From contig JAANBB010000028.1 of NCBI GenBank assembly GCA_014621425.1, positions 62,001-126,000 of the forward strand: DNA of 64,000 nt, in the 5' to 3' direction. Below the pieces are notes generated by a model. That model saw only the letters and a program-made list of their open reading frames with translations. It was not told where the DNA came from and did no database searches. Positions 1-64,000 of this stretch are shown in pieces. A program made the translations under genes and the position numbers. Position 1 is the first letter of the stretch. Each line of letters starts with the position of its first letter. The DNA is from Cylindrodendrum hubeiense (taxonomy: Eukaryota; Ascomycota; Sordariomycetes; Hypocreales; Nectriaceae).

Positions 1-68
1 TCACTATCGCATTTTCTTCCTCCCGAAAGCGGTTCTAACTGTCCCTCATATTTAACATTCAACCCAAA

Positions 69-1013
69 ATGACTTCCAAAGTCACAGTTGCTCTCGCTGG
101 CGCCACAGGCTCCTTGGGGGTTGCAGTACTGAAAGAACTTCTGGCCGGCGGTGTTTCAGTCACTGTACTCTCCCGAAAGGGGGGTAGATCCGCGGAAAAA
201 CTTCCGACCTGCCCAAACCAGACAATCAAAGAAGTTGACTACGCAATGGAGGAGGATCTCACCGAAGCTCTCACTGGAATTGACGTGGTTGTATCAACTT
301 TGGCCACGGAGTCAATTTCCGCACAATCTGCACTCATCAATGCCGCCATCGCTTCTGGCGTAACGCGATTCATCCCAAGCGAATTCGGTTCTGATACGGC
401 CAATACGAAGACCCGGAACCTGCCAGTCTACAAGCACAAGGTGATGATCCAGGATGACCTCGTCAAGAAGGCAGAACAAAATCCATCGTTTTCGTACACA
501 TTGATCTTTAACAATGCCTTCCTTGACTGGGGCATCCGGGTTGGGTTCCTGATAAACCCGAAAGTTCGTACCGCGACGCTATATGACGGTGGAGATAGAC
601 CCTTTAGTGCTACTCGCCAATCGACGATTGGCAAAGCCGTTCTTGGTGTGGTGTTAAATCTTGAGGCGACTAAGAACAAGGGTGTCTATGTCCACGATGG
701 TGTCATCACCCAGAACGGACTTATCGCTATTGCCAAGAAGATGGATCCGCGGGAGTGGACGACCACCACTTCCATTACCGCTCAACTTGAAAGATCTGGT
801 TACGAAGAGCTCAAAAAGGCCAATCCAGACATCGGGAAGGCAATGTACGGTTTTCTCACGAGGGCAATTTGGGGTCAGGGTTATGGCGGGAATTTTACTA
901 GACGGGTTGATAATGCAGTACTTGGCCTCCCTGTTCTCGCAGAGAATGAAATTGAAGAAATCGTGAAAGTTGCGATAGCTGCACCTTCTGGCAAAAACAA
1001 TGTCGAGTTTTAG
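69..1013 (+). CDS. NmrA-like / isoflavone-reductase-like NAD(P)-binding oxidoreductase
   Basis: This is a single-exon gene for a 314-residue protein. The N-terminus (residues 5-25) is a Rossmann beta-alpha-beta unit with the dinucleotide-binding motif GATGSLG. Around residue 103 it has the PSEFGSD segment typical of the NmrA/isoflavone-reductase branch of atypical short-chain dehydrogenases. Members are cytosolic and either reduce small aromatic or isoprenoid substrates with NADPH or act as redox sensors; the substrate cannot be read from sequence. Length is normal for the family and I see no lesion. The start has an adenine-rich Kozak-like context (CCAAAATGAC) and lies 68 bases from the window edge, so most of the promoter is outside. 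The next gene converges from the minus strand. Confidence 0.92.
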   Translation: MTSKVTVALAGATGSLGVAVLKELLAGGVSVTVLSRKGGRSAEKLPTCPNQTIKEVDYAMEEDLTEALTGIDVVVSTLATESISAQSALINAAIASGVTRFIPSEFGSDTANTKTRNLPVYKHKVMIQDDLVKKAEQNPSFSYTLIFNNAFLDWGIRVGFLINPKVRTATLYDGGDRPFSATRQSTIGKAVLGVVLNLEATKNKGVYVHDGVITQNGLIAIAKKMDPREWTTTTSITAQLERSGYEELKKANPDIGKAMYGFLTRAIWGQGYGGNFTRRVDNAVLGLPVLAENEIEEIVKVAIAAPSGKNNVEF

Positions 1014-1358
1014 AGCCATGCCAAAGATGATTTATGATGAATTCGAGAAAAGATTAAGCCTATACTCATTGATCTGGAGGTGTTGTTGAAATGAATGCTC
1101 CGCTGTGATGGATGGTTCATCTCGACTAGTTCTAGATCTCTACACCACAATCAGTCTACGGCCTAAGTGAATATTTTGTCCTGGTTCTTAACTTGCTTAG
1201 ACTTCACTAAAGGTTGTAGGCTCCTCAATCTCGGTCATATAGAACGTGTCTCAGTTCAACGTAAATTAATTAGAATAGTTCCTCGTAACTAGTTGCAAAT
1301 GAAATAGATGCGGAAAACTATAGAACATGTTGCAAAATATTCAACCATATTCTATCTC
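1014..1358. other. Intergenic between two convergent genes
   Basis: This stretch lies between the 3' ends of the NmrA-like gene and the minus-strand receptor gene. It is AT-rich and presumably holds both 3' UTRs. I see no ORF or repeat of note. Confidence 0.6.
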
Positions 1359-3046
1359 TCATACTACTTCTTCGAGTTGCACCAGTTCAATACAACTTCC
1401 AGAGCTTCCAGCGGTGCCTGAAATCCCTCGGCTTTGGTGTGGACTGGCGGTGTATGACGTTGAGCTCCTTTTCCATCCGTGATTGAGCTGGCTTCTTGTA
1501 GTTGCCCTAGGTAAGTGTAGGGAGATGGTTGCATCAGGTGGTTGGTTTGACGCACTTCGAGAGGTTGAAAACATCCGGGGAAAGTATTGAGATAAAAGAA
1601 CCCTAGTTTGAGGTAGACAAGCACATATGACACTTGAATTTACTTCTATAGTCGACCACAACGTCAAAGAATTGAAGTCGTCTAGTATTTGTATGGTTAG
1701 TATGACAAATTGGCTGGAGTAATAGGATACAACTCACATGTTGGGTTGGCTGATTTTGCATATAAATGAATAGCACGAAGTCGAACGATGCTAATTATTG
1801 TCACACTTTCTTTTCCGTTAGTCTCAACATTGAATTGTGTCAACTTTGGACTTGTTGCAACGCAGCGACTTACAAAGCGCCAACGGAAAGCATGAATATC
1901 ACAAGTAATTTCTTTTGGAGAGCCATTTGTGTGTTCCACAGTTGCGATATCGGCATTGTCAACATGAAAATGTCGGTAGTAATGCCTATGATAGAGGCTG
2001 GCCAAATGATTGCAACAGGAGAAATGCATTGCACATTCATTTCCCCTTTCCAGCTGGTCCAGAAATAACTTATCGGCTTACACTGAAACGTGAAAACGAG
2101 ACTGGCTATGAACGCCCAGAGGAGGGTTAGTATTATCGTGGCGATTACAACGTATTCAAAGACTTTGCCGGGGAAAATGCGGAGGAATCCAAATAAGATG
2201 GATATCTTCAGAACGCCCATGGTGATCGTATAGACTATCTCTGCGACCCAAAACAGCTAAATATTTCTCGGGTCAGTCAATGCAATGTCATAGGGCGGGG
2301 TCACCGTAGTACCAGGTAAAAATAGGTGATATCATCGAACGGGACAGCCCAAATATCTCTGCCACTTGTCGTCAAAACTGTAAACGAGTCAACCCCGCGG
2401 GAACCTTCTATTAGGGACATAAAATTTTATACTTTGCATGCCCAGAACGGTAGTGGTAATTGCCATGGCCTGGTAATCTCAACGTTAGAAACGAAACAAC
2501 TCGACTGGACCAACTTACCAGTCCAGCAATGATGGTGATATCATCCCACCATAGCTTTGTACCTTGAACGTGACGTGCTACTAAGCGCATTGCTACTAAT
2601 AAGCAAGCTAATGCAACAGATATAGCCATAGGTATTATGAGCTGGGATCGATTGTCGCGTGGGGCAATCTGACATAGATCGTTGACTAGCTTTTGCGTAG
2701 CTAGGCTTAGTGAGAATGTGCAAGGGCACGAAACTTCGAGGTCAATACCGCCACATACATAATGCGTCCTCAACTGTACAATCTTTCGACATTGGGGTGA
2801 TCCAATGCTCTCGTATCACATTGGCGCAGACGCATGCCACATCTTGAAGAGAGCATGACGAGTTCCGAAGATATGAATCAAAATTTGCTACCTACACTCC
2901 AAATTAGCCAAAAGACACATTTTTCTCAAAGAATCCCCCAAAGTTCCCCTTACTGCACATGTAGGAAGTTCAGTTAAGCCCTGCTGCATTTCAGCAACAC
3001 TCATGCCCAGTGGGATAAAATATAGAAGCATGAAAGCAGTTTCCAT
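1359..3046 (-). CDS. CFEM-domain, Pth11-like seven-transmembrane receptor
   Basis: The gene is assembled by hand from about seven exons, starting at the ATG at 3046. Residues 1-20 look like a signal peptide. A CFEM-type cysteine domain follows (LPTCAV, then KMC, then VACVCAN, then SKDCTVEDAL), split by introns with donors near 2895 and 2760. The next segment, NDLCQIAPRDNRS, leads into the fungal 'rhodopsin' (Pth11-like) membrane domain with motifs WWDDITIIAGL, GRDIWAVPFD, WVAEIVYTITMGVLKISIL, FQCKPISYFW and SIVRLRAIHLY. The conserved last segment is WSTIEVNSSVICACLPQTR. Family members are plasma-membrane receptors for surface or host cues; Pth11 itself is needed for appressorium formation in Magnaporthe. 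The ligand is unknown. The frame is open throughout once the introns are removed. The acceptor before the GRDIW exon is the least certain join. Confidence 0.84.
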
Positions 3047-3587
3047 GCTTGTAATTGGGATCTTTCAGACAAGTATACCGTATGGCATGATTATTTTTCT
3101 CCCGCTGGGTTGGCCTTATATATAGCCGTGCAAGGCGTACTTCGTGCTTCGGGCTTGATACCTTGAGTGGTTAGCGTCTGTGTGGCACATTTACCCCGGA
3201 TCTTGGCATAATGTGTTCTGTGATTATCCATATGACCGACAAGGTTCTCCAAGCCAACTACTCCGTACTGTTAGCTATGCTACTAGGACTATTTTGGATG
3301 TCACAGGGTGAGAAGAAATGAGGCTCTGAAGTGCAGCTTTGTCCAAGCCCTACTCAAAGAATTATGAAACTAAAAATAAAAGGACGTATGGATGATGAAT
3401 CAGATGCAGGACATGTATTTTATTGAAAGCTTTGTATCAAATAGAGGAATTCTGTCTGTCACGATACTCTTTGGATACATATTCAAACAAATGAAGTCAA
3501 CATTGACATCGACCTCGTGTTTTGAGAGTGTATTAGGTCATGTATATCAATGGCTGTAAGAATCTGTCTCTCTCCGAGTGGCTGCAT

Positions 3588-3760
3588 TGTATCGGGAATT
3601 TCACCACCTGCATCTGCCTCAAAAAGGGAATATCTTACGTCTCGGGGGTTGCGTCTGTCGGGAATTTCCCCACCTATGTAAGCCTCAAATGGGATATTCC
3701 ACTTCTTGGGGGTTGCATATTGTCGGGAATTTCTCCACTTGAGCCAGCTTCGAAATGAGA
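3588..3760. repeat. Degenerate tandem repeat, about 66-bp unit, 2.6 copies
   Basis: Units begin at 3588 (68 bases), 3656 (65 bases) and 3721 (partial). Each starts TGT(A)TCGGGAATTTC and continues with CCACCT/CCACTT, then GCCTCAAA, GGGATAT and GGGGGTTGC at matching offsets. Units have diverged by scattered substitutions. A weaker echo (GTCCGGAATCTCATCACC) occurs near 3828. No coding role is seen. Confidence 0.72.
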
Positions 3761-4823
3761 GAGAGCTAATTCAATTAGTCTAAGTTCACTTTTGGTATCT
3801 TGGCTGTTTCAAGTATTCGCTAGCTCGTCCGGAATCTCATCACCCGAAGTTGGATATCTGCGAGCGGTCGCCAATCACCGGTGAATAGAAGGGGCAAGAA
3901 TGCCGGTCGCTTAATTATCCTTATCCCAAACACCTTTAATTTGGAATGGAGAATCGAATATGCCTGCTGTTTGATATTGAATCTTCAATTGTAACCATAC
4001 AGTGAATAGCTTCGTAACGTGTAGTTGTTGGATGTTACTTCGAGTACAGTATGTGTCGTCGGAGCACACACTTGATCACTCGATACGTCCAACCACCGAC
4101 ATGCTCAATTACGGCCGCATTAGTCCATATCAGTCATCCTTTGCTCGTGTCTCCTGTCCAATGCCCTGTCGAAGTCCTCTATCCGTCGTCAGCTTTTTCA
4201 CTAAGCTCACCTCAACATGAAAACATGCACTACCCAACAACAATGCAAGATACATCACTTGTTAGTCCCTAATAAAAAGATTCGTCAAGAATCCTGTCGA
4301 CCAAGGCATGAGGAACAGGTCGCAGATCTGGCAACTAGCAGCTTCTGAACGTCTGTGAAAACAAGTCACGCTTGAAGCCCTTTTGGTCAGAAAACAAACA
4401 TCGCCATTGGTTAGTTTCTGCGAATGGTCGAGCTCTATTAATACTGTCTTTGAGTTGAAAAATAAAGTCATCTTAGTGATAGCCTTCACATCAAAGTCAA
4501 ACAGACACAGGACTATACGACCCCACATACTTGGCTAGTCTACATCATGGCTCATTCGCTCCAGTACTAGGATTCAGAATAAAAGGGGAATGAATTGAGC
4601 AAAAAAGAAAACATACAACAGCGAGGATTCCCCGGTCGTCACCGACCCGAGTACTAATTCGCCGCTTCTCAGCTTGACTAGGGGAGAGCGGACGGGATCC
4701 CGTATTTTCTAAGAGCTATGGTCGTATGTGCTGATCCAGGCCTCGAGCGGGATTAAATGTATAGGAAAAGAAATTTGCACGCCTCACCCTCTGTCCTGCC
4801 GGGCTAGCCCGCCTTCAGCCTTA

Positions 4824-4970
4824 TACCGTAAGAATACGATGAATTCGGATAGCGCTAAAATTCCACAGGCCAATACTTTGGATGGGATGTGACGTTTTGA
4901 ACGGATATAAGTGGAATTATGCAGTAAAATCTCCACTTAACGCGTCCGAATTCATCGAGTGCTTACGGTA
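4824..4970. mobile_element. MITE-like palindromic element (147 bp) with TA target duplication
   Basis: The two ends form an imperfect inverted repeat of about 40 bases: both begin TACCGTAAG read inward, then share the core CGATGAATTCGGA. The unit is flanked on both sides by TA (4822-4823 and 4971-4972), the target duplication left by Tc1/mariner-class transposases. It has no coding capacity. The interpretation as a non-autonomous mariner-type MITE rests on TIR plus TSD alone; a strong hairpin of another origin is the alternative. Confidence 0.66.
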
Positions 4971-5363
4971 TATACCCTTTACTAGTCTGCATTTCAATAT
5001 CCTTCATCTTAATTATTTGTAGACTTGAGTGAGGGTCCGCCTCGTGGGTCCTGAGAGCAGTTACGTGCCCTCCAGGATTAACCCGTTATTCTATTGTGTC
5101 CAGTTAAAAAGAAAGAAAATAGCCCTTTCAGTAAGAGACTTTCCCATGTTTTCTTGTTCCTAGGAAATTAAAGAAAATGGCAGGTACACGCAGGGCAGTA
5201 GAAGTCTTACACTATACCATGCAAAAGAGAGAGTCCGGTAACATCTTAAATATCCCTGGTATCTCGCACAGCTCAGGTATCATTCTCGACCAGCGTACCA
5301 AAACCACCCAACACATTAGATAAAAAGGAAATCAAAAGCTTTCATCGTCACCAACTGCATTCC

Positions 5364-7142
5364 TCACTTTGATAATAATTGCCTTTCCAGAAGTAAAAGC
5401 TTCAACTCAAGGTCTTTAATGTGTTGCACAGGGTCCTTATATGATACAGAGAGTTCTCCACTGTCCCGCGATGTAGCTGAGTTCTCTTTGCCATCAGTGT
5501 ATAGCATATCCCCCCAAAGGTCGCCTGTGGCGACCTTTTGAAGTGGGATAGCATAATACTGCCAGAGGTGCTCTCGGCGCAATGAACTAAAGCTCAGGGG
5601 CTTCCAGCACTCAGTTGAGGTGCAGATGAAGAAGTATTTCTCTGAACCATGTACTCGGGAATACGTGTTAGAGGCTTTGCTGCTCCCTCCCCTTGTTTGT
5701 GGCTTTGAATTCTTTGGGTCATCTAGTGGAATGGACTCCGGCGGGTTTCCGTAGGTGACCTCTATTCTTCGGCTAGGCCAGCCTACTATGCCGGGCCAAA
5801 GAAATGCCTGGTTTGGCGAGAACGAGCTTGGCAATGTTGAAATGCCGCATAAGGAGAGATAACAACTCAGGATCCAACGCCTGATTTCATCAGCTGTAGG
5901 TACGGATGATAGGCTGAGTGTCCCCAGAAATTCGCAGAGCAGGAGCTTAATAGAAATGGGTCTGGACTCGCCAATCAGGTGGGAAATCCATTTGAGGGAC
6001 CGGTTGGTTGATAATAGTCGGATGTTGAATGGTATTGAGTTTGAGAGTGCCAAAGAGATGTTGAGGGCGTTTATGATAATAAATGCCTTAAGTTGATACT
6101 TCGCTTTTTGATCAAGCTGAGTTGGAAACTTGGCCTGATTAAGGCATGTACGGAGGAGGGCCCAGATGCTTAAATCGGCGCCGATTGGGGGTGAGGATGC
6201 TTTCATATCCATTCTGAGTTTCTCGCTACCCTCTGGTAGCTTAGTTAATAGACCGCTGAGAAAGAATGTTTCATCCTCGATGTTTATTGAAGAGCCGCCA
6301 TGGAGAGCATCTTGGAACCGGCTGGGAGTGTCCAGGTTGTAATTGCGGAGGACGTCGAGAAGAACGTTAACATGCTCCATTCGAGATTTTTCGGCAACCC
6401 CTTGTCGAAAAGTACCTGATACGTGATTGTTCAGCCAAGTCGCCAACTCGTATTGATCATTGAATTTCCGCTTCTCTTGCTTTATCCTTTTCTCTAGTGT
6501 GGCCTGAAGCTGCTGTAACGCAACCTCGCTGGTATGGGCCAAGCCGTTGATAAGGTCAAGGATGCGCCTCTCCTCCTCTGTAACTTCACCCAGTCCTGGC
6601 TTGTATATCAAATCATGATGCACATCCGCCCAAGCGTGCATCACCACTGACGTAACTTGGATCTCGACCGTCTTACCGGTCAGGGGTTGCTTGGTCCTGC
6701 CGTCGGCCATAAGGCACACCCGGAAGTGCGTAGCGCGGTACCCAATGAAGCGGCTGTCTGGTTTTTCTACCACCTCTCCATTCCTGATACCCCAAATAAT
6801 TTGGGGCTTTACCTCCTTGAATGCAGTCTTCACAAAGTCTTCGACGCGTGCCAAGTCATCCGGAAAGTACAAGGCCACCCGAACACCAGCCAAATCCACC
6901 ATGGCATCAGTAATCTCTTCCTCACATGCGAAGTCCGTGCCACGGTCCTTTTGCCGACGTAGTATGGAGCCTGCGATAGTTGTGGGTGACTTCGCTCGGT
7001 GCGAAATAATGCATTTGAGATGACTCAGGCCTTCCTCACATCGGCTACGTACCTCGAGCGCCACCTGTTCATAAACCAAGATTCGCTCATTTGACCAAAT
7101 CTGGACAAATTTGTCGATCTCGGGGTACGATTCAGTGTTCAT
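5364..7142 (-). CDS. RelA/SpoT-domain (nucleotidyltransferase-like) protein
   Basis: This is an uninterrupted gene for a 592-residue protein. Residues 40-185 carry the RelA/SpoT synthetase fold in order. ISHRAKSPTTIAGSI stands at the position of the basic substrate-binding segment. DLAGVRVALYFPDD holds the metal-binding Asp (D83). GYRATHFRV holds the Tyr that stacks on the nucleotide acceptor (Y135). VEIQVTSVVMHAWADVHHDLIYK holds the catalytic Glu (E160). In bacteria this domain pyrophosphorylates GDP/GTP to make (p)ppGpp, and some small members pyrophosphorylate ATP or tRNA. I see no HD hydrolase motif and no TGS or ACT domain. The C-terminal 350 residues are helical-looking and unrecognised. 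One deviation is Thr-Ser where bacterial enzymes have Arg-Thr after EIQ. Fungal RelA/SpoT-region proteins are known but mostly uncharacterised, so the product should not be assumed to be ppGpp. Confidence 0.88.
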   Translation of the reverse strand: MNTESYPEIDKFVQIWSNERILVYEQVALEVRSRCEEGLSHLKCIISHRAKSPTTIAGSILRRQKDRGTDFACEEEITDAMVDLAGVRVALYFPDDLARVEDFVKTAFKEVKPQIIWGIRNGEVVEKPDSRFIGYRATHFRVCLMADGRTKQPLTGKTVEIQVTSVVMHAWADVHHDLIYKPGLGEVTEEERRILDLINGLAHTSEVALQQLQATLEKRIKQEKRKFNDQYELATWLNNHVSGTFRQGVAEKSRMEHVNVLLDVLRNYNLDTPSRFQDALHGGSSINIEDETFFLSGLLTKLPEGSEKLRMDMKASSPPIGADLSIWALLRTCLNQAKFPTQLDQKAKYQLKAFIIINALNISLALSNSIPFNIRLLSTNRSLKWISHLIGESRPISIKLLLCEFLGTLSLSSVPTADEIRRWILSCYLSLCGISTLPSSFSPNQAFLWPGIVGWPSRRIEVTYGNPPESIPLDDPKNSKPQTRGGSSKASNTYSRVHGSEKYFFICTSTECWKPLSFSSLRREHLWQYYAIPLQKVATGDLWGDMLYTDGKENSATSRDSGELSVSYKDPVQHIKDLELKLLLLERQLLSK

Positions 7143-7373
7143 GGCTTTTCCGGTTGCTCAAACCATAAGAGAGATTACTTTCACCTGTGTCAGACTTACC
7201 CCGGCCCGACCTGTATGAGGACTTAAGAAGAACTTGTCAGACGGAGGGGTCGGCCCGGCCGCGATGACTAAGGAAACATGGGTTAGGCACCGCAGCCGTT
7301 TTGTCATGTCGATTCGGTAATCCCGAACGAACAAGCTTTGGAGGATAAATCGGGATTGGCTGATCGCATGTAT

Positions 7374-9459
7374 TTATACACCCTCGAAAGAGAACAAATC
7401 ATAACCGGTTTGTAAGCTGGATTGGTTGAAGATGTACCAGGACCTGTCAAGATTGCTATCAAGGTGGAAGCCTCCCTCATCCCCAAATACTGGAGTGCTC
7501 AGGGCCTGCAATTTTTGGTTTAGACAGCTAGCAAGCAATCCGTGGAGGCTGGAATCTTGCTTTTCTTGGAGACTTGATAAATGTACTCGCACAATCTCTA
7601 AGTCTGGTAAAGAGTGCCCTGGTTAGTGTATCCGGAAGTATTTGGTGCAAGACAGATACTCACCATCAATTTCCCCTACTCCACCTTCAACTCCCTGCAT
7701 GACGATTAAAGCAGCCCAAGTGATGATGACAAGGTCAAAGTTGGACCAGATCGAAGAATCTGCCAGCTGCAGTTTGACTGCTGCGCGAGCGGAAACGAGC
7801 AGTTCGTGCTGCTCCTTAGGCGTCGTGTCGGAGAAAAGATCGCTCCCTCTAGCTGGGAGGTAGATAGAGAGGACAAGGACACGATGCAAAACGTACTGCC
7901 TGAAAACGAGCTTCCTCTCAGTTTCTGGCTCATCATTCCGAGCACCAAACTCGACCAACCAGTCGTCGAGTTGGCGGGCCCAATCCCGAATCACGGCCGC
8001 GTCGACGTCGCTGAAGGAAACGGCGGGGTCGATCGCCACTGCAAGTTCTCCTGAGAAACAGGACCAGATGGTCGGCAAGCCTCTTCCGGTGAAGTGAGTC
8101 AGACCCGTGTGCATCATTCGCGATAGTCTGTAGAGCTGATCCTGCAGCGAGATACGAAGGCGTGGGAACGGTGCTATTATTGGGATCGCTGGGCATGACA
8201 GGTAGATGGAAGCATGCTCGAGGTCGACAATCTGCAATTAAGAGTCAGCGGGATCTTTTTAACATCCGTAATTCATAGTCCGGGAAGAACGAACCTGCAA
8301 CCCGGTAAACAGCCTCTGCCACTCCAGCGACCGTTCGTCCATAATAGGTGGACAGTGCTCTAGAATGAGCCGATAGGCAACTGATATCCATATGCCTGTC
8401 TCTTTGCTGATCCCTTCCCTCAAGAGACCTGAAAGGATGATGCCTAAAATCGTCTGAAATGCCCACTCTTCTGCCCGCGCAGGATTCTTTGCGTCTTGAC
8501 CGATTGCACTGGCCGGCATGCAAAGTTGAGCGATGGCGTTGCATAGTACAGTGAAGTATTCAGATGCTAGCATGACAACGTCTTGAGATCCTCTAATGCT
8601 AGAGCAGTATAGCATTGAGGCCAGTAGTAATGGCGTTGGGGATGAGAAGGTCTGCTTGCTAGGCAGGAAGTGCAGTCCTAGCATGGTGTCATGGAAGCTG
8701 CCAAATAATTAGCCCACGGTCGAAAGCGTCCTTGTGTACAGTCAAGGAAGTCATACGTAAGCCAAAGTCGCTTAATAAGTGGCTCTGTCCATATATCTTT
8801 AGTTGTGTTGGTGGAGCAACTCGACTTTAAGACTTGAATGGCAGGCCACAAAGGACCCAGCGACGGATCTTGAGGATCTTGGCCGTCGAGTGTGATAGCC
8901 TCACTAATATCCGCAATGATCTCATCATCAATATCTGTGAGTCCAATATGGTCCTCGATTCTCTTCAGCCGACGGAGCACGTTGCTGTCGAGTACTTGCA
9001 CTTGCACTTGGTCATTTAGTTGTGGTAATGGTGTTGTGGATGGAGCATCATCGTGTAAATGGTATGAGGCGGCCTAAATTCACATTTCATGAATGCAATT
9101 AGCTCCCACTTCGGATTCGGTACGTAGCAAACTTTCATGCTTGAGCATGAGATTTTATTACATACGTTGGCTCGTGGCACAAAGACACACGACACTCCTG
9201 ATCTGAGACATCTCCGGCAGGATGGCCCAGAGTCGATTCTACATTTCATCTAGCCGCGTCTTAGGTCAAATTGGCACGTGATAAGTGACTTTTGATACAG
9301 TCAGTGGAATCGCAAACCTTTTGCCGTCGACAATTGACTGATTGGGAGTCAGCTGCAAGCTCTCAGTGTGCATGATGGCGCTATCTTACCGCAAGCTTTC
9401 CGGGACTTTATCGGAACATCGCCGATACGGCCGACTGCCGATCCACCTTCTGGAGGCAT
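7374..9459 (-). CDS. Zn2Cys6 transcription factor with fungal-specific regulatory domain
   Basis: The start at 9459 gives a first exon (9390-9459) that ends within the codon after the first cluster cysteine. A 20-nt exon (9318-9337) supplies VNCRRQK. The next exon, from 9249, begins MKCRIDSGPSCRRCLRSG. Together they make a complete cluster, C-x2-C-x6-C-x7-C-x2-C-x6-C, followed by VFVPRAN. A coiled-coil-like linker (VLRRLKRIEDHIGLTDID) leads to a long helical middle domain (LGPLWPAIQVL, LASMLYCSSIRG, ARQLDDWLVEF) of the kind found in Gal4-class regulators. The last exon (7374-7620) ends with SLQTGYDLFSFEGV. Such proteins are nuclear and bind CGG half-sites. The neighbouring secreted-protein gene and permease are candidate targets by proximity only. 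Base composition does not differ from the neighbours. Confidence 0.85.
9318..9337 (-). other. 20-nt micro-exon inside the Zn2Cys6 cluster
   Basis: The exon is bounded by a CAG acceptor and a GT donor on the minus strand, between introns of 52 nt (9338-9389) and 68 nt (9250-9317). It encodes the second cluster cysteine and the basic CRRQK segment. Only by including it do all six cysteines fall into consensus spacing in one open frame. Confidence 0.75.
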
Positions 9460-10629
9460 CGCTTTCAGATGTGGGGAACAAAAGTAGTGGAGGAAGAGCA
9501 CGCGAACACCCGTCAATCAATCAGACTCTCACTTCCCCCGCATTGTCAGAGCGGCGCTGATGGCGTGGTGAAAGTGGATGATTCGGAAGAGGGACCGGCG
9601 AAATGTCCAGGTGCAAGTAATTCCACCGGTTTAGCCGGGTCGTCTGTCCTTTTATCCATCAGGGGGTGTGTTAGCGCTGATTGGCACTGATAATGCAGCA
9701 CCGGCCCATTTTCCGCTTTTGGTTACGGGCATGATAAGTGCGGATGGACCGACTTTGCCGGCCGGCCGAATGCTCGGGCAATCGAGAGTGTCGCGTGTTC
9801 TCGACGGCATGTGAATAAGTATCTGTAGTTTGCAATCGCCGGGATAAGAAATACTGGTATCCCACAAGCTGATACATATATCTCTCAAGGGATATTTATC
9901 TACACAGAGCATGTTGTGCATCCCACTCAAACTAGCAGCTGACTCTTCGCTACCAAAACGGTCATTTTGCTCCGGCCGTTTCCGGCGCTACCGGTAAAAC
10001 TGGCGATGGTGTCTGATACGGAGCACATCCATCAGTATGAGCTAACATCAAATTTACCGACTTCCACCATATCAATTACATATTTATCTTCATATTCAGC
10101 CGATACTTAATAGTGCTAGCAGCTATATGGTCTGGTTTAAACACTTGCATTGAGGGCACCACTAGCCGCGACGGTGGCTGAATACTTGAAAAATATATCC
10201 GAGTGTGGCAGACGTCACCATTACACAGCTTAAAAATAAATAAGGAGGATATCAGTATTGCAGGCATCGGGCCGGTTGTCTCAATATGTATCAAACCCAC
10301 CAAATTACCTTAAGACACAATCAGGCACCTAAAGCAAGATGCCAGTGACGCGACTAGTCATGCCACTACTTACTTGTGGGCGCAAATCAGTTATTTCAAT
10401 CCAGAAGAAACTTGACGTTAAAAATCGCAGCACAGCTATTATTGTGTTTTTCAAATATGTTAATTGCATTGCGTCGCGTTTTCATCTCATGAGCCAATTG
10501 CGATAGTGCCTATCCCGGCAAGGGATCTAAGAATATGGGTAAACAAACCCCTGCTTCAATGACTACTACTATAGCCCTCGACAACTTCCAACTTTTAGTG
10601 TCATGTGGATTTCACTAAGCCATTATCAA
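9460..10629. other. Intergenic, upstream of the Zn2Cys6 regulator
   Basis: About 1.2 kb contains no credible gene. It is rich in CCGG/CGG-type triplets between 9715 and 9995 (for example a GCCGGCCGGCC run near 9760 and TCCGGCCGTTTCCGG near 9970). These are possible sites for a Zn2Cys6 factor, including autoregulation, but this is not demonstrated. Confidence 0.5.
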
Positions 10630-12580
10630 TCAACCCAGCAGCTCGAGATCTAGCACGATCGTAGGAACGCCAGTAAAACCTGCGGGCATGGTGTAGGTAA
10701 AGTTCCAGAACTCAAAGTCACGGATCGGGTCACTGCTGCCTCCGTAAGTTCCACCAAATGATAGCTCATAAGCCTCATTGACGTTGCCTGACACCGTAAC
10801 TCCAAGCCCCTGCACATCTTCCCAGCCGGAGATGGTTCGTATGTTGGCGAAAGTGCCGACCACCAGGGTGAAGATTGAAGCGGAGGTTCCGTAAGGGTAG
10901 GACAAGGTTAGATTCAAAGGGTTAACTTCGACATCGAGAGCCATTTCAGTGGGGAAGAGCTGCGAAATCCAGGTATTAGCAAGTTGTTCCATTTTGTGAA
11001 TGGTTGCATCCACAGTCTGGCTTGGAGATGAACTATTGCTAGATCGCCATTTTCTTCTACACAACATACCGAAATAAATGAGATCTCGCTACCAGTATCC
11101 CACTGGATCACAGCCGGGTTGAATGATTGTGGCGACCGAGCGGGGCCACCGACAACAATTTCATCGAATGACTCAGCTCCAATGGTGATCTTATCGGAGA
11201 GCCAAGTGGTGAAATTACGGGGAGCATTGTCAAAAGGGGGAGACCTCGTGGATGTCGTAAAAGTATGTTCGCCGCTAAAAGTCGACAATCCCTTAACGAT
11301 TTTCTTAGGGATCAAGCTCTTATGCTTATCCGCGAGCACAGCAAAAAGAGGACCCCACGCATAGTCAGCCATATGAGACATGGTTTCGGGCTGTATTCAG
11401 TTCGTTTGGTCAGCGTTGATCACTCAATACCCTCAGGTTAATAATTCACTGACCTTGGAGATGAGTCCAGCATTCTCCTTTCCAATCAAGGGCCAGAACC
11501 ATAAGGCCATCAAACTCAAATATCGGTTCATATCATAGCCGTATGAACGATCCCAAGGACCAGCCATGTTCCTCAAGCCCGGATGCCAAAGTTCGGAGAC
11601 GGCCTCCCAGGTATACTTAATCATGCTAGGTCCATTTTTTGTCATGACGGAGTCTTTGGGCAAGTATTTGCTCCATAAGATAAGACCAAAGAGCGAAACT
11701 CCAGTATAGGTGCCGGAATTAAACTCAGAAAGGGTATTTTGCTCATTGAATAGGTCGATGATCTCTTGGGCGTAAGTTTCGCCTGCCTTCGTCATATTTG
11801 ACTCTTTGAGGCGTCGACCAGTCCAGCCAGATACAAAAGCTCGCATAATGGACTATATTTATACAAACTTGTTAGCACCTGCCTTCTGGGTTTGATATTT
11901 TCCCGCTGTATGGTAATAACTTACCGGGTTACTATAGGAGGGATATAGGTTATCTTGGCTGGAGTCCAGGTGGCCAAATCTGTAGGAATCCCCAACAGTA
12001 GCCTTATACAGTGACGCCAGGATGAGTTTCTGCGTCTTCTTGTCTAGAAGATCAGAGAACTCCTCCATTGCAAGGATCAAGGTCGTGCTGACAAAACCCC
12101 GCCAGTTGGGGTCCCACGAGCCATAGATGGTTGCAGGATAAACAGTCGAACCGACGTAGGGCTCTTCAGGCTCTTGCTGATAATTTCCGTACCTGCAAAG
12201 AAATCAGTCTTATTGAATCTTGAATACGAAAACACCAATTTCCGAGATTTCAGTTTAACTTACCACTCCTCCGATGTCACCGTATATTGACCGGAAATAA
12301 TATTTTGAATAATCTTCTCAGCCTCGGCAACATCGGTACCTTCGTTTCGAGCCAATAAACCTAAGGCATACCAGGCTGAGCTGCGGGTCTCATGTCTCAG
12401 TGCTGTTGCAGCACTGAAGTCATAAAGGTACCCAGCATCCGAGTCGTAGTAAGTGTCCATCCAGTCCATGCATTCAGTGAACATCTCTCTAGTGTTCGAC
12501 GACATGGACTTGACATAAGATCCGACAGCAGTGCCAACCAAGGCGAAGAGCCCAAGGGCTTTGGGAGTGGAGAGATACAT
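10630..12580 (-). CDS. Secreted protein of unknown function
   Basis: Five exons join cleanly: 12580 to about 12263; about 12193 to 11926; about 11855 to 11453; about 11387 to 11076; and about 11021 to 10630. The joins keep one frame, for example EEW-YGNYQQEPEEP and YPSYSNP-SIMRAF. The first 20 residues are a likely signal peptide (LGLFALVGTAVGS). The body is rich in aromatic helices (TALRHETRSSAWYALGLLAR, GSWDPNWRGF, WDRSYGYDMNRYLSLMALW), like an alpha/alpha-barrel carbohydrate-active enzyme or terpenoid-type hydratase. The C-terminal 130 residues are beta-rich. I do not recognise the family and assign no reaction. It is divergently placed to the APC permease at 13327 and lies beside the Zn2Cys6 regulator, so the three could be a small nutrient-use group; this is inference. 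Confidence 0.8.
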
Positions 12581-13326
12581 GGTGAACGCAAACCTTGTCC
12601 AGAAAGCTGAACAATCTTAGGGGATGTTCAATGGAAAGTTTTACGTCAAGCCGAGGGCGGGCCGTGAGGAGTTCATATTCTCGCGCTCGTCCTACCCCAT
12701 TCGTGCTCTTTCTATTGTCCTTGTCCTAGTTTAATCCGGCGGTGTTCGGCTCAAGTGTCCCCGCAAGGCACATTGATATACTACCCTGGAGCCATATTCA
12801 CAAGTTATGGATCAACGTTACACTGAACCTCGGGGTACGGCCCAAGCGCCAGCCAATGGAACAGGGGTACGATGCACACCCCATGATACTTTGAGCTCTT
12901 TGATGCTCCCCGGTTAATCACCAGCCTGATCTTTGCAGCAATCGGTCCGGGTTCACCGGATTTCCTCTAGCCATTCCCCGAGGCTTGCCGGGTTATATTA
13001 GGTAGATAACGGTGTCGATCACACGACAGTGTAAAAACGACAGGGCTCTGCCTCTGGTTGCCAAATCACTTGACGCCGTGCGTCCGGCACTCTGCGGTGT
13101 AGGGTTATCAGTCAGGGATTATAAGGTGGAGAACGGTTCCAGTCCCCATTTCGGCACACCATCCTTAGATAAACGTCCGTAGTATATATTCAACAGCCTG
13201 CGATCCGTGCTTCTCGGCGGGGTAGAAAGCTGTCACCTGTGCTGCTTTTGGCAACTATTTGAGCTTTTTTGGACATTTCCCGACAGTAGTCTGTCTATCA
13301 CCAATTCTCAACCTTGGTCAGGCAAA
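12581..13326. other. Divergent promoter region between the secreted protein and the permease
   Basis: The two genes are transcribed away from each other across 746 bases. CGG/CCG triplets occur in near-inverted arrangement around 12940-12960 (CGGTCCGGGTTCACCGGA). A TATA-like element for the permease is listed separately. No ORF is supported here. Confidence 0.5.
13181..13190 (+). promoter_or_regulatory. TATA-like element of the permease gene
   Basis: AGTATATATT lies about 140 bases before the permease ATG in an otherwise non-coding promoter. Position and sequence fit a core TATA box; it is not tested. Confidence 0.4.
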
Positions 13327-15096
13327 ATGAGCTCCAACGAGAAGATTCATGGTGCAGAGGGGAAGGTGGAGTTAAGTGCCGACGAACTTCGTCTCGCACA
13401 GATGGGTGAGTCAATGTTTCTCAGCTCAATCCAGGCAATTTATGTGAAACGTTGCTAATTTCTTTTGCGCGCCACCAAAGGGCATACGCAGGAACTCAAG
13501 CGTCACTTTAGCATGTTGAGTCTGATCGGACTTGCTTCTACTACAACCATTTCCTGGACTGGATTGGGTCTTGGTCTCATCACGGAGATTGGGGCTGGTG
13601 GTCCCGGAGCAGTCATTTATGGCTTCATACTCGTCACTTTATTGCAGTGTTTCCTCGGCGCTTCTCTGGCCGAATTTGTCTCGTCGTACCCGACTTCGGG
13701 TGGCATGTACCACTGGATCGCCGCCGTTGCGCCGAGAAGATACACGGGAATCTTGAGCTTCTTTACCGGCTGGTTCAGTGTTCTCGGCTGTGAGACGCCC
13801 CACTTCCACGTTATGAAAGCGAACCTGACACTCAAGCTTAGGGATCTTTACCACGGCTTCAACTAATCTCATCTATGCGCAAGTGTTGATGGCTCTCATC
13901 GCTCTGTACATTGAGGACCTTACGATTAAAGCATGGCAGACCTTTATCGTGTACCAAGGCCTGAATCTGATCACGGCGGCCGTGGTCATGTTCGGAAACA
14001 GAATTATCCCAGCGCTGAACAAATTCTCGCTGTTCTACCTCCAGATTGGCTGGCTGGTGGTCCTGATTACCGTCGTTGCCTGCGCACCAACCCATCGTAA
14101 CGCTGATTTTGTTTTCACTACCTGGATTAACAACACGGGCTGGAAGAATCAGGGTATTTGCTTCATCACCGGTCTCGTGAACCCTCTGTATAGTCTTGGT
14201 GGATTGGATGGAATTACACACATCACTGAGGAGATGCCAAATGTGAGTTGGACTGCGACCAAACTTAACCTGCAACCCATCTAAGCTGTCTCGTATGCAG
14301 CCATCTCGTAATGCCCCGCTGGCAATCGCAATTACTCTCATTATTGCATTTTGCACCGGTATTACCTACCTTATCAGTCTCATGTTTTCGATCCAGGATT
14401 TCGATGCCCTTACCAGCACGAACACCGGCCTGCCTCTAGCGGAGCTCTTCCGTCAAGTAACGCAGAAGGCAGGTGGTGCTTTCGGCCTGACCTTTATCCT
14501 CTTTATTGCTCTTGGACCCTGCGTCATTAGCTCCCAGCTCAGCACGGGCCGGGTGTTTTGGGCATTTTCCCGAGATGGCGCCATCCCCTTATCAAAGATG
14601 TGAGTAAGATGACATTAAAGCGCTAAGAGAATGTGCATTGTCTAATACTTTCTTCTTTAGCTGGTCTAAGATTGATGCTCGTCACCAAGTTCCTCTCTAC
14701 TCCCAGATGGCGGTTACCGCCATCATCGCTGCTCTCGGATGTCTATACCTAGGCTCTTCGACTGCCTTTAACTCCCTGCTCGGAACCGCAGTCACCGTCA
14801 ACAACATCTCGTACATGTTTCCCATCCTAACCAACTTACTGACTGGCCGCAAGAACATGCATCGGGGCGTTTTCCACATGGGGCCCAAGATTGGGCCAAT
14901 CGTCAATGCTGTTACTGTCAGCTGGCTCGCCTTTGCTATCGTGTTTTTCTCGTTCCCTTACTATCAACCGGTGACGGTGCAGAACATGAACTATACTTGT
15001 GTTGTTGTTGGAGGTCTACTGATCTTGGTTGGAGCGTGGTGGCTGAAGGCGGGAAAGATCTATACCGAACAGATGCAGAAGGCAAAGGAGCAGTAG
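13327..15096 (+). CDS. APC-superfamily permease (GABA/choline/polyamine transporter type)
   Basis: The gene has five exons: 13327-13405, 13481-13790, about 13848-14240, about 14299-14600 and 14660-15096. Joins are in frame (LAQM-GHTQELKRHFS, FSVLG-WIFTTASTN, EEMPN-PSRNAPLAI, PLSK-IWSKIDAR). The product is about 500 residues with roughly 12 hydrophobic segments. Family signatures are RHFSMLSLIGLAST at the first helix, GGPGAVIYGF, EFVSSYPTSGGMYHWIA in the early loop and FSRDGAIPLSK before helix 9. It is a plasma-membrane or vacuolar proton-coupled amino acid/amine transporter of the fungal GABA-permease/Hnm1/Tpo5 group. The substrate cannot be set from sequence. The reading frame is intact. Confidence 0.9.
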
Positions 15097-16369
15097 GGAT
15101 TAGATACGAGATTGAACTGTTTTGGTAGTTGGGTATAGCTGGTTACTACTATTTGCCCTCTTTGATGCAACCTGTGTTTTCTATCCGAAATAAATATTCA
15201 AGAGGTAGAACATCAAGCCCGAACAGTACATTATTGAGTATAATTTGTTTCCTCTGTAACTGAACCTGCCTGGAGGAACTTGAAAGCGAAATGAGCTCGG
15301 CAAGGTTGCTTTTCTGCTTCTTTACCCGGAGACTTCAACAGCTTGCGAATTGGCTCCCACGTTGACTTCTATTGCGTTGCACGAGATGACCGCTAGGCTG
15401 GCAATGAAATTGGGTTTACTTCGCCAATGAAAGGAGGAGCTAAAATAAACCGTGGAGTTGAATTTGAATATAAATTGGATGTGATGCCACTTCTATGTCT
15501 TGGTGCTTTATCGGACCACAGCGGACAGCATACCCTGGATGCTACTATGCGGCCTATATTGTGGCATCTGCTGTAGGCTTTGGAGCTCTCTTGCCAGGCC
15601 CGGTCATCTCAAATCCAGAAGCTCCGCGTTTAGTACTTATTTTCGGCTAAGCGCTTCCCCCCTCAAGTTGGTTTACAGATTGCTTTGGTTATAATACTAA
15701 ACATCACTACGATACGCTACATCTTAATTCAAACACTAATGAAGCGGGAATACTAATGTAAAAGGGCTTGCATTCTCCCTCTAATTTCTCTAGTATGTGA
15801 TAGTATGGAAGTCCGTGTAAGGCTATGAAAGCCTAACTATAAGGTGATTTGTATCAATTTCGGAGTTCTTGCTGTTACTCTTGCATGTTGTGTAAAGCTT
15901 GATATAAGACCCAGTCTCGCACCGCCTCAAATACTATCATAAGTGCTTTTAGCCGTATGTGTATTTATTGAGGGACTTTCATATATTTTAGTTCTTTTAG
16001 CTAATTGATATTGTTCACCTTTATTATGTGCTGAAGATTGCAGAGCTTACGCATAGAGGTATTGATATATAGGTGGACTAGTAAATATATACCTTTAGCC
16101 CTAAAGTACATATTTTTGGTCATTTCTCATAGAATATATAGTAACGTGTCTACCTCGAGGTGCCTAGGTTGCTGAAGCTCAAGTGCTTATCCGCTCATGC
16201 TTTGGCCATCTTGAAGTCTTATTATATCTTATTTACTACAAGCCCCACTTATCAGTCGCCGTAGAGGTGCCTCGACGGTTCGACAACGGGAGTCGAGAAC
16301 ACGATAAATTTCTTTCATCCCCTACGATCCTCGAAGGATACAAAGAGAAAAGACATACAGCAACTTGTA

Positions 16370-16869
16370 TGTGGGACGGGCACAAGAGACGATTAGAGAC
16401 CCAACAACCCAGCCACCAAAAAGCAGGTGCTATGACTGTGGCGATGTCGGCACAAAGGCGATGCGTCCGCAATGTCGGTGGGGGCGTAGATAAAAGACTC
16501 TCAAAGTGAACAAAATAGATCAGCCTGACCGATATCATCAATTGGCATCATCTGATCAAACAGGTCGTAATACCATGCCGCAAGAATAGGCTAAAAAGAA
16601 CGTAAATTGAGCTGGCTAGAAAACCTGATGCTGAACACGCATGACGATGCATGAAGGTTGAAGATCCGGATATAACTGACCGCAATCCCTCAATCCTACC
16701 ACGTAGCCCTCAATGACTGACTAATATATCTTATCCAATGGCTTCAATACCTGCCGGAATATCCTAAAAGGGACAGTCCGCCTTTAATGGACTTACATCC
16801 TGAATCACACACCAGTCAGGAATGCCTCAATAGGCATTCTACACCGGAAGCCCAGCTATCCCCAGCACA
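16370..16869 (+). repeat. Dispersed repeat, copy 1 (about 500 bp)
   Basis: This segment aligns end to end with 34618-35118 in the same orientation. Shared landmarks include AGAGACCCAACAACCCA, AAAAAGCAGGTGCT, GGCGTAGATAAAAGACT, CCTGACCGATATCATCAATT, CATGACGATGCATG, AATAGGCATTCT and ACCGGAAG. Differences are mostly C/T and G/A changes plus a few small indels. Translation in the frame open in copy 2 shows several stops here (for example after DKRLSK), so this copy is dead. The element family is not recognised. Confidence 0.82.
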
Positions 16870-18271
16870 TCATACAAGAGACAATCAAAGTTCTAGATGT
16901 CTACTTTCTCAACGAAGGAGAGCGATAAGACAATCTCTGGTGCTCGTAGGCAAACTATGACGCTGCTCAAACTTATTACTTGCGGGATTGAGTGAAGGTA
17001 ACCAAACCGCATGTGTATGATTCACCTCATTGTTGTACTTGACGCGTGTGAAATTGTGTTGTTCGAATGGCAACTCCAGTTTGAAAGTCAACGATTTGAT
17101 ATTCTCTAGTCATGGTCGTTGGAGGATACACCATATGTGTTGAATTTGTTGACGTCCTTCTTAGCTTCAGTAAAATTATACATCGGCTTCTTTTGTTTTA
17201 AGCAGACATGGAAAGTATCATTTAATTTAAAATTTGCATCCGCACTTCCAAAGATCTCATATCACCATGCTTCACTTGGGTGTCCGTCAGAATATACCGG
17301 GGAAACTCCCAATTAAACCACACACATGCCCCGTGTCGGGAACATGATTTAAGTCTACTCGAACCTATAAAAGATCAACAAGGTCAACAAGATCACACTG
17401 TATGGATAGATAATGTCAAATTACCTGTTGTCACATGTTTCTCGTTTGGACTCTACCCCTAGTAACAATCGTCATAATCTTGGCCCTGATACCATGATCT
17501 CTTCAAGTCTCTTATGCGGCAGGTTCACTGACATATGCTTAAAATAAAGGGTTACTTTCCCATTGTTCCGAGTGGAAATTCGATTAAGCATTATGCAGGG
17601 CCCCATGACCGCCAGAGACCTGTGCGACTCCACTGAAGGAGGATTAGGCAGCTCCTTCTCAATCCCAGCCGAGAACATTTCAAAGTTCGGAACACAAGGC
17701 CGAAAGCATTCAGTGAAAATTCAAAATGGCTGAACTTGATTTGGTCTGTTTGATTCGTCATCACCTCCAGCTAAAATCGTGCGAGCCAGTTTAACAACTT
17801 TTCCCATCAGGCGACGCGCTTGACATTCCCAACCACGTGGGTTTCGTATAGGCAATCCTTTCATTTCAGTCTAAGTTCATCCACTCATGGAAATCGCAAG
17901 CATTAGGACGGCTTCAACCCATTCGCTTGGGTTGTTGGTGCCGGAAATGGACCACTTTTGTTATCTCCTGGCACTTAGACGGAGCCGAGGGTGGACCTCA
18001 AAATGTGGAGTTCGGCCGATGGATCAAGGCACGTTCAAAGCACATGGCGCATGGGCGGCGTTTTATAGGTCAACTCGGATGCTGCTCGCCGACTGCGACC
18101 AGCCTTGGCAACGGTTCTCCGGGTCCAGTTCCACCTTGACGTCGTCACCGCGTCCGAAATAGGAACCGGAGGTTGCAATGCACGGCATATCGGCACCGGC
18201 GACCAGTTCCAGAAACCTGGGTATGGGAATTTGACATCCGATTGTGAAGCCGCTTGCCAGGACGTCGCGTG

Positions 18272-18279
18272 CTATAAAG
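18272..18279 (+). promoter_or_regulatory. TATA-like element of the GIT1-like transporter gene
   Basis: CTATAAAG lies about 185 bases upstream of the ATG at 18461. It is a good match to a core TATA box but was judged by eye only. Confidence 0.35.
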
Positions 18280-18460
18280 ATGTCCATAGAAGTCGCTTGT
18301 CATTTGAGCGATTGACCGGAGCTTAGCAGCCAAGCCCTCGCATTCCTCCCTTCCTCTTTTGTTGTTACCAACGGGTCAACTTGAATCGAAGACATCTTAC
18401 TCATTTTCTACCCGTACTCAACAAACACTACGGACCGAGGTCCAATAAGCATCTGCAACA

Positions 18461-19981
18461 ATGGCTGAGAAGCAGTTGGACACTGTCGATACCTCCAATG
18501 CCGACACCAAAAGCGCCATGGAGGTTTCGACTCCCTCAGACCCCGAGAGCTTGCCCACAGAGATGTCAACGCGCCAAAAGATCTCTGACCTCTTCACCAT
18601 CATGTGTGCTGGTGCGGCCCTCATCTCGGATGGATACCAGAACAACCTGATGACCATGTCCAACGTCTTGTTCAAGGAGGAGTATCCCGACCAGTACACT
18701 TCGCCTATTAGCACTCGAGTGTCCAACGCTCTGTTGGTCGGCGAGGTCATTGGCCAGGTTGTTATCGGTCTCACCTGTGACTATATGGGCCGCAAGACCG
18801 CCATCGTGGCGACCACCCTGTGCATCGTTCTTGGTGGCATCTTGGCCTGTGCTTCGAATGGAAACACCATCTCAGGCATGTTCTGGATGATGACTGTCGC
18901 TCGTGGTATCGTCGGCTTTGGAACCGGCGGCGAGTATCCCGCCAGCAGTGTCTCTGCCTCTGAATCAGCCAACGAGCGCGCTCTCAACCGTCGCGGCCCC
19001 ATCTTCATCCTCGTCACCAACCTGCCTCTGTCCTTTGGTGGACCTTTTGCTGTCATTGTCTTCATGATTGTGCTCTCCGCTGCTGGCAACAGCCACCTGA
19101 ACGTTGTGTGGCGCGTGTGCTTTGGTATCGGCATTCTCCTGCCTTTGACCGTCTTCTATTTCCGTATGAAAATGCTCAACTCGAAGTTGTACCGCCGTGG
19201 TGCCATCAAGAAGCACGTACCGTACAAATTGGTACTGCGTTACTACTGGAAGACTCTTATTGGAACATGCGGCGCCTGGTTCCTCTACGACTTTGTTACT
19301 TTCCCCAACGGTGTCTTTTCAGGCACTATCCTAGCTTCCGTCGTGCCCACTGGCGGTAACACTCTGCTCCATACGGCTGAGTGGCAGCTGTTGCTTGGTA
19401 TCATTGCACTTCCTGGAGTTTTCCTCGGCGCCTATATGTGTGATCGTGTCGGCCGAAAGAACACCATGATGATTGGATTCGGTGGCTACCTTGTCTTCGG
19501 ACTTATCATTGGCTGTGCTTATGACAAGATCATCAAAATTGTGCCACTCTTCGTTATCTTCTACGGTCTCATGCAGAGCTCTGGTAACATGGGTCCCGGA
19601 GATATGCTCGGCCTCCTGTCTTCTGAAAGCTACGCGACGAGTGTCCGCGGAACCTGTTACGGTATCAGCGCCGCTTTGGGCAAGACTGGTGCTGCTATTG
19701 GAACCCAAGCCTTTACTCCGATCCAAACCAACCTCGGAAAGAAATGGACTTTTATCATCGCTGCTATCTGTGGTGTTGTTGGCATTCTTGTTACCTACTT
19801 CTTTGTGCCTGATATCACTGGCGAGGATCTCTCGAAAAGCGATGAGAAGTTCCGCGTATTCTTGCTTGCTAATGGCTGGGATGGAGAGATGGGCGAGGAC
19901 GATGTACAGGCACTTGCCCATGACGTTCAGCTACCTAGCGGAGTCAATCATACCAACGATGAGAAAACCGAGTCTAACTAG
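18461..19981 (+). CDS. MFS transporter, GIT1-like (glycerophosphodiester/phosphate:H+ symporter group)
   Basis: This is a single-exon gene for a 506-residue protein with 12 predicted membrane segments and hydrophilic termini. Family marks are AALISDGYQNNLM in helix 1, the MFS loop motif CDYMGRKTAI after helix 2, GIVGFGTGGEYPASS in helix 4, and CDRVGRKNTMM after helix 8. This pattern matches the fungal phosphate:H+ symporter branch that includes Git1, which imports glycerophosphoinositol or glycerophosphocholine as phosphate and choline sources. The substrate is inferred from the family only. Codon use is strongly biased to C-ending codons, suggesting good expression. A promoter TATA lies at 18272. 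Confidence 0.9.
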   Translation: MAEKQLDTVDTSNADTKSAMEVSTPSDPESLPTEMSTRQKISDLFTIMCAGAALISDGYQNNLMTMSNVLFKEEYPDQYTSPISTRVSNALLVGEVIGQVVIGLTCDYMGRKTAIVATTLCIVLGGILACASNGNTISGMFWMMTVARGIVGFGTGGEYPASSVSASESANERALNRRGPIFILVTNLPLSFGGPFAVIVFMIVLSAAGNSHLNVVWRVCFGIGILLPLTVFYFRMKMLNSKLYRRGAIKKHVPYKLVLRYYWKTLIGTCGAWFLYDFVTFPNGVFSGTILASVVPTGGNTLLHTAEWQLLLGIIALPGVFLGAYMCDRVGRKNTMMIGFGGYLVFGLIIGCAYDKIIKIVPLFVIFYGLMQSSGNMGPGDMLGLLSSESYATSVRGTCYGISAALGKTGAAIGTQAFTPIQTNLGKKWTFIIAAICGVVGILVTYFFVPDITGEDLSKSDEKFRVFLLANGWDGEMGEDDVQALAHDVQLPSGVNHTNDEKTESN

Positions 19982-22463
19982 AGGTGTTGCTGTTTGGCTA
20001 TTAATGGGGCAAGTGGAAAGTGAAGCGAAGACCACGAGCAAAAGTATAACTGCAAAGTTGGTTAAGAATTACTCAGACGGTGATGAAATGGAAAGAAAAG
20101 TCAATGGACTTTTTTGACTTAGGTATCTCGAAATTAGTTATTTTACCATGAGATAGCCACAGTCTTGACCACCTGTCGATATAAATATTCATCGTCATGA
20201 TCCAAATTGCTTCCGCCGATCTTCTTCTTGGATAACAGTCATGTAGTTAAGAGGTTATAAAGCTTTGCTACTCGGGCGTGAAAAGCAGCAACTTGACTTG
20301 TGATCCAGAAACATACTTGTAAGAACCCCATTGCCTGGAAACATCGATGAAACGTGTCTGGATTACGGAGTTCCGCGCCTTTACCGTGGGCTTTCATTAT
20401 CCTGCAGAGAACCGAGTCAGCCTAACAATGCTTTTACCCATTGGTTTAGATTTATGTGAGGACAAAGGCTATCCAGACTAGTTGTCAATGAGTGAGGGCG
20501 AGTAAGTACCGCAGCGTATATGGAGCAATTCGGAGGATGTGATGCTTCCTTATGCAACAAACAAATCCGATGCATCTCTCAACCGCAGAATATGAGTGAT
20601 AAATGTTTTTAGGGCGTCGTCTCTCAAGGGAATCTGATTCGAAAAACCGTTTGTCGCTAGCGGGAGTTGAGTCTCTCAGGGCCGGCTGATTTCGTAGCGC
20701 AATTACCCTGACTATGTATCCTGTCCGTGACAGAACAGTTACCACCGGAAGAATGCAAAATTAACGGGAAGATCAAGCACGAGATAGCGGCGAATATTTA
20801 TAAACACAGGCTCCACATAGGTAAAACGTGAATAACTTCATCTGTCTTACATTGGCTCTCGATGGACATGTTTGTAACAAGTGTGATCACTGAAGTTCGC
20901 TGCCAGGCATGTTCTGCGTAAAGCCGAGCGAGCCGACGAGCCATGTTGTGAATGTGGAAAGTGTCATGATCCAACTCGGGTCCATGGTGTATTCGAGCAA
21001 AGTAGTGAAAGGACGTGACAAACAATGTCTCCCCCATAGGCTCCGTACCCCTACCCAACCCTTGAGCTGGAAGTCTACGAAGACCTCAGCCCTTTCTGCC
21101 GCCTCTGCCGTAAGATCGTTTCGTCAGACTTAACATGGGTTGTGCCTGGCAAGCATTCCAAGTAGGGGCTATTTCGACTAGTGGGATGAGAAAACTTGAT
21201 TAGGTCTAAGACAAGCGGATGCTTAGTCCTCTTGAGCAGACTGAATCCCCGATCGGTGCCAGCCGCTCCCCACGAATAGGTGATGATCTAATGGATTGAA
21301 TCATGGACTGTTTCGGCAATGGTGCTGCAGCTCGATAGAACACTAAATGCCTGTCGGCCAATAAACAATAGTGTTGATAAAGTTGGAGGTTTGAGGCCGC
21401 GAGACACCAAGCCCCAACTAGCACGCACCACCACCTACATGGCAACCTGTTTGAACTCCCATCTTTTACTTTGATGTCTGCAGAGAACCATTATATGCTC
21501 CATGACAAGGTGTTTGCATCAATCATCGGCCTGATGGTCTAGCGGTAGTAAGTAACGCAGCCGTTCCAGGTATCGTCCATTCGAATCTAACCAGTTAAAA
21601 GTGATTGATGCTTCGGGAAACATCCCAGTTCTCCCAGAGAAAATGTGTCAGGTCCCGGGTTCAATCCCCGGTCAGGCCCCTCTTTTTGTATTTCTTTTTG
21701 GAGGCTGAGGAGGGCAAAACGTAACTACTCACCAACCAACCCTCTGGAACTAGTCATGTAGTGCGTCACTGTGAGCGATCACTCACTGTCTGGTACTTTT
21801 GCTGTAATCCATTGCCTTACATGGGACATTGCAGAATTGTCTGTTGATATTGCTGAAACAGGTCAATCATTCCAAATGATTTATATGTCCAAAGCAACCA
21901 GGCACAGGACCCACTCTATGTGTTTCCAAACCCCGGATCCTCTCATCAGCACAAAGTTTCCACTTATTTGTCGTATGGCTTTTAAAATAGAGATTTGAAC
22001 CTATTGTCTTTGGTGTGGTTCGATGGATGATTCGATGGATGATTCGATTGAGATTCAGGAAATATTTATACTGAAGATTTATGCATGATGTCAATTTCTG
22101 TAACTTAGGGGTGTAACACAATTACGAAACTTGGAGACGCAAGGCCATTATTCGCTTATGAAATGCCTAATGACAAGCGTGATGAAGGTGACATTATTCT
22201 TTGCTAACCCAATTTTTGGAAATTGTGATTTCGGTAGTCATGTTGGTATATGCCACCAACCTGTACGATCCATGTACTGTGCCATTATCGCGGTGCTTTG
22301 GTGTTTTTGACATTAAAAGAGATTAATTCTATTTCTTTTCCTCTCCTAAATAGTACTTGGATATTCAAATTGAGATCATCTGATCTTTCTGGATAGGAAT
22401 TATGGACTTTCATACCTTCTGTTCTATGCACAATTCAGGCCTCAAGGCACTCACATTCCTTAT
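19982..22463. other. Intergenic region holding a tRNA-Pro-like locus
   Basis: This 2.5-kb stretch has no supported protein gene. It contains the unusual tRNA-Pro locus at 21528-21679. A short direct repeat (GATGGATGATTC twice) occurs at about 22022-22046. Nothing else stands out. Confidence 0.6.
21528..21679 (+). tRNA. tRNA-Pro(CGG)-like gene with an anticodon intron and a 54-nt D-loop insertion (possible pseudogene)
   Basis: The acceptor stem GGCCTGA (21528-21534) pairs perfectly with TCAGGCC (21672-21678). The T arm is CCGGG-TTCAATC-CCCGG. The anticodon stem GATGC/GTGTC flanks the loop TTCGGG, giving anticodon CGG with a purine at 37. An intron of about 26 nt follows position 37, the canonical eukaryotic site. 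The D arm starts normally (GTCTAGCGGTA, 21537-21547), but 54 unrelated bases (21548-21601) separate it from its 3' half (TGATT). Removing them restores a normal tRNA-Pro. A pol III terminator-like T5 run follows at 21682-21688. tRNA processing has no known route for removing D-loop inserts, so this may be an inactive copy. Confidence 0.7.
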
Positions 22464-24048
22464 CTATTCGATGTCTTGAAACGAAACATCGTAGGGCCGT
22501 TCCGATAACCTCAGACAAAATCTCCTCCCATGCCCCTCGACCGTCTTACGCCAGACTTGGATTGTCTCATCGCTAGGGTCAGGCACAGTCTTCCCATGGA
22601 CCGTCAGACATGGATCGTCGTCGGGGAAGTAGTTGAGCCTAGCCTCCGTAGGACTTTCGCCAAAAAGGAAGTCAAGACTTGTGAGTCGTGGCATACGTGC
22701 AGCACATCTCCCAACATCTTGAAGGCTTTGTCAATAACTTTCAGGTCTGTGACAGATTGGAACCATGTCTCCCACGCCTTTGCCGGAGCGGTATTCTTTG
22801 AGGCCCCTGGGGAGATTAGTTGTCCTCCGACCGATCTATCATAATCGCTATGTAACGGCAGAACATTCTCAAGTCCTGTTAGCAATAAGCAGAATGTTTC
22901 CGATCTGGGCCAGTATGGTTGACGTAAGTCACAATCTGCTGGCAGTAAGACTTCTGGATCGAAGGTGCCAGTAATGTAGAATGACACAAGGTCAACTCTG
23001 TGGCTGAATAGGAAGAGCTCTCTGCTTAGAGAATCAACTTCGCCAACAGAGACATCGCTGTAGACTTGAAAAGTGTAGTCCTTAATTACCGCTCTAATAT
23101 AACAGAGGGAAAAGTCTGTTAAAGACAAAAGCACATTGCTGATATTGTCAGCGAGCACTAGAATCGCTTGAATTAGCAGAGAGAATAAAACTTTGGAAAA
23201 TAAATACCTTGTCGTTGTTGCACCCTAATACCAGGGTTCGATACTTCAGCATCGCTTATATACCAAAATATTTTATCCAGCCGAGTCATCTTGCTTGCAA
23301 GCAAGCATAGAAGGTGAGGCTCGAAGGCCACGCTATAAGCGTCAAGGCCGACGTGAAAACTAGTTACCATAGGTAGCTCTGGGAGCTCCTGGTAAACCTT
23401 CTCGTGAAGTTTGATGTATGAAGTAGAGACTATCCCAAAGCCAGTATTTGACATGTCTCGGTCTGAAGGACTGCGCCAATCTTCAGATTCAACTTCATCT
23501 TCATCTTCAAGCTGCTCATCTGACAAACAGCCCGAGAGAAAACCCTGACATTCCCTGGTCCCCAGAACTGGAATTATAAGGTTCAAGGTTATCCAAGGGT
23601 CATCGCGGAGCGGCGTAGGCTCGAGCAGGTTGAATAAGCAATGTATGACACCCCCAAGGTAGTCATCCAAGCCGTTGGTATTTGATATGTAAATTTCGGG
23701 GAGGAAAAGATAGGTTTTGATGGAGCAGAGGTAAGAAAGCCGACGTGGTGTAAGATTATTGCCTCTGGAGGCGATTTCTAACCTATTGGGTGTCATAATC
23801 AGGTGCTGGAAGGTAATTACCTCCACCCAGTACTGCCATTAACGGGAAACAGATGCATATTTAGAAAGCGAATTTTCGCCAATAAATTCCCGGCCAGGGA
23901 TATAAGCATCCTTTCCCCAAAGAAATGAAAGGATAATAGAACCAATTTCGAGGGGCCAGGTTTTGCATGATTTCCCGGTCAAGATAGATGATTTTAGTAC
24001 CTTTGGAGGCAAAAGGAGTAGCAAGAAGATCCAATGAAAAGGTGGCAA
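22464..24048 (-). pseudogene. F-box-type fungal protein gene, disrupted by a nonsense codon and a frameshift
   Basis: The conceptual product begins with an F-box-like helix (TWPLEIGSIILSFLWG). It continues to KYASVSR, then a TAA stop at 23839-23841, then in the same frame WQYWVEVITFQHLIMTPNRL. The VSR-x-WQ-x-x-V/I-E-x-x-TF segment is typical of a large fungal F-box-like family, which fixes TAA as a replaced codon (CAA or similar). A 41-nt intron (23167-23207) is intact. Near 22695-22700 the frame must shift by one base to pass from FKMLGDVLH to MPRLTSLDFLFGESP. The gap between possible splice sites there is too short for an intron. The last segment ends RRFCLRLSERPYDVSF, again family-like. 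In the living family these proteins probably recruit substrates to SCF ubiquitin ligases; this copy should make no full product. Confidence 0.74.
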
Positions 24049-24218
24049 TACTGATCACTTTATAATGAGTTTATGTGGTGGCTGTGTAGCCATCTGAAAC
24101 GGGAGACCGGGTCTACCATTGCGGGACCAACAAGCAGAAGGAACGTGCAACAAAACAGAACTGATGGCTGGTCACTTTAGATAGAACTAGAAGCACAAAA
24201 CCTCCTTTACGTACATAT

Positions 24219-24860
24219 TCAGTCACTATTTCTCGCCTTGATATATTCCTCCTGGAATTCAGCAGCCGTAGCGACGTATCCCCTTGATGGTATCAACTTC
24301 TCAATTACCATGTTGTGGACATCCCGTTCCCGGTCGGCACAGGCATCAGAAATGACTGACACGACAAATTCAGCGTCAGTTGCTGGAATTGCTGTCCTTA
24401 AGACGCACCCAGACGTGCTCAAGCCGGTGAGAATGAGTGATTTGATGCCCTTGCCATGCAGAAACTCGAGGATACCAGGCGACTTGAGGGCAGATACATG
24501 ACCAAGTACTCTCGTGAATGTAGGCTCATCTTCGCTGAGGTCTTGGAGCAATTCAGCCGGCTCTTCGGCGCCTCCTGATTTCATAGCACCGATAATACTG
24601 CTCAATCTCTCAGCGCCCTTGCATGTTGGAAATGTGGCAGCGTCTATATCGATGAGGGCGTGAACCACGGTGATGCACTGGGACTTTGCCCATGTTCTCA
24701 TCTGGCCTGCAACGCTCAAGGCCGCTAGTGCATCTGGCCCGCCAATCTTTTCAACAAACATGGAATGGAAATCCAGGAGGAGCAGCGCAGTTTTTGATGG
24801 TCCGTAGTAGCCAGCTGTTGTGGGGTCGGCGGTCTTGGGGGCATCTGCGGGGTCCGACAT
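24219..24860 (-). CDS. Isochorismatase-like cysteine hydrolase
   Basis: This is a single-exon gene for a 213-residue protein of the isochorismatase/nicotinamidase superfamily. The central sheet starts at residue 24 with ALLLLDFHSMF, holding the catalytic Asp. The nucleophile cysteine lies in GLSTSGCVLRTA, followed by the family's SDACADRE strand-turn. The usual catalytic Lys region (K in a ..KxxYSAF-like segment) reads FTRVLGHVSALKS, so an Arg may replace the Lys; alignment is needed. Members hydrolyse amide or vinyl-ether bonds in small molecules, in the cytosol or secreted by some pathogens to lower host salicylate. No signal peptide is visible. A TATA-like element lies at 24958-24967. Confidence 0.9.
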   Translation of the reverse strand: MSDPADAPKTADPTTAGYYGPSKTALLLLDFHSMFVEKIGGPDALAALSVAGQMRTWAKSQCITVVHALIDIDAATFPTCKGAERLSSIIGAMKSGGAEEPAELLQDLSEDEPTFTRVLGHVSALKSPGILEFLHGKGIKSLILTGLSTSGCVLRTAIPATDAEFVVSVISDACADRERDVHNMVIEKLIPSRGYVATAAEFQEEYIKARNSD

Positions 24861-25471
24861 TATGATGTTACACTTCTGAGAGGCGAAAAGAAAAGGGAAG
24901 AATTGTCTGCTGGGTGAGATTTTCGAAACGAATTTTGTCGCTGTAGTTAAATAGGAGTATATTTATGGGCGATGCTTTACGACTTTATGTTTCCTTGATG
25001 GCTCGGTCTTAAGAATTATTGCCGATGTCGGTGCCGAGTCGGCAGTCTCACCTGGAGATTGGTCTAAGAGGACTGGGTCAACCAACGACTATCGTGGTCT
25101 TTTACATACCGCTTGCTGCGTCTGTATTCATGAATAAATCATGAGCGAAAAATATTTTACATATTGCTGCTCCTTAACTTGAAGCCCAATTCACTTGGTC
25201 GGCACTACCTTGCCCCTAAGCCGCTTTACTGAGATTTTTTTTGACGGTGCTTCAGCTGGTCAAGCCCATGTCCCTGCTCCAAGTTGCTCATTGGTGGCAT
25301 CAACAGCGAAGCTCAGCCGCACTCGGGCTATACAAGCCACAAGTTCACCAGGTGATTTGCTTTATAATTAATACCTCTAGCCCTTTCCCCGCCTTTGGGT
25401 CGCGTCGACGATAAACCAACACCGACTTTGTTCACCACGGTGCTTCTGTGCCTGCGCGCAAGGTCGCAAGT
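24861..25471. other. Divergent promoter region
   Basis: This 611-base region separates the isochorismatase-like gene (minus) from the lipase-ubiquitin fusion gene (plus). Apart from the TATA-like element I see no structure or ORF. Confidence 0.5.
24958..24967 (-). promoter_or_regulatory. TATA-like element of the isochorismatase-like gene
   Basis: The minus strand reads CATAAATATA about 100 bases upstream of the ATG at 24860. It is a plausible core promoter element, not tested. Confidence 0.35.
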
Positions 25472-28400
25472 ATGGGGCTTTTGAAGAAATTGTCAGCCAA
25501 GTATTCGGCCCCATCAGCTCAACAAGCAGGAGAAGGCAGCCATGAACAACAGGTATGCAATCGCTGACAAGGTTCTAAGCTCCCTCGTAGAAGATATGCT
25601 GAAATGTAAAGAGCAGCTACCTGATAGGACGAGAAACGCCAGTGAAAGCATCAGTAGTTCATCTACCGAAGCAGACGCACCAGAACCACATGTTGCCGAA
25701 CTAGAGCCTCATGGGCTATTCATTCTCCACCCGAAACCCGACACTGAGTGGCCTAGAGTGGAAGCAAGGGTGGAGTAAGTCTCATCGATGGATCTGTTAA
25801 GTCTCAAACTCACCGAAACAACAGTATTGTCGCAGTCCACGGTCTGAGCGGAAGTGCGAGAAAAACATGGACAGATTCAAAGACTGGCAAATTCTGGCTG
25901 GAGGACTTCCTGCCTGAGGGAATTCCAGGATCCAGAATAATGACATTTGGATACGATTCAAAACTTGCGTTCAGTCGTTCGAAAGCAGGTATCGACAATT
26001 TTGCCAGAGATCTGTTGAATCGTCTGAGGATGGTGAGGAACAGCGATCAGGTACGACCATACTGTCCCAACAATGGAGAGCATTGTAATGACGATAATAG
26101 ACATATGATAGACCTATCGTGTTTGTTGCTCATAGTCTTGGAGGAATTATCGTCAAGAAGGTATGAACCCAGCTTCGTTACATATTCCGGGCTAGTCTAA
26201 CATGACAGGCTCTGATCATTGCTCACGAAGCTAGCGATCATTATGGGAGCATTGAAAAGTCGACAGTTGGAATTGCCTTCATGGCTACTCCCCACAGGGG
26301 ATCGGATCTTGTTCCATGGGGAAACGTCTTTTCGGATGTGGTCAATTTCGTCACTCTAGGTCAAGGAGTTCGAAAGTCTCTCCTGAGTCAGCTCGATGAG
26401 AAGTCCACAGTTCTTGTGGATATCTCTCAGCAATTCGTGCACAGGGCCGCAGGTTTGAAGATTATGAGCTTCACTGAACAGCAGTCTGAGCATTCATGGA
26501 CCAGCCTTGTGATATCCCCCATGCCTGTTGAAAAACAACCGTAGAATGCTAATAGGTGTACCAGATTGTTCCGGAGTACTCAGCGGTTTTAGGCCTGGCA
26601 AACGAGATGGTGTTCCCGTTAAACGCGCATCACCGCAGTATATGCAAATATGGTTCCAAAAACCAGAGTTACATCTTGGTTGAAGCAGCAATCAGGGAGC
26701 TTGCGCAAGTCGCCGATGAGACAGGGTGTACGGTATTTTCTCAACTACTTGTTTGTTTCGTTGGACGACTAACACATCTCTCCTCTCTAAAGCAAATACA
26801 ACACTAGCAGAAATGGCTAAGAAATCGCATGACATTGTCCCCTCTGTCGAGGCAAATCCAATCTCATCACCACCACCACAGTCTAGGACCCCGGGCCTAG
26901 CCAAGACTGTTGTAAGTATTCCATATGTTTCCATGCAAAGTGGCTCCATCTAAATCCAGTACTACCAGCTTCCCTTTGTTGGTTCCGCCTCTCGGCCCCC
27001 CAAGACTAATAGCTTGGATTCGAAGGACATTGTTGGTCGATCTTCGATTCGGAGTTCGTCTACAATAATCGCCAAACCAAGACCCGCAACGAAGCCAATC
27101 AGGATCCGAATAAATGGCCTGAGTAACAAAATCGACAAGCGAGTTGAGGGGGAGAAAGCTTACTCTCACATGCTAACAGTCCCAGGAGACACTCCTGTAG
27201 AACGTCTAGGAAGCATTCTCCTCTCTGAGAAACCGAGTATGCAGGTTCAGGTTGACGCTAGGCGAGTGACCATTGCTGACGTTCCTCTTAGATCTAAAAC
27301 ACGGGACAAATTTTAAATTCCCAAACTATAGCACTGGAATTAATACGACATGGCAAGATGTGTTCACACATCCCGTTGAAGTGACATCTGACAAGCCATG
27401 TTACGATTTGGCAAAGGGGTTGAAGATACATAAGAAGCAGACTATTGCATCTTTCATGAGCAAAGTATTTCCTCATCCCGTCACAGCAAATTTAAGCAGG
27501 CAAGATGAGGACATCACGCCGGACCTTCAACCGTTTGAAGGTGTCTCATCCGAACTCATCGAAGTTGGTAGGGAAGGTGGTTCAGACCTCACGATATCCC
27601 TCATGCGAACAATCAGAGTTCCTGAAGACGACTCCGAATATGAACTGCCACCAGAACTTGGGCGCTTCCCTATATTCAACACAAAGCCTTTCTCTGAGAG
27701 ATTGCCGACATCCATGGTTGCTCAGGGTGGTCTTTTTATCCCGATGTACCGTACGTTGATGCTATTCCGTACCTCTCAGGCAATGCTAATTGGAGGCAAC
27801 ATCTAGAGATGGAAGCAATGTGGATCAATTTTGACCCAAAAGGTGCAAAGCGCTATGCCGTGCGACCTTTCCTTGGGGGAGTCAATGGAATTACTGGAGA
27901 CGGGGCCATGACAGACATGGCTACCCTTCTCCGCAGGCTGAACTCGGTCACTTCGCATCAGGACTACCTTGTTCTTCCAGACCAGCAGTGGCTCGATGGG
28001 ATAGCCACAAGTCCAGGGATTGTCAAGCAGTTTGTGGCCACTCCCATGACAGCTCCGCGCAAAGCCCCGAAAACCCCCCGAGCTATGTCTCACGTCAGCC
28101 AAGAGCAGAATGAAGATGTCGACCAAGCGGGGAGCGATGACCAACCGATGGGAGGCACAATAGAATGGCAAGTCACAGGCCAGGACGTTACTGGCGGCTT
28201 TCAATTGCAGCTAATTCCAGAGTTTGATACCAACAACCTATCGGCAACTTCACAAGTCGATGTGGTTGAGGCTGGTTCCGATGCCCCCTCAATGTTCAAT
28301 TCTTTGGAGTCCAGGTCTGCTAAGTTCTACGACGTTTTGAAAACCCCCAAAGAGTTAGGATTGACAACCAAAGATATCATTCATGTCAAGGACATACTCT

Positions 28401-30342
28401 CGAATCTACCTGACCGCCCAAAGGTTATGCAAGACTTGCTCACAGAATCCTCGAATAAGTTGAGGGAATGGGAAGTTGTAGAAATTGCTCTTGATGTCAA
28501 TCAGGCTCTGATGTGGAATTTCACTATTCGCCTTGCGGATAAGAACAGAACAGGCATTGAAATCAACGTGAGTTGTGTTGCCGACAGAAGGAGTCTTCCA
28601 TTACACGATAAAGTGGCTAACGGGTGGACAGTGTGATGAGGACGATGAATGGGACAGGCTACTAGATGTTGTTCGCAACAGTCTCGGTCTTCCCAACGGA
28701 ATACTTTGCATGGAGGGCATTGCAACAAACTCGGCTATGATACCTGTGGACAGTTGGGATGCCATCAAATGGATCAAAAATACCCTACCCCCCAAGGATG
28801 ATCAATGGAAACTTGTCCTGGTAAGTCTAAATGTGCACCAAAGTCTCATACCCTGCACCGGTACACCGCACGAACTTTTACATCGACTTACTCGTTCAGT
28901 ATCCACCGGTACTCATTGAGAATCATCGCTTCTGCTGCGTGGAAGTTGCTGGTGCAGGAACAGTCACGAACCGAATTTGCGTGGCATTGAGCGAAATCGC
29001 GACAATAGCCATTCTCAAAACCATTTTGAAGAATATTTCTCCTGGGATCTCTAACTGCTCGATTGTAGATGAGACTGGAATTTTACCCGATGACACCGTC
29101 ATCTTCAGCGGTGTCCGCGATATATTCTCGCGGCCGAACTTCATCGCTTGGTGTGGTCCTGTTCCAAGTGGTGTAGACGGTGGAGGAGTGTTTCCAATCG
29201 TTATCAAAACGCTTACGGGCAAAGTGATAACTGCAGAGGTTCAAATATTAACCACGGTCCTCAATCTGAAGCACCAAGTCCAAGCGAAAGAAGGCATTCC
29301 TCCAAAGCAACAACGACTCATATTCATGGGTCGTCAACTGGATGACGGTAATTTTGGTTCATGCTTTAATTGCTAATATACTGACTTCAGTAGGCAAAAT
29401 ACTAGCCCAATACAATATCCAGCCGGTAGTTATTATCAATCTGTTACTATGTGATAAATTGCTGAATATCGCATATAGGAATCAACGCTTCATTTGGTCC
29501 TGCGTTTGTCTGGTGGTGGATATTGCATCACTATTCTCTACCAGGAAAAGGAAAAGAAGTTGTGGTTTGGAAGCGATGACAGAATGTCTGCCGCGAAACA
29601 ACAGCTTTTCAAGGAGCTGCACATCCCGATTTGGCAGCAAATTTTAACTTGGGATGGGCAGATTGTCGATGACGGTGAGTTATCAGATTGCCCAGCTCTA
29701 GAGAAGACCATATTGTCCTGATTGATATCTATAGATGAACACCCGTTATCTTATCGAAACAAGGTATTGACGCTTACACTCGCTCCTCGGGCCACGGCAC
29801 TAGGAATTGGTGCTGGTGGAACTATTATCCAGCACATCGAAAGAGACACCTACGATCCGGCAATTTGGGATGTGGGAAACTCGAAGATTCTCAATATTCA
29901 GATTATCGATTCAACAACTTTCCGATCGGTGACGGGGCTTGATCCACCGAAGTCGCCAATCTCGGCAAAGACGTACCAGGAGATGGGGCTTCCGTTCTTC
30001 CAACTCTGGCGCGATGAAGCTAAGGAAGACGGTGTTGCTGGCAGCTGGAAATCCATCAAGGGCGTCGCCGAGGTAGAAAGCCGAAATGCGAAGCGTGGTG
30101 GAAAGCAAGTGGCCGCCGGGCCTAGCCAAGACAGTCAATTTGGACTTCTCCGGAGTGGAGCTTGGGGGAGGGCTGGAGTTGATGGGCCTGCTGCGATGGG
30201 TGCTAAGGAAGGATTTAAGGAGGAGAGTTTGTCTTTTCCTGTCGTTCTTCTCGATGTTGATGCTACGGTTCCGATTTTCAAGAGCATCTTGGATGACAAC
30301 TGGGATGAGGGGGAATGGAGCTCTGATGAGGATAGTGATTAA
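25472..30342 (+). CDS. SesB/SERAC1-like alpha/beta hydrolase fused to tandem ubiquitin-like domains
   Basis: The gene has about 14 exons joined by hand, and every join keeps the frame. The hydrolase part (25770-26720) has VDIVAVHGLSGSARKTWTD, FGYDSKLAF, the nucleophile elbow VAHSLGGIIVKK, FMATPHRGSD, and EYSAVLGLANEMVFPLNAHH, as in SesB domains of fungal NLR proteins. A linker follows. Next comes a conserved fungal module (27640-28230) with GGLFIPMYQMEAMWINF, FLGGVNGITG, DYLVLPDQQWLDGI and GIVKQFVATPM. A further stretch (28330-29170) is not recognised. A ubiquitin-like domain (29190-29520) reads VIKTLTGKVITAEVQ, AKEGIPPKQQRLIFMGRQL, YNIQPGESTLHLVLRL and ends SGG. A second beta-grasp unit (29515-29790) reads ILTWDGQIVDD and a DE-rich tail closes the protein. 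There is no NACHT domain. The start is uncertain: 25472 with an intron at 25553-25616, or 25542 without one. Two adjacent genes cannot be excluded without RNA. Confidence 0.78.
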
Positions 30343-30541
30343 GAAATTGAAGTATCTAGAGAAGAATCTTGCTGCGTAATATCCGTTTATTTGTCAAGAC
30401 TCAATTAACGAGTCAGCCTAATGTCGGGAGTTTGTGGTCGTAGTTTGCTGAGGGTGTAGGGTAGGCAGTAATGGTGGTTGAGGTAATGGTTGAAAAAGTG
30501 TCGCGATATAGACCACATTCCCTGCAGTGAATTTAAACAGA

Positions 30542-31129
30542 TTAGTGATCAACCTTGAAGGATGCGTGTGAGGCTTGTGAATGCGATGCTTTGGCGGATG
30601 TGATGTTTTGGCGAATGCGAGTGCGATGAACGGATTTGGTCACAAAAGCGGGTCTGCCTTTGATTGTATATTCGGTCCATCTGAGATAGGTGGCATCACT
30701 GATGCCGGGGCACTTCTCATAGACGATATCAACGGGGGCTCGTGATTGCATCTTATAATTCTCCGAAATGGGAGCAACATCGAATTTTGGACTTGCTATG
30801 GGACGGGTTGTGCTGAAGCCTGACCCCTGAGTTGACGGTCCCTCTGCAGTTCTGCCACCAGATCCCATCAGATTCGTACCTGTACGTGCTGATACGCATG
30901 CCGTGCGACTCGGGGGCGCTTCTCCTTGAGCATTAAATGTTTTAATATTGACTAGCCGACCAGTAAAACTGGCTTCGTAGTCATCGGCTCGTCTAAAATA
31001 TGCTGGTGTTGTGGATGATCTAGCGTGGGCACACCAAGAGCAACACGACATTGCGGTTTGCGATGGGCCCGTCGCTGACTGTGAGAGATCAACTGGCGAA
31101 GGCCGGCCCTCGATCGGACAACGAGACAC
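30542..31129 (-). CDS. Hypothetical protein, weakly supported
   Basis: This open frame of 195 residues has no recognised domain. Its C-terminal part includes the peptide WTEYTIKGRPAFVTKSV, of which a diverged but clearly homologous version (CTEYIIKGRPAFVAKSV) is encoded at 37372-37445 on the same strand. Retention of the peptide in both copies suggests the C-terminal part descends from a real coding sequence, perhaps a mobile or duplicated gene. The N-terminal half is low-complexity (Ser, Thr, Gly, Arg) and may not be coding. Confidence 0.3.
   Translation of the reverse strand: MSRCPIEGRPSPVDLSQSATGPSQTAMSCCSWCAHARSSTTPAYFRRADDYEASFTGRLVNIKTFNAQGEAPPSRTACVSARTGTNLMGSGGRTAEGPSTQGSGFSTTRPIASPKFDVAPISENYKMQSRAPVDIVYEKCPGISDATYLRWTEYTIKGRPAFVTKSVHRTRIRQNITSAKASHSQASHASFKVDH
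30611..30684 (-). repeat. 74-bp duplicated segment, copy A
   Basis: This matches 37372-37445 at about 67 of 74 positions by eye, in the same orientation. On the minus strand it encodes the KGRPAFV-containing peptide. Flanks are unrelated. Confidence 0.75.
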
Positions 31130-33141
31130 CCCGGGAGCCGCGATTCACACGGAAGGATTTCTTGGTCATGGACTACGTCAGAAGCGAAAGTGAGCTGACC
31201 CGGGAAGCGGGTGGGCCCTCGACGAGAGCAGCATTATACGGAGAAGGGGAGGCTGAAAATGCTTGGCCCTCCGCCTTATAGATGAACCCCGCTATTCTCG
31301 AGCTGTGCATCAACCAACAAGCTGTCCGTGACGGCGGGCGATGAGATGGCAGGCTAAATTTATCCCTGCTGAGACTTGGCCATAAGCCAAAGCTACGCGC
31401 TAACCTCCCATGGCATAAAATTCCGGAGCTGATTGTGAATGGCAACGGTGGAACGCTCGCAATGCAGAGCTCATGGCATGGTACATGTACGTCAGCACTC
31501 ATTGCCAAATTATGAATCCATTATACAGGTGGAGCGGAGATGAATCCTATAAGAAATTGCGTCCGGTAAGAATATGCATGCCGTGTTATGGAGATGAGAT
31601 CACTCACATTGGAGACTCCGCGCATCGTAATAGGACCTATTGGAATGAAGCATCCGAAAGCCAGGGATGGAACCACCGCCTGCTCACACACATTGAAAAC
31701 CCTGCGGTATTTAAGTCACGCCTGCCAATCCTGGCTACGGGGCCGAAAATGACGATGATGCTGACAAGGCTGAGTTAGACCCTGGGACACAGGACGGAGT
31801 AAAGGTGGCCGAGTGACCAAGGCTGTGCCGATCCCACATGGCACAGTCAAATGAGATAATTGAAACGGGTACTCCGTACTGCACGTCTAGAGCTTGACCG
31901 TAACGTGGCACGGGGCCAGGCTGCCGTTCGGACTTGGTTCGTTACCGCTCTTTCTCGTCCAGCATTTGAATCCCCACCGCCGTCTTGGCAAAAACTGCGA
32001 CGCAATTTGGACGAGGCTGGGAGTGCGACCATACTTGTTCAGGCATTTACAAGTATCCCGCCCTCAGATAGCACAACATCAGGGACAACAGCAACGAACT
32101 CGAAAAAACGAGGAAAACACAATACGACCGTTATCTCCGGGGTTGGGGTTTTCTTGAGCGCACGTCGGCTCGTTCAAGTCACAGCAGCTAGGTACTTGAA
32201 GCGCCCGGTTCTGTTCGCAGAAAGGCTTGTGGGGGCCCTAAGAGCGGCAAGGTTGTCGCACTATTACGAACCAGGCCTAGGGCTTACAGTCCCTGGCATA
32301 TTGGGCCCCGACCGGCGTTGATTAGACTAAATAGATGCAATCCCGCGCCTTGGGCTGATGCTGACACAACGGCCTTTGGCCATTTGCCCTGCCCACCAGG
32401 ACGCAGCCGCCTTACTTGGTGATTGATGACAGGGCTGGCAATGTACGAGAAGTGACTTGATCGACTAAGCGACGGTCATCCGGTCGGGCTTTTAAGCATA
32501 ACCAGCCAAACGAGGTGAAACCACCGCACACCAAATATCCACACACCACCAAATCCCACCCCGTGCATCAGCAAAATAGGTGCTACACAGTATGACACAC
32601 CCAAAGTGTCACGTATTCGAGACACAGCCGACGTCCTAAATCTAAGGGCTTATCGCGTGTCAAGACTGATGTTTTTGATTTCTTCGAAGCCTTGCGCCAT
32701 GTAATTACATTAAAGGCCAAAATTATCGGCTGGGAGTATGTGTCCTTCAAATTGTCGTAGTTCCTCGGTAAAATAGTCAATACATGGCTAATTTTGCCGT
32801 CTTAACTAGATATGAAGAGGACAAAATCTTCCCTATCCGTCTTCCTCTCTAGGGGGCTTAGACTCAGGCCCCTAAGATCTCGTGATGTATCCATCCGTAC
32901 CGTGGCTGCGCATCCCTAGGGACCCTTGACAACAACCCAGATGGCCGCTGCATCAAACTTGTCCTGCCACCGACTGACAACAAGCCTCCGGAACATACAA
33001 GGAACGAATAATCCCCAACGTGCCCATCGAGGCCATTCTCTCGTCAAATCTTCAATCTTGCTGCCGGTCTGGACACGTTCTTTTCCCCTCGGATTGAACA
33101 CGGCAGCTACTTTTTCGCTGGTCGCATTTACGACATTCGCT

Positions 33142-34115
33142 ATGTATTCCCGGGTGTCACTCGGTGTTTTGCTTGCCACCTTGATCACAAGTATACGATG
33201 CGAGAGCTCTTTTGTCTTACCTCCCAACGCTGGCCCAGCGAACAACTACCAAGACAATCCATCCTACAATGTGGGCAAGACCATCAACGTAGAATGGAAC
33301 TCAGACCTCCCGAGCATGGATATCATCATATGGCAGCAGTATCCCGCCCCTAAGAAGGGCACACCAAACTCCGTGCGGCTGGTCGGTAAGCTTAACCCTC
33401 AATTCCGGGGCCGGCAATGCCTGGTGCAGACACTGATTAAGAGGCAGACCACACAACCTTACTTTCCATGGACTGGGACATCAGTCTAGATGGCTTCCTA
33501 ACCAACGTTGGCGAGGGGGAACAGGTCATCCTCTACATGGCCTTATACCAGACTGCATCCACCGACCTATCGGCGACCAGCCACTATTTCAACGTCACTG
33601 TGCCGAGTTCATACACAACAACCTCAACGACTGCAACAGCCACTTCCTCATACACCGAGGACGCGGTATCAACACCAGAAACAGCTACAACCACATCGGG
33701 ATCCGCATCGACGACAGCGACAAACAAGTCTAGCTCAGGATTGTCAACTGGCGCAATCGCAGGTATCGGCGCCGGGTCTGCGATCGTCGGCATGTTGGCG
33801 CTTGGTGCTGTTGGGTTCTTCTTCTGGAAGCGCTCTCGCAAGGAAAAGCCCGGTGGTGAATATACACAGAGCCAGCAGTCGCCGCCACCTGACGAGGTCA
33901 AGCATGAACTGGCAGGGAGCGGCAATAATAATGCACCGCCACCCAACGAGGTCAAGCACGAACTAGCAGAGGGCGGCTGGAACAATGCACCGCCACTCGG
34001 TGATGTCAAGCACGAACTGGCAGGGGGCGGCCGGAACGATGTGCCGCTCCAAAGACCGGCAGTGGGGCCCCCGGAATCTACGAGGCGCCCTGATAAGAGA
34101 GAGAAGGAGGGATGA
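33142..34115 (+). CDS. Mid2-like single-pass cell-surface protein with cytoplasmic repeats
   Basis: Two exons join across an intron from about 33386 to 33446 (RLV-EADHTTLLSMDWD). The first 25 residues are a signal peptide ending near SIRCES. The extracellular domain (FVLPPNAGPANNY, VGKTINVEWNSDLPSMDIIIWQ) is typical of small fungal surface proteins. A Ser/Thr-rich, probably O-glycosylated stalk follows. Then comes one membrane helix (GAIAGIGAGSAIVGMLALGA) with a FFFWKRSRK stop-transfer. The cytoplasmic tail holds three 18-residue repeats with core EVKHELA. This layout resembles wall-stress sensors of the Mid2/Wsc type. The function is inferred from architecture only. An upstream in-frame ATG at 32926 exists, but the 33142 start gives the signal peptide at the N-terminus. 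Confidence 0.8.
33882..34043 (+). repeat. Three in-frame 54-bp tandem repeats in the cytoplasmic tail
   Basis: Units are 33882-33935, 33936-33989 and 33990-34043. Each encodes an 18-residue module PPxxxVKHELAxxGxNx. Nucleotide differences are scattered while the VKHELA core is fixed in all three, hinting at constraint on the peptide. Confidence 0.88.
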
Positions 34116-35653
34116 GGGATGAGGAGCACTCAGGCTGTGTCTTGATGTAATATAACCGAGCTGGCGTATACATGCAAAGGTCGAGGGAGTCAAGTGGCCA
34201 TATTTCACATGGCATTGCGAACGGTGAATAGAGTCAGTTGGGCCCAGATAACGGTTCAAATTTGTTTAGATACCCCTCAAAATCACAATTAATGTTTGAA
34301 CGAGCGACATTTATCCATCTTCCCCCATCGAGATTGACTTAGTCACACAAGCAACCCAACAACATGCCGTACTCAAAGCCAACCTGGGAACATGGCAGTC
34401 AATGACAGAGAAGCCAGGGACAAACTGGGGGTAGACTGGGACCTTGGCACTTTAAATACACGCAACAGAACGAAGGCTTTGAGCAGCAAGAACTCAATCT
34501 TCAACCAGCAACGAGCATGAGGAGGTGCATGGGGACGAGGATGGGAGTTGCGACTAGAGCTAGTGTGCAGCACACGTTAGGCCCGGAGATGAGCAAACAA
34601 AAATCACGACATCTGCTGTGTGGGGGAATGGCACAGAGACGGTCAGAGACCCAACAACCCACTCACAAAAAGCAGGTGCTGTGACTGTGGTGATGTTGGC
34701 ACGAGGCGATGCGTCCGTAATATCGGTGAGGGCGTAGATAAAAGACTGTCGAAACGAACAAAACAGACCAACCTGACCGATATCATCAATTGGTACTATC
34801 TGATCAAACGGATCATAATATTACGCCGCAAGAATGGGCTGAAGGAACGTAAATTGGGCTTGCTAGAAAATCTGCTGCTGAACACTCATGACGATGCATG
34901 GAAGTTGAAGATGCGGGTGTAACTGACCGCAATCCTTTAATCCTACCCTGTAGCCCTCAATTACTGACTAATTGACCTTATCTAATGGCCTTAGTACCTG
35001 CTGGAATATCCCGAAAAGGGATAGCCGCCTCAAATGGGCTTACATCCTGATTGACACACACCAGCCAAGAACGCCTTAATAGGCATTCTCACCGGAAGAC
35101 CAGCTATCCTCAGCACACTGCCATTCAGATAGGCTGAAAATTATTTGCTTTTTGCGACATCTATGAGTATTTGGCCCTGTGTCGGACCCCGTAAGACTCA
35201 ATAAATTGGCTACTTAGCCCGCCACGCGAAAGCCGGCCTGGTTGCACGATCAAGCCGCCCGCCAAATTTAGCCGACACATGATGTGTCGAATTCCTCAAT
35301 GACAATACTACGCCTTAAGGGTACTGTAGCCGCTCATTCCGAGTTGATAAGCACTCTTGCTTGCTCCATCTCGTGCCCTCTTGGCCCCCACAAGGCTTGG
35401 CCCCCAAGTCATCCCCGGTCCTCTAAACCGGAGATCTCCACAAGAGATGTAACGCAAGAACCGAGGCTTCTCTATTGGACGAAGATGAAGTCTAGGCGGC
35501 TAGCTGAAAACACCCTTGTCATCCTAGAGTTTTCTGTGACGCATTTATTCTGAGAATGCCCCTTCCTGTCTTAGTTGCAGCCTTTCCCCATTTTCTTGGG
35601 CCAATTTCTTTGCACTTTGCGAATACCGGACCGCCATCACCGAATCATTAAAA
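34116..35653. other. Intergenic with dispersed repeat copy 2
   Basis: This 1.5-kb gap is dominated by the second copy of the 500-bp dispersed repeat (34618-35118). No gene is supported. Confidence 0.6.
34618..35118 (+). repeat. Dispersed repeat, copy 2 (about 500 bp)
   Basis: This is homologous over its full length to 16370-16869. It keeps an open frame (34620-34922) with a CxxCGD start and the segments GVDKRLSK and THDDAWKLKMRV, which copy 1 has lost to stops. No terminal repeats or target duplications are clear at either copy. It is probably a fragment of a larger transposon or a decayed duplicated gene. Confidence 0.82.
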
Positions 35654-36814
35654 ATGCGTCGCTCCAAGATCCTGTGCTTTCTGGCAGCTCATGCCCTATG
35701 CATATCTATCGCCGTTGCAGGCCCCGGCCGGTCCCATACTCAGTTCAGACACTTCTTTCCGACTGTGGATTATTACTCCAAACCGCGCTTCCTTGAGCAG
35801 TGCCCTGAGCAGTTTGCAAATTACTTCAACGAGAGCCTCCCCGACCCAGGCAGGAACCATAAGTGGTCGGGCGAGTTGATGGATTGTATTCTGGACGCCT
35901 ATGGAGAGCTCAACAAGGCAAACATGGCCGTGACGGCTATCCTGTTGGCGCTGCTACCTGCGGGTCTCGTTCAGTTTGGACCCAGCATGGCCGAGATAAG
36001 CGTCCTGAGCACCCGAAGACCGATTCTCGCCACATTCCTGGGCTTTGGATTAATGTCACCAAACCCAACCGAGTTCGATTTCGAGGACATTCTGCAGAAA
36101 GCAGGCAACGGCGGTGCATCGCTCATACCCATAGGGGTACTAGACGGTGGAAACCTTATTACCAAGGTTCTCGTGTCTGTTATTGAGTATGGCATCGCGA
36201 TGGCAGCGACGGGAAACTTTTTCTACCAAATCTACCGGTTAACATATTTGGCCATATCCCTAGCCCCGTTGTGTGTCTACCTCCCTGGCTTACCGGAAAC
36301 GGCCACACTATTTGGATGGGGCTTTCTAAACCTGCCACTTTATCTACTCAGTTTTGTTGTCTTCGCCTTGGCCTTTCGTCGGGTTACACCTGAATCAGAT
36401 TACAATCGAAGGGGAAACCGCTTGGTCGAGTTGATCACTGCTGAGCTGACTCCTTGTGGCCAAGGCCGTAAATTGAGGATTCAACGTCGACAGAATTGGC
36501 AAAGCTTGCAGCTCATTCTCGGAACTTTCATCCGACTGATTGCTGGACTTCATATCATTCTCGGTACTGTTCTTATTGGCAGCATCGTTCTTATACCCTT
36601 GGCCGACTCCCTGCCGGTCATCTACAGCTTTGTGTTCGCGGCTGTATTCACTCGGGCTGTATTGAGCTATGAACTGAATGGTCTGGCGAGAAAGACAACG
36701 ATAGAGCCAGCAAAGAGTGCAGACCAGTTCGGCGCTCAAGCCACAGATCCCTGTGTGTATGAGACACATGCCTTTGAACCGAAACGATACGAAGGCCTAA
36801 GACAGTCTGATTGA
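35654..36814 (+). CDS. Multipass membrane protein with signal peptide, family unknown
   Basis: This is a single-exon gene for 386 residues. Residues 1-22 form a signal peptide (ILCFLAAHALCISIAVAG). About 65 lumenal or extracellular residues follow, with two cysteines (EQCPEQF, MDCILDAYGELN). About six hydrophobic segments come next: MAVTAILLALLPAGLVQF, LVSVIEYGIAMAATG, LTYLAISLAPLCVYLPGL, FLNLPLYLLSFVVFALAF, and two near LILGTFIRLIAGLHIILGT and VLIGSIVLIPLA. Similar fungal proteins are usually annotated only as hypothetical membrane proteins. I cannot name a function. The tail after residue 345 is hydrophilic. The frame is complete and codon use resembles its neighbours. Confidence 0.82.
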   Translation: MRRSKILCFLAAHALCISIAVAGPGRSHTQFRHFFPTVDYYSKPRFLEQCPEQFANYFNESLPDPGRNHKWSGELMDCILDAYGELNKANMAVTAILLALLPAGLVQFGPSMAEISVLSTRRPILATFLGFGLMSPNPTEFDFEDILQKAGNGGASLIPIGVLDGGNLITKVLVSVIEYGIAMAATGNFFYQIYRLTYLAISLAPLCVYLPGLPETATLFGWGFLNLPLYLLSFVVFALAFRRVTPESDYNRRGNRLVELITAELTPCGQGRKLRIQRRQNWQSLQLILGTFIRLIAGLHIILGTVLIGSIVLIPLADSLPVIYSFVFAAVFTRAVLSYELNGLARKTTIEPAKSADQFGAQATDPCVYETHAFEPKRYEGLRQSD

Positions 36815-37549
36815 GTAGATAATAGCACTTATTTTTCAAGGCTGGGTCTAACGATATGGGAGGTGTATGATCGAGCGGATCAGGACGTCGAGTTGAGCAG
36901 TGTAGGTCACGGTCTGGTAATGGTAGTGTGTTAGGGATCTTAGGTCTTCGGTGTGGAATGCCTCTTGAGGGCATTCTTGCGGGATGTGAGCGTGTGTCAG
37001 TCAAGATGCAAGTCCATGAGTTCGTTATGGAATTCCTCTTTAGTCTGTCACCCACCTTGCTAAAGGCCGGATTGATAGTCGGCCCGGCCCGGCTCAGCCC
37101 AAGCTCAGTGCAATCTCAGCCAACGTCATCCCAAGATTTGTGTCCTTAGTCATCACTCAGCTGGAGGACAGCTGAGGACAGCAGGAGCTCAGCTCTAGGA
37201 ATGGAAATGAAATTTCGTGGGTTTAAATTTCGTTTGTAAGTCTATTGATGTCACTACAATATTATAATATACAATTTGTTTGATTATAAGGCGTTTCAAT
37301 ATTACAGTAAACGGCGATCTCCTTTCTACGTACATGGCGTGGTCGGTACACACGGCATTTCTAAAATATATGCGAATGCGAATGCGATAGACGGATTTGG
37401 CCACAAAAGCGGGTCTGCCTTTGATTATATATTCGGTGCATCTGGAGCTTCCTCGCGTGGTTTTCGAGTGTCTTGCCAGCGTATTCTTGCGTCTAGCCGA
37501 AGATCACGATTTCATATCTCTTGATCATCACTTCCGAACCACACATCCG
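36815..37549. other. Intergenic with the second 74-bp repeat copy
   Basis: The region holds the 3' end of the membrane-protein gene and the promoter of the NAPE-PLD-like gene. It includes repeat copy B (37372-37445). Near 37145-37195 there is a short direct repeat of AGCTGAGGACAGC type. Confidence 0.55.
37372..37445 (-). repeat. 74-bp duplicated segment, copy B
   Basis: This is the homologue of 30611-30684. It lies just upstream of the NAPE-PLD-like gene and runs through the in-frame upstream extension of that ORF (37397-37549), which is one reason to prefer the 37550 start. Confidence 0.75.
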
Positions 37550-38707
37550 ATGCCGAGCCACGTCACCGTAACGCCGCGTCCCAGAGACGCTGCTCTGGCG
37601 CCACCGGATCATTGGGTCGGGAATCCTCCAACTCAATTTAGGAATCCATGGCCCTCGTTTCGGCAGAAGCACTCGCTTCAAAGTATGTTGCACGTTCGAT
37701 TTGGATCTGACAGGAATTTTGTGCCAGTCCCACAAGACAGCAGTGAGCTCGTCAAGATCCAGACACCGGATTGGGGTGCAGGAGAGCATGGCACCAAAGT
37801 CACGTGGATCGGACATGCCAGTTTCTTCATTGAGACGACCCCAAGTCAGAATCAACAACACGGCGTCAGATTGCTCATTGACCCCGTCTTCTGCCAACGA
37901 ATGGGCCCAACAAGCTTTATTGGGCCAAAACGCTTCTTGAATCCACCATGCCGGCTGGAAGACGTGCCTGAGGTGGATGCTGTTTGCATAAGCCACAATC
38001 ACTATGACCATCTGGACGTCGATACTATCAAAAAGCTCTACTTCGACCAGCGGCGAGCTCAACCGCTACATTTCTTTTGCGGACTAGGCACCAAGAGCTG
38101 GTTTGTCAGCTGCGGCATTCGACAAGAACACGTCACAGAGATGGACTGGTGGGACGAAGCCGACGTCGTTGTCAAGGGCGTGGGGTCTCTGAAGCTGATA
38201 TGCACACCTAGTCAGCACGCGAGTAGAAGGGGCGTATGGGATGACAGTATAATGCTCTGGTGCTCGTTTATCATTGAAGAGCTCGGCTCAACAACAAACA
38301 GAAAGATTTTCTTCGCCGGAGACACAGGCTACCGCTCCATTACAGAAGAAGATATCGCAACTGGAAAGAGTATCGATCAATTGCCTCGATGTCCTGCGTT
38401 TGCGGAGATCGGCAAGAAATATGGACCATTCGACTTAGCCCTCCTACCAATCGGTTGCTACACTCCGCAAACATTCATGTCTGGCGTCCACTGCTCACCT
38501 GAAGACTCCGTAGAGATTCATATGGATATTAAGAGCAAGAGGAGCCTAGGTATGCATTACGGCACTGTGAGAGGAGGCCTTAGCGCTCAATACGAAGATG
38601 TACGGGAGCCGCCAAAGGCGTGGAAGGAAGCTTGTGAGAAGCGTGGGCTCAAATGGAATGATGAAATTTTCTTATGTGACATTGGCGAGACGGTTCTTGT
38701 GAATTGA
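37550..38707 (+). CDS. NAPE-PLD-like metallo-beta-lactamase-fold hydrolase
   Basis: From the ATG at 37550 the single exon gives 385 residues. The metal-binding motif of the MBL fold is present as SHNHYDHLD. The second-half ligands appear in TPSQHASRRG, FFAGDTGYRS and LGMHYGTVRGG. VTWIGHASFFIET and LLIDPVFCQRMGPTSFIGPKRF are signatures of the N-acyl-phosphatidylethanolamine phospholipase D branch, which releases N-acylethanolamines from membrane phospholipid using two zinc ions. Fungal members are common and little studied. An earlier in-frame ATG (37397) would add 51 residues encoded partly by the repeated segment, which I consider non-genic. No signal peptide is seen; action at internal membranes is likely. 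Confidence 0.9.
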   Translation: MPSHVTVTPRPRDAALAPPDHWVGNPPTQFRNPWPSFRQKHSLQSMLHVRFGSDRNFVPVPQDSSELVKIQTPDWGAGEHGTKVTWIGHASFFIETTPSQNQQHGVRLLIDPVFCQRMGPTSFIGPKRFLNPPCRLEDVPEVDAVCISHNHYDHLDVDTIKKLYFDQRRAQPLHFFCGLGTKSWFVSCGIRQEHVTEMDWWDEADVVVKGVGSLKLICTPSQHASRRGVWDDSIMLWCSFIIEELGSTTNRKIFFAGDTGYRSITEEDIATGKSIDQLPRCPAFAEIGKKYGPFDLALLPIGCYTPQTFMSGVHCSPEDSVEIHMDIKSKRSLGMHYGTVRGGLSAQYEDVREPPKAWKEACEKRGLKWNDEIFLCDIGETVLVN

Positions 38708-39988
38708 TTCGAGATGAGGATATGACGAAGTAATATAGACGACTGGTTTCACACATCTAATAAACACTCTAGTCTTTGCATATTTATTTCATTAAAGCTG
38801 AGCGTAGAAAGTTACACAATCGGGAACTTGCACACAGACATTGCTGATAGAATTTTGTTGGCAGCCATATCTAGCTTCTGTTTAGCATTACCTGAAACCA
38901 CATTAAATAACTTGACATACCATCGAGATTCTGAAGATCACGTAGAGTTCGAGGAAATCCTTGTATTTGGTTTCCAGTCCTCAAATCACGCAAGGGCTGT
39001 AATGGTGCTTGCCCACGGTAAGCCTTGGAATTGTCAATGCGTATTTCGATATTAAACTGCCTAGAATCAATAAATTAGTAGGCAAGGTAATAAAATGCTT
39101 TGGAGAACACACTTGATTTGTGCAACGCGTTTATTGGATTCGATGGATAGGTTATCCATAGCGTCGACGAGTGAATGGTGTCCAATTCAGTCAGGTAAAG
39201 TCTCGATATTAAAATATTCTTCTTGCGGTAGAATGCATAATTGGTCTGTCTCCTGGAGGAATAACTGCCGATTGACTTCTTCTCGATGCCGTCGCTGCAT
39301 CAGCAGGTGGTGCTGCAGCCGCTGGTGCTCTTCCTCCCAGTGCTGCACCAGTATCTGCATCTCAAACTCCTCCAGGGAATCCATGTTCATATGAGCGTTA
39401 GTGAATAAACGGTTGGAACGATTTGTTTCTAGTGGATAGCGGAGATACGGGAGATAATTGGTAAGGAAAGCGAAGAGAGAGATTGGCGAATCCGCACCCT
39501 GAGGGCCTGGGCCATTTCAGTGCCAAGCCTACGTGAAAGAAAGTTCGTCATAACTTGATAGGCTTCGTGCTAAAGGTAATGGATGTATTTCCATATGCTA
39601 TGATCTTCACACTACTCTGGCTTATTTGGTTCGGTCAATGGGCAAGAATCTACTCAAATCAGGGGGGCATCCACGGTCACAATATGGTCAACATGTTTGA
39701 CGGCTGCAGATGGCAATGCCGATCAGATTGAGGACGGAGGGGACTAGATATACTAGCTATGTACACTTGACATCCATATTTCCTGCTACCTCATTTGACT
39801 AATTTCTGGCCACCGACTTCACGTTAACATCTTTTTGTTATGCCTATAGCACATGTTTGTCGCAGGTAACGAGCTCATATCGTCATCACCGGAGCGCTCA
39901 TACCGAGGGACTCGCTTTCATAGCCAATTAGCATTATATCAGAAAGTCTTGGTGAAACTGGCAACTTACCGTGTGACATCTGGCCTCA
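38708..39988. other. Intergenic, one weak small ORF
   Basis: This 1.3-kb region has only a weak 67-residue minus-strand ORF (39187-39390). The remainder shows no repeats or conserved motifs by eye. Confidence 0.5.
39187..39390 (-). CDS. Small Gln/Glu/His-rich ORF, weakly supported
   Basis: This 67-codon frame encodes a coiled-coil-like peptide (EEFEMQILVQHWEEEHQRLQ and onward). Composition is coherent, but there is no homology I recognise, and the opposite strand is also open. It may be an exon of an unresolved gene or chance. Confidence 0.22.
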   Translation of the reverse strand: MNMDSLEEFEMQILVQHWEEEHQRLQHHLLMQRRHREEVNRQLFLQETDQLCILPQEEYFNIETLPD

Positions 39989-40312
39989 TTAATTTCCATC
40001 TGGCCCAAATGCTCTCCGTGTGCAGCACAGACCCGGACAGCAGTCTCTTGATGGGCGGCAATGGCGAGGATTGTCGTTGACGAAATAATAGCCAGGGTCG
40101 CATGCGTCACACCTCGGGTCATCATCGAAATCACTGTAGAAGTCAATCTCATAGCAGTGCCCAGCTTGAGATGTCACAGCTTCAGCAACCTCGGCAGCCT
40201 CGACAACTTCAGCAGCTTCGGCAGCTCCAGCCTCAGCAGCCTCAGCAGCTGCAACTACAGAAACCGATGAAAGTATGGCGGCGACGCCGAGTAGGATAGA
40301 CTTGAACTGCAT
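39989..40312 (-). CDS. Small secreted cysteine-containing protein (candidate effector)
   Basis: The preferred start at 40312 gives a 107-residue protein. Residues 1-22 are a signal peptide (FKSILLGVAAILSSVSVVAA). A low-complexity Ala/Glu/Val segment follows (repeated AEAAE and VEAAE). The C-terminal domain has eight cysteines, including DACDPGYYF, RHCRPSRDCC and PGLCC. Size, secretion and cysteine density fit fungal small secreted proteins, some of which act on hosts or other microbes. Function is not assignable. An upstream in-frame ATG (40354) would bury the signal peptide and is less likely. A TATA box lies 132 bases upstream of the chosen start. Confidence 0.72.
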   Translation of the reverse strand: MQFKSILLGVAAILSSVSVVAAAEAAEAGAAEAAEVVEAAEVAEAVTSQAGHCYEIDFYSDFDDDPRCDACDPGYYFVNDNPRHCRPSRDCCPGLCCTRRAFGPDGN

Positions 40313-41366
40313 GGCGAGAAATTCAATATTTGATTTGCTTGATTTCCTTGTCAAATGTGAATGGAAAAGCCTGTAATGAGATGAACAAGTGAGGAATTGG
40401 CGAGTTGATGATAAAGTCTGCTAGTCAGTGATCTGGAAGAGTCTTTATATATTCCTAGTGTCGCCGGATATCCATGGCCAGGGAATCTTAGTACCAGGAT
40501 GGCCTGCGTACATTTCAGGCAATCTGTCAGGAGCGGACAAACTCGATAAAGGCTCACAAAGATTCCCCTTCTCAAAATAGCTGAACGATGGATTCGGCCC
40601 GATAACACCTCGGCAAAAGCGATCATTTCCCTTCTTTATGGTTGAGTTAGACAAGAGCAAATATCGGTGTGCTTTCCCCGCAAGGCCGTTAGCCATTCAA
40701 GTCGGTTATAATGCACGTGCCAAAGCGAGGCTGACAGTAGAACAGAAAGACACCATTTAGGCATGCAGATCTGACTCGCGAAGCCCTGAGACATAGCAAA
40801 GTACGAGACACTGAGTTGTCAAACCTGTTGATACGTCGGAGGAAAATGCCCCGAGACTTTTAACCTACTTTAACCACAGAATATCGAGTTACGCAACGGC
40901 CTTCCATACCGTAGCCACACAAACTACCAATATCTGTCTTCGCTTCCGCGAACGGTAGCGCTCGCTGGGGTCAAAATGGAAGCCATGACTTAGCCGCATA
41001 CGCGTCTGCCGCTTGGTGGTTATCGCGAGTTTGATCATTGAGTTGATAAAAATATGCTCAAGTGGACAACTGCGGAGATTATGTAGCGGGTGGGGACTGT
41101 GCAAGGGTGAAAGAAATATCATTGGCCTTGCCCCTCAATTCTCTGCAAGGCTGTTGTTTTGTTGGTTCTGGGCTGATGCTCAGCCGAGTTCGATCAGCTG
41201 AATCTGAAACCGCTCACGGAAACCCCGCTCAATGCGCTGATATTTTACCTTTCAAATCCACTACTTGGATATATTGAGCTCTTGCAAAAACCCTCGTCAC
41301 AGCCGATATACTACCCACAAGGAATACGGTCTCCAGCAGTGCGAGATAGCTCCCTTAGTTGCGGCT
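40313..41366. other. Divergent promoter region
   Basis: About 1.05 kb lies between the small secreted protein gene (minus) and the DUF7580-type gene (plus). Apart from the TATA box at 40444 I see nothing distinctive. Confidence 0.5.
40444..40451 (-). promoter_or_regulatory. TATA box of the small secreted protein gene
   Basis: The minus strand reads TATATAAA about 132 bases before the ATG at 40312. It supports that start choice. Confidence 0.45.
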
Positions 41367-43296
41367 ATGGAGGTAGCCGGGCTTGTCATGGGTGGCATCC
41401 CAATTCTGGTCTATGCACTCGACAATTATAAGCGGTGTTTGGAGCCCGGGAGAGACTACTGGAGATATTCATCCACCCTGAGTTCTATTCGCAGTCACAT
41501 GTTCGTCCAACAGGAGCAGCTTGACGTGACCCTTAGAAATATCGGACTCGTGAAGCCGTCAAGGATAGAACTCGAGCAACACTTACAGGAACTCTATTCA
41601 CAGTCAAAATGCTACGAGTTTCTAGACATATTAGAGAAAATGGAAAAGACAGTTGGTAAAATGATGGAAAAGCTGGACATTGACTCAAAGGGAAAGGTGC
41701 GTAATACAATCTAATTCCCCCCTAAGACTCTCCCAACATATGCGTCATCAAAACACAATACTCCTCAAGGGCGCAGCTAACTTTGACTCGATTTAGCCGC
41801 GATGGGTTATAGATACCGAGGAGCGTGTTACTTGGGAATGGCGTCGAATAAGACGCAGCCTTGGCCGAAAAGAGAGAGAGCAGTTGATCGCTGAGCTACA
41901 ATATTGGAATACGGCGTTGAAGAACATATTCGAGAGAGTCGAGATCCCATCAGCTGAATCAGACCCGACCCTGGGAGATATTCAGGCAAGATTTAACGCT
42001 ACACATTGCGACAAGGCCAGACAAAACTTCAGGCAGATGCATGGAATTCTCGCTCAAAGATGGGGTTGCGACTGCCAAGAGCACGGAGGGAATATCCGAT
42101 TGGATTGGCATACTACGAAAACCGCACCTACTGATAAACTTACTTTGGTGATGCCATTTGACAGCTCTCACCACTGGCATCAAGTTTCTGTGAATTTCCA
42201 AGCGGCTCAGAGGGATAATGATGCACAATCTATTTCCTCAAGCTTGGATTCTACGGCTGCGGCAACTACAAGCACATCACTAGCCCCTCGCCAACCTTCT
42301 CCATCCCGAGCAACGAAATTAAAGGCTCTTTTCGGGTCTTCTATAAATAAGAAAGCGAAGGAATCGCCGCGGTTCCTTGCCGTGTCTCCAGGTAAAGCAC
42401 AATTTTTGTTATCTTGCGTATCGTGCGGCAACGCACATTCTCATACTCGTTCAGATATCCCTCCGGCCCCAGTCTTAACTCCCAGCAACATCCCAAATGA
42501 ACTCCGTGAAATATCATGCCTATGTGGCTACATAAAATCAGCGAAGGAAAAGGATTCTGGGTATCTTCTATGCCCCAGCGACCATGCAAGGCATCTCATG
42601 GTTAATTTCCCGCCGACTCCTCGGCAAATGAAATCTATCTCTTTGCAATCACTTCTAGGGTCAAGGAGACGTCGAACCTCATCTCATCTCCAACTTTCCA
42701 GGAAGCACCGATTTTCTGTGGCAGCTGCAGCGGTATGGACTCTGCTCTATCTCTGCGACTCGCCCTGGATGGACAACAGTTGGAGTGGCAAAGACCAGAT
42801 TTATCTTTTTGCAGAAGACTCCGACGCGCTTAGAGGACTCGCTGACAATACCACCTTTCGCTACATCTTCAGATCTGCTGAAGATAATCCTCCACCAAAA
42901 GAGGATTCAAGTCTCCAAGGCTCCCCTGCGGAAGCGGAACGCTTCCAAAGCAAACAAATCATCAATAAAGACCTTTTTGCCCTCGGTATTCTCCTCATTG
43001 AACTCTGCCTCAACGTAACATTTGAGCAGATTCGCCAGGAAAGTCAGGGGGACTGCCTCTCACCATCACTTGGCATACCATCATCCGCAGTCGACGACTT
43101 TGAGATTGCTACTCAGCAGATAGATAGGATATATCTTGACGCCGGTGATTCATATGGATATGCAGTGCAGCGGTGTCTACGCTGTGAATTTCCGGGTCGT
43201 GACGTAACTAAGAACTTCGATTTTCGGCAGTTTAGACAACATTTCTTCACAGGGGTGGTCGCACCGGTACAGGCTACTTATTTAATGCAGCCATAA
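41367..43296 (+). CDS. DUF7580-type fungal protein
   Basis: Two exons join at DSKGK-PRWVIDTEE across an intron of about 100 nt (donor at 41698). The N-terminus (MEVAGLVMGGIPILVYALDNYKRCLE) is the typical start of a large fungal family with a predicted helical, HeLo/prion-domain-like N-terminal bundle. The middle contains a cysteine-bearing domain (WGCDCQEHGGNIRLDWHT). The C-terminal DUF7580 region reads HRFSVAAAAVWTLLYLCDSPWM, KDQIYLF and DLFALGILLIELCLNVTFEQI, ending YGYAVQRCLRCEFPGRDV. This C-terminal part looks like a degenerate kinase-like lobe. Relatives occur near or within fungal incompatibility and immunity loci, but no biochemical role is known to me. The reading frame is intact. Confidence 0.83.
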
Positions 43297-43549
43297 TACG
43301 GTGACGACCTTGATGGGTGGGAAATTGGTAAGCAAGGAATTCTTGTCAATTAGTCGTGGGCAGGAATGGAATCCCTTGGGTTGTCCTCAACCACCACTTG
43401 CCAATACATTATCCCTTCCAACTCTAAAAATAAACCGGCACCTGCCTAAACTCCTGCTAAAGATAATCCAAAGTATTAACTGTATGATACATTTTGATGT
43501 AAGGCTTGAGTTTCGGTAATATGACTTCGTACCGCCTCTTTTAAGCACT

Positions 43550-45114
43550 TTACATTTCCTCGAGTTCCTTCTCAACCGCCCCCCAAAGGTCGCTCCTCAA
43601 GTTTCCTTGGATCCAATATCCACCGCTTCGGTCTTTTCCCAGAATTGGCCAGCTTCCTCTTGGAGAAAGGCCATTGGATTCTCCGGTCAAGTTGACAAAA
43701 CTTGGTTTTGCCCTCACAGTCGCACCCTCTTCTTGCTTCTCCATTTCTACCACCGCCGCCCCGAAATCAAGCTCGAAGAAACCCGCCTTTGTCCAGTTGG
43801 AGAAAACCACTAATCTCGTACCGCCATTTGCAAATAAGGCCGGACGACCGGTCTGATCCATTGCCTTGCGCGTGAGGCCAGCTAGGGCATCGATTTGCGA
43901 AGGGGTGCCCTGCTCAACGATAGACTTGCGGACGAGGGAGGCGGTATAGCTGAGGGGTTTGGTGAGGATGTCGCACGCGGGCGCAAAGGCGGAGACAACG
44001 AAGACGGCGTTGGAGAGGACGACACCGGCAGCCGCCGATAAGGTGGAGGAGAGGGCTGGGCGTAGGTTGAAAGCGTTGACTATTGCAATTTCGCTTGTGG
44101 AGGTTGCGCTGAGGTTTCTGACGGCGAGACGGGTAAGAAAGGCGCATAGAACGTCGCCGCTGGAGATAAACGGGGGAGTGCTAGTGGTGGATTGAACACT
44201 AGAGTCCCTGCTGGTGGGGAGATCGACGTCGAGGTCTTTCATTGCAGCCTTTTTCATGGCCCGGATGTGGCGCGCTGGAATGTAGATGGTACGCTGCGAG
44301 TCGCGGAAACAAACCAGGTCAAATATGTAGCGGAGTGAGAAGAGGACCATGTTAAAGCCAGTGAGTTGTTTGTTGGCCAGCACATGGGGCTCCTTCGGTT
44401 TGAGCCCTAGCGAAGCCAGAGGGTCGTTGGCAAAGTTGCAGATAGGGGGCACTTCATCTTCCCGACCGTTAAGAACTGAGACCCAGGCATTGAGTACAGT
44501 AGACATTGCCACGGCGTCCATGAAGGTGTGGAGCCAGGATAAAGACACCAGCGTCGCGTCTTCAAATGAGACAATGTGGAGGGATAACTGTGGTTCATCT
44601 GAGTTGAGAAAATCTTCCAGTTTCCTTGGCCCGTCGCTCCGACGCGCGAGGTTGACAAGATCTCCGAGATCGCTGTGGACCGACGTCTGGCTGGTTGGCC
44701 TGGGAATCCGGGAGGCTAAAGGGTGATTTTGAATGTTCATGAACTGTTCGTCGTTCGAATATGTGAACCCTGGTCTTTTCGCATCGAATGATGCGGGAAC
44801 ATGGTATTCGAGCTTATTTTGGTCCTAGAAAGTTGGCGGACTCGTCAGCTTGTATCCCAAGTTTACAATCCAGCTTGGGCAATTACTGTTTTCCGTAAGC
44901 GAGCTCCAAGTTTTCTCCAGTCGCCGATTTCCATCAGCCTCTCCAGTGCGTCGCGAAGCTCCTCGGGGTCGAGGACCTCGTCAAAGCGAAGTGTTATGTA
45001 CAGAAGAACAGATCGATTAATCGTGTTGTCGTCAAAGTAATGCATGGGAATGACGGTGTCTGTGAGGACCTTAGGCGGCCGCACGGGCTTTGCACCTGGG
45101 TAGAAGCTCGCCAT
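43550..45114 (-). CDS. BAHD/trichothecene-acetyltransferase-like acyltransferase
   Basis: Two exons join at ARLRKT-DQNKLEYHV across an intron ending near 44826. The product is about 500 residues with the two-lobed acyltransferase layout. The catalytic HxxxD motif is present as WLHTFMDAVAMS. A DFG-type structural motif occurs as ELDFGAAVVEME, and GRPALFANGGTRLVVFSNW fits the C-terminal lobe. Such enzymes transfer acyl groups from CoA to alcohols or amines of secondary metabolites and are cytosolic. It lies 2.5 kb from the NRPS-PKS gene on the same strand and is a plausible tailoring enzyme of that pathway. A 32-bp minisatellite begins 28 bases upstream of the ATG. Other in-frame starts exist inside the minisatellite frame but are less likely. 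Confidence 0.85.
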
Positions 45115-47659
45115 CCTGGAGGTGTCCGGTGTTGCATGCGTGACGGGTATCTGAAGCCAAGTGCTGGATGTGTGATGGGTATCTGATGCCAAGTGTTGAA
45201 GGTGCGACGGGTATCTGAAGCCAAGTGTTGGATGTGTGATGACGATCTGGAGCCAAGATCGTCACAAAAGTAGAACGGATCGACGTTTATGACCATCTAG
45301 GGGTGACCGTGCTTCTAATAAGCTAATTTAGTGGCGGTGTTTATTTCCCCCAGCAAATTGTGGAGATTACGCGTTCCATTAATTTCCCGCCTTCATCCAG
45401 TAGTGCAAACGGTTATTTCAATAGTTCTATCTAGTGCTGAATAAAATCCACTAGTGGTCCCCAATAGCTTGATTTATATAAACTATCTTTTCTCTGCATC
45501 GCTTAAGCTGAACTGGGCTGCGAGGCGCTATCAATAGCCTATCACGACATATACCACTTTATCATTGGTAGCTGTGTAAGGGCGTGGGCCTCAGGGGCTG
45601 AATAGCGCCTCGGCTTTTCTCAGGTGGCGTAGTTCCGAGTTGAATCAAAAGGAAAAGTAATGGCTTAGTTGCAGACTGAGTCATCTAGCTGCACCATAGG
45701 AGTTAGGCTCACAGCCCGGTCCACATACAAGGTTTTCAGCCGTGACAATAAGAACGCCTACAAGTTTGAGGCACCGGCAGTTATCCCTAACCCCGATGTG
45801 GGTTTCTGCCCACACTCATTGTGCGATCATAAGGCTGAAGAAGACTCAGATCAATCTGTCAAGTTAGTCTGCATGGCTTCGACTTTCCCCGAATCCGCTT
45901 CATTGTCCTTTAAAAGCGATCTTTGCGCAGTTCTCTTCAGGCACATCGATTAGCGTCGATGGCTTTTGTCTCAGCGCGAGGGCGCCGAGAAGACGGAGCA
46001 AAACCTTTTGCATTCGCGAGTAATTCCAATTGCCACTCTCCCGGTTGCTTCTGAGGCCGCCGTGGCTGGTGGTGCAGCCATGACGTCAGCGAGGATGTCA
46101 CTGTCGAGTCAGATCAGAGTCTAGACCCAGCCTAATGGCCTAGCAAGGTGCCCTTCCTAGGGGACCCTGGATTTCAAGGTACACTGAGGACCAGGATCTT
46201 GAATGGAGAAGTGATGTGAGTGATGAAAGTGCTCAATACTAGATAGTAAGTGGCATCGTAGCCTTTGGTGATCGCCGTCGTAGGCAAAGTTTCTTCTGAT
46301 GGGTATCAGACTCTCCCATCCGTTTATGGGCTAGCGCTGGGCTGAACCATCTGGCTGGTATCCTTCTGAATAAGGTGGACAGTACGGATAGAGCTTGACT
46401 AGGGAATGGCGCACCTCGTGGTCTTCTTAGGCTCGCGCAGCGGTTATTGAACAGACTATTTTGGGGCACTAAACAGGGGCAACCAGATGGGCGTCATTGC
46501 AAATGAGGCGATCTGATGAGAATGACACACTAAAATAAGCATCAAATCATAGTTGTTAAGAAAGCCCCTTTCAAGCCCGCTACTGGCGTCAACGGTGTCG
46601 TGTACCTTGATCCAAGATCAAATCTGGTGGGAGAATTGCGCTTCTGAATGGTTCAGTTGTCTGGACATGCACGCTCTTGATTAAGATGGCCGAGACGGGT
46701 CGCGCACCAACAAGAATGCCCAATCATTTACTGACCTGGAGCTGGCGGGAATTAACAACTCCATTGTCAACCTGGGGACTTTTGCGCTCGCTGAAACATC
46801 AAATTGTTCTCGCACGCATCTCAAGGCTGGCCACCGGGCCACGTTTCGGGGGTGCGGGCAATCCAACCAAGTTCTGATCTGCTTTTTGCCTTGGACGGGG
46901 ACGTTCGAAAAGGAGTTTCCAGTACATCACGCTGGCGGTGTTTTCGCTTCCGGTGGCTCAATCGTTACAACACGCTGTGACTTCGTGTCATGAGGTTGAG
47001 ACAAGACGAGATACCCGGTCGGGCTGATCGCGCAAAATGCCACTACTTCTTGATAGCGGATCGTCCATATGACGAGTTATGTCGTGCGAAAACTTCGACA
47101 AGTCAATCGTGTAAAAGGCTGGACGGGCCAGTCGCGCAAAATGCAATCGGTTGACCCGCGGTGGCACGACTTAAAAGAATGTCGACGTCACCGATTTTCC
47201 CACTCTGCTTGTCATTCCCTCTAACTGATTAAACATCAATGCATCTATTTTAAAACCCAACCCGATTTTCAAGCACTTTAGCGGCCGAAAATATATGCAA
47301 ACAGTTTCTTGAACATGTCGGTAGCTTCCATCATTCGTATTTCTAGGCTGTCTGGCTAATATCTTCATATAATTTGAAGTAAATGGATCTTCGAGTCAGC
47401 GATTTAGAGCATTGGAAGCATACCGAGTTGAGTCTACGGGTATCATTGGTAATTAATCACATGAAGAGGACAGAACTGTTGGGGAAAGCCGTGACGGGAA
47501 AGGAAACAAGCTCACACATCAACCATGTTATTTTAATACGTCGGTCATGGCCGAGATAGTAGGCGGCAGTAGACTGAATCGAAAGGATAGGATTGAATCC
47601 CTACCACCTCCCATGACAAGTAATTAATTGCCATTGAGAGTAAAAATACATTCTATAAT
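45115..47659. other. Intergenic between the acyltransferase and the megasynthase
   Basis: Apart from the minisatellite, this 2.5-kb region shows no supported gene; short ORFs lack family features. The block CGCGCAAAATGC occurs twice (near 47029 and 47131), each preceded by a GG(T/A)CGGGC-type sequence about 12 bases earlier. This is a small degenerate direct repeat. Confidence 0.55.
45142..45257. repeat. 32-bp minisatellite just upstream of the acyltransferase gene
   Basis: Three full units (45142-45173, 45174-45205, 45206-45237) and a partial one (45238-45257) share GAxGGGTATCTGAxGCCAAGTG and differ by a few transitions. The array lies in the 5' leader or proximal promoter of the acyltransferase, starting 28 bases from its ATG. 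Confidence 0.88.
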
Positions 47660-50600
47660 CTACCTCTGCATAATTCCTTCGATTACATCATTGATAATCT
47701 TTCCGGTTTTCACGGCTTGAGATACTCCCCATAGCTCAAAGTGCCCACATTCCAGCCTGTGTACCTCGGCAGTAGGAATCACTTCTTGCCATTGCGGCTT
47801 GAACGTCAGGTTACTGCCGCTTTGACTGCCTACGGCACTGATGTAAACAACGTTGCTGAGGCGAGATACCACCTCTTTCTCAACATCAGACAAAGAAGCG
47901 ATCTCGGGGCTATCAAGTGCAATCAAGCCAATATTCTCGGCCGAAACACAGGCGGAATCGGCAAAGAGAGCAGCGAGGCGCAAAGCTGAGAGACCACCAA
48001 GCGACATTCCAACGATCACCAGGTTTCCAGATCCGATTTGAAGTCGCAAAGTATCAAGATATGCCTTGATATGGGTATTTGTGGCGTCTTTACCCTGATG
48101 CTCAAGTGCTAGAATCGTGACGTCCTTGCGGAGGTTTTCCAGCAATGGAATGGCTGACACACAGCTACCTCCCGAACCAGGAATCAACACTACCGTCACA
48201 TCACTACCCTGCTGAACTATGGTGGACGAGATATCGGTGGACGCTGAAACGGAAAGCTGCTCGTCATAAAGTTCGGCAAGGGCAGAAGGTGTGCAGGCCG
48301 AAAGTAAAAGTCCCTTGACCCTGAAAAACTGGTCAGTGAAGTTCCATAAACAATTGCAAGAGAGGCGTACCCAACAATAGGGCCTGAAAGTCGCCTCGAA
48401 GCTATTCCCATGAATTCGATAAACAACTTGCTGCCCAAACCATGTATTTTCAGATCGGTGTCCGGCATTGCCTCAATTCCGAGGACTTCGGAAGCGCATT
48501 TCGCAAACACGAGGGTAGCCAGTGACGATACTCTCTGCTCATTGTTCGCAATCGACTTCAGTCTAGGCGCCTTCAGACTCTTTCGGTTGAATGTGGACTC
48601 CGAGACTAGAATTGTTGTTTTCTTGAGCAAATGATGGACTGGAAACCCTAAGACGACATGCGAGTTAACGCCACCCCACCCTGAAGCCGATACAGCGAGG
48701 ATATCTTCAGGCTCAAGCTGAGTCTGTTTCGTTGCGAGTGTGATAGGTAGGTCGGGATTAATCATCTGGTTTGGCTGTTCAAGACCCTTGGTCGCTGGTA
48801 TAACACCCGCCTGCATAGACTTGCAGAGCTTGATGAGCGATACAAGTCCAGATGAGTGCTAGTTTTGTGTCAGAGTAACACGTTCTGTTCTCCTTTCTAG
48901 TTATACTTACCTGCGTGTTTCCGATATTTCCCTTCGTTGAACCAACGGTGAAATGGTGGCCATTGCCTCCCAGTTCTTTGACAGCAAGACTTAAACCTTC
49001 TAGTTCGAGCGCATCTCCGATAGGAGTTCCACTTCCGTGGATTCTGACACCAATTCGTTAGAAATTGTAATGTGTCATGATATAATCTCTACTCACTCGG
49101 CATATTTGAGCCTTTCGGGAGTTAGCTGAGCCACGTTCCAGGCTGATTTGATGACATCAGCCTGTCCTCGGGGCGACGGGACCTGATACCCGGCCTTATC
49201 TAGCGCTCCGTCCGATCCAACGCCGGTTCCGAGGATTTTGGCATACGTAGTGGTGCCATCGGTAATTGCTGCCGAATATTGCTTGAGAACAACCGCAGTC
49301 ACGGCATCAGCAGGCACGGTTCCATCAGCACGGGAATCGAAGGGATTACATTCTCCTCGAGGGGAAAATATCTGTCCCTGTTGTGTAATATAACCGCCCC
49401 TGTTTGACTGTTAGTTATCAGGCAATAGTAAGTTGGACTAGAAGAGAAAATATACTCATATAGTTGGACAGAAACACCGCCGACAATAGCCATGTCGCAC
49501 CGACCGAGCCGAATGGCATCAAAGGCCTGCGACAAAGCGACAGTGCTACTGGCGCAGTTGGTCTGGATCGTGATATTTGGACCTCTAATGTTGAGGTGGT
49601 ATGCAGTACGAGCAGAGATAGACGGCGCTACGAAACCTCGGTTTTCCCGAAGGAATGTGTCTGTAGCCACTGATTCGGTATGCAAATGGTAAGCATGATT
49701 GGCAGACCCAACGAATATGCCAATACGCCCACCAGGCAAGGTCTTCATGTCAGTTCCTGCATCGACGAGGGCTTCGTACGCCACCTCCATGAACAGTCGT
49801 TGCTGAGGATCCATTTCCGTAGCCTCTTCCTCGGTGAGGTTCCAAAATTCATGATCAAAGTCCTCTATATTGTCAAGAACGCCGGCCTGATGAACCCAAA
49901 CATTTCCTGGAAGCAGATTGTGTTCACTTCCAGTGTTGGAAGGCCGAATTCCAGACTTGCCATCCATCAAAATCTGGTAGAACTCGTTGACGTTTTTGGC
50001 CCCTGGGAAGCGCCCGGAAATTCCAACAACGGCAACCTCATGCGAGTGAGATGTGTCAGATACAGAGGTTGTCGTACTCTGAGTAGAGAGGCGAGAATCG
50101 TCAAACATGGAGTCCATAGATGCCCTAGATGCAGGAGTTTTCACTGCACGTCGGACAATTTGAGATGGCTTCTTTCCCTCGCCAAACAGTAAAGCTTGAC
50201 TCTTGATTGTGGATTTGTGGAACAAGTCAACAAGCCGTACTGCCTTCAATGGGAATGAAGCTTTAAGCTTATCGTGTAATTTGGGAACGAGGAGACTGTG
50301 GCCACCAATGTCGAAGAAATTGACGTCAACTGGAGGACGAGAGGACATTCTCAGCACGTCCTGCCAAATTTTGGTCACAACGTGCTCATCCTCAACAGGA
50401 TCCAGAGTGCCATTAACATCAATATCGATATCACTCTCGCTCTCCAGGAACTCGCTTCCTTCCGAGGCATGAGACTGAATGAGCTTCTCGCGCATGGATC
50501 GAACAGTCTTGTGGTCAATCTTTCCGTTGACATTTTTGGGTAGACTGTCCATGACGTAGATTCTCGACGGGATCTTGTGGCTAGGCAGCATACCTTTTAG

Positions 50601-53600
50601 AGTATCCAGCAAAGCCCTCGAAGAGACTGCGCTGGGGGCCACGAAGGCAAGTAACTCAAGGCCATTCTCGGAAATCTGAACCGAGGTCTCTTGAACGCCG
50701 ACAATAGCGTCTAGAATGGCGCTCTCAACCTCTTCTGGCGCAATGCGAAATCCGCGAACTTTGAGCTCTCTGTCGATTCTACCCATCACAAGGAGAGAGC
50801 CATCGTCCAGTAACATTCCGCGATCGCCGGTTCGATACATGAGTACGCCTGTGCCGTGAACGCCAAAACTCTTTGCTGTGATCTCTGGCTTTTCACAATA
50901 CCCTCTGGCAATCTGAGGCCCGGACACACAAATCTCGCCCTCAAAGCCTGACCCGAGAACTCGTCCAAAACCCTCTGCGCAGATATGTATATCCACTTGA
51001 GGGTTGGGTCGTCCAGCCGAGATCACCTCAGGAAGATCTTCTGATTTTCCAATGTTATTGAAGCATACTGCAATCGATGCCTCCGTCGGCCCGTAAGCAT
51101 TGATTAAGTTGACCCGGAGGTGCCATTTGGCGAAGACCTCATGTGAGGGTGCTTCACCCCCGATGGAAATTTGTCGAAGGCTGGGTAGCTCAGCATTTAG
51201 AGGCAGGGTCTCTAGTGCTGTTGGCGTAATTTGCATGAACGTGATGCTATTCTGCTCGATGACTTCGGCAAGATATTCACCAACAAGCTGTTTGGGGTGC
51301 TGAGCAAAGCAGAGGCAAGCACCCGTGCAGAGCGCGCTGCTCCACTCCAAGATGGAGGCATCGAAAGAAAAGGATGCCAGTTGCAGGACACGAGTGCCGT
51401 AGCCGACCTCAAAGGCATTTGTAGAAGCTTTCACGAAAGATGCCAAGCTAGCATGCCCGATCATCACACCCTTTGGTTCTCCTGTCGAACCGGATGTATA
51501 AATGATATACGCGAGATCATCATCGGCTGTAGAGAACTTGACATCGTCTTGTGAGATTGTTGTCTTGACATTGGACTCAGAAGAAATCTTTTCCTCGACC
51601 AATCTTTCGTTAATGACTAGTCTCGGCTTGCAGTTGTCTATCACTGCCGTTTGCTGGCGCTCAGTAAAGTCAGGATCAAGGTAGACAAATGAGGCACCAC
51701 ATTTGAGAATCGCGACGATCCATTCAATGATTTCAAAGCCGCGTTGAATATGAACCAGAACTTTGTCTCCACGACAGACGCCTTTCATTCTCAGGACTAG
51801 TAGAGTATATATCAATAAGTGGTTATTGCACGGAAGCCATACACACTTACAATTTGCTTTCTCCTCACTAGAATTATACAACTCGCCGTATGTCATGGAC
51901 TTCCCTAGCTCACTAGACAGGAGTGCCAAAGCTTCTGGGCGAGCCTCTGCATGTGAATCAATCCAATGGTGAACGTGCTTTAAAGGATTTGACTGCACTT
52001 CGGCTGATGCATTCGGTAGGTTGGGATGCTTGGGGAGCCACTCCAACATTTCTATGAGCTTCGTTCCTTGAACCTTGCTGAGAGCACATAGAGCATCGAA
52101 CCGGGTTTTCATGTTCGCTATAGCCGTGCCCGAAAATACCTGTGGGTTATAGATTACCTGAGCCAAGGTCAGACGGTTTCAATGAAATAGATGAAATGGG
52201 CGTCGAAACTTACTCCAAGTTTGACATCATTCTCGTACTCAAGAAAGCAAAAGAACAGATCCCATGATCCCTCGACAGGGAAAAGCCTGCAACCGGACTT
52301 TGCTAGCTTGGGGGAATATGTAACGGCCACCTTTGGCGGCTCATAGTCAATATTCATGTTCCGACAGGATCTCACGACCTCCACAGCCGGGAACATCTCG
52401 GCCCTTTTAACGGCACTAATATTCTTGCTCACTGCTGACACTAGGGCCTTGAAAGAGCCATCCCCTTTATGGATTGCGCACCAAAGGGGGATCTTGACGG
52501 GTAATGCGTTCGCAAACTGACCGACGCAAGATGCCATGTCTTTATTTCGGCTGCCAAATCCGACTGAAAGGACCTCATCTCTGCCAAATTGTGGTTTGGT
52601 TTTGTCAATGACAAGAAGACCTACCAAGGCTGTGGCTACACGAAACCAAGATGTCTTGAACATCTGACTCCAATTTTCGAGGTCCTGGTGTATTGTCAGT
52701 TGATTGATCATGTAACTGTTTTACGTGAATGTACTTACAGACTTCTCGAATGTACACCAAGAATCGATATGGCGGTAACTATCGTTCAGAGCAGGAGGGT
52801 TTGGAACGCTTTTAGGCCAAGTTGAGCGGTTTTTGTTTCGAGCTTGATCAAGAAGTACACTCTGATTATCTGCGTAAGTTTGAGACCTAGCCCACGCTCT
52901 CTATCTTCATAATCAGTATGTGCCATAACTAGGATTATGGTTAAACTGCCTTACCTCTGTCATATGCATGGTATGGAAGGGCACCACATGAGGGAGTGTT
53001 GTTTCAGGTTTATCCAGTAACTCAACAAACTCGCGAGAAATGTTGGTCATGGACTGGCCATCAACCACAATATGGTGGCATGTGATGTAGACTCTGAAAA
53101 CTTCTGAGTCTTTGAGGATGACCCAACGAGCCGGAAGCTCGTGTTGCAGCGCAAATGGCTTCCGCAGGATGTGGGTCATTGTTCGTTCATCAATGGCGGA
53201 GTTCTCACGGTAGACGATACAAATCTCTGGATCCACATCGTCGGCCGCATATTCCTCCATATTGGGCTTGCCATCAATGATGGTAAACATGGATCTCAGT
53301 GTTGCGTGTCTTGCAGTTAACTTTCTCATGACTATGTCGGTCATTCAGCATTCAAACGACTTTAGCGAGGTTGGCAGCACTAACCTCGTAGTAATTCATC
53401 AATACTTGGCTTGGGTCCCGATTGATCATGGAGGAGATCCCACTCAAGGGTGAGATTGTACTTGGTACTAAACGGGTCCGTCTGAAATTCCACCCACATT
53501 CCCTCCTGGCTTTTTGTCACAGGATAGATGCATCGCGGTATGGCTGCTTGTTTTTGTCTTGTTGATGTTGGGTCATTATCCTGATTGAGCGGCCCTGAAA

Positions 53601-53631
53601 GAAGGCACATCTCCTCCTGATACAGAGACAT
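47660..53631 (-). CDS. Hybrid NRPS-PKS megasynthase, C-A-PCP-KS-ACP-TE (TAS1-like)
   Basis: About ten exons splice into one open frame of roughly 1,800 residues. Condensation: TCHHIVVDGQS (HHxxxDG). Adenylation: YIIYTSGSTGEPKGV, SFSFDASILEW, NAYGPTEASI, YRTGDRG, ELKVRGFRIAPEEVE, NVNGKID. By hand alignment to GrsA the ten-residue code reads D-A-L-Q-S-G-A-I-A-K; I do not predict the substrate. PCP: FFDIGGHSLL. KS: VAVVGISGRFPGA, active-site TNCASSTVALSQ, IHGSGTPIGD, then KGNIGNTQHSSG, where Asn replaces the usual His. ACP-like: HGLGSKLFIEFM. TE: LIPGSGGSCV and nucleophile elbow VGMSLGGLSAL. No AT, KR, DH or MT domain is present. C-A-PCP-KS is the layout of tenuazonic acid synthetase, whose KS cyclises the aminoacyl-ketoacyl product; the extra ACP-TE is distinctive. 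An amino-acid-derived product, possibly a tetramic acid, is inference. Confidence 0.88.
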
Positions 53632-55543
53632 GGTTGTGGATACTCCAATAACGGGGATAATCGAAGAAGAAATGTGATGTGTCTGGTGTAAGATCTCGTG
53701 CTATGGAGCAGCACAGCCTGATTGGAGAAAGAAATGAGAAAGTATGGAAGGACAGGCTAGAAGAATACGGTCATACATATTTATACATGGATATAAGTGT
53801 GAGTTACTGAATGACCAAGTGCGAACTAAGAAATTTCATGGTAATGGGGTCCAAGCCGGGACGGGATATGACACCACCTACTACAGGTACTGGCAGATAT
53901 TTCGCTCATGGACCCGCTGCCTTGATGCCGCTTCATGGCCGGGTTTTACTTTCCCAATTGACAGTAGTAAACGTACTAGAATCTCTTGTTCAAGGAGATT
54001 TACTTGCTTTTGGAATAGTGAAACGCACAATACACATATATACATACATAATTTCCATGTTACCACCTTCTTGAACTTCAAGCTTATTGTAGTTATTGCG
54101 ATATCTTTCTTGTTGATTAGTTGTGCTAATGAAAATGAAGCCAGCTCACGGACCCTTGGTACCTTACAATGAAATTCTCAATGTTAGATTGATAAGATCC
54201 CGAGACTTTCTCGTATAATACATGGTTACATTAAAGGCCGGATCTGCACATACTGCTGACGTTTGTCGGTGATTGTGGGCTGTCCCCTGCATGTCGGCCC
54301 GCTGGCTAACGTACAGATGTCAGTTACACTCGTGTAGATCATATTTTTCCGCTAATTATAATGACGAGAAGTGGAAACGAGACACAGTATATGAACTAGC
54401 ATTCCTGTAACAGCCCATGCCCATGCGCTTAGTATGTTTCCGAAGCACATGAACCAACCCCCACGTAGCTTAATACCCCGTACATCTAATAGGGGCAATT
54501 CCTCCGACCAGAAAACTCTTCACACATGGGATATCATGCAATGGAACTCACTTATATATCTCAACGCGGGTTGCGATGTGTCATGATGACCCGTGATGCC
54601 AGACCATAGAGATACTCAGCTCTGTTGATCGCAAATTGGCCAGGCTTGGCAATATCCTCCCCAGTAGCTTCACAATCCATCATTTCCTCCGACCTCGGCA
54701 TGTTTGGCGCACTCCCATGTCACCGCTCAATCCTTTTTTAACGCTGTGTGGATCCAAGGGTGTTTTCGAGATAAACTGCATAACACGCCCGGGGCAACCA
54801 AACAGAGGCCCACCTGCTATTAAGGTGAGTGAATTACTTAACATCGAAACTTCATGTTACCAGTAGTGTCACCCAATTAAATGTGGGAAGAACTCAACTT
54901 GATATGGGACCAACTTGCATGTTGACATCTCGGATCATTTTCGTTTGGACCTAAACCTCCCTCCCTCAGGTTGCAAAATGACCATCCAATAGGGACTTGC
55001 CACTGGCTCAATTTTCAGAGGATCCTTCTTTTGTTTTTCTTTTCTTTTCAGCAGGTGATATGCAGCCTTGTCGATTTGTATCCCTAGTCTCAATGACTGA
55101 AATGCAACCCCACTGGATGTTTCCACATTTAAAGGGATACTCCATAAACTTTGTTTCAATTGACTAGGGCAGAGTTCGGCAACTGCATTTTTCTTAGCTA
55201 GAGGCTTGTCATTGCACGGTCATTGGGTCAATCGTAATTTAGTTTTAGTCCAAGGTTAGACGGCAGTTGCTGCAATACTACGTTGCAGGTGGAGAGATTC
55301 CAGATACGGAAGGACATTGGTGGCTTAATTGATCCAGTGATCTTCATAAAGCAATGTCGCTCCACTGCAATCCCGAAAGGTAGCCTCGGCATGGCTCCAT
55401 AGTTGACTTTAGCGAGATTAGGAAGCCCTTTATCTGATCTTATCTGATCATCTCCACACTACGTCTCCAACACCATCTGTCCACCATCTCCATAGCTTTC
55501 CCGTGTATGACGGAATGCGGGTTTTGCGGGTGCCGAGAACGTT
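53632..55543. other. Intergenic between the megasynthase and the MFS gene
   Basis: About 1.9 kb includes the megasynthase promoter at its left side. Open frames here (for example 53744-54172 plus) look random. A short AT-rich block (54030-54120) contains ATACACATATATACATACATA. No gene is supported. Confidence 0.55.
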
Positions 55544-57468
55544 CTATTCGGATTGCCCCGGTGATTCACTAAGCGCACCCTGCGTAGGTGGAGTCTCCGT
55601 AGGCGATCCTTCTGTGGGTTTCTCGACGGCCTTGACCTTCTTTGCTGGGAAGAAGAAAGCAAGGATAAAGCCAATTGCGGACATCGCAATAGCACCGTAG
55701 TAACCTGCTCGGTAGCCCTCAAGCAAGGCGTCAGGGTCCTGCTTGCCCCCTTTGTTTGACGTAACGGCGTCTGTGATGACTGTCAAAACGGCTACGCCTA
55801 GGACTGCACCGCCAACATTGAGGAACATCTGTACGCATATTAGTATAAACAGAATATCGGTCAAGCGACTGTAAGGTCTTACATTGTATACTCCAGAAAC
55901 TGTTCCTTGAAGTGCGTCTGCCGCTGTCGCCACCACTGTTACGTTTCCTACAAAGTATACTGTCCCTACCCCGGCGATATAGAGAATCATCCCTGGCAAG
56001 CACAGCCTCCAGTAGTCATCCCCTGATTCCATCCGGCATAGCAGGATGACCCCTACAGCGCAGAGGATCCAGCTTCCGAGAAGGAGATTTCGCGAGCCGA
56101 CTGGCTTGAGGAGCATGGGGATGACGAAGTTCACCGCGCAAGCTGTGATCCCGAGAGGAAGGAAGCGGAGAGCGGTAGACAGGGGTGAGAACCCAAAGCC
56201 TAAAATCAAGATCATCAGCATACATCGTTAAGGCTTAAACCAATTCCTCTGGGAAGGGCCAAATTACTTTGGAGTTGTAGAGTGAGCAGATAATTGCTTC
56301 CCTGCCATACTGCGTAGGTCAGTGCGGCAGCCACACATCCTAGAACACGAACCCTGTCCTCGAACATGTACCCTGGCAGGATGGGGTCTTGGGACACCTT
56401 GACTTCGAGAAAGATGAAGGCTGCAAGGAGACACACCGATGTGACGAGCGTGGCGATGACATCGGGTGTGTGCCAGCCATTGATATTTCCCGCGGTGAGG
56501 CCGTACACAAGCAAGATGAGGCTAGACACGGAGACCAAGGTACCAAAAATATCGAGGCGAATATGAAGTGTGGACCATTTGTTTTTGGTGTCAGATTCGG
56601 AAGAAGTCGGGTTCGGCAGGTTTTGAGTGAAGTATAGGGCGAGGGCAGCGATCTCCAGAGCGCCTTCAACGATAAGACTGAGCCAGAAGATCTACAGAAA
56701 GTCCCGTTAGTGCTGCAAAGTCCGTGGAGATGTCAATACTGACCCACTCCCATGTAACAAGGGAGGTAAAAAGTCCGCCGATGATCGGACCGAAACTGCA
56801 CCACTGTTAGCGATGAAAAGGTGCCAGTGTTTCCCGGCGCATTACACGAAGCCTGTCGAACCGGCTGCACCCCAGGCTCCAAAAGCCTTGATCCGAGTAT
56901 CGGGATCCTCGAAGGAAAGTGCCACAAGAGACTGCGCAGCTGGGATTGTAAATGCAGCAGCGAGTCCCTGGAAGGCCCTGGCAACGACAAGCCCGATCTT
57001 GTCGTTGACCAGGGCGCAGACCAATGTTGCGATATTGAAGAGCGTCATTCCAAAAATGAGGACGTTCTTGTGACCAAAAATGTCACCAAGACGGCCACCG
57101 GCCATGAGGAACCCTCCAAACTATGCCGTAGGCATTGACATTAGCAATGCGGACTGGGGTATGCTCGGGCCGGGCCGTAAATATGCATACCGTCAAGGAA
57201 TACGCTGTGAGAATCCATTGCAAGGAGCCATCATCGTAGCCGAGTTTCTGCTGGATGGTAGGCAGGGCGATGTTTGCCATGCCAATATTGGCAATGTCGA
57301 TAAAGAACACGAGACAACTGTATTATCGGCAACGAGAATTGAGTGGTCAGCATTGCAGAAACAGAAAGCGGTTTCTTGCAGTTGGGGTAGTAGCTCTTTT
57401 GGTGCTGCTCCTTACACAGTGATGAGGGTAGCGATGGACGCCCCTTTGCCGGGCTTGATGGCTGCCAT
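55544..57468 (-). CDS. MFS transporter, DHA2-type (14 TM) drug/toxin exporter
   Basis: About seven exons starting at 57468 join in frame (MAAIKPGKGASIATLITV-CLVFFIDIANIGMANIAL and so on). Motifs of the drug:H+ antiporter-2 family are ANIALPTIQQKLG and LQWILTAYSLT in helices 1-2, AGGRLGDIFGHKNV in the loop after helix 2, ARAFQGLAAAFTIPAAQSL in helix 4 and AGSTGFV near helix 5. Later exons carry further hydrophobic segments and a charged C-tail ending ALSESPGQSE. It is a plasma-membrane exporter. Its position between the megasynthase and SDR genes suggests it exports the pathway product, which is inference. A TATA-like element lies at 57590 and a tandem duplication at 57605-57679. Confidence 0.86.
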
Positions 57469-57589
57469 GGTTGATGTGCTATGTTTGGTCGGAATCGAAA
57501 ACGCAAGCTGCTTAATTCCCAGCAACTCTGTACAATCGGTTAAGATGCCGCCATTTCCAGTGGGGGTGAAAGAACAGCCGGGCTCGGAC

Positions 57590-57596
57590 CTTTATA
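57590..57596 (-). promoter_or_regulatory. TATA-like element of the MFS gene
   Basis: The minus strand reads TATAAAG about 122 bases upstream of the ATG at 57468. Confidence 0.4.
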
Positions 57597-57604
57597 CGAG
57601 AGTA

Positions 57605-57679
57605 CCAAGTTAGGCAAATACCAACAAACGTAATGGAACAGCCAAGTTCAGGCAAGTACTGGGCAACGTAATGGAAAAG
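57605..57679. repeat. Tandem duplication (37/38-bp units) in the MFS promoter
   Basis: The two units, 57605-57641 and 57642-57679, both start CCAAGTT(C)AGGCAA and end ACGTAATGGAA(C/A)AG. They lie directly upstream of the TATA-like element. Confidence 0.8.
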
Positions 57680-57740
57680 GGATCGGCCTACCCATGCCCG
57701 CGTAGGGGTAAATGCGTGGCGGGCCGCTGACAGGGATATT

Positions 57741-57776
57741 TACAGTGGTGCCTACAGTGGTACCTACAGTGGAGAC
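57741..57776. repeat. Three 12-bp repeats TACAGTGG(N4)
   Basis: TACAGTGGTGCC, TACAGTGGTACC and TACAGTGGAGAC are consecutive. They lie about 270 bases upstream of the MFS start and could be an array of regulatory sites or simple slippage. Confidence 0.7.
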
Positions 57777-58041
57777 GGGAGACAAAAGTTCCACCAGGGC
57801 CAACACTTTTCCATGGCCAGATCATGTTGTGGTAATTCCGACTCACATCGCCTTGACAGCGGACCAAAAATGGGAGGTTCAAATCGCCCTTCGATTTTCA
57901 ATTCAAGATTTCCAACGAATCCACGGCATATTTGAGTTGGATTTACACTCTTTTCTTTTCTTGTCTGTCGACTGCCTCATACAGTTCCTCGTCCCCCCCC
58001 AGACGCGATGATCTGGAACGTGATTCCAAGTCAACGACTTT

Positions 58042-58392
58042 CTATCTCTTATTCCTATTTTGCGCCTCTAGGTGTACCCAATCCTGTTCATTCGAATTAT
58101 AATCCCAATGATGTGCTGTGCGGCCGTTCACAGACATAAGGTAGAGCCAAGCACATGAGGCTGAACTATCAGCAGCAAATAGTGTCAACTTGGCTCTGAT
58201 GACACCTCCAGCCCGTTGCTTGTAAGATTTGCCTCTAGTTGATTTGCTGCAATGATGCATCGCGATGGCGTTTAAATTGCTCCAGTAGTGAGGAAACGGA
58301 TCTCGCCAGATTCGGTCCTTTCCAAACCAGTAGCCATCCCAGTGACTCGCGACATCACGCAAACGATATTCAGGCTGCCGTCCAAAAAACAA
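58042..58392 (-). CDS. Hypothetical ORF, possible gene fragment
   Basis: The frame encodes 116 residues rich in Trp, His and Tyr (SHWDGYWFGKDRIWRDPFPH, CAWLYLMSVNGRTAHHWD). The same frame extends upstream (VYNEKLHLDTPLCLFFGRQP) to a stop near 58447. Composition looks protein-like, but no family is recognised and no clear start exists. It may be a C-terminal exon or a remnant. Confidence 0.35.
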   Translation of the reverse strand: MFFGRQPEYRLRDVASHWDGYWFGKDRIWRDPFPHYWSNLNAIAMHHCSKSTRGKSYKQRAGGVIRAKLTLFAADSSASCAWLYLMSVNGRTAHHWDYNSNEQDWVHLEAQNRNKR

Positions 58393-58502
58393 ACAGAGAG
58401 GCGTATCCAGATGTAGCTTCTCGTTATAGACCCAGGTGTCATTTCAAGTGAAACGGTACAGCTCAAGCAGATGACAGACGTTGGCTCCAAAAGGCTTATG
58501 CA

Positions 58503-58733
58503 GTGAGGTTTTACCCAAATTTGCAGATCCCAGGTCACCTGCTTCCAACAGGCTGCCATGGCGAATTTTCCGGCAAACTCGCCCAGCTCATTCGAACATC
58601 TGCTTTGGGATCTATCAATTTGCTGACTGCGCCAGATACATTGTCGATGTTGATCTCGGTTGCAGTGACCAGGACCGATGTCGCTCAGAAGGCCAAGCAA
58701 GATCCCATGTTTGTGAGGAAAGGGATTGCCTAA
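58503..58733 (+). CDS. Hypothetical ORF, possible gene fragment
   Basis: This 76-codon frame (QIPGHLLPTGCHGEFSGKL, TAPDTLSMLISVAVTRTDV) has coherent amphipathic composition but no recognised family. Its first codons overlap sequence open on the other strand, so at most one of the two frames is likely coding. Confidence 0.22.
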   Translation: MRFYPNLQIPGHLLPTGCHGEFSGKLAQLIRTSALGSINLLTAPDTLSMLISVAVTRTDVAQKAKQDPMFVRKGIA

Positions 58734-59343
58734 CGTCAGTACCTATAGTAGTAAATATATGTTTCCTAAGCCCCAAATAGGAGAGAATAGACGGATTGAT
58801 AGTATCAGTTATAAATACTACTATTCACTCCCAATATGCTGAGGTAGGGTAAGACTACAAGGATATTTGGACACAGTAATACCATGATACAGGCAGGAAT
58901 CATAATGGACATGATGGGCTTCCTGGTGCTGCTCCCCGCATTCTCGACATAAATACCTTGTAGTTCCAATGCAGATCCTGTCACTTAAATCGGTCTCAAG
59001 GCTGGTAAACAATAAATCACGATAACTGAAGCTTTGATTCTGGAAATACTACAATCCATTCTCAAAAGAGCGCCCCGAACGTCTGGAGATGACTTCAAAA
59101 CATGATGGATCTGGGCATTCAACGTAGAATCTACAATAATAAAGATTGATATGACACGTAGAGTCATCTCTACCGCTATTTTCATAAGCGTGGACAAGAA
59201 ATCGACGTAGGTTGACATGATCGCACGATGATCAGAATGCAGAACTTTGCTTTGCAACATTTCTCACGTCATTCAAAAGAGTAGATAAAGGAGCGTCTAT
59301 TTTCTCTAAATGCAGGTATCCTAACAAATTAAGTTGTTCAGGT

Positions 59344-60249
59344 CTACAAAAACGTAGAGAGTGCACCGTCAACAAAGATGTTGGCACCAGTCACGTATTT
59401 GGCGAGACGGCTTCCCAAGTACACCACCGCATTAGCGATATCCTGGGGCTCGCCAACGTCGCCCAGTGGAACCTGGCTTTTGAGAATGTCCATGAACTCA
59501 GGTTTATCTCGCTTCATCTTTCCAAAACTGCTCAATTCCTCCGTTCCATCGGGGTGAACGATCGTCGGCGTTTCAATGCCGCCAGGGGTGACGGTGTTGA
59601 TGCGGATGCCCTTAGGTCCAAGCACGCGAGCGTGATCCTTGGCCATTGTTGCCTGAGCGCGCTTGAATGTCGTGTATGGACCTCGGGCGGATGGATGTTT
59701 AGCCTCAAAGCCCGCGACCGAGCTGATGACGACGATTGAGCCGGTGCCACTTCTGGCCTCGAGGTGAGGCGTTGTGGCATCAATCAGGGTCCAAAGGCCA
59801 AGGATATCTGCTTGGAAGCTCTTTGTCCAGGCTTCTGGTGATGCTTCGGTAAACAAGGGAGAGGCTATAGAGCTCTTAGAGATGGTTTCTAGCTGAGAAC
59901 TTGATGAACTTACCATTGCCACAACAATATCAATTCTTCCGAATTCCTTGGCAGCATTCTCGACCCAAGACTTGATAGAAGCCGGGTCGCCAATATCAAG
60001 GACGGATCCAACGGCGCGTGCTCCATCGGCAGCGTCTTTGAAGAGAGAGAACTCATCACCTCGGACAGTTCGAGCACCGTATGAGACGTTGGCTCCTTCG
60101 GCGAGGAAGGTCTCGACTATGACTCTTCCAATACCCTTTGATCCACCTAAAATAGGAGCATGAGCGATGGGGTTCGGTTTTGCAAGACAGCGTTACGTAC
60201 CAGTCACGAGGACATGGGCACCAGTTAGCTGTGGTGTGAAACGAGACAT
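59344..60249 (-). CDS. Short-chain dehydrogenase/reductase (classical SDR)
   Basis: Three exons give a protein of about 260 residues. The first exon (MSRFTPQLTGAHVLVTG) and second (GSKGIGRVIVETFLAEGA) form the cofactor site TGGSKGIG. The second exon ends EFGRIDIVVAM. The third carries GSIVVISSVAGFEAKHPSAR and the catalytic YxxxK in GPYTTFKRAQATMAKDHA, with upstream Ser in ISS. PGGIETPT and the C-terminus (GANIFVDGALSTFL) are canonical. It is an NAD(P)(H)-dependent cytosolic oxidoreductase. Proximity to the megasynthase and exporter makes it a candidate tailoring enzyme. The last splice (donor after VVAM, acceptor TCTCTAAG) leaves SSIASPLF and could be a few codons off. A TATA box lies at 60362. 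Confidence 0.9.
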
Positions 60250-60880
60250 GGCGTTAGTCTGAAAAGGCTTGGACTGTAGTGAGAATGATTGAGGCTGTTG
60301 TGCTGTGAAGATGCTTTGCTGCGAGATGATTTCCATTCCAACAGATACGGAAAGACTCATGTTATATAGCTTTGGACCATCATTTTTGAGATACCAACTT
60401 TCACGGTGTTACAAATCCACGGGCATCCTAAACCCGTGAATGCCGCCATTTCCGTATTCTTGTTTTCCCAATCCGTGTCTGGCTTGGAGTTGTGATGGAG
60501 TCATAAGCTAGGGTGGCACCACGATGCAACAGCGTGCTTAATAATGCCGTTGTTTGAATCTCGGATGTTACTGGCGGAGTTTGGGCCCACTAAATCTTGT
60601 TTTCCTATTCGGGACATGGTGAGGCTTCATCTTTACTGCTGACAGGGATTGGCGCTGGCGTAGCGATTCGCTGAGGGACGGAGTGACCGGGTCGACGTAA
60701 GCCAAGGATTCTGGTTTTCCTAAAACGGTATAGTTACCGGCCATCCAGATGGACCCATTTTTACATCATTCCTAGCTGATTCGCATCCTCCCTCCCTCCT
60801 CCATCTTCCTCAACCGTTATACCTATTGAGGAAAACAAGATTGTTCGTATTTTCATTGGGGAGTCAAACTCACCGCCGAC
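60250..60880. other. Divergent promoter region between the SDR and regulator genes
   Basis: The two genes are divergently transcribed across 631 bases, which fits co-regulation. Apart from the SDR TATA box I see no strong motif. Confidence 0.5.
60362..60368 (-). promoter_or_regulatory. TATA box of the SDR gene
   Basis: The minus strand reads TATATAA about 113 bases upstream of the ATG at 60249. Confidence 0.42.
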
Positions 60881-62398
60881 ATGACGACGCACTTCACGTT
60901 CCTAAACACGAGCAATGCGCCAAGGCTCGGAGCTTCGGACACCAAGCGGATGAGGGCCCACGTCACCAAGTCCAACTTCGCACAGCGACGACAACGCCTC
61001 GCCAAAGAAAGACACCTAAAGGTTTCACATGACACGAGGCAAGAGCCGGCCGACGATGCCGAGCAGGCAATAACACGGCGGCCCGTGGTTCCCGCCCATT
61101 TCTCAGCAGCGGGTCGAAAACTGGATCAGCAGCTGCCCACCTTTTCTATTGACATTGACTCGTCACTGAAGTTCTGTATGACGACTTGCTTGGCAATCTG
61201 GATGTGTTTCAGCCTCCCACTAACGAAGAAATAGTGCTCCATGAGTTCCGCCCAATCATTTTCCCTGCCGGCAACGGCAGCCCTGGCTCCGTCTGCCCTG
61301 GCTCCGCCAACGAAGAACAGTGGATTAGGCTGTTCATGTCCGAGCCGGCCCTACTCGAAGCCTCCATGGCTATTGCATTTCGGACTGCCCCCGGTCATCA
61401 GAGTGCCTCCAATTCACGCAGGGCCGATCTTCATGCGTTTAGGGCAGTCAGTATCGTCAACCAACGTCTTAGCACGACTTCTACTATGCTGACGGACGGT
61501 GTGCTCGCGGCCGTGTTCACGTTGGCACTCAGCGAGGTGAGTCTTTGACACAAGGTTTCAAACCTCTCTAAGCCTCTAACCATGGGTTACACAGCGTCTC
61601 GCGCATAACGAAGCGGCGTGGAATGTTCACGTCGACGGCTTGTCACAAATGATCAAACTCAGGCGATCCAGTGGAAACGATGATTTCCCAGTGTGGTTCT
61701 CAGACTTTTTGCTATAGTAAGAACTCGGAATATCCTGCCAAAACACTAAAACTAACACTTATCAAAGTGACTCCCTCAGCGAAATGATCGCATCACCCAA
61801 GACACCACCCAAAAAGATCATAGACGCTCTCAGCGCCCCTGGCGGCGTAACAGGGCTGGACATTTCGAGAATATCTCGCGATATGGACATGTTAAGTAAG
61901 GCACTTGATGTCTTCTACACGCGCCCTGAAGACGCCGAGTTTTTGGGTCAAAAGATTGGAGAGCGAGTCAACAGGTTACATCGCGAAATAGATAGGCTTC
62001 TTACGAACGACGGAACGTATATCCGATCGTGGGCGGGCGCACTCAGGATATTCGTCCACTTATCATGGCCGCCAAAACCGGATGTTGACTTGGGCGATCT
62101 GGCACTCGCGCTGAAGGGCATGCTAGAGACGCCAGGGATCAGGCTCTGCTCCTCGATTGACATGACGGTGTGGCAGTTTTTTATCGGTGCTGTTGCAGCC
62201 GAGGGCTCTAACATCAGATTATGGTTCATCGCCAGAGTTCGGAGGATGTTCAAGCCAATGCATGTGCGCGAATGGAAAGCCGCGGCAGGAGTTCTAACGA
62301 AGGGTTTCAGACTGTGTGCTCGATTGCAGCATAGGTTCCAGCAGGTCTGGGATGAAATTGTGGTGCAATACGGGGCTAGCAGCGGCTGTTTATCATAG
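60881..62398 (+). CDS. Fungal-specific transcription factor-like protein (Fungal_trans_2 type, no zinc cluster)
   Basis: The N-terminus (FTFLNTSNAPRLG then MRAHVTKSNFAQRRQRLAK) matches the opening of a Pezizomycotina regulator family in which a TxxHV segment and a basic QRRQR helix replace the Zn2Cys6 cluster. The middle and C-terminal exons are helical: DVFQPPTNEEIVLHEFRPII, ANEEQWIRLFMSEPALLEAS, AVSIVNQRLSTTSTMLTDGV, HVDGLSQMIKLRRSSGNDDF, WAGALRIFVHLSWPP. Introns at about 61542 and 61719 are clear. Between the first part (SSLKF) and YDDLLGNLDV the frame changes near 61172. A poor GTCGAA donor at about 61112 with acceptor CTGAAG would fix it; otherwise it is a one-base frameshift. It is a possible pathway regulator for the adjacent cluster. 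Confidence 0.7.
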
Positions 62399-63230
62399 AG
62401 ACACAGGCACGGTCGGTTGCGGGTCAGTTGAGACGATATCGAGAAGATAGATGGAGCTCAAAGAGCCCTATCACCTAAATAGTTATAATGTAGGGGTTCT
62501 ACCGTTGAAGTATCTGGCCCCAGATAGGTTGTCACGATCGAAGCCAGTCAAGATATTGATCCTGAAGACGTCCCTCGCTCGAGACTCAGGCCCGGCAACA
62601 CAATCAATATAACCCTACCTATAGCTGCTAATATCTGTTCATTTGCAGGGGAAGATGTTCAATAAAGTGGTGGAAATGATGAGCCTGGTTGCGCCGTAGG
62701 GTAGGTTAGAATCCATGCTGATGCTGTGGAGGATTCCCACTGCTAAAATTAGCGGCCGATCATGGACCCGCTGCAAAAGTGGCGCCGCAGCCCGACCCCG
62801 ACCCTCCGACCCTCCGAACCCGTTACTGCAGCTGCGCGCCACCGTCTCGGGGTCTTGTTTGACCCTCCGAGCCCGGCGGCCTCACGGTGCCCGAGGCTGA
62901 TGCTCCGGTGCCGTGTCCTTGTGGACAACGCCGACGCGCCCTTCTCCACACTCATGCGACATCAAGGGGTCTCGTGCGCTGATCCATCTTGGGGTACTTA
63001 ACTTGTCTTTCCTCCTGTTTGAGAGACCGGGCTCACTTTCCTGACCCGTTCAGCCACTCGATCCAGCCTTCCAAATGTCACTGGCGCCCTCTACGACACT
63101 GACTGATCTGCAACGAGGTTGATCGAGACGCGACATCACAACAAACACCAGCACTTGCGAATACACCAGCACCTGCGAATCGACCATCAAACTCAATCCT
63201 CTCAAAGGTGCAAGCCGACACTCCGCCACC
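62399..63230. other. Intergenic region
   Basis: This 0.8-kb gap is GC-rich between 62780 and 62900 (CCGACCCCGACCCTCCGACCC-like runs). It then forms the promoter and 5' leader of the next gene, where GCACTTGCGAATACACCA/GCACCTGCGAATCGACCA is a small direct repeat. No gene is supported. Confidence 0.5.
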
Positions 63231-64000
63231 ATGTCTTCCCAAGGCCAGGGCCAAGGCAGCGGCGCCAGCCCTCCAACCCAGACCATCAGCGTGAGTTCTT
63301 GTCCTCTCGCCGCCCTCGACTCTGGCATCTCACAGGGACAACCACCTAACTGATCTGCCGTAGGGTCCTCCATATCTCATCACCACCGTCGCCACCCTTG
63401 GTGGCAACCCCGAACCCTCAGTCGACGATCCCATACTCGGCGTGCTCATCGCCCTCCTTCTCGCCAGCGCCGTGTTCAACATGACCATCTACCGGAGAAA
63501 TGCCAAACGAAACTACAAGTTCCTCTTCTCAGCTTTACTGTTCGGCTTCTCCGTGGCCCGCACTGTTGCCTGCGTTCTGCGCATTGTTGTCGGATCAAAA
63601 CCGACCGAGGTCGGCACCCGCATTGCATCTCAGGTCTTGATGAACGCCGGCGTCATCTTGCTCTTCGTCATCAACATCCTGTTCGCTCAGCGCATCCTCC
63701 GCGCCTACCACCCCAAATTCGGCTGGAGTAAACCTGTGAGGCTGGTGTTTCGTGCCCTCTTCGTCACCATCGGCGCTGTGCTCGTGATGATGATAATTGT
63801 CATGATATACTCATTCTACACCCTCGATGCCAGTGTTCGCTCTACAATTCGCACCCTCCAGCTATTTTCCGCTACCTACTTTGCAGTACTGGCCATCCTA
63901 CCAGTCCTCATTACGGTTCCTACTATCCTCCTCCCGCGCGAGGGTCCCATAGAGAACTTTGGTCAGGGCAGCATGCGAACTAAGGTTCGCCTCGTTATCT
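63231..64000 (+). CDS. Multipass membrane protein, 5' part (runs off the window)
   Basis: The first exon (MSSQGQGQGSGASPPTQTIS) is followed by an intron from 63291 to about 63363, then GPPYLITTVATLGGNPEPSV. Six hydrophobic helices are visible: ILGVLIALLLASAVFNMTIY, FLFSALLFGFSVARTVACVL, VLMNAGVILLFVINILFAQ, LVFRALFVTIGAVLVMMIIV, and two more before the edge. LRAYHPKFGWS in the third loop is typical of a fungal family often labelled 'family C-like GPCR' in automated annotation. That label is doubtful; a seven-helix membrane protein of unknown function is all the sequence supports. The gene is truncated by the window end, not broken. Confidence 0.8.

Follow-up and report, generated by a model that had tools for sequence, protein, structure and literature searches.

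In the window analysed here, a stretch of 64,000 nucleotides of contig JAANBB010000028.1 from the ascomycete Cylindrodendrum hubeiense, what is almost certainly a single real gene encodes a SesB-like hydrolase joined to a two-part core, between the halves of which lies a ubiquitin domain (Ub) that retains its C-terminal Gly-Gly. The conservation of the ubiquitin tail across the family, taken together with relatives in which a Hint domain follows that tail, favours processing after Gly-Gly, such that the protein may give rise to a hydrolase-core-Ub product for the ubiquitin machinery. This is the preferred reading, held at a little under an even chance, and we infer both the cutting and the conjugation from sequence. 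No description of the hydrolase-core-Ub architecture was found in the open-licence literature, which leaves uncontradicted the proposal of the first-pass annotation that the protein is a candidate for an undescribed effector design.

The hand-built model is a single open spliced frame of 15 exons (Table 1), separated by 14 introns of 46–79 nt, all of which (14/14) have GT-AG borders, and the encoded chain carries in order the SesB-like hydrolase, the MWxxF module, Ub ending in LRLSGG, a second ubiquitin-like domain (Ubl2) and a C-terminal module. Nine of the 14 exon junctions fall in aligned stretches, where all join cleanly, and five in variable stretches, to which this check does not apply. 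P0002, from Dactylonectria macrodidyma, aligns at 56% identity across 98% of residues 401–1361, and seven further matches align at 38–46% identity over 97–99%; since homologues at 38–56% identity cover the length, the gene is not a chance chain of open reading frames. These residue numbers, like the Pfam scan, refer to a 1361-aa version that preceded a change of acceptor, in which 26555/26556 was dropped for 26564/26565 as the aligned relatives are without the three extra residues, giving the present 1358 aa. A frameshift near 27700, where two frames apparently meet, was ruled out, the intron at 27751–27806 restoring the frame at a conserved PMYQMEAMW. The deposited model (P0001, G7Z17_g2655, 1023 aa) starts at 25542 instead of 25472 and is likewise one gene, so that model, homologues and deposited annotation together bear out the earlier claim of one fused, spliced frame. 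The deposited model omits the exon of the catalytic Ser and most of Ub, and the present one brings a hidden family to light.

Table 1. Features of the fusion gene, in window positions
Feature	Residues	Positions	Strand	Basis
Gene, ATG to TAA	1–1358	25472..30342	+	hand model
Exons 1–8		25472–25552, 25617–25774, 25825–26050, 26101–26160, 26209–26508, 26565–26727, 26793–26911, 26960–27236	+	hand model
Exons 9–15		27292–27750, 27807–28567, 28632–28820, 28900–29347, 29394–29425, 29479–29674, 29735–30342	+	hand model
Exon 1, basic N-terminus MGLLKKLSAK		25472..25552	+	
SesB/DUF676-type alpha/beta hydrolase	58–323	25707..26708	+	Pfam DUF676; own HMM
Predicted nucleophile in AHSLGG	Ser167	26134..26136	+	column conservation
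Core N-terminal half (coreN; MWxxF module)	about 562–754	27591..28225	+	hhalign to bacterial core, 99.95%; bacterial HMM
Middle region	765–1028	28256..29190	+	
Ub (introns 29348–29393 and 29426–29478 within)	1029–1104	29191..29517	+	PF00240
Ub tail LRLSGG (Gly-Gly codons 29512–29517)	1099–1104	29500..29517	+	
Ubl2, without diglycine tail	about 1105–1170	29518..29775	+	
Core C-terminal half (coreC; GIGAGGTIIQHI...)	1178–1260	29797..30045	+	hhalign to bacterial core, 99.06%; bacterial HMM
C-terminal tail FPVVLLDVDATVPIFKSI and acidic end		30229..30339	+	by eye

Hydrolase and MWxxF module occur together in at least 16 other proteins, from three Ascomycota classes where these are named; all counts of relatives are lower bounds, only candidates sharing most words having been scored in two protein searches. 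The same domain order is found in other fungi, within one chain, in P0004, P0005 and P0007–P0011, and the distances of hydrolase, core and Ub correlate with one another (0.67–0.88, 10 proteins). Exon 1 encodes a short basic segment that possibly contacts a membrane, and several relatives likewise begin with a basic or aromatic segment (MWKKLKRLS, MLKPFKKWS, MSWAKKLGR).

The assignment of the N-terminal part as a SesB-type hydrolase with an intact AHSLGG stands, in that Pfam DUF676 matches residues 81–207 at 30.6 bits against a cut-off of 20.3 and Ser167 is present, with Glu265 and His298, from column conservation and by comparison with SERAC1, as its likely triad partners. Among the rows reaching the respective column, window protein included, all 17 keep His and 14 of 16 keep Ser; the two rows without Ser (P0002 and P0009) both look mis-spliced. 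The enzyme is probably active. Seven of the 12 proteins P0002–P0013 pass the DUF676 cut-off, P0003 and P0007 falling just under it and P0002, P0006 and P0009 giving no match; the HMMs used for hydrolase, Ub and Hint, having been made from sequences of the window family, are not independent tests. At 16 of 40 other hydrolase loci of the same genome a NACHT match follows within 3 kb downstream. On the window contig there is none among the scored matches (90 of 128 candidates scored), and no NOD or repeat is matched in the window protein by Pfam at E ≤ 1, in agreement with the absence of both described earlier. In the protein, as scanned with Pfam, the combination of NACHT or NB-ARC with C-terminal repeats that marks a fungal NLR is lacking.

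On profile evidence, the MWxxF and C-terminal modules are the two halves of a single core family. Both halves are matched, and in order, by HMMs built on 58 bacterial sequences, at residues 559–696 and 1178–1260 of the window protein, and the family extends over bacteria (503 of 578 pattern stretches), 27 viral contigs and eukaryotes. The ‘conserved fungal module’ of the first-pass annotation is thus conserved, but it is not fungal, being half of a core common to bacteria and phages; nor is it a self-contained unit, as the other half follows the second beta-grasp. In structure prediction the bacterial core folds as a single unit (pLDDT 85.2 and pTM 0.85 for the best of five models), in which the sole run of at least three residues with pLDDT below 50 (198–218), predicted to be disordered, lies between the halves, as Ub does in the window protein. 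The stand-alone core L033, from the bacterium Aeoliella, had no match in Pfam or NCBIfam, the core part of ten larger relatives had none in NCBIfam or PADLOC, and comparison of the core with solved structures gave no usable match, an absence that does not show a new fold. Leads from PADLOC were set aside: the ‘nacht’ model, two RT-Protease models and PDC-M35A, matched by P0040 and P0063, fall in a trypsin-like part, and the DUF626_VIII match of P0011 falls in its hydrolase, not in the core.

Ub is close to true ubiquitin, as had been described, with PF00240 matching residues 1034–1104 (1361-aa version) at 92.1 bits against a cut-off of 25.4 and identity at 48 of 74 aligned positions. Its tail retains Leu71, Arg72, Leu73, Gly75 and Gly76 and departs from the full LRLRGG by Ser in place of Arg74, a position at which, among the 11 other fusions whose sequence extends into the tail, ten have Arg and one Pro; deviant tails are also found in P0010 (LTLRGG) and P0013 (RMPGG), and that of P0012 is lost. 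In all 27 proteins that have the three parts, Ub lies between coreN and coreC, 23 of them with RLRGG and 25 with GG; the tail of P0037 ends RLRGC, and in P0057 and P0061 only the end of Ub sits between the halves. When six-residue windows are ranked by identity to ubiquitin, the tail comes first of 71, with 0.92 against 0.61 for residues 1–70 in the hydrolase fusions (n = 12) and 0.99 against 0.68 in the other relatives (n = 13). Rows initially omitted from this ranking were P0012 (no tail), P0014–P0017 (truncated) and P0057 and P0061 (Ub split); the tail still ranks first when P0012 is added to the fusions (0.85 against 0.59) and P0057 and P0061 to the others (0.99 against 0.62). Conservation of this kind might stem from binding instead of cutting. 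Within the fusions, I44 is kept at 0.92, H68 and V70 at 0.83 and L8 at 0.75; Lys48 (0.58) and Lys63 (0.17) are poorly kept, a pattern that speaks against selection for building chains. The well-kept tail of the relatives suggests that the enzyme may be handled by the protein-tagging machinery.

A second beta-grasp after Ub is likewise upheld, Ubl2 reaching a profile-profile probability of 97.4%, a value in part due to like matching like, since the ubiquitin profile contained five second domains of relatives. Moreover, the predicted Ub-Ubl2 pair of P0011 aligns with linear di-ubiquitin; the full-length model is poor (pLDDT 46.6) and was used for these two domains only, where ten-residue blocks range from 66 to 82, except for 49 at the junction 941–950. 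A third, degenerate ubiquitin-like fold may make up the last part of the middle region (34.7% profile-profile probability), and OTU1_UBXL is above cut-off in the middle region of P0006, P0007 and P0010. Further ubiquitin-like folds before the core (0.2–0.4%) or in the earlier parts of that region (0.4–3.4%) are unsupported by profile-profile comparison.

In eight of 15 hydrolase-free relatives (P0019, P0028, P0030–P0032, P0034, P0035 and P0043), which are probably protists, a Hint domain with Cys as its first residue stands directly behind LRLRGG, and coreC follows. A leave-one-out profile of the other seven recovers each of the eight (E 2e-22 to 5e-60), and Pfam Hint-type models are above cut-off in four (P0030–P0032 and P0043). 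The Hint profiles have no match outside these eight and none in any hydrolase fusion; the window protein has Gly, not the Hint Cys, after Ub and no Hint in the Pfam scan. RING-like segments, found by pattern, occur among the core relatives, one in the window genome, and are mostly under the Pfam cut-off (P0030, P0032, P0065, P0071, P0083, P0084 and P0086), above it only in P0026, P0031 and P0033 and without a Pfam match in P0088. In P0084, a tail similar by eye to the FPVVLLDVDATVPIFKSI segment follows the RING-like segment.

In the proposed mechanism, the chain would fold and then be cut once, immediately behind the Gly-Gly that ends at residue 1104, a task that in fungi would fall to ordinary deubiquitinases. 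The resulting hydrolase-coreN-Ub, with a free ubiquitin C-terminus, would probably stay held to Ubl2-coreC because both core halves fold together; it could enter E1/E2/E3 chemistry, so that, once a self/non-self or stress pathway is active, the hydrolase would be attached to targets or membranes, or be delivered there, in the manner of a ubiquitin-like tag. Use of the tail, by cutting or conjugation, is somewhat probable for the family and falls short of evens for the window copy, and covalent delivery of the hydrolase is doubtful. Of the fates earlier considered, namely processed precursor, cis-acting modifier or deubiquitinase-regulated effector, the tail and the Hint relatives thus favour processing, with the Ser for Arg74 of the window copy speaking against it. 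The deviant tails, LRLSGG included, and the lack of Hint in the fusions count against cutting and conjugation. More broadly, and rather improbably, the core might be a scaffold that displays an embedded Ub together with a means of cutting behind Gly-Gly, self-processing Hint in the probable protists and ordinary deubiquitinases in fungi, where the RING-like segment of three Hint relatives could make ubiquitin transfer E1-independent. The window family would then be a ‘warhead ubiquitin’, hydrolase in front, covalently attached to targets, with the platform replacing the NOD of an NLR.

The best-surviving alternative, itself unlikely, is that the protein stays uncut, Ub and Ubl2 serving as fixed docking folds in cis with the tail kept as part of an interface, so that the hydrolase is brought to a ubiquitin-binding partner (p97/Cdc48, the proteasome or a receptor) or held inactive. 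The missing Hint matches, the lack of any peptidase among the Pfam matches of the window protein and P0002–P0013, the retention beside Ub of a Ubl2 without Gly-Gly, the di-ubiquitin-like pair of P0011, the loss of Arg74 and the loss of the P0012 tail with hydrolase and core retained are all consistent with this; it leaves unexplained why the Gly-Gly end is the best-kept part of Ub and why Hint starts exactly after it in relatives. Considerably less likely is that Ub is a bait, whose cleavage behind Gly-Gly by a deubiquitinase that is induced or foreign frees the hydrolase, with cell death following and the Ub platform in place of the NOD and repeats of an NLR. The NACHT-preceding hydrolases of the genome fit such a sensor, as do the PigL_N N-termini above cut-off in some fungal core proteins (P0026, P0065, P0069 and P0071) and the more indirect tie of SesB-like domains to regulated cell death in passages of PMC9815663, yet an RLRGG tail is one that housekeeping deubiquitinases should cut even in uninfected cells. 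Slightly less probable still is a decayed copy in a family that uses its tail, Ser at position 74 stopping processing here and only a hydrolase-core function remaining, against which stand an uninterrupted frame of 1358 codons and the retention of the other tail residues. Finally, that the locus holds more than one gene, side by side, or that the fusion is an artefact of annotation, to which the differing or truncated deposited models (P0001–P0003, P0006 and P0013–P0017) might point, is very improbable given the one-chain relatives, the one-gene deposited model and the correlated distances.

If the tail is used, the family would link three fields, namely the self/non-self effectors of fungi, the conjugation of ubiquitin and the unnamed core protein found in bacteria and large phages, and the modifier would come with an enzyme of its own. 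The SesB-like NLRs of filamentous fungi share with the window protein the N-terminal DUF676/SERAC1-type hydrolase and have a NOD and repeats where it has core and Ub; the unnamed bacterial and phage protein (about 340 aa) is homologous in both core halves and has neither Ub nor hydrolase. Ubiquitin is made from fusion precursors, such as polyubiquitin, Ub-ribosomal proteins and Fubi-S30, in which, as here, Ub is part of a longer chain that continues past Gly-Gly; unlike these, the window protein has an enzyme and a core half before Ub, holds Ub between the halves of one fold and is only putatively cut. ISG15 and other tandem modifiers have two ubiquitin-like folds in tandem with Gly-Gly on the last, whereas here it is on the first. 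The BUBL proteins of ciliates combine ubiquitin-like with bacterial-intein-like domains, and the eight core relatives with LRLRGG followed immediately by a Cys-starting Hint resemble them; the window protein differs in having Gly after Ub, no Hint, and core halves around Ub.

Between its start and stop codons, the gene under study forms a single spliced frame of 15 exons, in which the 14 introns are 46–79 nt long and all (14/14) have GT-AG borders. With one acceptor placed at 26564/26565 after comparison with relatives, the product is 1358 amino acids long, and residues are numbered here on that version; a 1361-residue version, with three extra residues after 275, underlies the Pfam scan, alignment A1 and the first searches. 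The first-pass annotation had tentatively placed a hydrolase, a conserved module, a domain close to true ubiquitin and a second beta-grasp unit in one spliced frame, and this holds, in that the 15-exon frame is open and the deposited model is also one gene. That model skips the exon of the catalytic serine motif AHSLGG, further hydrolase segments and the two exons that encode most of the ubiquitin. It is for want of the catalytic-serine and ubiquitin exons that no Pfam domains are listed for it.

Locations of the gene under study, its deposited model, other genes of the window and selected relatives
Feature	Location	Strand	Details
Gene under study	25472 (ATG) to 30342 (TAA)	+	hydrolase, coreN, Ub, Ubl2, coreC
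Deposited model G7Z17_g2655 (P0001), Cylindrodendrum hubeiense, Nectriaceae	25542 to same stop	+	1023 aa, one gene, 100% identity
RelA_SpoT-domain protein	5364–7157	minus	domain type also serves as NLR N-terminus
ORF with DUF7580 domain	41797–43296	+	
Probable part of a secondary-metabolite cluster	~43550–52178	minus	transferase, AMP-binding and ketoacyl synthase domains
Same-genome paralogue (L085)	G000:C445:14000–20000	minus	both core halves; RING-like segment (by eye)
Hint-bearing core-Ub proteins P0019, P0028, P0030–P0032, P0034, P0035, P0043			coreN, Ub LRLRGG, Hint, coreC

At the N-terminus, residues 58–323 match DUF676 above its curated cut-off. The predicted nucleophile, Ser167, is conserved as serine in 14 of 16 rows covering that column, the two others being deposited models that look mis-spliced, while Glu265 and His298 are kept in 16 and 17 rows, respectively, of a 17-row comparison. 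Elsewhere in the same genome are 40 loci similar to this hydrolase. In a search that covered NACHT, 16 of them are followed on their own strand by a match no more than 3 kb away, where chance would give about 0.003 per locus; the other 24 have no such match. From this company of its relatives, the window hydrolase can be called SesB-like by kinship, in line with what had been read from the sequence at the outset. The accompanying claim that the NOD is absent is likewise borne out, there being no NACHT on the window's contig among the scored matches.

The module behind the hydrolase is shared with bacteria and viruses. Residues ~562–754 (coreN, the MWxxF module) match one half of a bacterial protein of ~340 amino acids with a profile–profile probability of 99.95%; the module is conserved, as first proposed, but is not purely fungal. 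The other half of the same protein is matched by residues 1178–1260 (coreC), after the second beta-grasp (99.06%). Scanning the genomes of bacteria and archaea for the pattern gave 578 stretches. A relative is encoded in 503 of these, and the best 80 all carry bacterial record titles (80/80). By script, the core ORF is intact in 61 of these 80 loci (L005–L084, for example the Aeoliella locus L033, 8001–9047), and 36 of the 61 also have, no more than 4 kb away, an ORF belonging to one cluster; all three cluster members scanned are helix-turn-helix proteins, and an annotated plasmid has a helix-turn-helix regulator directly 5′ of its core gene. The core is also found on 27 IMG/VR viral contigs (L086–L112), 14 of them longer than 190 kb, and in six plasmid and two phage records; several viral cores have a longer loop between the halves, and in Virus Rctr197k (L113) the core lies a few genes away from a head morphogenesis gene. 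For the stand-alone Aeoliella core, the best of five predicted models reaches pLDDT 85.2 and pTM 0.85 (the other four, pLDDT 68.8–82.8), and residues 198–218, between the halves, are the only place in it where three or more consecutive residues fall below 50. Searches with the core gave no useful match among solved structures, and L033 had no match in Pfam or NCBIfam. Other core fusions carry trypsin-like, GGDEF, Sel1, VWA-like (a visual assignment with a weak match) or TPR parts (P0040, P0048, P0052, P0053, P0063, P0021).

A protein search with residues 401–1361 retrieved at least 27 proteins, the window gene included. The domain order recurs in other fungi, as the first reading had asked: hydrolase and coreN occur together in 16 of the 26 other proteins (P0002–P0017), by a domain table whose hydrolase profile was built from those same proteins; Pfam's own DUF676 is above cut-off in 7 of the 12 from P0002 to P0013. 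Records are incomplete at the front in P0002, P0003 and P0006, and at the back in P0013–P0017. Fusions occur in Bombardia (Sordariomycetes), Zopfia (Dothideomycetes) and Hyaloscypha (Leotiomycetes), together with Dactylonectria, Fusarium, Dichotomopilus, Mariannaea, Ilyonectria and Schizothecium, which are further Sordariomycetes. The Dichotomopilus fusion, P0010, extends further at its C-terminus, near which HEAT_2 matches below cut-off. Across 10 proteins, the pairwise distances measured on hydrolase, on coreN, on Ub/Ubl2 and on coreC are correlated with one another (0.67–0.88; permutation p 0.0005–0.001), so that the four parts have been inherited as a set.

In the protein set, 27 members have coreN, coreC and a ubiquitin behind coreN (P0001, being the window gene again, is not counted), and in all 27 the ubiquitin lies between the core halves, although P0057 and P0061 have only its end there. 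Gly-Gly is present in 25 of the 27 and exact RLRGG in 23; P0037 ends GC and P0012 has no tail, while in the window gene (RLSGG) and P0010 (TLRGG) the Gly-Gly is kept but the full motif is not. The tail is the best-kept hexamer of the domain, ranking first of 71 windows both in the hydrolase fusions (ubiquitin identity 0.92 in the tail versus 0.61 over residues 1–70; n=12) and in 13 other proteins (0.99 versus 0.68). This rank is unchanged when P0012 is added to the former (0.85 versus 0.59) or P0057 and P0061 to the latter (0.99 versus 0.62). Conservation is poor at Lys48 and Lys63.

In 8 of 15 relatives without the hydrolase, a Hint domain with Cys as first residue follows directly after LRLRGG. 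A profile built from any seven of them recovers the eighth at E 2e-22 or better, with no match outside the eight among proteins of the set; Pfam Hint-type models are above cut-off in four, and the last two residues of the domain are HN in seven proteins and QN in the eighth. These proteins, mostly metagenome-derived, are possibly self-processing ubiquitin devices. Three of them (P0030–P0032), and the truncated P0033, have an N-terminal RING-like segment, which passes the Pfam cut-off in P0031 and P0033; P0029, a core-Ub protein without Hint, comes from a Cercozoa transcriptome. Seven fungal core proteins without Gly-Gly ubiquitin have a segment that is RING-like by pattern (P0026, P0065, P0071, P0083, P0084, P0086, P0088; Pfam RING above cut-off only in P0026), some such proteins having a PigL_N N-terminus, and no Gly-Gly ubiquitin was seen in the same-genome paralogue. 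Given this company of Ub, Hint and RING-like parts, the core is associated with ubiquitin chemistry by more than one route, the RING part mostly by weak matches.

The domain order, the intact frame, the kept hydrolase residues, the kept Gly-Gly end and the Hint at that point in relatives are observed. Hint forms a thioester on the residue preceding its Cys, which is the chemistry of activated ubiquitin, and in fungi a ubiquitin fold with such a tail is usually cleaved at its end by deubiquitinases. The window protein would be cut after Gly1104, the last residue of the tail; the two halves of the core are predicted to fold as one unit, so the fragments may remain associated, exposing a free ubiquitin end, and the hydrolase would reach its targets via ubiquitin conjugation or ubiquitin-binding partners. 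Taken whole, this proposal is a tentative one, to which we give slightly less than an even chance. The strongest counterpoint for this gene is that it has Ser in place of Arg74, where the 11 other fusions reaching the tail have Arg (10) or Pro (1) and none has Ser. Record names of relatives include ‘Ubiquitin-like domain-containing protein’ and ‘Protein SERAC1’, and no description of the hydrolase-core-Ub architecture was found in open-licence papers. Both effector fusions and ubiquitin fusions have precedents, and the mechanism set out here for the window protein is a proposed one.
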